A stretch of 44,454 nt of DNA from an uncultured Pseudomonadota bacterium (lineage in GTDB: Bacteria > Pseudomonadota > Gammaproteobacteria > Methylococcales > Methylomonadaceae): NCBI GenBank assembly GCA_903875455.1, contig CAIQWF010000215.1:1-44454 (forward strand). Direction: 5' to 3'. Below are positions 1 through 44,454 of the stretch, one piece after another. A program made the translations under genes and the position numbers. Positions within the stretch are counted from its first letter, which is position 1. Each line of letters starts with the position of its first letter. The notes under the pieces are model-generated. The model was not told the origin of the DNA. It saw only the letters and a program-made list of their open reading frames with translations, and ran no database searches.

Positions 1-672
1 CATGACAGTTGCTATAGCATAAAACTGTTTTGGGGTTGGGGAGGCTTGGAACAAATTTGATTTGTGCAACAAAGCCAAAAATATAGATAAACTTGATTTT
101 AATGAAGGAATTACTGTAGGTACTTTTATATGAAACTCACCCTTTAAATCATCTTCAACTTTTAACGTTTTATTTAAAGACTGTTTTTCTTTCAATTTGT
201 TCTTAAATTTTTCCCTTGCTTGTGCATTTCTGTCGTTGCTACTTTTAGCATCCTTTTCTTGGTGGTCATTTGAAGTATTTTTCAAAATTTCCAATGCGTA
301 ATCAAGATAAGTCTTTACAGTATCTATCTCTTCTAATCTCTTCCATTGAGAATATGATTTGTCATCCCTGTTTAATGTATATGTTTCATTGCAATTAAAA
401 TCTATTGATTGAATAAAAATTTTTACTGGTTTTTTTTGATAGTTCTTATCAAAAGATGAGCGCATTAACTCTGATTCTGTAACTCTAACACCTCTAATTT
501 CTAAAGAATTATCTTTTAGATCATTCGCTTCAGCCGTCGCCGCTAAAGTAATCGCCTCCAAAATATTACTCTTGCCGCAACCATTTTCCCCAATCAAAAC
601 ATTCACCCGCCCCACATCCAGCGTCAACTCTTGAATGGATTTATAGTTCTCTATTTTTAATTGCGTAATCAT
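1..672 (-). CDS. AAA/ABC-type ATPase, RecF/SMC-like (5' part; runs off the window)
   Basis: Reading leftwards from ATG at 672 the frame stays open to base 1, giving about 224 residues of an incomplete protein. It begins MITQLKIENYKSIQELTLDV and has a Walker A motif GENGCGKSN near residues 27-35, the layout of RecF/SMC-like ATPases (AAA_21/AAA_23 type) whose Walker B and signature lie in the missing C-terminal half. Residues ~120-170 are very rich in Lys, Asp, Glu and Asn, as in a coiled-coil or lid insertion. Its ATG overlaps the stop of the cupin gene (ATGA), so it is probably translationally coupled and the last visible gene of this operon. The family role is ATP hydrolysis coupled to DNA or defence functions; which applies here cannot be told. 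Confidence 0.8.
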   Translation of the reverse strand, partial: MITQLKIENYKSIQELTLDVGRVNVLIGENGCGKSNILEAITLAATAEANDLKDNSLEIRGVRVTESELMRSSFDKNYQKKPVKIFIQSIDFNCNETYTLNRDDKSYSQWKRLEEIDTVKTYLDYALEILKNTSNDHQEKDAKSSNDRNAQAREKFKNKLKEKQSLNKTLKVEDDLKGEFHIKVPTVIPSLKSSLSIFLALLHKSNLFQASPTPKQFYAIATVM

Positions 673-1037
673 AGCTCTATATCTTCATAAAACTGCGTTT
701 GAAAACGCGGCGTACACAGTGCAAGAAAAATCAAATCTTCCATGCCGGTATTAGTGATTTTTTGTGAGCACAGCGGTGGAATAATCACCACATTTCCTGC
801 ACCGACTTGTTGCGCTGGCAAGCCTGCAATTTCCACTACACCGACACCGGAAAGAATCACATAACGCTCGACCAGATTTGCCAATCGATGCAGGTGCGTA
901 CTGATGCCAGTTTTAACCCGCGCTCTGGCAATCGACAACTGCGGGTCTTGCTCGGAATTCGATAATTCCAGAATAAAACAACCTTCTTCAAAGAAATATT
1001 CCTCAGATTCAGGCGTTTTTAGGATTAGCGTTTGCAT
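669..1037 (-). CDS. small cupin-domain protein
   Basis: The 122-residue protein is a single cupin barrel. The first metal-binding motif is visible as HLHR...ERYVILSG near residues 48-63, and the second half has the usual G-N-V-V-I-I-P-P turn. It has no signal peptide and no second domain. It starts 17 bp after the aminotransferase stop and its TGA overlaps the ATG of the following ATPase, so it belongs to the same operon. Single-domain cupins beside nucleotide-sugar genes are often sugar isomerases or sensors, but this one is too short and generic to name a substrate. The metal-ligand pattern suggests a metal site; the function is unknown. Confidence 0.75.
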   Translation of the reverse strand: MQTLILKTPESEEYFFEEGCFILELSNSEQDPQLSIARARVKTGISTHLHRLANLVERYVILSGVGVVEIAGLPAQQVGAGNVVIIPPLCSQKITNTGMEDLIFLALCTPRFQTQFYEDIEL

Positions 1038-1054
1038 CGTATTTTCTGAAAAAG

Positions 1055-2152
1055 TTAAGCGGTCAATACACCACGAATCACCGCCGCAATTTCTTTCACC
1101 TGTTCATCCGCCAAATGCGAACAAATCGGCAACGACATACACCGCGCGGCCACAGATTCTGTCACTGGCAAAGACACGCCCGCACATTCCTGTTTAAACA
1201 CATTTTGCTGATGCAATGGCACCGGATAATAAATCGCGCAACCAATTTGCTGGTCTTGCAAGGCTTTTAACACTTCGTCACGACGGTCACATAACAAGGT
1301 ATATTGATGATAAACGTGTACGCCCAAACCGTCTTCAAACGGCGTGGTTAGCGGTAAATCCGCCATGAGTTCGGAATACAAATGTGCAGCATGGCGACGC
1401 GCCTGATTATATTGCTCAATCCGTTTCAGTTTTGCCCGCAAAATCACCGCCTGCATTTCATCCAAACGACTGTTGTAGCCAATCACATCATGGTAATAGC
1501 GCACATCCGAGCCGTGATTACGCAGACGTTTAATTTTCGCCGCGCTTTCGTCAGAATTGGTCACGACTAAACCACCATCACCAAACGCGCCTAAATTTTT
1601 GCTGGGGAAAAAACTGTACGCGCCTGCATCACCGATTGCGCCGGTCTGTACGCCGTTAATCGATGCGCCGAAGGATTGGCAACAATCTTCAATCAATTTC
1701 AGCTTATGCTGGTCACACAAAGCTTTAATTTTCGCCATGTTCGCAGGTTGTCCAAACAAATGCACCGGCATCACCGCTTTGGTTTTCGTAGTTATAGCTT
1801 TGGCAATTGCATCGGGACAAATATTGAAAGTTTTTGGGTCAATATCGACAAAAACCGGTTTTGCGCCGACATACTTAATTGCTTCGGCAGTGGCAATAAA
1901 AGTGAAGGAAGTAGTAATCACTTCATCGCCTGCACCGATTCCTTCTGCAATTAAAGCCAGATGCAAGGCATCGGTACCCGAAGCGACACCGATTGCATGT
2001 TTAACGCCTAAATAGTCGGCACATTCCTTTTCAAAAGCCTGCACATTCGGCCCCAGAATAAATGAGCAGTTTTCAATTGTCTGTGCCAGGCCCTGCTCAA
2101 CTTCCGCTTTGATTTCAGCGTATTGCGCTTTCAGGTTTACCATTGGAATCAT
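1055..2152 (-). CDS. DegT/DnrJ/EryC1/StrS aminotransferase, GnnB- or WbpE-like
   Basis: This 365-residue protein is a PLP-dependent sugar-nucleotide aminotransferase. The start MIPMVNLKAQY, the segment ASGTDALHLAL (about 57-67), HLFGQPANM (about 131-139), the PLP-phosphate region IEDCCQSFGA and the Schiff-base lysine in FFPSKNLGAFGDGG (Lys185) are all present at normal family length. It follows the Gfo/Idh/MocA oxidoreductase by 24 bp. That pairing is known from GnnA/GnnB, which turn UDP-GlcNAc into UDP-GlcNAc3N for amide-linked lipid A, and from WbpB/WbpE, which make 2,3-diamino sugars for O-antigen. Without the rest of a locus I cannot choose between them, though the absence of a uronate dehydrogenase nearby slightly favours GnnB. 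The product enters the lipid A or LPS pathway in the cytoplasm. Confidence 0.85.
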   Translation of the reverse strand: MIPMVNLKAQYAEIKAEVEQGLAQTIENCSFILGPNVQAFEKECADYLGVKHAIGVASGTDALHLALIAEGIGAGDEVITTSFTFIATAEAIKYVGAKPVFVDIDPKTFNICPDAIAKAITTKTKAVMPVHLFGQPANMAKIKALCDQHKLKLIEDCCQSFGASINGVQTGAIGDAGAYSFFPSKNLGAFGDGGLVVTNSDESAAKIKRLRNHGSDVRYYHDVIGYNSRLDEMQAVILRAKLKRIEQYNQARRHAAHLYSELMADLPLTTPFEDGLGVHVYHQYTLLCDRRDEVLKALQDQQIGCAIYYPVPLHQQNVFKQECAGVSLPVTESVAARCMSLPICSHLADEQVKEIAAVIRGVLTA

Positions 2153-2176
2153 GTTTTATCGCCTTGTATGTAAAAA

Positions 2177-3112
2177 TTATTGGGTAATCAACTGCGTAAT
2201 TTGAATCGCAGTTTCTAAAGCTCTGCGCCCCGCTTCGCCTGACACCAGCGGGTTTTTGCCGGTGTGAATGCAGTCCACGAAATGTTTGATTTCTTCCAGC
2301 AACGCATCGCTGGCTTCAAAAACTGATTCTTCGCTGACGATTTCAGGAATGCCGGGGAACATTTCCTTTTCGCCGGTACGATATTTCATTAAGACTTTGT
2401 TTTGAAAATCGACGCTGACGTAAGCGGACGGCTGAAACAGCCGCATTTTGCGCTCGGTTTTCATGCTAATCCGGCTGGCGGTGACATTGGCAACGCAGCC
2501 ATTTTTAAAATTTATCCGCGCATTCGCAATGTCTGTACCTTGTGTCAGAACCGATGTGCCACTCGCGTCAATGCGCTCAACCTCAGAATCGACTAACGCT
2601 AATATTATATCAATGTCATGTATCATTAAATCCAGCACCACGCTGACATCATTGGCGCGGGGATTGAATGGCGACAAGCGATGCGATTCAATGAATACCG
2701 GTTTGCTTTCAGTTTTATCCAGGCCCAGAATTGCCGGATTAAAGCGTTCCAAATGGCCGACCTGTAAAATCAGTTTTTTTTCTTTGGCGATGGCGATTAA
2801 TTCATCGGCTTCTGCGACAGTGACGGTAATCGGTTTTTCCACCAGCACATGTACACCGCTGTTTAAAAAATCTTTCGCGACTTTATGGTGCAGTGTCGTT
2901 GGCACCACAATACTCACCGCATCAACCTGCCCAAGCAACGATTGATAATCGCTTAAGGCTTTGGCACCGTGTTTTTCTGCGACCGACCGCGCCGCTTCTT
3001 CGTTAATATCAACGACTGCGACCAATTCACAATCGGGCAAAGAAGCGTATTTTTCGGCGTGGAATTTTCCGAGGTAGCCAGTGCCAATCACGGCGCATTT
3101 TAGTTTTTTCAT
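2177..3112 (-). CDS. Gfo/Idh/MocA-family oxidoreductase, GnnA- or WbpB-like
   Basis: From ATG at 3112 the protein is 311 residues, starting MKKLKCAVIGTGYLGKFHAE. A further 23 codons are open upstream but carry no family sequence, so this start is preferred although no strong ribosome site is visible. The Rossmann motif GTGYLG (10-15) binds NAD(P), and VEKP (about 91-94) supplies the catalytic Lys typical of the family. It probably oxidises C3 of a UDP-sugar to a 3-keto intermediate used by the aminotransferase encoded next, 24 bp downstream. As the first gene of the four-gene operon it likely has its promoter in the 114 bp before 3227. A GnnA role in lipid A synthesis is my first choice; a WbpB-like O-antigen role is the alternative. 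Confidence 0.82.
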   Translation of the reverse strand: MKKLKCAVIGTGYLGKFHAEKYASLPDCELVAVVDINEEAARSVAEKHGAKALSDYQSLLGQVDAVSIVVPTTLHHKVAKDFLNSGVHVLVEKPITVTVAEADELIAIAKEKKLILQVGHLERFNPAILGLDKTESKPVFIESHRLSPFNPRANDVSVVLDLMIHDIDIILALVDSEVERIDASGTSVLTQGTDIANARINFKNGCVANVTASRISMKTERKMRLFQPSAYVSVDFQNKVLMKYRTGEKEMFPGIPEIVSEESVFEASDALLEEIKHFVDCIHTGKNPLVSGEAGRRALETAIQITQLITQ

Positions 3113-3226
3113 AAAGAATTTGTGCTGTTGGTTATGATTTAAGATAAGTCGGCTGTGTTTTGCAAACAAAAGATTTCGCAAAGAATAAAGCTAATACACA
3201 TTTTACCGCTGAATGTTGAATCGCGC

Positions 3227-4048
3227 TTAATCAGGCAAATGATAAACTTTTTCAGTCTGCGTTACCGGACAAGTAAAGGCCAGATAATAAGCGGTTAATT
3301 GTAAATCCTGAGTCTGGGGTTTGTCGCCATATAATCTGTCTCCGACCAGCGGAAATCCCAGCCCTGACAAATGCCGACGGATTTGATGTTTGCGTCCTGA
3401 TTCTATCCGCACCTTCAATACTGACTGTTGATTCCGCGCATCATAACGGCTTCCTGTGACAAAACTGCGGGCAGGTTTATTTTCAACTGGTGAATCAATC
3501 AACAATTCCGGTTGCGATAAATCCCATTGCCCATAGACCACGGCGCGATAATGCTTTTGCAGTTTATGCTGTTTAAAGAGTTGCGCAAACGCCGCAGCGA
3601 CGGTTTTGCTATGGGCGACAATGATTAAGCCGTTTGCAGCACGGTCTAAACGATGTACGGTAAAAGCGGGGCGTTGAGGTTGGAGAAATTGTTCGGCGTA
3701 GCGGGTAATGGTGCAATGGTCGCCCCATTTTGTCCCTTGTGAATACATGCCATAGGGTTTATGCCAGATACTGTAAGCGCCTTCGTCGGCAATCAGTTTC
3801 GGCGTGGGGGGAATGGTGGCGAGAATTTTTTCGTCATAATAAACATGCAGGGTATCACCTGCCAGCAAAGGCTTGGTGGCACGGCGCAGGCGTTGCACCT
3901 GTTTGCCGCGTTCCCACCAGACACAGCCTTTTTGCATGGCTTGCTTGAGTTTTTGTTTGGATAAGCCGGTTTCAGCCGCTAATAATTCCAGCACGGAATC
4001 GGTGTTGGTTGAAAGGGGGAGGTGTTTTTCAATGGGTTCAATACTCAT
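3227..4048 (-). CDS. RluA-family RNA pseudouridine synthase
   Basis: The 273-residue protein isomerises uridines in rRNA or tRNA. An S4-like N-terminus (about 15-75) is followed by the catalytic domain with HKPYGM (about 96-101), the catalytic motif HRLDRAANGL (catalytic Asp135), and a C-terminal G-R-K-H-Q-I-R-R-H motif. The motif normally reads HRLD-x-x-T-S-G; here Ala-Ala-Asn replaces part of it, which occurs in divergent members. The start at 4048 is the only Met before the S4-like segment. A possible sigma-70 promoter lies just upstream in the gap after the porin gene. The exact target base cannot be assigned from sequence alone, since RluA, RluC, RluD and TruC homologues share these motifs. 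Confidence 0.88.
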   Translation of the reverse strand: MSIEPIEKHLPLSTNTDSVLELLAAETGLSKQKLKQAMQKGCVWWERGKQVQRLRRATKPLLAGDTLHVYYDEKILATIPPTPKLIADEGAYSIWHKPYGMYSQGTKWGDHCTITRYAEQFLQPQRPAFTVHRLDRAANGLIIVAHSKTVAAAFAQLFKQHKLQKHYRAVVYGQWDLSQPELLIDSPVENKPARSFVTGSRYDARNQQSVLKVRIESGRKHQIRRHLSGLGFPLVGDRLYGDKPQTQDLQLTAYYLAFTCPVTQTEKVYHLPD

Positions 4049-4084
4049 AAACGGTGGGAATCGGAGATAAAGTTTTTCCTACAT

Positions 4085-4114
4085 TATATAGGCAGCATCC
4101 CACCACTTTTACAA
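4085..4114 (-). promoter_or_regulatory. possible sigma-70 promoter for the pseudouridine synthase gene
   Basis: On the minus strand a TTGTAA -35 hexamer (4114-4109) is followed after 18 bp by TATATA (4090-4085), which overlaps a perfect TATAAT two bases on (4088-4083). It sits between the porin stop and the pseudouridine synthase ATG, so it would drive that gene. Hexamer matches only. Confidence 0.35.
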
Positions 4115-4116
4115 AA

Positions 4117-5500
4117 TTAGAAAATAAAACCTACGCCCAGGTTGAAGTCATCCGGCTCTTTTGTTCCTGCTTTATTAGTAATGTTGCGGTAATCTGCTTT
4201 GATAACGACGTTCGGAATTGGTTTGTACTGTAAGCCGACCTGGTAGATTTGTTTGTCTTTGCTTAAATCATCAGCACGTCCGGTTGGGGTTTTAGCCATG
4301 GTGTCGAAATGTTCATAACGGAAGAACGGAGCTAAATACTGGCTGGTGTCTTTAAATAATAAAGGCAGCACATCATAGCCAATTTCTGTATACCAACCAT
4401 AATTTTGCGAGCCTATGGTTTCATTATTTTGCTGGCTGATTAATTCAGCATCGCCAATATGGCCCCATGATCCTAAAGCACGAAGTTCTAAACCGCGATA
4501 TTTCCATTGCAGGTGTCCTTCATACAGTTGTGTGAACGCATTTATTTTTTGTCCTGCATACAATTTTCCTTGTCCTGCTTCGCCGACATAAGCCGAGCCA
4601 CCAATACTAAGGCCGGGTATATTTTCAGGTGTGTAATCTAACCGCGCGACATATCCAAAGCTTTCAGCATGTGCTTCGCTGCCCAACTGGCGGCCGTCAC
4701 GAATCCCTTTGCCGGTGAAACCAGTTGCATCGAGACCTGTTGTCACATAGGTGGTATAGCTTAACTCAGGGGTAAGCTGGCCGAATAAACCTGCGCCCAG
4801 TTCGCTCCAGGTGCTAGGAATAATGCTGCGTTCAACTTGTGGGCGATTGTTACCAAAATAAAACGGGGGCTCGTGAATCTGGTTAATAAAGCCCATTGGC
4901 ATCAATATCATACCGGCGCGGGCATTAATCATTGGGTTAAAGAAAAAATCGAGCGCTGCAAATTCAACTGAAACCTGGCCTTCTTTATCTGTTGTGCCGT
5001 GTTCAAATTCTATTTCACTGTTGAACAGGATATTGTCGGTAAACTTATAGCCAGCGTATAACACCAGACGGTAAAAGTCGGCGCTGTTATGTTCGTCTCC
5101 TTTTTCACTGACAACTCCTCGATAGTTAGCTTCGCCATAACCGCCTAAAGATAAGCCTTTTCCCACCGAATAAACTTTGGAAGCCGCAGGGCCTAAACCG
5201 TACATGCTTTTGTATTTGGCTTCTTCAGGAATAGCAAGGTTAGTACGCAATTTTTCTACTTCTTCACTCAAAATGTCAGTTTTGCGCTCTAAAGTTTTCA
5301 CATCGCCAGTTGCTGTTGTTTTAACTTGGTTGGTTTCCGATTTAGCTTTTAAAGCTTCAATCTGCTTTTGCTGTTCCTGAATGATTTTCCACATGTCATC
5401 CATTGTTTTTGGTTTTTCCAAAGCCATAGCTGGAATACTCAAAATTGCCAAGGTGGTCAATAAACTGCCGGTTAATAGCTGTTCAGTATTTTTTTTTCAT
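4117..5500 (-). CDS. outer-membrane porin; reading frame broken by one base in an A9 run after the start codon
   Basis: The natural start is ATG at 5500, placed 10 bp after a strong GGGAGG ribosome site, but that frame ends after five codons (MKKKY, then TGA). Removing one A from the run of nine A's (5497-5489) restores MKKNTEQLLTGSLLTTLAIL followed by a typical signal peptide cleaved near A-M-A/L-E-K-P, giving 460 residues and a length divisible by three. As it stands the rest of the frame is open from a TTG at 5460 with no ribosome site. The mature part has a short coiled coil (QEQQKQIEAL, then a second heptad stretch near LSEEVEKLRT), then a long beta-barrel rich in alternating aromatic strands, ending NLGVGFIF with the C-terminal Phe of outer-membrane proteins. 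Substrate unknown. It may be phase-variable, a pseudogene, or a sequencing error. Confidence 0.75.
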
Positions 5501-5530
5501 ATAAATAGCCTCCCATAAATTAGTGAAACG

Positions 5531-5560
5531 ATTATAGTGCAAATAATTACAGTATTGCAA
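5531..5560 (-). promoter_or_regulatory. sigma-70 promoter of the porin gene
   Basis: On the minus strand TTGCAA (5560-5555) and a perfect TATAAT (5536-5531) are 18 bp apart, with the porin ribosome site and ATG about 30 bp further on. The match and position are good; the -35 end overlaps a Fur-like palindrome. Confidence 0.6.
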
Positions 5561-5575
5561 ATGATTCTTATTTGT
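5557..5575. promoter_or_regulatory. Fur-box-like operator overlapping the porin -35
   Basis: The 19-bp site gcaaatgattcttatttgt is an imperfect palindrome with arms GCAAAT and ATTTGt and an AATGATTCTTATT core resembling the Fur consensus (GATAATGATAATCATTATC). It overlaps the -35 of the porin promoter, where Fur binding would repress under iron-replete conditions. A similar half-site (TGCAAATAATTA) lies 17 bp nearer the gene. The Fur assignment is by resemblance only. Confidence 0.45.
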
Positions 5576-5732
5576 AAAAAATAGCCAACAAAATTTTTCT
5601 AGCACATCAAGCTTTTAAAAGTGGGATATTATTAAAGTAATCAGCTAGTTCAAAGAAGACTCACTATTCGTACTTTAAAGTGGTTCTTGAATTCCCCTGA
5701 TACAATTGGTTATTCACAAAGAGGAAATATTT

Positions 5733-7523
5733 ATGCTGAACTTCATTCAAACAAACGTGACTAGAGAAGAACTTGTTAGTGTTGCTTTAGGAACATTAGC
5801 AGCTAATCTTGTTATCAAAAATGGTCAACTGATTGATGTTTTTAGCGGTGAAATTCGACTGGCAGATGTTGCTATCAAGGGAGAACGCATCGCTTTTGTT
5901 GGAGAAAATGCCAGTCACACGATTGGCGAAAATACTACCGTGATTGATGCAAATGGTTATTTCCTGTCACCAGGATTGATGGATAGTCATGTCCATATCG
6001 AAGCGAGTATGGTCTCACCTGCTCAATTTGCCCGTGCAGTGCTGCCCAGAGGCAATACTGCCGTTTTGTGGGAAACCTTGTGGACTGCGAATGTCTTAGG
6101 GGTACAAGGTATTGAACAGTTACTGGATGAATGTCAGCGTACCCCGTTAAAATTTTTTGCTACCGCCGCCGAAGGGGTGCCTTGTGCATCGCCTGAACTG
6201 GTGACACCTGCGCATGATTTTTCTTTAGCGGACATTGAAAATCTGCTGGGTTGGAAAAACATTGTCGGGCTAGGTGAAGTAGTTTTATTCAATGAAGTTT
6301 TGCAAAATCATCCCAAAGTTCATCAGCAAATCCAGCTGGCTCTGCAAAATGGTAAAACCGTGGACGGTAGTGTGCCAGGATTTAAGGGGAGAAATCTCAA
6401 TGCCTATGCGGCGGCAGGAATTCAATCCGATCACGAGGCAATCACTCTCGATGAAGCTATCGAGCGGATTCGCTTAGGTTTGCGTTTGGTGATTCGCGAA
6501 GGTTCCAGTATGCGCAATTTGACCGCGTTGATTAAAGTTATCACCGAGAAAAAACTCAGTTCCCGTCGTTGCTGTTTTTGTGTTGATGACAAGGATATTC
6601 GCGAAATCGCTCAGGAAGGGTTGACTGATGACTTGGTGAGAAAAGCGATTCAGGCAGGGGTTGATCCTGTTGTTGCGATTCAAATGGCGACGTTAAATCC
6701 CGCTGAGTATTTCGGCCTCGACCGTGATTTGGGTAGTATTGCTCCCGGAAAAATTGCCGATATTCTGCTGATTCAAAATCTGGAGGATTTTGTTGTAAAT
6801 ACTGTCATTGTGAATGGCAAAATCATCGCGCAAGCAGGAAAATTAGTGAATGAATTGCCTGAAACAACTTATCCCGACTGGATGCTGCAAACCGTAAAGC
6901 TAAAACGGCTGATAACTGCGGATGATTTTGTGTGCAAATCCAGTCGGGAAAACCAAACCCAGGTTCACGCGCAGAAGGTTTTTAAGGAACAAATTATCAG
7001 TGTCGAGCAAACTGTAACATTAGCAGTGCAGAACGGTGAAATTTTGCCCGATATTGACCAGGATATTCTGAGAATGGCGGTGATTGAACGGCACGGAAAA
7101 ACTGCGCCGAATATTGGTTTAGGTTTTGTGAAGGGTTTTGGGTTAAAGCAAGGCGCGATTGCTTCCAGTATTTCCCCGGATATTCACCAGATTGTAGCGG
7201 TCGGCATTGAAAAGCAAGATATGGCAACAGCTGTCAATCGACTGGTTGAGTTGCAGGGCGGTATTGTTATTGTTGCGGACGGCAAGATATTGGCGGAATT
7301 ATCTTTACCGGTCGGTGGATTGATGTCGCAGCAAGGTTATGAGGAAGTGATTAAGGCTTTAGACCGCTTGAGTCAAGTCGCTCAAACAATTGGCTGTGAT
7401 TTGCCGTCGCCGTTTATGACTCTGGCCTTTGCCGCCTGTCCGACACTGATAGAGTTCAAGCTCTCCGATAAAGGGCTGATTGATATTTGTGCCGGTAAAC
7501 TGGTGCCGCTGGAGGTTATTTAA
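5733..7523 (+). CDS. adenine deaminase-family amidohydrolase with altered active-site motifs
   Basis: ATG at 5733 follows a good GAGGA ribosome site; an open TTG at 5706 lacks one, so the protein is 596 residues. It has the full adenine deaminase architecture: an N-terminal part, an amidohydrolase barrel with HVH (residues 86-88), GLGEVV, SDHE (His224), the small re-entry domain with GSIAPGKIAD, and the C-terminal domain with G-L-G-F-V-K-G-F-G and LPVGGLMS. Several usually conserved motifs are changed: DPHEI reads ETLWT, DGHAPG reads DGSVPG (Ser203), and TDDRHP reads VDDKDI. It could therefore deaminate another substrate, use another metal set or be inactive. It stands alone, and its 3' end overlaps the convergent EamA-like gene by 8 bp. 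I would not assume adenine deaminase activity. Confidence 0.85.
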   Translation: MLNFIQTNVTREELVSVALGTLAANLVIKNGQLIDVFSGEIRLADVAIKGERIAFVGENASHTIGENTTVIDANGYFLSPGLMDSHVHIEASMVSPAQFARAVLPRGNTAVLWETLWTANVLGVQGIEQLLDECQRTPLKFFATAAEGVPCASPELVTPAHDFSLADIENLLGWKNIVGLGEVVLFNEVLQNHPKVHQQIQLALQNGKTVDGSVPGFKGRNLNAYAAAGIQSDHEAITLDEAIERIRLGLRLVIREGSSMRNLTALIKVITEKKLSSRRCCFCVDDKDIREIAQEGLTDDLVRKAIQAGVDPVVAIQMATLNPAEYFGLDRDLGSIAPGKIADILLIQNLEDFVVNTVIVNGKIIAQAGKLVNELPETTYPDWMLQTVKLKRLITADDFVCKSSRENQTQVHAQKVFKEQIISVEQTVTLAVQNGEILPDIDQDILRMAVIERHGKTAPNIGLGFVKGFGLKQGAIASSISPDIHQIVAVGIEKQDMATAVNRLVELQGGIVIVADGKILAELSLPVGGLMSQQGYEEVIKALDRLSQVAQTIGCDLPSPFMTLAFAACPTLIEFKLSDKGLIDICAGKLVPLEVI

Positions 7524-7977
7524 ATTTGCTTTCCGGTACGCCAAACAGAATCAGGGCAAATACCGCAAACACCACTGCAATCCAGTCTTTGGTCGTGAGA
7601 TGTTCTCGAGAGAGAAAAATGGCCAGAAAGATGGTGATAACGAAACAGAGACTTCTAATGGTTGATGCTACAGAAATATCAATGAATTGCACTGCGTAAT
7701 TGAAAGTCCAGACACTGATAAACAGAAATATCGCCAGCATGGCCGGCCAGATTAAACTGGCCGCAGTCACCCGCTCCTTTTCCCTGAACAGCACCCAGAC
7801 GATAATTGCCAACACACTGCTAAACATATAGTAAAAGAACGTGGTATTGGTTGGACCTAAAAACTCAACACTGCGTTTGTACAGATAATTACTTACGCCC
7901 AATGTCACCATTGATAACAATGAGAATATTAGTCCGGCATGATTGGCTTTCATAGTTATAGTGATGAACTCTTTCAT
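7516..7977 (-). CDS. half-size EamA/DMT-family membrane protein
   Basis: The 153-residue protein has about five hydrophobic segments (around 14-33, 41-62, 70-90, 95-118, 125-147), the size of a single EamA repeat rather than the usual ten-helix fused form. Such proteins generally act as dimers of small transporters for metabolites or drugs. Residues such as F-R-E-K-E-R in the first loop and L-S-R-E-H-L-T-T-K-D before the last helix fit the EamA pattern. The substrate is unknown. Start is at Met1 (7977), with a second Met at residue 9 also possible; neither has a clear ribosome site. The gene ends 8 bp inside the 3' end of the amidohydrolase gene and is transcribed after atpD. Confidence 0.68.
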   Translation of the reverse strand: MKEFITITMKANHAGLIFSLLSMVTLGVSNYLYKRSVEFLGPTNTTFFYYMFSSVLAIIVWVLFREKERVTAASLIWPAMLAIFLFISVWTFNYAVQFIDISVASTIRSLCFVITIFLAIFLSREHLTTKDWIAVVFAVFALILFGVPESKFK

Positions 7978-8021
7978 GTGAATGGTGAGGTGGCCCAGCC
8001 TCAGTTCCGGGTAAGAAAACG

Positions 8022-9434
<1,413 letters not shown>

Positions 9435-9634
9435 TTATTTATCGGCAGTAATCTGGAATGTTGGCGGCTGTTATTTGGATAGCCAAACAATTAATCGTAA
9501 GTTTCAGGTGTTACGGCAGGCTTAAGGGTCTGCCTTGAGCTTGTCAGGTTTTTTTTCGATTTACTTTTCTTTTGGATGCTTTAAGTTGGCGAATCCAGTT
9601 CAGTGGAGCCACTTTAGTTTTGTGGCGGCTGCCG

Positions 9635-10066
9635 TTATTTTAAATTGACAATTTTGCCGTGCTCATCAAAAAAGGCTGTTACCCGCTGTTGTGTGCGGCA
9701 ACGCTGTAATTTCTCAGCATCAACATGGAAAAACTCGCACAACTCTTCATCGGTGACATTTTTAGCCGGAGCAGGCCGCCAGTGGTCGGTGCAATATCGA
9801 TGGCCAATAATCCAGACCAGCCACACAATAGCTAACAGGACTAAAGTGCCAGCGTAAATTTGCAGTAGCTCCAGCAAGCTTTTTTGCCCGCCAAACCAGT
9901 GCATTTCCTTAAGGACTTTGGCATCGCCGCCTAACCATTTTACTAAAATCACCGCCGGTAATAACAAATAGGCCCACATTAGCCAACACATAATGGTGAT
10001 AATTTTGTTGCTTAAGCGTTTGGTCAGGCTTTGCAGCTGCGGGATATTGATAATGTATTCTTTCAT
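9635..10066 (-). CDS. pgaD: PgaD-like membrane protein
   Basis: Starting at ATG 10066, which overlaps the PgaC stop (ATGA), the protein is 143 residues (MKEYIINIPQ...). It has two transmembrane segments (about 20-45 and 65-90), and a cytoplasmic tail ending VNLK with the motif T-D-E-E-L-C-E-F-F-H-V-D-A-E-K-L. This is the PgaD layout: a small inner-membrane partner that, with PgaC, forms the poly-beta-1,6-N-acetylglucosamine synthase and in E. coli is needed for its c-di-GMP activation. Sequence conservation in this family is low, so the assignment rests on length, topology and position after pgaC. Confidence 0.75.
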   Translation of the reverse strand: MKEYIINIPQLQSLTKRLSNKIITIMCWLMWAYLLLPAVILVKWLGGDAKVLKEMHWFGGQKSLLELLQIYAGTLVLLAIVWLVWIIGHRYCTDHWRPAPAKNVTDEELCEFFHVDAEKLQRCRTQQRVTAFFDEHGKIVNLK

Positions 10067-11373
10067 TTGTCGCGTAATCCTCTGTCCACTGTAACCCATA
10101 CCGCCCGTTGCCCGCGTTTCTTTTTCACGGCTCGAATGGTGCCGACAACAATGGTGCCGACATTCATCAACCAATAGACAATCGGATACCACACCATCCA
10201 ATAATAATATCGTCCAATGCCGGTTTCATGTTCATAGCGTGAATCAATCCTCAAACTCACCGCAAATTGCAATAAACAGGTGATGCTTAATAACATACTG
10301 GTCCAGCTGGGGCTTAAATCATACAGTAGTTGGTAGGTGGAGTCGGTCAGCAATTCCACGGGGATGAAAAGTAAATGCAGAAAAATTAAAAAGCCCCAGC
10401 AGACACTGATTAAACATTCGATATACAGCGGCCACATGCCCCGCGCTGACCAGCGAAACATGGATGAAAAATACCTTAATAGCACTTCGCTACCGCCTTG
10501 CGACCAGCGTACCCGCTGTTTCCATAAACCGTTGATTGTTTCCGGCATTAACACCCAGCACAACGCATTGGGTTCAAAATGTACGGTCCAGCCTGCCAGT
10601 TGTAATTTCCAGCTGATGTCAATGTCTTCGGTAATCATGTCGTTGCTCCAATAACCGACATCGTGCAAGGCGGATTTACGAAACGCGGCAATTACCCCTG
10701 ATACGGTAAATACTTTGCCATAGGAGCGTTGGGCGCGTTTAATCATCCCGACAATCGCGGAAAATTCACCGACCTGGATGCGTCCCAGCAAGGTGGAGCG
10801 ATTGCGGATTCTGGGATTGCCGGTGACCGCGCCAACATGAGGGCATTCGACAAAATGTTTCACCATCCAGCCAATCGCGTCCGGCGATAACAGCGCATCG
10901 CCGTCAATGCAGATTAAAATTTCGCTGTTGGCCAATAAGGTGGCGGTGCGTAACCCCATTGCTTTACCTTGGTTAGTGGCTAAATTTACCACCCGCACAT
11001 TGCTGTATTTTTCCGCCAGTTCGTAAAGAATATCCAGAGTGTTATCGGTGCTGCCATCATTGACGGCAATGATTTCAATGTTTTTATAGTGCTGACGTTC
11101 CAAAACCGCAATGGTTTCGCGGACGTTATCGCCTTCGTTATAGCAAGGAATCAGAATCGAGACCGGTACTTCAGGATTTATGCTAGGCAATTCCCGCGAC
11201 TGTCGCCATTCGCAACGCAGATAAAAAATAATGGCTCCGAACATCCAGATATACGCCATAAATAATGGGTAATCATAAATGAACTCCTCAATGAGTTTAT
11301 CGGCAGGTGACCACCAGGCCATCAGGGGCTGCAAAGATTGCAAGCCGTCAGAAACAGAAGCTAAAAAAGTCAT
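10063..11373 (-). CDS. pgaC: poly-beta-1,6-N-acetyl-D-glucosamine synthase PgaC
   Basis: The 436-residue processive family-2 glycosyltransferase polymerises GlcNAc from UDP-GlcNAc and moves the chain across the inner membrane. One or two N-terminal helices (about 32-55), the catalytic domain with DGSTD (106-110), DGDA (157-160) and TED (249-250), the acceptor motif QRVRW (286-290) and two to three C-terminal helices are all present. Its ATG lies in TAATG with the pgaB stop and its own stop overlaps pgaD, so pgaB-pgaC-pgaD are translationally coupled. Family members need the PgaD partner and PgaB; the absence of a pgaA porin nearby is notable. Confidence 0.93.
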   Translation of the reverse strand: MTFLASVSDGLQSLQPLMAWWSPADKLIEEFIYDYPLFMAYIWMFGAIIFYLRCEWRQSRELPSINPEVPVSILIPCYNEGDNVRETIAVLERQHYKNIEIIAVNDGSTDNTLDILYELAEKYSNVRVVNLATNQGKAMGLRTATLLANSEILICIDGDALLSPDAIGWMVKHFVECPHVGAVTGNPRIRNRSTLLGRIQVGEFSAIVGMIKRAQRSYGKVFTVSGVIAAFRKSALHDVGYWSNDMITEDIDISWKLQLAGWTVHFEPNALCWVLMPETINGLWKQRVRWSQGGSEVLLRYFSSMFRWSARGMWPLYIECLISVCWGFLIFLHLLFIPVELLTDSTYQLLYDLSPSWTSMLLSITCLLQFAVSLRIDSRYEHETGIGRYYYWMVWYPIVYWLMNVGTIVVGTIRAVKKKRGQRAVWVTVDRGLRDK

Positions 11374-13298
11374 TATTGCGGGTTAGGTAAAGAAAAATGT
11401 TGTTTGATAACCTCTAAACGAGGCTGATTTTCATGCACGTTGTCGGGATAATAGCCTAGATGTTTGACGCCGAGTTTTTTCAGCAAATTAATTTTCTCAA
11501 TAAACACCTCGCTGGAGATTTTTTGTTGGTTTTTCCAGTTCACGGTTTGTAATTCAAATACCGATTTTTTTAAACCGTCAGGTTCTTTGGTGGCGGCTTT
11601 AACGAGATCAGTCAGCCATTGAACTGGATTTTCGGCTTCTTCCATAAATGGCATCGCTTCAATTGCCACATAATCATAATGCGTTAAAAATGATTTAAAG
11701 GATTGCGCATACCATTCTTCACTGTCCGGTTTTAACAAGGGCAGGGCGTAAAAATTGCGGGCGGTTTTTATGTCAGGACGATAAAAACGTACCCGGCTGG
11801 TTAATTCATCGGTAAATTGTCCAAGCAATTCAGTTTTATGTCGAGCCCATTCCAAACGTTTTTGTGGTGTGGAATGCAGGAGATTAAAATCATCGGACAA
11901 CCCCCAGACTTCTTTGCCGTATTCCAGGGCTGCGGGAGAAACGTCTTCAAAATCCGACAAAATGCCATCATCATGGAATAAGATGCCGTCAAAACTGGAA
12001 TGTTTGGCCAAGTCTTCATAAATGTCTGCCACAAATTGCCGCGCTTGCGGATTGAACGGCGACAGGCGCGTATAAATATGGCTGGAGGTTTGTGGTTTCC
12101 CATCGCGCCATTCTTGCACATACCAGTTTTTATCCAGTTTAGGGCTTTGATAGGCCAGAATCGGTAGCCAGGCATATACCCGCACTGCTGCGCGTTTTCG
12201 CAATTGCCACGCCACCCGGTTAAATAAATCTGCCCGCATCGGCAAATGGCGATTGGGAAAATATAAGCTTTCGGCATTGCCATCGCCATCGGGGTCAGCA
12301 TAAGCTTGTAAATACACCGTGTTAATCTGCATGTCTTTGATGCGCTGCACCAGACTGCCGATATTGCGTTCGGTTTGTTCCGGGTCTGGATCATAAAGAT
12401 AATCCATATCAACATGCGCCACCCGCAGCATTCGCTCAGGCTGTGAGCGGTTGACGAGCTGCGCAAATTTTTCAATGTTAGGATTGTCGATCAGAATCCA
12501 GCGGTGCAGGCGTGAAATATTAGCCAGGGTATTAATGCTATCGGCTAATCCCATAGTCATTGGCATTCCGGCTTCCCGTGCCGCCGCGATAACCTGTTCG
12601 TTATATTCACCATACGGCCACACCATCACCCGTGGACGCACGCCGGTATGCTGGAAAATAAAATCCGCACTTTTAAACAGTGCCGCTTGTATCCTTTCTT
12701 GATACTGTTCATCGGTTTCATAACCTGTTTTCGGGTCATAAAGCCGGGTTACGGCGGCAGGCTGGGTATTCCCCTGGGGATTGGCTAAAATGCCGGTGTG
12801 TAAATCATAGCTGTGCGAAGCAATTTCCACCAAGCCTGACTGTGCCAACTCGCGCACTTGTTGCCAATTCAACAAGGCGGCGGGAGGTTCGTTAGCACCG
12901 AATTTTCCTTCCAGCCAACTGCCGATTAATGCCACCGTGGCTGGGTAATGGTATTTTTTCAATAATGGAAAAGCCTGGGTATAAAAACTTAAATAGCCGT
13001 CATCAAAAGTCAATAATACCGCTTTATTCGGTAAGGCAGTTTTACCCGCAGCGGCGTCAAAAACCGCTTGTACACTCACCACGTTATAGCCATTTTTTTG
13101 CAACCAGATAAATTGTTGTTCCAGAAACTGTTTGCTAACTCCGGTGCGACTCTGCCGAAGCTGCTGGCTGTCTTGGGCAAAAATGTCATGATAGTTCAAA
13201 ATCAAAAATGACGGTTCTTTATTAAATGCCTGCACACTGAAGCTAAACCACAGCAGCCAGAGGGCAATGATGAATTTTAAACGCACAAATAGTTTCAT
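11373..13298 (-). CDS. pgaB: PgaB-like poly-GlcNAc deacetylase/hydrolase
   Basis: The 641-residue exported protein has two domains. After a signal peptide (to about residue 24, ...FSVQA/F, not a lipobox, unlike the E. coli lipoprotein) the N-terminal carbohydrate-esterase 4 deacetylase has LNYHDI and TFDDGYLSF, its metal and catalytic Asp motifs, with IASHSYDLH later. The C-terminal part (about 285-630, VAHVDMDYLYD, GILFHDDG, YYPDNVHENQP) is the PgaB hydrolase domain (glycoside hydrolase 153 type). In this family PgaB removes some acetyl groups so that the polymer can be exported, and can cut it. It is first in a pgaB-pgaC-pgaD order and pgaC starts within its TAATG stop. It follows an acyltransferase gene by 54 bp. 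Confidence 0.9.
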   Translation of the reverse strand: MKLFVRLKFIIALWLLWFSFSVQAFNKEPSFLILNYHDIFAQDSQQLRQSRTGVSKQFLEQQFIWLQKNGYNVVSVQAVFDAAAGKTALPNKAVLLTFDDGYLSFYTQAFPLLKKYHYPATVALIGSWLEGKFGANEPPAALLNWQQVRELAQSGLVEIASHSYDLHTGILANPQGNTQPAAVTRLYDPKTGYETDEQYQERIQAALFKSADFIFQHTGVRPRVMVWPYGEYNEQVIAAAREAGMPMTMGLADSINTLANISRLHRWILIDNPNIEKFAQLVNRSQPERMLRVAHVDMDYLYDPDPEQTERNIGSLVQRIKDMQINTVYLQAYADPDGDGNAESLYFPNRHLPMRADLFNRVAWQLRKRAAVRVYAWLPILAYQSPKLDKNWYVQEWRDGKPQTSSHIYTRLSPFNPQARQFVADIYEDLAKHSSFDGILFHDDGILSDFEDVSPAALEYGKEVWGLSDDFNLLHSTPQKRLEWARHKTELLGQFTDELTSRVRFYRPDIKTARNFYALPLLKPDSEEWYAQSFKSFLTHYDYVAIEAMPFMEEAENPVQWLTDLVKAATKEPDGLKKSVFELQTVNWKNQQKISSEVFIEKINLLKKLGVKHLGYYPDNVHENQPRLEVIKQHFSLPNPQ

Positions 13299-13352
13299 TT
13301 TTTAAGGTGTTTGCTCTCAGCTAAGGCCAAATCAGTTTAAAGATGTATGTTG

Positions 13353-14402
13353 TTAAAAAGCGTTTCGCATTTTTAACTGTGCCGAAAACCGTGAGCCCAG
13401 TTTTTGACAAGGTATTTCAAAATAATGGAACGATACTATGGAAAAAATTAAGACCAATCCCAAATAAGCCACAGTTTGCCACCAGAGTGTGTCGGCATAA
13501 TAGGCTGTTGCAAGTTCCTGCCATAAATACAGCGAATAGGAAATGCGTCCTAAATAACCGAAGGTTCGGTTATGAAAAACGGCTTTAATCCAGTCACAAT
13601 GCGTAGGAGTTCCAAACACAATCAGCTGTATCAAAAACGGATAACAGAGGATTTTTAGCAAGTCATTGTTATTGCTCGGCAGCACCCAGATTAATCCCAC
13701 CAATAAAACCAGCGATATAAGCCAAACCAGCAGCGGTAGCACATATAATTGCTGCCGCCATTCCACTGGCATCAAGGCGGTATAACAACCGCTGAGCAAA
13801 AATAAAAAATAAGTGCAGTAGTCCGCGCCAAAAGAGTATTCATAATGGCGCAACAGCAAGGCACTTGCCACCAATAATCCCAGCACCAGGAACAGCCGTT
13901 TATTTTTAATGCCTTGCCATGCCCATAAAAATATCAGCGGATAGACTAAATAAAACTGCTCTTCATACGCCAATGACCAAGTGTGTCCTGCAAACCAAGA
14001 GCATTCGCCTTCCAGCGGTAAGTTACACAAGAACAGCAGCGACCTGAAAATCTGGGTCATGGAAGTGTTAATGACACCGTTCAGACTAAGCAGCGTTAAA
14101 ACGCTCAAGTAAACCCACAACGGCGGCACAATCCGAAAAAAACGCCGCGCACAAAATGCAGTTAAACAAACCCGGCCAGTGGCGGTTTTTTCCCGATCCA
14201 GACCTAAACAAATTACAAAACCGCTGATGCTGAAAAAAATCAGCACTCCTAATTCACCCAGGCGGCCAATTTGTTCTGAGTAAGTGTTAATGAACAACCA
14301 ATACTGGTCTACACCGCTGAATCTAAAAAAATGGTTTAAAATCACCAGCATGACAGCAAAAAACCGCCATACATCTATATGCTCAATGCGCTTTGATGTC
14401 AT
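13353..14402 (-). CDS. acyltransferase-3 family membrane protein
   Basis: The 349-residue protein has about ten hydrophobic helices and the signature of the Acyl_transf_3 family: R-I-E-H-I-D-V-W-R-F-F-A near the start, H-F-F-R-F-S-G and the later F-W-S-L-like HTWSLAYEEQFYLVYP. The N-terminal H24 corresponds to the catalytic His. Such inner-membrane enzymes put acetyl or succinyl groups on extracellular polysaccharides; IcaC of staphylococci is the analogous gene of a poly-GlcNAc locus. It stops 54 bp before pgaB on the same strand, so it is probably the first gene of the operon and modifies the same polymer. The link is by position and family only. Confidence 0.82.
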   Translation of the reverse strand: MTSKRIEHIDVWRFFAVMLVILNHFFRFSGVDQYWLFINTYSEQIGRLGELGVLIFFSISGFVICLGLDREKTATGRVCLTAFCARRFFRIVPPLWVYLSVLTLLSLNGVINTSMTQIFRSLLFLCNLPLEGECSWFAGHTWSLAYEEQFYLVYPLIFLWAWQGIKNKRLFLVLGLLVASALLLRHYEYSFGADYCTYFLFLLSGCYTALMPVEWRQQLYVLPLLVWLISLVLLVGLIWVLPSNNNDLLKILCYPFLIQLIVFGTPTHCDWIKAVFHNRTFGYLGRISYSLYLWQELATAYYADTLWWQTVAYLGLVLIFSIVSFHYFEIPCQKLGSRFSAQLKMRNAF

Positions 14403-14422
14403 AAATTAAATTTCAGTTTAGG

Positions 14423-14449
14423 CCTGTCAGGCTTTAAAAAACTGACAGG
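14423..14449 (-). terminator. hairpin between trxB and the acyltransferase gene
   Basis: Arms CCTGTCAG (14423-14430) and CTGACAGG (14442-14449) are a perfect 8-bp inverted repeat around an 11-base loop just after the trxB stop on the minus strand. No long T run follows, so terminator action is uncertain. Confidence 0.4.
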
Positions 14450-14463
14450 TCTAGTATCGGTAA

Positions 14464-15477
<1,014 letters not shown>

Positions 15478-15525
15478 CTAACATTTCTTTTCTTATCGCT
15501 GTACTACTTGCCAAGACTTCATCAA

Positions 15526-15642
15526 TGCTAAACATCATCTGGATTGCATTCTTTTTTATCGCTTTTCTCACCGCCTGCTTTAAATGGCTGGTGTTAGGTG
15601 ACCAGCAAATCTTCACAGAATTAATGACCGCAATGTTCAGCC
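15526..15642 (+). repeat. direct repeat, copy 1, of the SpmA/SpmB-like 5' end
   Basis: About 117 bp from TGCTAAACATC to GCAATGTTCAGCC recurs at 16571-16687 in the same orientation with four visible substitutions. The two copies bracket the toxin-antitoxin cassette. Confidence 0.9.
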
Positions 15643-15643
15643 C

Positions 15644-15719
15644 TGTAGGGTGTGCACGCTGTTTTGCACACCTTTTTCCAAGCGCATCATGGCGGGCAAA
15701 AAACCGTGCCCGCCCTACA
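15644..15719. repeat. palindromic repeat element (about 76 bp, TGTAGGG...CCCTACA ends)
   Basis: Ends TGTAGGG (15644-15650) and CCCTACA (15713-15719) are perfect inverted repeats. Inside are two further hairpins: GTGTGCA/TGCACAC near 15649-15671 and GGCGGGC (15691-15697)/GCCCGCC (15708-15714). This is the form of a REP- or MITE-like intergenic repeat. It begins exactly where homology to the spmA-like gene stops. Confidence 0.65.
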
Positions 15720-15720
15720 C

Positions 15721-15755
15721 AAAACCGCCCTCGGCAAAACCAACGGCGGTTTTTT
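15721..15755 (+). terminator. terminator-like hairpin, copy 1
   Basis: AAAACCGCC (15721-15729) pairs perfectly with GGCGGTTTT (from 15745), followed by further T's. The 35-bp unit recurs at 16484-16518 with three differences in the loop-side bases. It sits immediately after the palindromic element and before the antitoxin promoter. Confidence 0.7.
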
Positions 15756-15756
15756 G

Positions 15757-15813
15757 TTGTCCTGAATTTATAATCTATCCATTATGTGCTACACTCAAAA
15801 AAATTGTAGCACA
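15757..15813 (+). promoter_or_regulatory. promoter and operator of the toxin-antitoxin operon
   Basis: A perfect inverted repeat TGTGCTACA (15785-15793)/TGTAGCACA (15805-15813), with an 11-bp spacer, lies just before the antitoxin ATG (15828). A weak promoter, TTGTCC (15757-15762) and CATTAT (15780-15785) with a 17-bp spacer, overlaps it. This is what an autorepressing antitoxin would bind. Confidence 0.6.
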
Positions 15814-15827
15814 ATGGAGATTTTATC

Positions 15828-16052
15828 ATGCAACAACTCAGCATTCGCCAAATGCGCAACCTCTTAGGCAAACTCGACCAACTGGTTGAACAAGAACAAG
15901 AAATTATTGTAATTCGGCATAAACAAGCTATTGCGCGTATTTTGCCCATGCAAACTACTAAAAAACGTCCCTCTCATCGTGAGTTACGGCAACTTATGCA
16001 GCCTGTAACAAACAGTGCTGAATTGATTCGAGCCGACCGCGATGAACGGTAA
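15828..16052 (+). CDS. Phd/YefM-type antitoxin
   Basis: The 74-residue protein MQQLSIRQMRNLLGKLDQLV has the Phd/YefM layout: an N-terminal DNA-binding part (LGKLDQLVEQEQEIIVIRHKQ) followed by ARILPM and a polar, probably unfolded C-terminal tail that would wrap the toxin. Start at 15828 has a GGAG site about 9 bp upstream. Its end overlaps the toxin gene by 11 bp, so the two are translationally coupled. It should neutralise the PIN toxin and repress the operon via the palindrome upstream. Confidence 0.8.
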   Translation: MQQLSIRQMRNLLGKLDQLVEQEQEIIVIRHKQAIARILPMQTTKKRPSHRELRQLMQPVTNSAELIRADRDER

Positions 16053-16479
16053 AACCGCTTATTTAGATACCAGTGCGTTGGCAAAATGGTATTTGAATGA
16101 AATAAATTCCGAACAAGTCGCTGATTATATTGTCAATTTAAACAGTGCCGTTATCAGCACGTTAAGTAAAACGGAATTGCGTTTTCTATTGGCACGGCGT
16201 AAACGCACACAAGAAATCAGTGTGGAATTAGAAAATCAAATCTACACGACCTTTTTAGAAGATATTGAACAAGGATATTTGCTAGTTCATTCAGTCGAAA
16301 ATAAACATTTGGAAAGTGCAACGCATTTGATTTCCATGCTGCCCGAACAGGCTTTGCGCACGTTGGATGCCCTGCATTTAGCCATCGCGGGGCATTATCA
16401 GCTTGAAACTATTGCCACAGCCGATTTGTTATTGGCTAAAGCTGCAAAAGAATTAGGATTTACAGTCGATTTTTTTTGA
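16042..16479 (+). CDS. PIN-domain ribonuclease toxin, VapC-like
   Basis: The 145-residue protein has the PIN acidic centre: Asp9 (YLDTSALAKW), Glu45 (SKTELRF), Asp109 (LRTLDALHLA) and Asp128 (IATADLLL). This is the metal-dependent RNase site of VapC-family toxins, which cut tRNA or rRNA. All four acidic residues are kept, so it is probably active. It overlaps the antitoxin gene by 11 bp and is followed by a hairpin terminator. Confidence 0.88.
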   Translation: MNGKTAYLDTSALAKWYLNEINSEQVADYIVNLNSAVISTLSKTELRFLLARRKRTQEISVELENQIYTTFLEDIEQGYLLVHSVENKHLESATHLISMLPEQALRTLDALHLAIAGHYQLETIATADLLLAKAAKELGFTVDFF

Positions 16480-16483
16480 CACC

Positions 16484-16518
16484 AAAACCGCCAATGGCAA
16501 AACCAACGGCGGTTTTTT
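16484..16518 (+). terminator. terminator-like hairpin, copy 2, after the toxin gene
   Basis: AAAACCGCC (16484-16492) pairs with GGCGGTTTTTT (16508-16518), a perfect 9-bp stem with a T tail, 5 bp after the toxin stop. It is the near-identical partner of the unit at 15721-15755, so the toxin-antitoxin cassette is bracketed by direct repeats. Confidence 0.8.
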
Positions 16519-16569
16519 ATTGCTCAATCATTACAATTCCCCATATTCCAACCTTTTAACGGCTACATT

Positions 16570-17799
16570 GTGCTAAACATCATCTGGATTGCGTTCTTTT
16601 TTATCGCTTTTCTCACCGCCAGCTTTAAATGGCTGGTGTTAGGCGACCAGCAAATCTTCACAGAATTAATGACGGCAATGTTCAGCCTTTCCAAAGCCGC
16701 ATTTGAAATCGCACTGGGTTTAACCGGCGTGTTGTCGCTGTGGCTAGGCATTATGAAGATTGGGGAAGAAAGCGGCTTTATCAACCTGCTGACACGTGGA
16801 CTGACACCGTTATTCAGCCGGTTAATGCCGGATATTCCCAAAAATCATCCGGCATTAGGGGCAATGGTAATGAATATCGCCGCCAATATGTTAGGTCTGG
16901 ATAATGCCGCTACGCCATTGGGAATTAAAGCGATGAAAGAGTTGCAGAGATTAAATCCGAATCCAGACACTGCAAGCAATGCGCAGATTCTGTTTTTGGT
17001 GATTAATGCGTCATCCGTCACGCTATTTCCGGTGACGATTTTTACTTATCGGGCGCAATTAGGCGCGGTGAATCCGACCGATGTGCTAATTCCGATTTTA
17101 ATTGCGACTTATCTGTCGACAATGTTTGGCTTGTTGTCGGTTGCGGTTGTGCAAAAAATCAATCTGCTGGAAAAAGTGATTTTCAGTTATCTGGCAGGCT
17201 TCACCGCTGCTATCGTGGCGATTGTGTATTATTTTGCCCAACTGCCACATCAGCAAATGCTGCTGCAATCAGCGTTAATCAGTAACGTCACCTTGTTTAC
17301 GCTGGTGATTACCTTTATTGCTGGCGCCGTTTATAAAAAAATTAATGCCTATGAAGCTTTTATTGCCGGTGCGAAAGAAGGTTTTAGCACCGCGATTACC
17401 ATCGTGCCTTATTTAGTGGCAATGTTAGTGGCCATCGGCGTGTTTCGGGCTAGTGGCGCGTTAGATATGATTGCCGACGGGATTCGTTATTTGGTTAAAC
17501 TTGCCGGTTTTGATGGGCGTTTTGTTGATGCTTTGCCAACGGCATTGGTGAAGCCGTTTAGCGGCAGTGGCGCACGGGCGATGATGATAGACACGATGAA
17601 AACGCATGGCGCGGATTCATTTGCCGGACGCTTGGCCTGTATTATTCAGGGCAGCACTGAAACCACGTTTTATGTAATTGCAGTTTATTTTGGTGCAGTG
17701 GGGGTGAAAAATATTCGTCATACTGCGGCCTGTGGAATTATTGCGGATTTGGCCGGATTCAGCGGGGCAATTTTTGCGGCGTACTGGTTTTTTGGTTGA
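16570..17799 (+). CDS. SpmA-SpmB fusion-like membrane protein (nucleoside recognition/Gate domains)
   Basis: The 409-residue protein contains an N-terminal SpmA-like half (to about 200) and a SpmB-like half. Matching features are GLTGVLSLWLGIMKI, NIAANMLGLDNAATPLG, NASSVTLFPV and, in the second half, the same type of motif KPFSGSGARAMM and QGSTETTFY. Each half carries a Gate/nucleoside recognition domain. It has about ten hydrophobic segments and is widespread in Gram-negative bacteria without spores; the function is unknown, probably small-molecule transport. The start is GTG at 16570; the duplicated copy has ATG at the matching base. There is no clear ribosome site, and the original promoter may have been lost with the duplication. 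Confidence 0.85.
   Translation: MLNIIWIAFFFIAFLTASFKWLVLGDQQIFTELMTAMFSLSKAAFEIALGLTGVLSLWLGIMKIGEESGFINLLTRGLTPLFSRLMPDIPKNHPALGAMVMNIAANMLGLDNAATPLGIKAMKELQRLNPNPDTASNAQILFLVINASSVTLFPVTIFTYRAQLGAVNPTDVLIPILIATYLSTMFGLLSVAVVQKINLLEKVIFSYLAGFTAAIVAIVYYFAQLPHQQMLLQSALISNVTLFTLVITFIAGAVYKKINAYEAFIAGAKEGFSTAITIVPYLVAMLVAIGVFRASGALDMIADGIRYLVKLAGFDGRFVDALPTALVKPFSGSGARAMMIDTMKTHGADSFAGRLACIIQGSTETTFYVIAVYFGAVGVKNIRHTAACGIIADLAGFSGAIFAAYWFFG
16571..16687 (+). repeat. direct repeat, copy 2, in the intact SpmA/SpmB-like gene
   Basis: Partner of 15526-15642. The two copies are nearly identical and same-strand, and 928 bp lie between them. Confidence 0.9.
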
Positions 17800-17819
17800 G
17801 GTTTTAACAAATCCAGAAG

Positions 17820-18218
17820 TTAAAGCTTGGCCGATTCAGTTTTGAGTTTAACTACCAACTGTTCAGCGGTAGTGTCAGAAGCAGGAATAAACTGGGTAAA
17901 TTTATTTTTTGCGGCAGCATAAAAAGCGGCTTTTTTCGTGTCTGGAATGCTCAGAAAATCCGCAATCGTGCTTAAATTTTCACCTTGTCCTTTTGCCATG
18001 TCAGCGGTTAAGTTTGACCAGTTTAGCTGTGCAAACTGTATCGCCTTTAATTCCTTATCGGTAAGGCCATATAAACTGTGTTTTTCGCTGGAGGTGATTT
18101 CGCTGGTCAGCATCGGTACGATAGTGATTCCAAGAATCTCGTCAGAACTTTCACAGTCTGGCATGATTACTGTCAAAATCGCCAAACTTAAAGCACGGCA
18201 TTTATTAATCTGTTTCAT
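17820..18218 (-). CDS. DUF3015-like exported protein (one domain)
   Basis: From ATG at 18218 (AGAGAGA ribosome site; nine extra upstream codons are open but not matched in the neighbour) the protein is 132 residues. The leader MKQINKCRALSLAILTVIMP is followed by DCESS; the Cys may be a lipid-attachment residue although the lipobox is poor. The folded part has F-A-Q-L-N-W-S-N-L-T-A-D-M-A-K-G-Q-G-E-N-L-type residues, the pattern of DUF3015 proteins, whose function is unknown. It lies 39 bp downstream of a longer paralogue on the same strand. Confidence 0.65.
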   Translation of the reverse strand: MKQINKCRALSLAILTVIMPDCESSDEILGITIVPMLTSEITSSEKHSLYGLTDKELKAIQFAQLNWSNLTADMAKGQGENLSTIADFLSIPDTKKAAFYAAAKNKFTQFIPASDTTAEQLVVKLKTESAKL

Positions 18219-18257
18219 AAAAATCTCTCTGAGTAGAGCTTTCAAGGCAATATAAAA

Positions 18258-18962
18258 TTATAACTTGTCGGCTTCAGCTTGGAGGTTAGTCACCAACTGG
18301 TCTGGAGTGGTTTTAGGCGAAGGCATCAGTCGAACAAACTTATTTTTTGTCATGGTATAAAAAGCGGCTCTTTTCTCAACGGGAATTCCTAACAGCTCTG
18401 CCATTTTACTCAGATATTGTCCATGTCCTTTTCTCATATCATTGTTTAACTCTGACTGATGCTGAGTTGCAAACCAGACTGCCTCGTTATATATCACCGC
18501 CTTTGCTCCAGAAAAACCTATGAGATCTTCTCTTCTTTGCAGTAGGAGCGAGAGGTCTTTTTTGTTGTAACCAAGGTTTTTTAAAAATTGTTCAGGGCTG
18601 GTCTGGGCATCAGGAACGAGTTGAGCGAATTTTTTCTTGGTCATCGCATAAAAAGAAGCTTTATCGTTGGGATAAATTTTCAATAAATCCGCCAGAGTTG
18701 TTAAATACGTTCCTTGTCCTCTGGTCATGTCAGCCGTTAAATTTGTCCAGTTTGTCTGGATAAAATTCACTAATTTATTATGAGCGTCTTCTGCCTTGCT
18801 ACTGTTTTCAAAGTCTTTGGTTGTTTCTTCTGTGGAAAGGCCAGGACCAAAAGTAGTAATTATCCCTGGGGTAACATGGCCCGTACCTGAGCTGTTGCAG
18901 TCAGTCGCCAACACTGTCAAAACCGCCATGCTCAAAGCCCGGTATTTATTAAGCTGTTTCAT
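18258..18962 (-). CDS. DUF3015-like exported protein with two domains
   Basis: From ATG at 18962 the protein is 234 residues; the start matches MKQINK of its neighbour (this one reads MKQLNK). The leader ends near ...LATDCNSSG. Two related domains follow: the first with N-W-T-N-L-T-A-D-M-T-R-G-Q-G-T-Y-L and F-Y-A-M-T-K-K-K-F-A, the second with S-E-L-N-N-D-M-R-K-G-H-G-Q-Y-L and F-Y-T-M-T-K-N-K-F-V-R. Each corresponds to the single domain of the downstream gene. This points to tandem duplication; the role is unknown. Confidence 0.65.
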   Translation of the reverse strand: MKQLNKYRALSMAVLTVLATDCNSSGTGHVTPGIITTFGPGLSTEETTKDFENSSKAEDAHNKLVNFIQTNWTNLTADMTRGQGTYLTTLADLLKIYPNDKASFYAMTKKKFAQLVPDAQTSPEQFLKNLGYNKKDLSLLLQRREDLIGFSGAKAVIYNEAVWFATQHQSELNNDMRKGHGQYLSKMAELLGIPVEKRAAFYTMTKNKFVRLMPSPKTTPDQLVTNLQAEADKL

Positions 18963-19025
18963 AGAAATGTCCATTGTGATTAGGTGTTTGATATTATTGA
19001 ATTATATCTGATTGCAGAGAGCTGT

Positions 19026-20905
19026 TTAAAAATAAAACTGCCAGGCGAGTTGCGCATTAAAAGCGCCATGGTCAAACTCGTTACTACGGCCTAAGTTTAA
19101 AACCAAAGCTTGCGAGTTGGAGACAGTAAAGCGCTGGGTTAGGGCATAGCTGTAACTAAAATGACTGAGGCCTTGCAGATATTCCCAAACTGAAGCTTCT
19201 GCTCCAATCCGCCAGCGCGTAGAAAAATCATGTTGAGCAAATAACGATGCCCCAAACCCTACGGCGGTAGCTTGATGAAATCTATCGCTAAATAACAGAG
19301 CTGCCAAAGCGGAAACGGATAACAGACTTTGTGCATCAACGTGGTAGCTTAATCCCACTCCTGCTTTGATTCCGCCGACTAAAGAGCGTTGCTTATCGGG
19401 AAAACGCTGCCGGTTAATCCCTATATCCACTTGCCAGGAAAAGGGGCTGATAAAATTGTTTCTCGCTGGCATGGAGTTAATATTGATAATACCCAGACTT
19501 TCCAACTGAAAATGCTGTTGCTGCGGGTAATAGCGCAGCACGGGTTTGAAAAACTCCACCTGCGCTCCTTGATTAAATCCGGCATTGGGGTCATATAAAT
19601 CATGATACGACCAGCGATAGGCGATTTGAGTATATGCTGCGATGCCATCGTAACCGCCGACAAGTTGTACACGATTTCCGGCATGACCTTGATCAGGTCT
19701 GAAGCTGGGAGCGGCAACTGTTTCTGTTTCAAGTGTCGGTAGCTGGCTGCGAGTGGTTAATAAAGAGTAAGCCAGTTTGCCGTCAATTGGCTGCTTGCGT
19801 TTGATTTTGTCGGCGTTTAAATAAGATAAATAGGCAAAAGCCAGTTCCAGGGTTTGGGCCTGTTTGGCAACAGGAAGGGATTTAACTGCCGGAGCATCCG
19901 CCGTTATTTCAGCTTTTGCCAAGCCTTTGGAAATCGCTTGTTGCGACTCGTCTAATGCTCGTGCTTTCGTTGCCACCTGGGTTGCCAATGCCGGGCGATA
20001 ATGCACTTTTTTTAATAACCCCGGTACAGAAACAACGGCACGAACAGTATCCGCCGGAATTGCATCCCAGTTAAACTGTTCGGCGAGATGCAAGTCAGGG
20101 CGTGCTGTTTCCAGCAAAGCTAACAGCTGATAGGAGCAGTTTTTGTTGATGAAGTAATAGTCAAAATGCGCCGATTTTATTTCCCACAAATGTAGCAATA
20201 ACTGTTGTTGTTCGGCAGCGGAAAAATTCAGCGAGTATTCCCACAAATCCCGGCTTTCCAAATCGGCATATTCTTTCAACAGCACATAATAGGGCGCGAG
20301 AGAATATTGTCCTTGATAGCCGCCAAACAAGCCTTTCAGCGCGAAAGTTATGCCGCGCTCCTGTGCTGTGGTAACGGCATAATTCACCGTCCATGCCATT
20401 AAATCGCTGTTTTCACCGTTTTGGGAGTCCAAACGTAAAAAGCTGTGTCCAAACATGGAGGCAGGATTGTTTAGATAGGCGACTGGAAAAACCAGGGTAA
20501 TACCGGTAACAGCCAGGTTTTTCAGCCAGTTGTGCAGTTTTTCGCAGCGATGTTCAGGCAGATATTTTTGAGATTTAGCTGTTGTTGCAACCAGCTGAAA
20601 CGTGCCGGGAAACGACATTGCGGCGAATTGTCGTCATCGTTTGAGGTTTGCAAAAAAGCGGCGAGTGTGGCGTTTAATTCCGCCTGTTTGTGTTCTGCGC
20701 CATCGGGGTGAAAAAAGAAGTTTTTATCGGTGATTAAGCTGTCCGGCTGATAATGCAGCAGGACTTGCCATTGTTGATGCTCAGCGAGCTTTAATTGTTG
20801 GGCTTGTTGTTGAACCCTGGCTAAGGTGTTGAAATCTGCCTTAGCAGTTTGAGTGGTTAATAAACAGCCGGCAATGACAATAATGAGGCGATGGTTACTT
20901 ATCAA
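19026..20905 (-). pseudogene. Lnb/DUF4105 N-terminal domain protein with a one-base frameshift
   Basis: Two overlapping frames form one gene. The first (from ATG 20905, MISNHRLIIV) has a signal peptide ending near TAKA/D and then the start of the protein. The second carries PEHRCEKLHNWL, FPVAYLNNPASMFGHSFLR and FINKNCSYQLL, the core of the Lnb periplasmic (DUF4105) domain, followed by a C-terminal beta-rich part ending QLAWQFYF. The frames meet at a run of five T's on the plus strand (20565-20569): one more base would give a continuous frame of 626 residues, and the length then divides by three. It is a sequencing error or a recent inactivating mutation. Family role is not well established, a lipoprotein-related envelope function being suspected. 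Confidence 0.78.
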
Positions 20906-21109
20906 AGGCTACTCTGCTAATGCGCCATATAACGGGGATTCAAGTGCTGTATTTTTCTGCTTGACTGTAGGGAGTCCAAAATAAATTTGTTACGGTGACT
21001 TAATCACTGAGAAAGACTGTTAAATCTTTTAGCATAGATGTCGGCGTTAATGCCTCGCAGCATTGCGGGGCTGATTAACGACTTTCCGACACTCAATGAG
21101 GATAACAGC

Positions 21110-21313
21110 ATGTTAGATTTTATATTAAGTATTTTTTCTGCCGTTTTAGGTATGAACATGAAAGACCCGCACGACATCCCTTTCGCTTTGCCTTTAGTGA
21201 TGGCGAGCGTGACTGGATTAATCATTGGCTTTACCATTTTAAGTTTTATTGGCAATGAAAACCGTGAAGATAGAAAAAAGCTGCAAAACTCTTCTGATGA
21301 GTCAAAGAATTAA
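21110..21313 (+). CDS. small inner-membrane protein, unknown function
   Basis: ATG at 21110 follows a GAGGA ribosome site by 8 bp and gives 67 residues (MLDFILSIFSAVLGMNMKDP). The longer open frame from 21038 lacks a site and is not used. One amphipathic segment (1-16) and one clear transmembrane helix (about 29-48, F-A-L-P-L-V-M-A-S-V-T-G-L-I-I-G-F-T), then a charged tail (NENREDRKK). It ends 4 bp inside the convergent Crp/Fnr gene, so their 3' ends overlap. I do not recognise a family. Confidence 0.55.
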   Translation: MLDFILSIFSAVLGMNMKDPHDIPFALPLVMASVTGLIIGFTILSFIGNENREDRKKLQNSSDESKN

Positions 21314-21969
21314 ACCGCTAATTGTTTTAGCGCATTGACATTGGCAATTTCTATTACGCCGCGATTTAAAAGTAGCCAGCCTTGTTTTTCAAAGTATTTT
21401 AAGTGTCTTGAAACCACTTCACGAGCTGTCCCCAGTTCAGCGGCCAGCTCATGGTGGGTGATGCTAAGCGTTGTCTTATTATAAGACAGAAGTAATTTAA
21501 CCAAACGGACATCAATTGCACCAAACACTACATCTTCCATTCTGGCAATCACCGCTGCCAGACGGTTGGCAAAATTCTTGAAGACAAATTCGCGAAAAAA
21601 AGCCGATTGCTCCAGGCAACGATGAAAAGCAATCCCGGAGATAGAAAATGCTAAAACTTCAGATTCTGTTATCCCTTCAGCCGGATAGCAATTTCCACCC
21701 AGCAAGCATGAGGTAGTTAATACACAGGAGTCGCCGGAGCAGACATGGTAAAGCAGAATTTCCCGGCCAGAATCTGAAATGAGCTGGGTTTTTATCCGGC
21801 CTTCCAGCATTAGCAGGTAATTTTCACATGAACAACCGGGATAAAAAACCTGTTTGCCAGCGGGAATATGCAGTAAATGCGCAGATGCCATCAAGCTGTT
21901 TATGGCGGCGTCATGACTTGTGATAAATTCAGGAAAATATCGCTGCCATAATTGTTGTTGTGTCTGCAT
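21310..21969 (-). CDS. Crp/Fnr-family regulator with a cysteine cluster
   Basis: The 219-residue protein has the cyclic-nucleotide-binding-like N-terminal barrel (to about 130), a dimer helix (about 125-145) and a helix-turn-helix (about 170-200, L-S-I-T-H-H-E-L-A-A-E-L-G-T-A-R-E-V-V-S-R-H). The R-E-V-V-S-R-H helix reads DNA. Six cysteines crowd the barrel (C46, C48, C77, C82, C88, C94), an unusual pattern for a cAMP sensor but common in redox-sensing members that bind iron-sulfur clusters or form disulfides. The C-S-x(3)-C-V-L-T-T-S-C-L-L motif is the most diagnostic part. Target genes and signal unknown; a redox role is suggested. Confidence 0.86.
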   Translation of the reverse strand: MQTQQQLWQRYFPEFITSHDAAINSLMASAHLLHIPAGKQVFYPGCSCENYLLMLEGRIKTQLISDSGREILLYHVCSGDSCVLTTSCLLGGNCYPAEGITESEVLAFSISGIAFHRCLEQSAFFREFVFKNFANRLAAVIARMEDVVFGAIDVRLVKLLLSYNKTTLSITHHELAAELGTAREVVSRHLKYFEKQGWLLLNRGVIEIANVNALKQLAV

Positions 21970-22043
21970 CGTGTTGTTCTTTATTGTTGAGTGAAATTAT
22001 TTTTTTCTTATTCAACCTGCAAAATTTGGATTTATGCTGTTAC

Positions 22044-22943
22044 TCATTTTCCCAAACTTTGCCGCAAAGCACCATCCAGGTCAGGATAGTGAAACTTAAA
22101 ACCCTGAGCCAACAAGCGCTGCGGCAAAACCCGCTGACTACCCAGCACCAGATCCGACATTTCTCCCAGCAAGGCTTTTAACAACCAGGCTGGCACTGGC
22201 AACAATGCAGGCCGCTTCAAACAGTGTGCCAATGCTTGAGTAAATTCCGCATTCGTCACCGGATTAGGCGCAGTGGCATTGTAAGCACCCTGCATAGAGT
22301 TATCCGCCATCATTTGCTGGACAATCCTGATCCAGTCTTCACGATGTATCCACGACATCCACTGCAAACCATTCCCCAGGCATCCGCCCAACCCCAGTTG
22401 AAACGGCAACAGCATTCTCTTGAGCAAACCGCCGCCATTCGCCAGCACCAAACCGGTACGGATTAAGCACACCCGCAGCCCAAATTGCTCGGCTTTCATC
22501 GCCTCACCTTCCCAGTCAGCACACAATTGCTGGGAAAAATCAGGTACGGTCGCGGCTTGTTCATCTAGCGGTGTATCGCCCTGATTCCCATAATAACCAA
22601 TTGCCGAACCACTGATTAACAGCTTCGGCTTTACGGTCATTTTGTCGATAGCCTGCAATAATTCCCCGGTCAAATTAATTCGACTGGCTCGAATCAATTG
22701 TTTTCGTGCTTCAGTCCAACGGCTATCAAAAATCCCTGCCCCAGCCAGATTCACAATTACGTCAAAATAATCATCGGCTTGCAAACTGTTAAGACTGCCT
22801 AATGCTTTAACTTTTGCCCCGCAAATCGCTGCTACATTTTCAGGACTACGACTTAATACCGTCACATCTTCCTCTGCTGCGACCAGATGTTTAGCCAATG
22901 CACTGCCGATAAAACCGGTGCCGCCGGTGATAAGAATTTTCAT
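22044..22943 (-). CDS. TIGR01777-family NAD(P)-binding epimerase, YfcH-like
   Basis: The 299-residue protein has the short-chain epimerase Rossmann start MKILITGGTGFIGSALAKHL, an S-G-S-A-I-G-Y-Y-G active-site-like segment, an H-R-E-D-W motif and a C-terminal DUF1731 region (L-G-S-Q-R-V-L-P). These match the E. coli YfcH/TIGR01777 family, whose substrate is unknown. It is monocistronic on the minus strand with 161 bp upstream. Confidence 0.9.
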   Translation of the reverse strand: MKILITGGTGFIGSALAKHLVAAEEDVTVLSRSPENVAAICGAKVKALGSLNSLQADDYFDVIVNLAGAGIFDSRWTEARKQLIRASRINLTGELLQAIDKMTVKPKLLISGSAIGYYGNQGDTPLDEQAATVPDFSQQLCADWEGEAMKAEQFGLRVCLIRTGLVLANGGGLLKRMLLPFQLGLGGCLGNGLQWMSWIHREDWIRIVQQMMADNSMQGAYNATAPNPVTNAEFTQALAHCLKRPALLPVPAWLLKALLGEMSDLVLGSQRVLPQRLLAQGFKFHYPDLDGALRQSLGK

Positions 22944-23104
22944 GGTTTTACCTCTTGTTCAGGAAAAATGAATTGGTCATTTGCAAATTGCAAAATTTTA
23001 GTTCTGGCGAAAACTGTTGAAATTGTTGTCTTGCGCATTTTGCCTATGCAAACTGGCTATGATGGCTGTCGTGAACAATTCAAAAGCATGAGCTTGCCTG
23101 ATGT

Positions 23105-25252
23105 TTAGTTTCGCCGCCAGTGATGATAGGATTTAAGTAAATTCAAGATGATTTTAGGTTGATGATGAGTTCGCCATACCCCGGCAACCTGCTTGTTTGC
23201 TTCGGCCAAGGTCGGATAAATATGAATTGTGCTTAAAACCTTATTCAATCCCAATCGATGTTTCATTGCCAAGACAAACTCTGCAATTAAATCCCCAGCA
23301 TGTTCACCGACAATCGTCACTCCCAGAATTTTGTCGCTATCGGGGACAGTCAAAACCTTTACAAAACCGGATAAATCTCCATCTACAATAGCTCTGTCTA
23401 ATTCGGAAAGCTGAAACAGGCTGACTTCATAGCTAATTCCCTGCTGCTTTGCTTCCTGTTCATTCAAGCCAACCCTGGCCACTTCAGGGTCAGTAAAGGT
23501 TGCCCAGGGAATGACAGAATTATCGGTACGAAATTTTTTAAACCCGCCAAACAAGCCATTTACTGTGGCATACCAGGCTTGATGGGCTGCGGTGTGGGTG
23601 AATTGAGACAAGCCTGTCACATCGCCAACTGCATAAATATTGGGATAATTGGTTGCCTGAAACTCATCAACTGCCAAAGTTTGGCGCGGCGATAATTCAA
23701 TTCCTAATTCTTCCACGCCATAACCTGCAACATTTGCAATCCGTCCAATTGCGATTAAAACCTGCTCAAATTCAATTCGTACCTCTTGCTTTTGATATTC
23801 TGCCAGCAAAATTTTCTGCCCATTTTCGATGACGAATTCTTTTGCTATATGCTCCAAGCGTAAATCAATGCTTTCGGTTCGGAATTTTTCTGCCACTATC
23901 GCAGAAACATCGGCATCTTCACGAATTAACAGGCGGTTTGCTATTTCCACTAAGGTAACTTTTATCCCTAATCTGGCAAAAGCCTGTGACAGTTCGCAAC
24001 CAATCGGGCCGCCACCTAACACTAATAAAGACTGTGGTTTGTTGCGTAAATTCCAAATCGTTTCCGAAGTGAAATAAGCGATATTTTCCAGGCCCGGAAT
24101 CTTTGGCACAAAGGGTTTGGCACCTGCGGCAATCACAATCGCCCGGCTGCTAATAAACTTTGTTTCTGTGGCCGTTTTCACTTCCACCAGCCAGGGGGAG
24201 ACAAGTTTTGCCTCGCCTGTTATCACTTCCACGCCGAGTTGGTTATAGCGCTCAATTGAATCATGTGGTGCAATTTGCCTGATAATGTTTTGCACACGCT
24301 CCATGACTTCTGCGAATTCAAACTCAGGATGAATCGTTTTCAGTCCAAATTCCTCAGCCCGTTTAAATAAAGAAACTATTTTGCTGGACTTGAGTAACGC
24401 TTTTGATGGTACACAACCGGTGTTAAGGCAATCACCGCCCATAATGTGTTTTTCAATCAAAGTCACTTTGGCTTTTGTCGCGGCGGCGATGTAAGCACTG
24501 ACCAAACCACCTGCGCCTGCACCAATCACTAACAAATTGTTGTCAAACTTTTTCGGTTTACTCCAACGTTTATAAATCCGTGCGGCCTGGATTGCATCAA
24601 CAATTTTTTTCGCAAGTAATGGAAAAACACCTAATAATGCGAAAGAAAACAATAAAACGGGCGAGAAAATATCAGACAGCGAAGTAATTTTCCCCAATTG
24701 TGTTCCGGCATTCACATACATCACAGTACCTGCCAACATACCAAGCTGACTGACCCAGAAAAAGGTTTTAGGATTAATGGCGGTCAACCCCATCAGCAGA
24801 TTAATCATAAAAAAAGGTACGATGGGAACCAGACGCAAGGTGAACAGATAAAAAATTCCGTTTTTAGCCAAGCCTGCGTTGATGATTTTCAACCGGTCGG
24901 CGAATTTACGCTCGACGATGTCCCGAAACAAAAAACGTGCCGCTAAAAAAGCCCCGGTCGCGCCGATAGTTGAGGCAATTGAAACCGTGACAACTCCCCA
25001 GCCCAAGCCAAAAATTGCGCCTCCGGCCAGACCTAAAACAGTTGCGCCGGGTAAGGATAAGGCCGTAACAACGATGTAAATCAACATGAACAGCACTAAT
25101 GCCAAAACAGGATTGTGCTGATAATAGCTTTGAATTGCTTGTTGTTTGGATTTTAAGACATCCAGGGTTAAGTATTGATGGAAATCGAGAATAAAAAACA
25201 GGCTGATGAGAATAGCAACACTGCTTAGCAGGCTGAGTCGTGAAAGTTTCAT
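23105..25252 (-). CDS. TVP38/TMEM64 membrane domain fused to a mercuric-reductase-like flavoprotein
   Basis: The 715-residue protein starts with a membrane domain (about 1-215, including LPGATVLGLAGGAIFG and L-R-L-V-P-I-V-P-F) of the TVP38/TMEM64/DedA-like family. A class I pyridine nucleotide-disulfide oxidoreductase follows: FAD motif GAGAGG (244-249), redox pair in GDCLNTGCVPSK (Cys275, Cys280), NAD site GGGPIGCE, YAVGDV, and I-H-I-Y-P-T-L-A-E near the end where lipoamide dehydrogenase has HPT. The fusion is known in several bacteria, and links a membrane transport or scramblase-like part to a disulfide reductase. The substrate is unknown. Start is the ATG at 25252. It stands 68 bp downstream of nadB on the same strand. 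Confidence 0.9.
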   Translation of the reverse strand: MKLSRLSLLSSVAILISLFFILDFHQYLTLDVLKSKQQAIQSYYQHNPVLALVLFMLIYIVVTALSLPGATVLGLAGGAIFGLGWGVVTVSIASTIGATGAFLAARFLFRDIVERKFADRLKIINAGLAKNGIFYLFTLRLVPIVPFFMINLLMGLTAINPKTFFWVSQLGMLAGTVMYVNAGTQLGKITSLSDIFSPVLLFSFALLGVFPLLAKKIVDAIQAARIYKRWSKPKKFDNNLLVIGAGAGGLVSAYIAAATKAKVTLIEKHIMGGDCLNTGCVPSKALLKSSKIVSLFKRAEEFGLKTIHPEFEFAEVMERVQNIIRQIAPHDSIERYNQLGVEVITGEAKLVSPWLVEVKTATETKFISSRAIVIAAGAKPFVPKIPGLENIAYFTSETIWNLRNKPQSLLVLGGGPIGCELSQAFARLGIKVTLVEIANRLLIREDADVSAIVAEKFRTESIDLRLEHIAKEFVIENGQKILLAEYQKQEVRIEFEQVLIAIGRIANVAGYGVEELGIELSPRQTLAVDEFQATNYPNIYAVGDVTGLSQFTHTAAHQAWYATVNGLFGGFKKFRTDNSVIPWATFTDPEVARVGLNEQEAKQQGISYEVSLFQLSELDRAIVDGDLSGFVKVLTVPDSDKILGVTIVGEHAGDLIAEFVLAMKHRLGLNKVLSTIHIYPTLAEANKQVAGVWRTHHQPKIILNLLKSYHHWRRN

Positions 25253-25320
25253 AATGGCATTTCCAGGCTAGTTGATAATCTCAAGAAACCTCACGCTATC
25301 TGCATCAGCACCTTGTTGAT

Positions 25321-26970
25321 TTAAAGCTCAAACTCGTCAAATTTTAATGCGTAAGCGGGTTTAAATTTTTCCGGCGTTAAAATGGTATTTTGCGCTGGCT
25401 GGCTGTTATCAAGCTCAGGATAATCCTGGGTGTAATGCAAGCCGCGACTTTCTTTACGCTGTTGGGCGCAACGCACGATTAATTCTGCGACAATCACCAG
25501 GTTTCGCAGTTCCAGCAAATCGCTGGTGACACGGAAGTTGCCATAATATTCAGAAATTTCCTCTTTCAGCAGCTCCAGTCTGCGCATGGCACGGCTTAAG
25601 CGTTTATTGGTGCGGACAATGCCAACGTAGTCCCACATAAAGCGGCGCAATTCATCCCAGTTATGGGAAACCACAACTTCCTCGTCAGAGTCAATGACCT
25701 GCGACTCATCCCACTCCGGGATATTTATCTTGGTATCCGGCAAAGTTGGCAGATTTTTCAAAATATCCTGTGCCGCGCGTTCGGCAAATACCAGACATTC
25801 CAGCAAAGAATTGCTTGCCATGCGGTTGGCGCCATGCAAGCCTGTGCAAGCGACTTCACCGATGGCATACAGTCTTGGAATGTCGGTGCGGGCATAACTG
25901 TCAACCAAAACACCACCGCAAGTGTAATGCGCTGCCGGAACCACCGGGATTGGCTGGCTGGTAATATCTATGCCAAATGTTAAGCATTGCTGATAAATGG
26001 TTGGAAAATGTTCACGAACAAACTCGGCTGGTTTATGGCTAATATCGAGATAAACACAATCAACGCCGTGTGTTTTCATTTCATTGTCAATCGCTCTGGC
26101 GACAATATCGCGCGGAGCCAGTTCCTCTCGTGCATCATATCGTTGCATAAAAGAGCGGCCATCGGGCAGACGTAATTTTGCGCCTTCACCCCTTACTGCT
26201 TCGCTAATCAGAAATGATCGGGCATTTGGATGATAAAGACAGGTTGGGTGAAACTGCATAAACTCCATATTGCTGATTCGACAGCCCGCCCGCCAGGCCA
26301 GAGCAATTCCGTCGCCGGTTGCAATATGCGGATTGGTCGAATACAAATAGACTTTGCTGGCTCCACCTGTTGCCAGAACCACAATTTTGGCGGACATCGC
26401 TTTAACAACATGATTTTCCGTATCCAGAACATAGGCACCAACAACTTCACAGCCTGATTGCCCTAGCTTGTTTGCGGTGATTAAGTCGATAACGTTGTGA
26501 TTTTCCAGCAGGTTGATACTTGGGTGCTCTTTGGCGCGATTGATGAGTGACAATGAAACGGCTTTTCCTGTCGCATCGGTAGCATGAACAATACGTCTGT
26601 GTGAATGCCCGCCTTCACGATTCAAATGCAAGTGTTTTTCACCGCTGGCGGTCTGCTCCTCAGTAAACTCCACCCCCTGAGAACGTAACCAGTCAATACT
26701 TTTTTTCCCATAAGAAACGGTAAGCCTGACAATATCGGTATTACACAGACCTGCCCCCGCATTGAGTGTATCTTCGATATGCGACTCGATGGAGTCTTCT
26801 TTATCAAGCACAGCGGAAATCCCGCCCTGAGCATAGAAAGTACTGCCTTCGGTGAGTTCAAATTTGGATAAAACCGCAATATTGGCGTAATCAGCTAATT
26901 TAAGTGCCAGGGTTAAACCTGCACCACCGCTGCCTATAATCAGGACATCATAAGGTTTAGAGTTGGACAT
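25321..26970 (-). CDS. nadB: L-aspartate oxidase
   Basis: The 549-residue FAD enzyme oxidises L-aspartate to iminoaspartate, first step of de novo NAD synthesis; iminoaspartate then goes to NadA. The FAD-binding [11 protein letters not shown] near residue 12, [19 protein letters not shown] and [16 protein letters not shown] are all present at the usual length. The gene has its own 317-bp intergenic upstream region; nadA and nadC are not in the window. Start is ATG at 26970. Confidence 0.95.
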
Positions 26971-27287
26971 GATTTAAATACATTGAGTGAATTGCAAACA
27001 ATAAACACGCTAAACTTCCCAAAGATATTTTCGGGTATTTTTAAAGGGCTGTAACCTGTAAATCTGTCGCCCTTTCACGGCCTGTAACTAAATCTGCTTC
27101 AGAATGAAGTTTCTGAAAATTTTAGCTTAATTGCCTATGTGGTTATTTTAAGGTAGCCTTATTTATCCATAGAAGATAATAAGGTCTTGGAACGATAGCA
27201 TATTTTTTGAGTTCAGAGAATTTATGCAATTTATTTGAATAAAGATTTTTTTTAAGATATTCCAAAAATAAAAAACAGAGAAAAAAT
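26971..27287. other. 317-bp intergenic region between nadB and the htrA-like gene
   Basis: The two genes point away from each other, so this region must hold both promoters. One hairpin is evident: AAAGGGC (27041-27047) with GCCCTTT (from 27070), loop about 22 bases. The motif CTGTAAC recurs twice, at about 27047 and 27084. No clear sigma-70 pair or open frame stands out. It is AT-rich from 27130 on. Confidence 0.6.
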
Positions 27288-28298
27288 GTGAAGCAGAAGA
27301 TTATAGTTTTTTTATGTTGTCAGATTTTACCATTACTAAGCCAACTGAGTTATGCAGGCGGATTGCTTGATGTTTCGGCAATAGTTAAAGTAAATGCCGA
27401 TGCTGTGGTTGCTGTTATTACTCCCAAAAACTTAGCTATGGAAGCAGAGTTTTCAGCAAATACCAGTGCGGCTGCATCAAGATATGTTTTAGGGACAGGT
27501 TTCATTATTTCGGAAGATGGTTATGTACTGACAAATTCGCATGTCATTGAAAATCAAAGTCAAAGTCAAATCAAAATTAAATTCAGGAATGAGCAAGAGT
27601 TGCCGGCAACTTTGGTTGGTATTGATATGCCAACTGATATAGCCTTGCTAAAAATCAGTAGTTCTGGATTGCCAAAAGTAAAAATTGGCTCATCTAAAGC
27701 GCTGGAAATTGGCCAACCTGTTATCGCAATTGGTTGGCCGTTTGGTTTGGGGCAATCAGTAACAACAGGGATAGTGAGTGCAAAAGAGTTGCTTGTTCCC
27801 CTGAAAGGCAATATTCCCTTTATCCAAACAGATGCCGTGTTAAATGAAGGCAACTCAGGCGGGCCTCTTTTAGACGCGCAAGGTGGAGTAGTTGGGGTTA
27901 ATTCATGGATTTATAGCAATACCGGGAGATATCAGGGAATGTCTTTTGCCATACCTATTGAATTAGCGATGAATGTGGCGGAACAACTTAAAAAATCCCC
28001 TAAAATTTTTCACGGTTGGCTGGGGATAAAAACAGAAGATGCCTCGTTCTCTGCTCCCGAACGGTATGGCGCATTAATTTTAAGTTTTGCCCCTGCCAGT
28101 CCGGCACGCGATGCAGGGCTTAAAGTGGGAGATATTGTGGTGGCTTTTAACCAGAAAACAGTCGAAAGCTCTGCCGACTTGACCGCTAAAGTAAAAGGAA
28201 CACCAGCCGATACCCTGGTGGTTCTTGAAGTTATCAGGCAGGGGGAAAGGCGGCTGATTAAAGTAAAAACTAGCAGTGATTCAAAAAGTTACTTATAA
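27288..28298 (+). CDS. trypsin-like serine protease with PDZ domain, HtrA/Deg type
   Basis: GTG at 27288 (AGAGA site upstream) gives a 336-residue protein with signal peptide MKQKIIVFLCCQILPLLSQL ending near SYA/G. The catalytic triad is visible: His85 (LTNSHVI), Asp117 (MPTDIALLK) and Ser200 (NEGNSGGPL). A single PDZ domain follows (about 245-330, S-P-A-R-D-A-G-L-K-V-G-D-I-V-V-A). It acts in the periplasm on misfolded proteins, or as a processing protease in which the PDZ domain selects substrates. One PDZ rather than two makes it DegS-like, but the cleavable signal is DegP-like. It precedes the chemosensory genes by 199 bp, probably in a separate transcript. Confidence 0.9.
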   Translation: MKQKIIVFLCCQILPLLSQLSYAGGLLDVSAIVKVNADAVVAVITPKNLAMEAEFSANTSAAASRYVLGTGFIISEDGYVLTNSHVIENQSQSQIKIKFRNEQELPATLVGIDMPTDIALLKISSSGLPKVKIGSSKALEIGQPVIAIGWPFGLGQSVTTGIVSAKELLVPLKGNIPFIQTDAVLNEGNSGGPLLDAQGGVVGVNSWIYSNTGRYQGMSFAIPIELAMNVAEQLKKSPKIFHGWLGIKTEDASFSAPERYGALILSFAPASPARDAGLKVGDIVVAFNQKTVESSADLTAKVKGTPADTLVVLEVIRQGERRLIKVKTSSDSKSYL

Positions 28299-28496
28299 GA
28301 TATAGAAGCTTGTGTTTATGGAATTATTTTGGACTGGACTCTATTTTAAAAATGTCAGTCTTTCTTTTAAGGAGAAAAAGTAAATCTTAACGGTTTTTTA
28401 ACTATAATACAGTTACACCCTGTAAGTTTGGATTTACTTGGAAATCAGAAATATGTTGGAATATTGTTTTTCATTAAGGCAAGGGGAGATTTCTTA

Positions 28497-30737
28497 ATGC
28501 AGCAGGACACCTCTACCGTACGATTGTTAAGCTATCGGGAACTGCTTTTGACTTTGCAACGCTTATGCAAGGAAAAAAGAACAGGGTCTATGTTTATTAA
28601 CGATGGCTCTGAACATTCAGCCAAGTTAGTGCTTGAGCAAGGTCTTATTGTTGATGTTACTTTCAAGGGACAAAGTGGTGAGGCAGCACTTGCCTTAATC
28701 AAGGAAATAAAACAGGGCAAAGCTTCTTTTTCAAGTCGGCTAGGACAAACAGCCAGCACAGAATCAAAAATAGGCTTATCAACCGCCGCGATTTTTCAGA
28801 TACTGGCGAGTGCAGTACAGGCTGGCACTACTTCTTCTCCACATATTGATTCGTCACATCCTTCTTCAGAACAACCAAACACAGCACAATCTGTTTCCGC
28901 TGGCATCAGTCAGTTTCAAAGCAATGCCACTTTGCAGATTGAAGTTCCGCACGATTATCAAGCTCCTGAAATTGTCCAGACCCCCGATTTTTCAAACGTT
29001 ACCGGGATGGTTGGGATTGAAGAGCAACTTGCTGCGGTGGTAGGGCCAGTTGCCAGAATCGTCTATCTGGATTACAACAAAAGTATTGTCAATGCCAATG
29101 ACACTAAAGAACTAAATACAGTGGTAGAAAAAATTGCCAAAAACACCTTGACCGCAGAACAGCAGCAGTTGTTCAAGCAAGGGATTCAGGCTTTTATAAG
29201 ACAATACAATTTAAAAGGGGCGGAAGCGATTTTGTTCGCCCTGAAAGGTTCGTTGAAAAAAATAAGGTTAAATCCCTCCTGTCTGGCGCTGTTTATTACC
29301 AAACATGCCGGGCATGGTGACCTTGGAATTGCGTTGTTAAGCAAACTGGCAGTGCAGCTTGAGCAGGCAGGCAATGTTGGCAATTCTGTTGCCTTGCTTG
29401 ATGTGTTGCGGTTGCTGGAAAAGTCGGATAAAACCGGTTTGCTGGAAGTGCGGGAAAAAGAAAAGGTCGGCGGATTTTATTTTGACAAAGGCGTGCTGGC
29501 AAATTCCGTACAATGCAACATGAATGGCAAGATCGTTGCCATGGAAATGATGCAGTGGACACCGGATTACATGGTGTTCAGGGCTGTTCCTCAAAAAGGC
29601 GTGTCACGCCAGATTCACCAGACCGTTGATGTTTTGGCGAAAGAAGTTGAAAAATTCCAGGAAGGGCAGGCTCCAAAGCCGCAAAAGCCGCAACTCAGTA
29701 AAGCGGATGAAATTGTGATGATTGCCAAAGCCATTCATCTTGCCGAAAGCTATGATCCTGGCAGTGCCGAGCAATTGCTTTGCCAGATTTTGATGAGCTA
29801 CGAAGATAATTTTAAAGGCTGGTTTTGGTTATCGCGGGTTTTGACCAACATGACCGCCATAGAAGTTGCTTTAAAAAAAGCCGCACACCTTAATCCCAGA
29901 AGTCTTGACTTATCTGAGGATATAAAGAAATTTACCCTGGCGCGGAAGGCCATAAACAGCGACTTTGTATTGCGTTGTCCATTTTGCTGGACTCCTGTCA
30001 ATGAACACGATGTGGAATGTTTCTACTGCAAATCGCATTTTTTTATTACGCCTGATTTTTTCAAACTGATCGGCAAAGCCAAAACAGAAATACTGGATAA
30101 AGCCATTGAGCGATTTTCCAATGCTCTGCAACAGGAGCAAGGGGCAAATCCAAATATCTACTTACGTTTTTATTTGGCAATGGCTTACCTCAACCGTAAA
30201 TATTATCAGGAAGGCTCAGACCAGTTCAGTGAAATAAGTCGGCTAAACACTGAAAACAACGCCTTGCTAATGCAGTACCGGATTCTGAAAGATTATATGA
30301 ATTCGATTGGCATGGCAGCGACCACAGTTGAGCATCTGGATATTCCGACCACCGCCCATGCCGCTGCCAACCAGCAAAAAATCCTGATTGTTGAAGACAG
30401 CATGGTGACCCGCAAAGTAATTGCCAGAACCTTGATGGCGAGCGGTTATGGAGTGTTTGAAGCGAAAAATGCCCATGAGGCATTGACTGATCTGGAAGAG
30501 AGAAATCCTGATTTAATCCTGCTTGACATCATCCTGCCGGGCAAGGACGGCTACGAAATTCTGGCGGAAATCAGAAAAAAACCGATGTTCGAGAAATTAC
30601 CGGTCGTTATGTTAACCTCGCGCGATAGCCTGTTTGACAAACTGAAAGGGAGAGTGTCTGATGCCAATGAATATCTGACCAAGCCTTTCCAGCCAGACCA
30701 ATTGTTAATGATTGTGCGCAAATACCTAAATAAATAA
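28497..30737 (+). CDS. DUF4388 protein with zinc ribbon and C-terminal receiver domain
   Basis: ATG at 28497 follows a GGGGAG site; an earlier TTG frame from 28428 is not supported. The 746-residue protein has an N-terminal DUF4388-like (PATAN-type) region (about 8-85, LQRLCKEKRTGSMFIN), a second such region (about 310-395, LLEVREKEKVGGFYFDKG), a helical repeat region, a zinc-ribbon-like C-P-F-C...C-F-Y-C (Cys494-Cys497 and about 17 further on), and a receiver domain from about residue 628 with phosphoacceptor Asp677. It is the first gene of the chemosensory operon; CheB-like starts 2 bp after its stop. It probably takes phosphate from CheA as a multi-domain output or scaffold. The exact role is not known. 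Confidence 0.8.
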   Translation: MQQDTSTVRLLSYRELLLTLQRLCKEKRTGSMFINDGSEHSAKLVLEQGLIVDVTFKGQSGEAALALIKEIKQGKASFSSRLGQTASTESKIGLSTAAIFQILASAVQAGTTSSPHIDSSHPSSEQPNTAQSVSAGISQFQSNATLQIEVPHDYQAPEIVQTPDFSNVTGMVGIEEQLAAVVGPVARIVYLDYNKSIVNANDTKELNTVVEKIAKNTLTAEQQQLFKQGIQAFIRQYNLKGAEAILFALKGSLKKIRLNPSCLALFITKHAGHGDLGIALLSKLAVQLEQAGNVGNSVALLDVLRLLEKSDKTGLLEVREKEKVGGFYFDKGVLANSVQCNMNGKIVAMEMMQWTPDYMVFRAVPQKGVSRQIHQTVDVLAKEVEKFQEGQAPKPQKPQLSKADEIVMIAKAIHLAESYDPGSAEQLLCQILMSYEDNFKGWFWLSRVLTNMTAIEVALKKAAHLNPRSLDLSEDIKKFTLARKAINSDFVLRCPFCWTPVNEHDVECFYCKSHFFITPDFFKLIGKAKTEILDKAIERFSNALQQEQGANPNIYLRFYLAMAYLNRKYYQEGSDQFSEISRLNTENNALLMQYRILKDYMNSIGMAATTVEHLDIPTTAHAAANQQKILIVEDSMVTRKVIARTLMASGYGVFEAKNAHEALTDLEERNPDLILLDIILPGKDGYEILAEIRKKPMFEKLPVVMLTSRDSLFDKLKGRVSDANEYLTKPFQPDQLLMIVRKYLNK

Positions 30738-30739
30738 TC

Positions 30740-31798
30740 ATGGCAAAAGCAGCTTATAAAATTTTAGTTGTTGACGATTCCAGCCTGATCCGGCAAGCGA
30801 TTGTTGACATCATCAACAGCAGTGATGATTTAGAAGTAATAGGTCAAGCTGCCAGTGGCACTGAAGCCTTGGCTCTGATTCCACAGCTTAAACCGGACTT
30901 GGTGACACTGGATATTATCATGCCGGGCATGAACGGTTTGACCACGCTGAAACACATCATGATTTTCCATCCGGTGCCGGTTGTGATGCTAAGCTCACTG
31001 GCACAGGAAGGTGCCGACATTACTTTTGACGCTTTACGCTATGGCGCTATTGATTTTATCGCCAAGCCGTCTAAACTGGATGATGAGACTTTAAAAAAAC
31101 AGACTGCGCAGATTATTCAAAAAATCCGCCTGGCCGCAAGGGTTAAGGTAAGTGTTATTCAATACATCCGGGTTAAACCCAAAACGCACCCGGAACCTGT
31201 GCTGCCGCACAACAAGAGCTGCAAGCACATTGTGGCAATGGGTGTAGCTGAAGGTGGATACGGAACGCTGTTAAAAATCCTGTTGCGGCTAAATCCTTAT
31301 CCGACAACAACTTATATGGTGATTTTTTATGAAACATCAAATCATGTTAATGGGTTCATTCATTACCTGAATCAGTACACGGCGGTTAAGGTCGAAAGGC
31401 CGCAAAATAATACCTTGCTAGAAGCAGGGGTTTGTTATATAAGTTCTGGTGAAGAATATGTGACCGTCCATGGGCAACCGGGCGAGCTGGTTTCTTATGT
31501 CAGCCCGGCACCATTTTCTTCCAGACGCGGGACCATTGATATGCTGATGTTTTCAGTGGCAGAAACGGTGGGAAGACATTCGCTGGGTGTGGTTTTGTCC
31601 GGGGATGGTACAGATGGTTCGGAGGGGTTGGAAGAGATTGTGCGGGTCGGTGGCGGAGCGATTATTCAAGCACCGGTCAGTTGTCTTTACAAAAGCATGG
31701 CGTTATCAGCTTTAGATATGTGTGAAGCGGAAATAGTAGTGGCGGACACGGAAATAGCCGCAGAAATTAGTCGATTTTTACCAAAATTAAATTTTTAA
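30740..31798 (+). CDS. CheB-like response regulator with degenerate methylesterase site (1)
   Basis: The 352-residue protein has a receiver domain (phospho-Asp58, [11 protein letters not shown]) joined to a CheB methylesterase fold. Relative to the CheB triad Ser-His-Asp, the Ser motif G-x-S-T-G-G reads G-V-A-E-G-G (Ala170), the Q-H-M-P-x-G-F motif reads S-N-H-V-N-G-F (Asn201 in the His place, with a His one step later), and the Asp is kept (Asp292, LSGDGTDG). It is therefore probably not an active esterase, though the receiver looks intact. It follows the DUF4388 gene by 2 bp. It may act as a phosphate sink or structural partner in the array. Normal CheB proteins demethylate MCPs and need CheR, which is absent here. 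Confidence 0.83.
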
Positions 31799-31832
31799 TA
31801 ATAAAAATGTTTATTCAAGCGGAGAATCCATA

Positions 31833-34800
31833 ATGATGACATGGTTCAATGACCTCCACCTAAGAGTCAAGCTTCTGGCTTTCTTCTTGATGGTAGGATT
31901 AATTCCTTTCATAAGCGGTAGCTCTATCGCTTATCTTACTTCTGACAGTGCGTTAAGAACTCAGATTATCGACCAGCTCACGGGTATTCGGGAAACCAAA
32001 AAGAAGCAGGTTGAAATCTATTTTGACGAACGGAAAGGCGACATGGCGGTACTGACCCAAACTGCACAAGCGTTTTGGCAACAAAGCTCCGCAGCATTGG
32101 AGGGTATTCAGGAGATGAAACGTGATCGGGTTGCCAACTACTATAGCCGGATATTCAAACTGGCGGCTGATACCAAGGTAAACCTGCGCTTTACCGAAGG
32201 GGTTGTCGCCTTTTCCCAAGCCGCTGCCGCTGGAATAAGCAGTCCGCAATATAAATCGGTAGTGGCGGCACGTGAAAAAGGTCTAAAGTCCATGAAAGAA
32301 AACTTCGCGGTTAGCGATGTTCTTTTGATTGATGCTGCAGGAACTGTAGTTTATAGCGTTAATAATGGCGGTGAAGTAGGGCAAAACCTCAAAACCGGCA
32401 GTTTGAAAGATTCGCCATTAGGCAGGGTTTTTGTCAGGGCACGTTCTGAAGTGGCGACAGAAGACTTTGGCATGTATGAACCCACCAAATCGCTAGAGTC
32501 CTTTGTTGCTACACCGTTATTTGATGTAGGCACGGGGGCTTATGTCGGTGTGGCTGCCTTTCAGGTGCGAATCGAGGAAATTAACAAAATTTTACAAGAC
32601 CGAACCGGTTATACTGCCGGTGGTGAGGCCTATCTGATTGCAAAAGATGCGGACGGCAAATTTACCTATCGTTCTGACCGGGTGGTTAAACAAGGTAAAC
32701 TCGGAGACGAAAGAGCTGCGATTGGTTATATTGAGGCTGCGATTGCCGGAAACTCAGGTCTTGAGTTTAAAGTCGGTTCCACCGGTAAATATGAGTTATC
32801 CCTGTACGACACAGTTAAATTGCCTGGCGGTTTAAATTGGGGGATCATCACCAGCGTACCGGTAGAAGAGATTATTTCCCCCAAAAGCCAAGGCGAAACA
32901 GAGGACTACTTTACCAAATATGTTAAGACTTATGGCTATTATGACTTGATGCTGATAGCTGAGGACGGTCAGGTGTTCTACACCGTGGCACATGAGGCCG
33001 ATTACAATACCAACGTTTTTACCGGCCAATACAAAAACACCGGTTTGGCTCGGGTAGCGAAAAAAGCTTTCGACAAACGTGGCTTTGTATTTGATGACTT
33101 TGACCGTTACGCAGCCTCTGATAATCAGGTCTCTGGATTTATTGCCGAACCGGTTATCGACAAAGGCAAAGCGTTATTTACGGTGGCCTTGCAGCTATCC
33201 CCTGCCGGTATTAACCGAATCATGCAAGAACGTACCGGATTGGGTGAAACCGGTGAATCTTATCTGGTCGGCCCTGATTATCTGATGCGTTCGGACTCGA
33301 TTCAGGATGCTAACCACAAATTACAGGCTTCGTTCGATAAACCTGAAACCGGTGCGGTAAAAACCGTTGCAACTGAAGAAGGTTTCCAAAAATCGGATGC
33401 GAAAGTCATGATGGGTTATACCGGTAAGGAAATTCTTGCTGCCTATACCCCTGTAAAAGTCTATGGCGACACCACCTGGGTTTTGATTGCCAAACTGAAC
33501 ACTGACGAAGCTTTCGCGCCGGTGACCAAATTTGCGCGGACTATGGGCGTAATGGGTAGCGTGGTACTGGTTGTGGTTATCATCATTGCGTTGTTGGTTG
33601 CGGCATCTATCGCCGGTCCGATTACCAGAATGGCGAACATTATTACCGAGATTGCGAACAACCGCGACTTGACCTTGACGGTTCCTGACGCGGGTAACGA
33701 CGAAATCGGGGTTATGTCTAAAGCGTTTAACAACATGATTTCGGTGATTCATAAAGCCTTCATCGTTGTAAACAATTCGGCGGTGAACGTTGCTGAAAGT
33801 GCGGAAAACGTGGCGAAACGGGCTGCTGGTAACAGAGAGCGGGCCGCGAACGAATTGGAACGAGCCAAAGAAGCGGTAACAGTTATCGGTGAAATGGGCG
33901 GCACGGCAGCTAAAGTAAACCAAGCTTCTGAAGGCCAAAAAGTGGCGGCGGAAGTTTCTGCCAAAACCGTTCAAGGTTTGTTGAAGTCGGTTCAGGAAGT
34001 ATCTGAAGCCGCGAAAATCCAAAACAAGGAAGCGAAAGAAACCATGACCAAAGTCGCCGAGATGGGCGCCACCGGTGCGAAGGTTGTGGCAACCGCGCGG
34101 GAACAAGGCGAGATGGTGGCAAAAGTATCTGCCTCTATTGCAGCGATTACCAGCGCGGTAGAAAGCATGAACAAGGCGGTTGCGCAAGCGACCCTGCACG
34201 GCAAGGCTTCCCTGTTAGCGGCGGAAGAAGGCAGACGCTCAGTAGCATCAACGGTAGAAGGGATGCAGGCAATTGCCGAATCTTCCGAGCAAATCTCTGA
34301 CATCATCGGGGTAATTACCGAAATCGCCGAACAAACCAACCTGCTGGCGTTAAACGCGGCGATTGAGGCGGCGAGAGCAGGGGCGCACGGTAAAGGTTTC
34401 GCGGTTGTTGCGGACGAGGTTGGTAAACTGGCGCAGCGTTCTTCTGAAGCGGCAAAAGAAATTACTCAGCTGATTAAAGACTCAAGCGCAAGGGTTGAGG
34501 ACGGATCAAAACTGACCGACGAATCGCAAAAATCGTTGATTAAAATCGACGAGGGTGGTCGAGTCAACATGCAGGCGATTGACGAAATTGAAAAAACTGC
34601 GGCTACTTTGGCATCCGGTACTGCACAAGTACAAAACCTGATGCGTGATCTGAACAGACTTGCCGAAGAAATCGCCGGAATGGCGGGTGAGCAAGGGGTG
34701 CGTAGGGCTGCTGCGGAAAACGCCTTGACCTTGTTGCTTGAAGAGTCTGAGCGTATTACCGAACTGGTAACAGAAGCCAACAAAGGTGCTGCGGACATCG

Positions 34801-35018
34801 GACAGGAAATGACTGGTATCGTGGCGCGTACTGACGAAATGAGTAAAATGACTGGCGAACAGGCAGTACGTTCCAGAAAAGTAACAGAAATTTCCAACGA
34901 ATCAGCGCAAGCGGCAGCACAAACTGTGGAAGGAGCGGGTGTGGTTGTGAGCATTACCAAAGGCTTGCAAGACTTGTCACAAGAACTGACTACCCAGGTA
35001 AAACAGTTCAAAATCTAG
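31833..35018 (+). CDS. methyl-accepting chemotaxis protein with large double-Cache sensory region
   Basis: The 1061-residue receptor starts with ATG at 31833 (GGAG upstream) and a transmembrane helix (about 11-33). A periplasmic region of about 530 residues has two similar Cache-like modules (about 40-345 and 355-560), each with a K-N-T-G-L- or R-T-G-x-T-G-E-type segment. A second transmembrane helix (about 572-597), HAMP (about 598-650) and a signalling domain with the conserved hairpin [32 protein letters not shown] follow. It has no C-terminal CheR-tethering pentapeptide; it ends VKQFKI. It is encoded with CheW, CheY and CheA, the only receptor in the operon, so it is probably the dedicated sensor. 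Ligand unknown. Confidence 0.93.
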
Positions 35019-35036
35019 TCTACGGGAGTATTTGTT

Positions 35037-35567
35037 GTGGCTGATAAATATACGGCAAGGGTTGACTCGGATAAAGAGCAACTCATTCAACTGGTGGGCT
35101 TTAAGATAGGAAAAGAAATTTTCGGTGTGGATATCTTGATGGTTCAGGAGATTATTCGTTCCGCACCGATTACTTATGTTCCTAATTCGCCTGAGTTTGT
35201 AGAGGGTGTAATTAATTTGCGTGGCAGCATCATTCCGGTGATTGATTTACGCAAAAGGCTCAATCTGCATGGCGCAGGCTATGCAAAGGAGAAAGACTGG
35301 ATTTTGATTCTGGATATTGCCGGAAGAGTCACAGGGTTTATTGTTGATTCGGTTACTGAGGTAATTAAAGTCGAGGAAAGTAGTATTGATCCGCCGCCCG
35401 ATATTCTGGTGGCGGGGCTGCATAGCCAGTATATTCGGGGGGTTTGCGAGATTGATGAGAACCTGCTGATTCTTCTTGATTTTAACCGTATTTTATTAGT
35501 TGATGAAGTCAGAAAACTGAAAAGTGTTGCTCTTACCCAAGAAGTAAATGATGCTGGCGAACAATAA
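35037..35567 (+). CDS. cheW: CheW coupling protein
   Basis: GTG at 35037 after GGGAG gives a 176-residue CheW-fold protein: LVGFKIGKEIFGVDILMVQE, VEGVINLRGSIIPVIDLRKR and I-L-D-I-A-G-R-V-T-G-F-I-V-D are the standard CheW segments. It links the receptor to CheA. The extra 15 residues or so at the N-terminus and the short C-terminal tail are unremarkable. It lies 18 bp after the receptor gene and 27 bp before cheY. Confidence 0.93.
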   Translation: MADKYTARVDSDKEQLIQLVGFKIGKEIFGVDILMVQEIIRSAPITYVPNSPEFVEGVINLRGSIIPVIDLRKRLNLHGAGYAKEKDWILILDIAGRVTGFIVDSVTEVIKVEESSIDPPPDILVAGLHSQYIRGVCEIDENLLILLDFNRILLVDEVRKLKSVALTQEVNDAGEQ

Positions 35568-35594
35568 GTCAGGAGTTGGAAAAGTGGTGAATTT

Positions 35595-35948
35595 ATGAGT
35601 AAACGTATTTTGATCGTTGATGATTCTTCAATGATGAGAAAGATGCTGACAAAAGTCTTAACAGCGAAAGGAGGGCACACCATTGTGGGTGAGGCCAGAA
35701 ATGGAGTTGAAGCTTTGGAGTTGTATAAAACACTCAAACCGGACTTGATAACCATGGATATTACCATGGGGGAAATGGACGGTTTGAGTGCTGCCAAGCT
35801 GATATTAGATTATGACAGCGATGCTCATATCCTTTTTCTCTCTAACCTGGATAAAGAAAAATACGGCGATGATGTAGAAAATATTGGTGCAATTGGCTTT
35901 GTTAACAAGCACAAGGCACAAGATATTATTGATGTTATCAATGAGTGA
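35595..35948 (+). CDS. single-domain response regulator, CheY-like
   Basis: The 117-residue receiver has the acidic pair Asp9-Asp10, phosphoacceptor Asp55 (LITMDITMGEMDG) and Lys105 in F-V-N-K-H-K, where the usual Lys-Pro is Lys-His. The switch Ser is in FLSNLD. It should be phosphorylated by the CheA encoded 15 bp downstream. Its output is unknown: it need not bind a flagellar motor, since no flagellar genes are in the window. Confidence 0.9.
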   Translation: MSKRILIVDDSSMMRKMLTKVLTAKGGHTIVGEARNGVEALELYKTLKPDLITMDITMGEMDGLSAAKLILDYDSDAHILFLSNLDKEKYGDDVENIGAIGFVNKHKAQDIIDVINE

Positions 35949-35963
35949 TTTTAAGGACTGGTT

Positions 35964-38957
35964 ATGATTGATTTATCTCTACTTGAAGATTTTGTAACTG
36001 GAGCAGGGGAAAGCTTGGATGAAATGGAAAATGCCTTGCTTGAACTTGAAACAGATCCGAACAATAACGAGCTGCTTAATACTATCTTTAGGGCTATGCA
36101 CACCATTAAAGGTGCTGCACAGTTTGTAGGACTGGATAAGGTATCGGCTTTAAGCCATGTTTTGGAAGATTTGCTCGATTTGCTCAGAAATGGACAAAAG
36201 CCGGTGACGCTGGAAATTGTTGATTTGCTGATCAAAACAAAAGATCGGATCAGTTTGTTAGTAGCAGATTTAGAACGAACCCAAACCGAAAAAACTGAGG
36301 TGGATGATTTAATTGCACAAATTAATGCTTACCTACAGCCCGGTGAAGAATCAATCATAGCCGCAACACCAGTAGCAGAAGAGCCTGAGATATCATCGTT
36401 TGAAGAAGAGGTAGCAGGTGGGGAAGATTTATCATCTTTTCTAACTGAAGAACAGATGGAAGAGGATATAGCTTCCTTTTTGTCTGAAGATAATGAGGCA
36501 TTGCCTGCTTTTACTCCTGAACAAATTCAGGATGAAGATTTATCATCCTTTTTAACTGAAGATAATTTGAGTGAGGATATAACATCCTTTCTGGATGAAG
36601 GGAATCAGGCTGGGGATTTATCTTCGTTTTTGACAGAAGAAGCCCCGCAGGAAGACAGTCTGGCGAGCTTTTTATCGGAAGAAAGTGAGCAGGAAACAAT
36701 CCCCAGGGGTGAGTCAGAGCAGGAAGAGATGTTTATCTTGCCTGATGAAGAATATGATCAGGAATTGTTTGGTATTTTTATTCAGCAGGTGCAAGAAAAG
36801 TTTTCGATATTGCAAAGTTGCATTCAACAGTTATCTTTTGCTGAAAACAAAACCGAACTGCTGAATACTGCAATAGATGCACTGGAAAGCCTTAAATTTT
36901 CCGCCAACTATATGGCTTATGAAAAATTGACCCGGTTCTATGGCAAATGGATAGATGATGCAATTGATGCCGAGGAGGGATTAGCTGAATCCAGTACTCA
37001 GGTATCGTTTGAGTTTATGAATGATTATATGCTGAAGTTGCAGGCTATTGTTCCGCAATTGCAAAACCTGGCTGCTGTTCAGCACACTGTACCTGAACTT
37101 GAATCTGCTTTATTGACCGAGTCTCTTGAAAAGCTGGTTGCCCCTGAAACTGCATCCAACATAGAGTCGGCTTTCATATCTGAAATCATCGAATCTCAAC
37201 CTGTTGTACTACCAGAGCCGGAACCGGAAAAACCGGTGGTGCAGGCCGTTGAAGAGCCGCCTGTTTCAGAAAGCAGCGAAATAAAACCAGGTGCAGACGA
37301 AGATGATCTGTTTAAAAGACTGAGTGGAGCATTGGATTTAACCATTGAACAGTCAATAACTTCAGAGCCTGTCAATGAATTGTTTGGGGCACTACTCGCC
37401 ACCAACAAGGAAGAACAGGCCAGAGCTAAAGCCGAAAAAGAACACCAGTTAAAGCTTGAAGTTAAGTCTTTGGAGCAGGCCAACAAAGAACCTTCACCTC
37501 AAATACTGGAAACGGCAGCAACCGAACAGGTAAAAACAGCACCGCCGCCCACAGAAACTATCAAACCTGCTGAAGCTGCAAAACCGAAACCAATCACAGC
37601 CACTGTGGCGGAAAAAAGCGATACCGCCGCTAAAAAAGCCAAAACAGAATCTAGCGCAGATAAAACATTCAAAAAAAGCATTCGTGTTGATGCCGATAAA
37701 ATTGATTCATTAATGAACCAGGTGGGTGAGCTGATTGTAGATAGGGCTTATTTCTTTCAGTTGGCCAGTGAAATTAATGAATTGCAGCAGTATCTGAAAA
37801 CAGTTACCGGACTGGGACAAAAAGACCTTAAACCGGTAAGAACTTTTGCTTATCGTTTTAGTGAAGCCGTCATTTCTTTGGGTCGAACTTCTAACGAACT
37901 GCAAGAGGGGGTAATGAAAGTCAGAATGCTCCCTATTGCGCAGATTTTTAACCGTTATCCACGTTTGGTGCATGATTTGGCGCATACCAACGGTAAAAAG
38001 GTGCAGCTGGAAATTCGAGGGGAAGAGACAGAGCTCGACAAAATGATTATCGAGGAAATTTCTGATCCGTTGATTCACATGATTAGAAATGCAATTGGCC
38101 ATGGCATTGAAGCTCCTGAAGTACGGAAAAAAGAAGGTAAGCCGGAAACAGGAACCTTGATTTTGGAAGCCTACCATGAGAGCAATCATATTGTCATCGA
38201 AGTGAGTGACGATGGCAGAGGGATTGATACAGACAGGATAAAAGCCAAAGCTGAAGAAATGAATCTTTTCAGCAAAGAGGAATTGAACCGGATGTCAAAA
38301 GATGATTTGACTCGTTTTATAATGATGCCGGGATTTTCTACCGCTAGGGAAATAAACAGCACATCAGGACGTGGTGTGGGCATGGATGTGGTAAAAAAGA
38401 ATATCGAAAAATTGAATGGCACTATTGAGGTAGAGTCAAAGCTGGGGGTCGAAACGAAAATCAGGTTAAAAATTCCTCTGACTTTGGCAATTATTCAGGC
38501 ATTGCTGATTCGGGTTGGTGAAGATTCATTTACCATTCCTTTAGCAAACGTCGAAGAAACATTGCGGGTTTCTGAATCTGAAATTTCCATCATGGAAGAA
38601 ACGGAAGTGATGTATTTACGTGGTAAAACCTTACCGATTTTCCGCCTTGCCACGTTGTTTGGACTTAAATCCAGCCAAAAAGACAGCGAAACTGATTTCT
38701 TTGTAGTGGTGGTCAACACCGGAAATCAAAGAATTGGTTTAATGGTTGATGCGTTGCTTGGTCAAGAAGAAGTGGTAATTAAACCTTTGGCTGATTATCT
38801 GCATGAGCAAAATTGTTTCTCCGGTGCAACCATTATCGGTGATGGCCGTATCTCCTTGATTCTTGATGTTTATGAATTAATTAATATGACCACAGATAAA
38901 CAAATTAAAAAACATCATGAGCAAGAAAAGAAATCACTGGCATCACTGGCAGAATAA
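35964..38957 (+). CDS. cheA: CheA histidine kinase with acidic repeat linker and a second, His-less HPt-like region
   Basis: The 997-residue protein begins with an HPt domain (His46 in MHTIKGAAQ). Residues 155-237 carry six copies of D-[LI]-x-S-F-L-[TSD]-E, in a linker rich in Glu and Asp. Residues about 260-350 resemble a second HPt, but its His is Glu308 (L-E-S-L-K-F-S-A). A long Pro/Ala/Lys linker precedes the dimerisation domain (about 570-640), the ATPase N-box region MIRNAIGHGIE, DDGRGID, G-F-S-T-A and GRGVGMDVV, then a CheW-like C-terminus. The kinase motifs are intact, so it should phosphorylate the neighbouring receivers. It starts 15 bp after cheY. Normal CheA has 650-700 residues; the extra length is the linker, repeats and pseudo-HPt. 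Confidence 0.93.
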   Translation: MIDLSLLEDFVTGAGESLDEMENALLELETDPNNNELLNTIFRAMHTIKGAAQFVGLDKVSALSHVLEDLLDLLRNGQKPVTLEIVDLLIKTKDRISLLVADLERTQTEKTEVDDLIAQINAYLQPGEESIIAATPVAEEPEISSFEEEVAGGEDLSSFLTEEQMEEDIASFLSEDNEALPAFTPEQIQDEDLSSFLTEDNLSEDITSFLDEGNQAGDLSSFLTEEAPQEDSLASFLSEESEQETIPRGESEQEEMFILPDEEYDQELFGIFIQQVQEKFSILQSCIQQLSFAENKTELLNTAIDALESLKFSANYMAYEKLTRFYGKWIDDAIDAEEGLAESSTQVSFEFMNDYMLKLQAIVPQLQNLAAVQHTVPELESALLTESLEKLVAPETASNIESAFISEIIESQPVVLPEPEPEKPVVQAVEEPPVSESSEIKPGADEDDLFKRLSGALDLTIEQSITSEPVNELFGALLATNKEEQARAKAEKEHQLKLEVKSLEQANKEPSPQILETAATEQVKTAPPPTETIKPAEAAKPKPITATVAEKSDTAAKKAKTESSADKTFKKSIRVDADKIDSLMNQVGELIVDRAYFFQLASEINELQQYLKTVTGLGQKDLKPVRTFAYRFSEAVISLGRTSNELQEGVMKVRMLPIAQIFNRYPRLVHDLAHTNGKKVQLEIRGEETELDKMIIEEISDPLIHMIRNAIGHGIEAPEVRKKEGKPETGTLILEAYHESNHIVIEVSDDGRGIDTDRIKAKAEEMNLFSKEELNRMSKDDLTRFIMMPGFSTAREINSTSGRGVGMDVVKKNIEKLNGTIEVESKLGVETKIRLKIPLTLAIIQALLIRVGEDSFTIPLANVEETLRVSESEISIMEETEVMYLRGKTLPIFRLATLFGLKSSQKDSETDFFVVVVNTGNQRIGLMVDALLGQEEVVIKPLADYLHEQNCFSGATIIGDGRISLILDVYELINMTTDKQIKKHHEQEKKSLASLAE
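36426..36676 (+). repeat. coding repeats for the D-x-x-S-F-L motifs in CheA
   Basis: Six copies of an eight-residue motif, D-[LI]-[ST]-S-F-L-[TS]-E and close variants, are encoded by degenerate nucleotide repeats in which gattta(t/g)catc(t/c)tt recurs. They fall at CheA residues 155, 168, 192, 205, 218 and 231. Spacing is irregular (13-24 residues). Confidence 0.75.
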
Positions 38958-39035
38958 ATCTGTAGAGTTTGATTTTATCGTGTTCAGAAAAAGCGTGTTA
39001 GATATTTTGTGACACTTCTGATTTGAGAGGCAACT

Positions 39036-40094
39036 GTGGCGGAAAAAATAAAGGTTTTAGTCGTTGATGATGCCAGTTTTATGGTTAAGGCTGTCAGTGA
39101 AATTTTAAATTCTGATCCAGATATTGAAGTAGTCGGTTCCGCCAAAAATGGTTTGCAGGCGCTGGAAAAGATTAAGGAACTCTCGCCGGACGTAATTACT
39201 TTGGATGTGGATATGCCGATTATGGATGGCATCAGAACTGTGCGGCATATTATGTTGGAATGCCCCGTGCCGGTGGTGATGCTGAGTTCCTTGTTTAGCA
39301 ACGGTGCGATTACTTTTGATGCGCTAAGGCTTGGGGTGGTGGATTTTTTGCCTAAACCGTCAGGTGCTATTTCTCAGGATATTCACAAAGCCAAGCAGCA
39401 AATTATTGATCGGATAAAAATGGCAGTTGCTGTTAATATCCATAACATACATCGGGTAAAAATCAGACCGGTTGATGAGAACAATTCTTTAGAAGGCTAT
39501 TACGGTTTTCAGGCTTTGGATTACATTTTGCTTATCGGAACTACACTAGGGGGACCTAATACCAGCATTCGTGTTTTTTCAGAGCTCCCGCCTAAATTGT
39601 CAACTGCAGCTGTAGTAGTGCAAGAGATTTCGCCAAAAATTTTGCCTGCATTTGTTAAAGAATTTGACAAATATACACCTTGGCATATTGCAGAAGCTGT
39701 AGACGGCGCAATTTTAGAAGCTGGTGTGTGTTATGTAGCATCAAATGAATATTCATTAACGGTAGCAGTCAATGACAATCAGGAGCCTTATTTAAAAGTC
39801 GGGGAAAATGTCGATAGACCTTTGAACCAGTTATTTTCATCGGCAGCCACTGTTTTTGGACGACGCACCATTGGAGTATTACTAACTGGAGTAGGCGATG
39901 ATGGATCTGATGGTTTTGCTGAAATAAAGCAAAGACAGGGAATTACTATTGCACAAAAAAGCGACACTTGTGTTTATCCCAATCTGGCCAAATGTGCAAT
40001 TGAAAAAGGTTTGGTTGATATAGTTCTTGAAGAAACAAATCTCTCCAGGGAAATAGAAACACTAATTAATGAACAAGCAAATAGTTTATCTTAA
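39036..40094 (+). CDS. CheB-like response regulator with degenerate methylesterase site (2)
   Basis: GTG at 39036, after a GAGAGG ribosome site, begins a 352-residue protein that is a paralogue of the one at 30740. The receiver has phospho-Asp57 (LDVDMPIMDGI). In the esterase domain the Ser motif G-x-S-T-G-G reads G-T-T-L-G-G (Thr160), the His motif Q-H-M-P reads Q-E-I-S (Glu187), and the Asp is kept in TGVGDDGSDG (Asp279). It has therefore lost the usual Ser and His, by different substitutions from its sister. It follows cheA by 78 bp and precedes the ParA gene by 21 bp. Probably a phosphate-responsive but catalytically inert partner. Confidence 0.83.
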   Translation: MAEKIKVLVVDDASFMVKAVSEILNSDPDIEVVGSAKNGLQALEKIKELSPDVITLDVDMPIMDGIRTVRHIMLECPVPVVMLSSLFSNGAITFDALRLGVVDFLPKPSGAISQDIHKAKQQIIDRIKMAVAVNIHNIHRVKIRPVDENNSLEGYYGFQALDYILLIGTTLGGPNTSIRVFSELPPKLSTAAVVVQEISPKILPAFVKEFDKYTPWHIAEAVDGAILEAGVCYVASNEYSLTVAVNDNQEPYLKVGENVDRPLNQLFSSAATVFGRRTIGVLLTGVGDDGSDGFAEIKQRQGITIAQKSDTCVYPNLAKCAIEKGLVDIVLEETNLSREIETLINEQANSLS

Positions 40095-40115
40095 GGGTTG
40101 AATGCAGAGTTTTTT

Positions 40116-41018
40116 ATGATTATTGTCTGTGATAAATGTCAAACCAGATTCCAGTTGGATGTCAGTTTAATTAAAAAAACGCTATTTAAAGTCCGATGCT
40201 CAAAATGTAAGCATGTGTTTTCAGTTGATACATCACCCAAAGAGGACGTTTACGAATTGACTTCAAGCAATATTGCCCCGGATAAAAAAGTTATTGCAAT
40301 TTGCAATCAGAAAGGTGGAGTGGCAAAAACCTCGACCTGTCTTAATTTGGGGGCTTCGCTTTCTTTAACAGGGAGGCGGGTGCTACTGGTTGATTTTGAT
40401 GTGCAAGCTAATTTAAGTCTGCTGTTTTGTCAAAAAAACCAGCCTTCTTTTTACGAAGTTATGCAAAAAGAAGCTGATATTTTAAAAACCATCAAAAATG
40501 TGCGCCCAAATTTGTGGCTGTTGCCTGCGAATAGCAAAATGTCTTTATTGGCCCGTGAGTGTTTGCAGCAAAAGGATTTTGGAATTTTCCTGCGTAATGC
40601 GCTGGAACCAATCAAAAGCCATTTTGACTATGTTCTGATTGACACGCCCCCATCCATAAAGTTTTTTACTCCTAATGCGTTAATAGCCGCTGATTTTGTG
40701 ATTATTCCGACGCAAGCTGAGTTTTTGGCAATGAATGGAGTTATGCAAACCGAAAGCATTATCAAGGCATTGGCAAAAACACGCGTTTTGGATTATCGAG
40801 TCCTGCTTACTATGTATGACCAAAATAATACAGCCTCAAAAGTGGTGTTTTCAAAATTAAAAACCAGATACAAAGACAAAATGTTTACCACAGTAATTGA
40901 TCTTGACTTTAAAATGCAAGAGTCGCAAATAGTGAATGAACCTGTTGTTTATTATGATGAAAAATCAGTTTCTGCTTTGCAATACAAGGCCCTTGTTAAA
41001 GAAGTTGAAGAAGCTTAA
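40116..41018 (+). CDS. ParA-family ATPase with N-terminal zinc ribbon
   Basis: The TTG frame from 40098 leads to ATG at 40116 behind an AGAG site, and this is taken as start (300 residues). Residues 4-40 are an MJ0042-type zinc ribbon, C-D-K-C...C-S-K-C (Cys5, Cys8 and a pair near 30-33). After a linker comes a ParA/MinD ATPase: deviant Walker A KGGVAKTS, DFDVQANLS, DTPPS and PTQAEFLAM. Last gene of the chemosensory transcript, it probably positions the receptor array or segregates it on division, as ParC-type proteins do in Vibrio and PpfA in Rhodobacter. The zinc ribbon may recruit the array or DNA. The array link is inference. Confidence 0.88.
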   Translation: MIIVCDKCQTRFQLDVSLIKKTLFKVRCSKCKHVFSVDTSPKEDVYELTSSNIAPDKKVIAICNQKGGVAKTSTCLNLGASLSLTGRRVLLVDFDVQANLSLLFCQKNQPSFYEVMQKEADILKTIKNVRPNLWLLPANSKMSLLARECLQQKDFGIFLRNALEPIKSHFDYVLIDTPPSIKFFTPNALIAADFVIIPTQAEFLAMNGVMQTESIIKALAKTRVLDYRVLLTMYDQNNTASKVVFSKLKTRYKDKMFTTVIDLDFKMQESQIVNEPVVYYDEKSVSALQYKALVKEVEEA

Positions 41019-41043
41019 GGTTTAAAAAATAGACCCTACTTTG

Positions 41044-41078
41044 AAAACTAATTAAACAGTTTGTTTAATTAGTTTTTT
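41044..41078 (+). terminator. symmetrical terminator after the chemosensory operon
   Basis: AAAACTAATTAAACA (41044-41058), a GTT loop and TGTTTAATTAGTTTT (41062-41076) form a perfect 15-bp stem, followed by further T's. The A-T-rich stem has U runs on both strands and could work in both directions. It lies between the ParA stop and the ABC permease start. Confidence 0.75.
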
Positions 41079-41097
41079 CGTTTATAAGGAATATTGA

Positions 41098-41859
41098 ATG
41101 ATTGATAAAAAAATAACTTTACCCTTAGTTACATTGCTTTGTGTGCTATCACTATGGGAATTAGTGACACGTTTTAGTGGATGGAGTTCCAATGTTTTTC
41201 CAGGGCCGATTGCGGTGCTGACCAGCATGGAAGAGTTAATTGTTAATGGTAAATTATTAAAAAATACAGTCGCCAGCCTGTTCAGAGTTAGTATCGGCTT
41301 TTCACTTGCCGTCGTTTTGGGAATTCCAATAGGAATTATTTTAGGCAGAATGGAAATAGCCAAACTTTTGTTTAACCCTTTAGTGCAATTTTTACGCCCC
41401 ATTTCTCCGCTTGCCTGGATTCCTTTAGCAATGCTGTGGTTTGGAATTGGCGACCCACCTGCCATTTTCTTGATTTTTTTGGCCAGTTTTTTTCCAATGG
41501 TGGTATCAACCAGTGTTGCCGTTGAGTCTATTCGCCCCACTTTTTTTCAAGTGGCGGCAAATTTTAACTTTACCCGCTATGAGGTTTTAACCAAAATTGT
41601 GATTCCAGCTATTACACCGCAAGTTATTACGGCATTAAGAATGACAATTGCAATTGCCTGGTTAGTGGTGGTTGCTGCAGAAATGATAGCTGTACAGTCA
41701 GGGTTGGGCTACCTAATTTTAGACTCCAGAAATGCGTTACGAATGGATTATGTGATGGTGGGAATGATTGCGATCGGAGTGATTGGTCTTTTTCTGGACT
41801 TCATTATGCGCGAATTAGGAAATATTGAATCAACAGCGTGGGGAAGGTTGACAAAATAA
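41098..41859 (+). CDS. ABC transporter permease, SsuC/TauC/NrtB type
   Basis: The 253-residue inner-membrane protein has about six helices, and the coupling region A-A-N-F-N-F-T-R-Y-E-V-L-T-K-I-V-I-P-A of the binding-protein-dependent permease fold typical of nitrate, sulfonate and taurine importers. Its ATG at 41098 begins 79 bp after the ParA stop, past the symmetrical terminator. The stop lies in TAATG with the ATPase start, so the two are coupled. Substrate unknown. Confidence 0.88.
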   Translation: MIDKKITLPLVTLLCVLSLWELVTRFSGWSSNVFPGPIAVLTSMEELIVNGKLLKNTVASLFRVSIGFSLAVVLGIPIGIILGRMEIAKLLFNPLVQFLRPISPLAWIPLAMLWFGIGDPPAIFLIFLASFFPMVVSTSVAVESIRPTFFQVAANFNFTRYEVLTKIVIPAITPQVITALRMTIAIAWLVVVAAEMIAVQSGLGYLILDSRNALRMDYVMVGMIAIGVIGLFLDFIMRELGNIESTAWGRLTK

Positions 41860-42650
41860 TGAGCCATATTCAGATACAAAACTTGAACAAACACTATGTT
41901 GACCAGAGACGGTTGCCACGTAGTGAAGAGGATATCCGTTCTGAGCGGACTATTCAGGTTCTCGATGATATTAATTTAGAATTTCAGGATGGTGAGATGG
42001 TCTGCATTTTAGGCCCTTCTGGCTGTGGCAAATCTACCATGTTGAGAATGATTGCCGGCTTTGAACATCCGAGTTCAGGTCAAGTGTTGATTAATAATGA
42101 AGTGGTTACCAAGCCCAGAGCTGATAGCATTTTTGTATTTCAACACAGTGGCTTATTGCCCTGGATGACGGTGTGGGAAAACGTTGAATTAGGCTTGCGG
42201 CATCTGACTGACTTGGAGAAAAAAAATAAAACCATTCGAGAATATATTGAAATGGTTGATTTAGGTCGGTTTGGCAATCATTTCCCTCATCAACTCTCAG
42301 GCGGTATGTTGCGGCGTGCTGAGTTGGCCAGGGCCTTGGCGGTTAATCCTGATACCTTGATTATGGACGAGCCGTTTAGCGGACTGGACTTTCTAACACA
42401 CATGAAAGTGCGCGAAGAAGTTGTTAACATGCACGAATTTATCAAAAAAACTACCCTGGTTGTTACCCATGACATTGATGATGCGTTGATTATGGGGGAT
42501 CGCGTCATTGTAATGAGCGGCAGGCCCTCCCATGTGAAACTGGAACACAAACTTGATTTTGGCAGACCCCGCGATTTAGGCTCAAACCCTGAGCTGAGAG
42601 CCTTGCGAGATGAGATATTTTTTATGCTGGGGGTCAGTTATGCTATCTAA
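41859..42650 (+). CDS. ABC transporter ATP-binding protein, SsuB/TauB type
   Basis: The 263-residue ATPase starts at 41859 (MSHIQIQNLNK); a longer frame from 41838 lies within the permease gene and has no support. Walker A GPSGCGKST is near residue 53-61, Q-loop F-V-F-Q-H-S, signature LSGGMLRRAELARAL, Walker B LIMDEPFSGLD, and the switch His in VTHD. The signature reads M-L-R-R where M-x-Q-R is usual, and the Q-loop replaces a normal D. An extra segment of about 15 residues (R-R-L-P-R-S-E-E-D-I) lies before Walker A. Its ATG overlaps the permease stop (TAATG), and its 3' end overlaps the binding protein gene by 11 bp. Confidence 0.9.
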   Translation: MSHIQIQNLNKHYVDQRRLPRSEEDIRSERTIQVLDDINLEFQDGEMVCILGPSGCGKSTMLRMIAGFEHPSSGQVLINNEVVTKPRADSIFVFQHSGLLPWMTVWENVELGLRHLTDLEKKNKTIREYIEMVDLGRFGNHFPHQLSGGMLRRAELARALAVNPDTLIMDEPFSGLDFLTHMKVREEVVNMHEFIKKTTLVVTHDIDDALIMGDRVIVMSGRPSHVKLEHKLDFGRPRDLGSNPELRALRDEIFFMLGVSYAI

Positions 42651-43659
42651 AATAGCGTTGCCGTGGCGAATTGGTATTATTTCAGTCTCATGGTTGGTGT
42701 TTATTTCTTTTGCTCATTACCAGTTAAATTTTGAACACGGTAGCAAAAAAAACGTTTATATGGGTTATATGCCTGTGATTACCAACTTGGCCGCACCCTT
42801 ACTTGATTATGCTAGCAAGGAAAATAGTGAAGTTCGTTTTAACGCGTTGAAATTTTCTTCTTTCTCCGAGATGGGGGAGTCTTTACGTAATGGCAAGATA
42901 GATGCTGCTTTTATTATTGCCCCGTTGTCAATAGTTTTAAAACAACAAGGCGAAGATATAAAAATTGTTTATATTGGCAATCGCCATGAGAGTACGTTAG
43001 TTGTTCGGAAAGGCTTGAAAATCAGATCGTTAAGTGACTTAGCTGGTAGCAAAATTGCGGTACCATCACGTTTTTCTGGACATAACATCACTTTGCGCAA
43101 ACATTTGAAAAAATTGGGTTTGGCAGACAAAATCAATGTCGTTGAAATGAATCCGCCCGATATGGCTTCAGCTTTGATTTCAGGCTCATTAGATGCTTAC
43201 TTTGTTGGCGAGCCCTTTCCTTCTAAAACCCTAAAATCGGGCGATGCTGAGCTTTTACACTATGTGGAAGAAATTGCCCCGCACTTTATTTGTAATTTGA
43301 TGATAGTGCGCAACGACTTTATTAAAAAAGATCCAAAGACAGTAAAAATGTTAGTTGCCAGTGCTGCACGGGCAGGTTTTTGGGCAAAAAACCATTTGGA
43401 TAAAACCGTAGAAATTGCAGCCGAATATTGGAATCAACCGCCTGACTTAGTTCGTTATGCGTTGACAGCTCGCAAAGGCGGGGTTTTATTTGATCTTTAC
43501 CAGCCTAAAGAAACTGAAATACAAACAATGGCTAATGATATGGTGAGTTTAGGCTTGATAAAAAATAACAATATCGCCGGTTTAGTAGATGATGAATTTG
43601 CAAAGAATGTTGATTTCAATAATATCGGCGACGATATTCACACTGTTTTTCCTAAATAA
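42640..43659 (+). CDS. ABC transporter substrate-binding protein, NitT/TauT (NMT1/SsuA-like)
   Basis: ATG at 42640 follows a G-rich site (GGGGGTCAG) and overlaps the ATPase gene by 11 bp, giving 339 residues. An N-terminal hydrophobic segment (about 8-29, G-I-I-S-V-S-W-L-V-F-I-S-F-A) is not followed by a Cys, so it is a signal peptide or an uncleaved anchor. The body is of the NMT1/SsuA type: G-Y-M-P-V-I-T-N-L-A, A-F-I-I-A-P-L, G-N-R-H-E-S-T, D-L-A-G-S-K-I-A-V-P. The ligand is unknown; this family binds nitrate, sulfonates, taurine, bicarbonate or pyrimidines. The next gene starts within its stop (TAATG). Confidence 0.88.
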   Translation: MLSKIALPWRIGIISVSWLVFISFAHYQLNFEHGSKKNVYMGYMPVITNLAAPLLDYASKENSEVRFNALKFSSFSEMGESLRNGKIDAAFIIAPLSIVLKQQGEDIKIVYIGNRHESTLVVRKGLKIRSLSDLAGSKIAVPSRFSGHNITLRKHLKKLGLADKINVVEMNPPDMASALISGSLDAYFVGEPFPSKTLKSGDAELLHYVEEIAPHFICNLMIVRNDFIKKDPKTVKMLVASAARAGFWAKNHLDKTVEIAAEYWNQPPDLVRYALTARKGGVLFDLYQPKETEIQTMANDMVSLGLIKNNNIAGLVDDEFAKNVDFNNIGDDIHTVFPK

Positions 43660-44207
43660 TGTCGAAGAATATTGAAATAGAGCAATTAGGTGCTGCTGTT
43701 TTAAGAATGACAGCAGTGCCGGTTGAAAACGTAAAGTCGCCGAAGTTAGGCGAAGTTATTGAAGAAATGCTCGATATTCTTTCTGATTCAAAAGGTGTTG
43801 GATTAGCCGCGCCACAAATAGGCCATTCCATTCAAGTGCTTGCGGTTGCATCTAAACCAACCTCACGCTATCCAAATGCTCCTCTGATGGAGCCTATCGT
43901 GATGATAAATCCGGTTTTTCAACCTTTGACCCAAGAGCAGGAAAGGGATTGGGAAGGCTGTCTTAGTATTCCAGGAATTAGGGCGTTAATACCTCGCTAC
44001 AGAAAAATCATAGTTGATTATACGGATATGACGGGGACGTTAGTTACGCTTGAATTAACTGGTTTTGTCGCGCGAGTTTTTCAGCACGAATATGATCATC
44101 TGCAAGGGATGGTTTATTTAGATCGGGTAGAAAATAACCGCGATATTATTTCAGAAACCGAGTTTTTCAAATTGTTGGCACTACAAAAATCCCTGCTTCA
44201 CGCTTAG
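43659..44207 (+). CDS. def: peptide deformylase
   Basis: The 182-residue metalloenzyme removes the formyl group from new proteins. Motif 1 GVGLAAPQIG (46-55), motif 2 EGCLS with metal ligand Cys101, and motif 3 H-E-Y-D-H with His143, catalytic Glu144 and His147 are all present, although motif 3 is HEYDH rather than HEIDH. Its ATG is in TAATG with the binding-protein stop, so it is translated from the same messenger as the ABC transporter. A deformylase in an uptake operon, away from fmt, suggests a second, accessory copy; a peptide- or drug-related role is possible. Confidence 0.9.
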   Translation: MSKNIEIEQLGAAVLRMTAVPVENVKSPKLGEVIEEMLDILSDSKGVGLAAPQIGHSIQVLAVASKPTSRYPNAPLMEPIVMINPVFQPLTQEQERDWEGCLSIPGIRALIPRYRKIIVDYTDMTGTLVTLELTGFVARVFQHEYDHLQGMVYLDRVENNRDIISETEFFKLLALQKSLLHA

Positions 44208-44317
44208 AGACTTTCTTAATAATTTTGATAGTCCAATCTAGGCAGGTTCGAGCATATAACTTGCACATCAGTTAACCCCTGTTAATGGCCAATTAAACTG
44301 AGCCCAAAGTGTTTGAA

Positions 44318-44454
44318 ATGGTCTAATAATACCGGACACTTCTAAAGACAGATTTATAATGTCAACAGAGGTGAGAAATGAGTAATAAAACTAAACATAA
44401 ACGACCCAAATATACGCTTGAATTTAAAAAAGATGCAGCAAGTTTGGTCATTGA
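44318..44454 (+). mobile_element. left part of an IS3-family insertion sequence (incomplete)
   Basis: A transposase OrfA-type gene starts at 44378 and runs off the window. Just before it, TGGTCTAATAATACCGGACA (from about 44318) resembles the terminal repeat ends (TG..., with a CCGGACA core) of IS3-family elements. The right end is outside the window, so the exact boundary and any target duplication cannot be seen. Confidence 0.5.
44378..44454 (+). CDS. IS3-family transposase OrfA (start only)
   Basis: ATG at 44378 after GAGGTGAG gives MSNKTKHKRPKYTLEFKKDA and then A-S-L-V-I, the start of the helix-turn-helix OrfA of IS3/IS911-type transposases (the usual form being K-R-x-R-x-Y-T-x-E-F-K). 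Only 25 codons are in the window. The rest of OrfA and the OrfB integrase core are not visible. Confidence 0.75.
   Translation, partial: MSNKTKHKRPKYTLEFKKDAASLVI

Follow-up and report, generated by a model that had tools for sequence, protein, structure and literature searches.

The locus described here raises the question of what becomes of CheB when its catalytic residues are lost and no CheR is encoded beside it. In the usual view, methylation is the core of chemosensory adaptation and enzyme activity is CheB's reason to exist. The window (the whole stretch of DNA analysed, positions 1 to 44,454 of CAIQWF010000215.1, GCA_903875455.1, from an uncultured Methylomonadaceae) contains a cluster with two CheB-like open reading frames, termed CheBa and CheBb. 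The initial annotation had placed these at 30740 and 39036, and the Pfam domains confirm both: each protein matches Response_reg and CheB_methylest above the Pfam cut-offs. The cluster consists of the following genes.

28428..30737, + strand: DUF4388 (PATAN-type) response regulator with a C-terminal receiver (Pfam PF14332 and PF00072, orthologues)
30740..31798, + strand: CheBa, receiver and CheB domain, Ala170/Tyr197/Asp292 (Pfam, structure alignments, model with CheBs as best PDB matches)
31833..35018, + strand: receptor with a Cache-like region, HAMP and MCP signalling domain (Pfam; dCache_1 under its cut-off)
35037..35567, + strand: CheW (PF01584)
35595..35948, + strand: CheY-like receiver (PF00072)
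35964..38957, + strand: CheA with Hpt, dimerisation, ATPase and CheW domains and without a P2 match (Pfam)
39036..40094, + strand: CheBb, receiver and CheB domain, Thr170/Glu197/Asp289 (Pfam, structure and family alignments)
40098..41018, + strand: ParA-like ATPase with an N-terminal zinc ribbon (PF13614, PF13717)
41098..41859, + strand: ABC transporter permease, SsuC/TauC/NtrB-like (PF00528, synteny; NCBIfam matches under cut-off)
41838..42650, + strand: ABC transporter ATPase (PF00005, synteny)
42640..43659, + strand: ABC substrate-binding protein, NMT1/SsuA-like, with a hydrophobic stretch at its N terminus (PF13379, PF09084, synteny)

The ATG at 28497 may be the true start of the DUF4388 regulator. 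By Pfam, the chemosensory core of receptor, CheW, CheA and CheY is complete in the window. The unit extends past CheBb to the ParA-like ATPase and the SsuABC-type transporter, both of which the initial annotation overlooked. At least one piece of these two is found in 47 of 57 cluster loci, and an ABC permease was found near control CheBs in none of 62 control loci. The transporter resembles the SsuABC/TauABC/nitrate type in having a permease, an ATPase and an NMT1-like binding protein. It differs in that the NCBIfam matches shown for it do not reach their curated cut-offs, and in its location within a chemosensory operon. Promoter-like and terminator-like sites at the window cluster are no commoner than in shuffled sequence, thus gene spacing is the sole basis for reading the cluster as a single operon.

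The triad columns were set by phmmer alignments to the solved CheBs 1a2o and 6ymz and by MAFFT alignments with other CheBs; the catalytic residues of E. coli CheB are taken here to be Ser164, His190 and Asp286. Both methods place Ala170, Tyr197 and Asp292 of CheBa, and Thr170, Glu197 and Asp289 of CheBb, at these columns. The Ser-His pair is therefore absent from both window proteins when they are aligned to CheB structures. The replacement of Ser by Ala and Thr had been noted before, but the Thr is residue 170 and not 160. The His is likewise lost in both, as claimed, but the His of the N-H-V-N-G-F motif in CheBa does not lie at the His190 column. The alignments agree with the initial annotation that the triad Asp is kept and that the receivers are intact in both proteins (two acidic residues, the phospho-Asp, Ser and Lys). 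A good model of CheBa fits CheB structures in the PDB over its full length (TM 0.82–0.83). The CheBb model, built with eight close rows, was too poor for use (mean pLDDT 67.2), and the PDB comparison is that of the CheBa model only.

The replacements were compared with 95 control CheBs, which came from the same searches as the cluster CheBs and were taken as whole open reading frames; the set includes some rows at E ≤1e-60 from 18 genomes besides the window's and four named ones. Ser, His and Asp are retained in all 95. At the His column CheBb displays Glu in 56 of 58 sequences, Asp in two and His in none; Ser is still present in 15 of the 58. The Ser-His pair is absent in 32 of 36 scoreable CheBa rows. 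The remaining four (L174, L185, L187 and L189), all from one class of sulfate reducers, retain Ser, His and Asp; triad loss is thus not universal. This class also has a third paralogue, termed CheBx, a fusion of a receiver, a DUF4388 domain and a dead CheB domain. In CheBx the Ser-His pair is absent in 29/29 sequences, all with Gly at the Ser column, and almost none of the triad is left. The phospho-Asp is present in all 58 CheBb and all 36 scoreable CheBa. Purifying selection is seen over both whole proteins, with dN/dS of 0.063 and 0.064. Because all controls keep the triad and the replacements recur in orthologues, the loss is not due to chance; it is a conserved trait of these CheBs and not decay.

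Whether CheBa, CheBb and CheBx share a single catalytic loss is not settled. In one tree the three stand together on one side of a branch, opposite the 95 CheBs (SH-aLRT 97). In a second tree with more rows, CheBb groups with the other CheBs at lower support (81); here CheBb and CheBx rows were thinned, rows longer than 430 residues were represented by their final 360, and the controls were a subset of 24 from the 95.

The lack of a cheR gene, reported earlier for the window, holds there and more widely: a CheR-like open reading frame was found in none of 64 cluster loci, compared with 24 of 62 control loci. A genome search for CheR gave two domains in the window's genome, both outside the cluster, and this genome also has an intact CheB (at C25). 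CheR is present elsewhere in 17 of 25 cluster genomes and was not found in the other eight (6/12 in one set and 2/13 in another). In five of these eight (G002, G010, G058, G076 and G438) no CheB domain was found outside the cluster. The suggestion that methyl enzymes are supplied from elsewhere therefore finds no candidate in the eight genomes without CheR; it is possible in the other 17.

The receptor agrees with this picture. The tether pentapeptide motif and the methylation consensus used here are those we presume to be standard. The window receptor ends in TTQVKQFKI and has no tether pentapeptide, as was noted initially, and no strict consensus site was found in it. The strict consensus is present in 5 of 18 cluster receptors (mean 0.28) and in 3 of 13 further ones, against 17 of 17 control receptors (mean 3.9). 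With a relaxed consensus the means are 1.8 per cluster receptor and 5.8 per control. At the level of sequence, then, the triad is lost, the cluster is without CheR and the methylation consensus has mostly disappeared.

The cluster is probably, with considerable room for doubt, a self-contained, methylation-free chemosensory unit in which CheB is a receiver-gated, non-catalytic adaptor. The unit would comprise the DUF4388 regulator, CheBa, receptor, CheW, CheY, CheA, CheBb, the ParA-like ATPase and the transporter, with receptor methylation abandoned. Intact receivers and gene order suggest that CheBa and CheBb are phosphorylated by CheA. Phosphorylation would open or close the CheB domain as in an ordinary CheB, and binding of a putative partner would replace cleavage of a methyl ester or amide. 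Any feedback would rest on binding by phospho-CheB or on receivers competing for phosphate, and not on methyl turnover. That CheB was retained and duplicated after loss of its catalytic residues suggests a protein that is now a switch rather than an enzyme. The non-catalytic, phosphate-responsive pair proposed in the initial annotation is, as judged from sequence, well supported by the triad loss, the receivers, the selection and the receptor without consensus sites; the modulation of one receptor array that was proposed along with it is conjectural.

An unlikely alternative is that only the receivers matter, draining phosphate from CheA and so shaping CheY signalling, with the CheB domains as ballast. 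Both receivers are intact and one CheA is shared among several of them, and receiver domains act as phosphate sinks in other systems (PMC10782961). A pure sink, however, should lose the CheB domain, and this domain is kept: the constraint on it is only slightly weaker than on the receivers (dN/dS 0.067 and 0.075 for the CheB domains alone, 0.048 and 0.035 for the receivers), and CheBb has new near-invariant pocket residues. Eleven residues (T169, L171, N175, T176, E197, I198, W216, C232, P315, N316 and L317) are each found in 56–58 of the 58 CheBb, and each except T169 in fewer than 10% of the 95 controls. These residues also speak for an explanation given the same low probability, a repurposed enzyme or ligand sensor in which the old active site of CheBb is a different conserved pocket that would bind or transform some other molecule, perhaps one linking transport to sensing. 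They point to no nameable chemistry, however; with so poor a CheBb model the shared pocket comes from the alignment, and CheBx retains almost no triad.

It is more improbable still that methylation continues, with CheR and an active CheB encoded at other places in the genome and the local pair as modulators. The 17 genomes with CheR, including the window's own with two, the intact CheB at C25 and the four CheBa rows with a complete triad favour this; the eight genomes in which CheR was not found, the receptors mostly lacking the consensus and the 64 loci without a CheR-like frame speak against it. Decay to genes without function can hardly be entertained. The catalytic residues are gone, but the frames are open, the gene order is conserved, dN/dS is about 0.06 and identical replacements occur across unrelated assemblies, results which already contradict decay. 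A bolder extension of the adaptor reading is possible but doubtful: a widespread new chemosensory class in which CheB has given rise to two or three receiver-gated pseudoenzymes and the CheBb pocket couples the array to the SsuABC-type transporter and a surface-motility regulator. The pocket in that case would be the former active site, now a conserved binding (or catalytic) pocket.

Among 291 genomes sampled from one class of sulfate reducers, 34 carry the cluster, three of them known beforehand, and it is also scattered across gammaproteobacteria; its host groups are methane oxidisers and sulfate reducers. A search of plasmids gave no CheBb match at E up to 1e-60. As output of the adaptor unit, type IV pilus surface motility or gating of the linked transporter appears likelier than a flagellum. 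Ten of 12 cluster genomes lack FliM. PilT is present in all 12, which is compatible with pilus control and says little because PilT is common. The cluster is often joined to an ABC transporter of nutrient type, which suggests that sensing is coupled to uptake.

CheB methylesterase/deamidase (1a2o, 6ymz) shares with the cluster proteins the receiver and CheB domain, the receiver signature and, by the CheBa model, the fold. The cluster CheBs differ in the replaced Ser and His, the lack of a cluster CheR and a receptor that for the most part has no consensus sites. Selection has preserved the CheB fold and the phosphorylation switch although the triad and the receptor consensus were lost, which makes testable the roles of CheB besides catalysis, and whether and how arrays adapt without methyl groups. 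Gastric Helicobacter species have methylation-independent chemotaxis and are not known to carry CheB or CheR. The cluster is similar in having a chemosensory core and, on the adaptor reading, no receptor methylation, but has retained and duplicated the CheB fold. In the literature covered by titles and abstract openings, with subscription papers mostly outside it, neither a CheB lacking Ser and His nor such a cluster is described.

The cyanobacterial Tax/Pix systems have PATAN response regulators (PMC7690835, PMC5812497). They share with the cluster a DUF4388/PATAN regulator, receptor, CheW, CheY and CheA, with pili as the likely output. Compared with them, the cluster adds two or three CheB-like proteins, the ParA-like ATPase and the ABC transporter. 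It also differs in that the upstream regulator of three other gammaproteobacterial clusters shows a Response_reg match only, without a DUF4388 match.

Two CheB-like open reading frames had been reported in the window, and a check of the reading frames gave the same positions:

30740–31798, + strand: CheBa, receiver and CheB domain
39036–40094, + strand: CheBb, receiver and CheB domain

The window is a complete contig within a 3.49-Mb assembly of 265 contigs; judged by CheBb, the named assemblies closest to it belong to Methylomonas and Methylococcaceae. Both proteins display receiver and CheB_methylest domains above the Pfam cut-off. Alignment to 1a2o, 6ymz and other CheBs shows the Ser164, His190 and Asp286 columns to be occupied by Ala170, Tyr197 and Asp292 in CheBa, and by Thr170, Glu197 and Asp289 in CheBb. 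The initial annotation was right that both proteins have lost the catalytic Ser and His, but it numbered the Thr as 160. The His within N-H-V-N-G-F of CheBa lies off the His190 column, where Tyr197 is found. The receivers, described there as intact, keep all receiver residues. The CheBa structure model (92 sequences, mean pLDDT 93.9) has full-length CheBs as top PDB matches, i.e. 6ymz (TM 0.82) and 1a2o (TM 0.83). By the sequence features tested, CheBa and CheBb of the window fall outside the active CheB enzyme family.

Triad residues were counted across relatives, including CheBx, a third paralogue found in clusters of the L057 class (the class of Desulfobacteraceae assembly L057).

Residues at the catalytic Ser and His columns
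Protein; rows scored; Ser column; His column
CheBb; 58; Thr 36, Ser 15, Asn 7; Glu 56, Asp 2
CheBa; 36 of 39 (three fragments excluded); Ala 21, Ser 8, Gly 3, His 3, Cys 1; Tyr 24, His 12
CheBx; 29; Gly 29; His 1
Other CheBs from the same searches (control); 95; Ser-His-Asp in all 95

Ser and His are both kept in 4 of the 36 CheBa rows (L174, L185, L187 and L189), each from the L057 class, and three of the four cluster together in the tree (support 95). By their sequences, these rows weigh against the whole CheBa branch being dead. None of the 18 scoreable CheBa of the first row set (17 gammaproteobacterial, and L062 from Desulfobacteraceae) has both residues. One CheBa receiver, in genome G036 (L048 6233–7303), has Ile for the conserved Lys, a replacement seen in no other of the 36 rows that carry a residue at that column.

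Comparison of the window with relative G001 gives dN/dS of 0.063 (CheBa) and 0.064 (CheBb). Taken separately, the CheB domains give 0.067 and 0.075 and the receivers 0.048 and 0.035; the ratios are rough because synonymous change is close to saturation. Values this low point to selection and not to drift. Around the old active site of CheBb, T169, L171, N175, T176, E197, I198, W216, C232, P315, N316 and L317 are near-invariant (each in 56–58 of 58 rows), and all except T169 each occur in <10% of the 95 control CheBs.

The cluster had been described as lacking CheR, and this is borne out by BLAST with three CheRs: a CheR-like ORF is found at 0 of 64 cluster loci, some being repeats of one cluster or second contigs, vs 24 of 62 control CheB loci. 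The Pfam CheR model gave no match in 6 of 12 cluster genomes (completeness 90–96%), and CheR was unmatched in 2 of 13 further ones (completeness not given); the other 17 of 25 have a CheR somewhere in the genome. The window's genome has one at contig C25 and one at C184, fused to a CheB domain; this single ORF (L038 6925–8625) is flanked by two hybrid-kinase-like ORFs. No CheB domain was found outside the cluster in five of the first six CheR-less genomes (G002, G010, G058, G076, G438). G010 is an assembly of 5 contigs; next to its second receptor are a CheW and a CheA-like kinase of 1584 residues whose domains resemble those of Pil-Chp. G036, where no CheR was found, has a third CheB (L144 4413–5459) that keeps Ser-His-Asp. 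CheD is absent in 10 of 12 cluster genomes.

Receptors were scored with the strict consensus of methylation sites. Of 18 cluster receptors, 5 contain it, at a mean of 0.28 per receptor, vs all 17 controls at a mean of 3.9, and the window's receptor has zero matches; with a relaxed consensus the means are 1.8 vs 5.8. Of 13 receptor-like ORFs from the L057 class, 3 contain the strict consensus (mean 0.23); the one at L163 may not be its cluster's own receptor. The cluster is a chemosensory system by its core, yet, by the features tested, not a methylation-adapting one. It may already stand under an existing chemosensory class label; the literature searched, with few subscription papers covered, describes neither this cluster nor any CheB that lacks Ser and His.

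In a set made up of the window's genome and 150 relatives, 8 of the 151, the window's among them, have a close CheBb (67–100% identity, E ≤4.1e-150). All eight have CheBa and other cluster genes, in a single order where contigs permit, the cluster being spread over two contigs in three. Among the best 80 of the loci matched in a scan of named genomes, further clusters include those of Chromatiaceae, Candidatus Competibacter phosphatis, Desulfobacteraceae, other gammaproteobacterial assemblies and a possibly mis-binned Synechococcaceae assembly. Outside the window's family, CheBa was found in 4 among 369 genomes of its class (E 1.7e-117 or better). CheBb was found in 34 of 291 genomes sampled from the L057 class (E up to 1e-80, weakest 1.4e-103), three of them known beforehand. 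The contigs that carry the clusters at L164 (G767) and L189 (G710) measure 8.03 and 6.91 Mb, and L167 (G692) has two CheBb/CheBx/CheA sets facing each other inside 19 kb.

The unit is larger than initially reported, continuing through a zinc-ribbon ParA-like ATPase to an ABC permease, ATPase and NMT1/SsuA-like binding protein. In the first set (25 clusters at 28 loci, three being second contigs) all three ABC genes are present in 22 and at least one in 24, the exception being a 4.5-kb contig. Among 32 loci of the L057 class, 21 have all three, 2 the permease only and 9 none (L162, L165, L167, L174, L177, L180, L181, L187 and L190; four on contigs <8 kb). Over both sets, one or more ABC genes are present in 47 of 57; those of L088 and L189 are on the opposite strand. 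The 62 control CheB loci gave two weak matches to the ATPase and none to the permease or the binding protein. The NCBIfam matches shown fall below cut-off, too weak to name a substrate. A peptide-deformylase gene (PF01327; 43659–44207) begins on the final base of the binding-protein gene, and a relative is next in line in several methanotroph clusters.

In the L057 class 26 CheBx ORFs were found, the majority between CheA and CheBb. Those run against Pfam, from L057, L159 and L160, each combine a CheB domain with DUF4388 and a pair of receivers, as does one long CheBa (L174). These fusions suggest that the DUF4388 regulator and CheBa, which adjoin in the window with 2 bases between them, work together. 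Three other gammaproteobacteria have at this position a regulator that shows only a receiver, which counts against so simple a picture.

In the proposed mechanism, CheA would pass phosphate onto CheBa and CheBb, and the phospho-switch would expose the CheB domain, which could then bind the receptor, the DUF4388 regulator, the ParA-like ATPase or the ABC ATPase; feedback and output would follow from this binding. FliM was not found in 10 of 12 cluster genomes, and PilT, which is common, is present in 12 of 12. In cyanobacteria, type IV pili are tied to PATAN regulators (PMC7690835, PMC5812497). A laboratory parallel for a CheB retained yet altered is evolved delta-cheR E. coli, where CheB is never truncated but gains substitutions that cluster around the catalytic pocket, the phosphorylation pocket and the regulatory interface, although the authors infer a continuing need for some CheB activity (PMC12270135).

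Within the CheA linker (36426–36684; residues about 155–240) the short motif SFL[T/S/D]E is repeated six times, and relatives outside the methanotrophs have fewer copies or none. These repeats could be docking sites for the several receivers.
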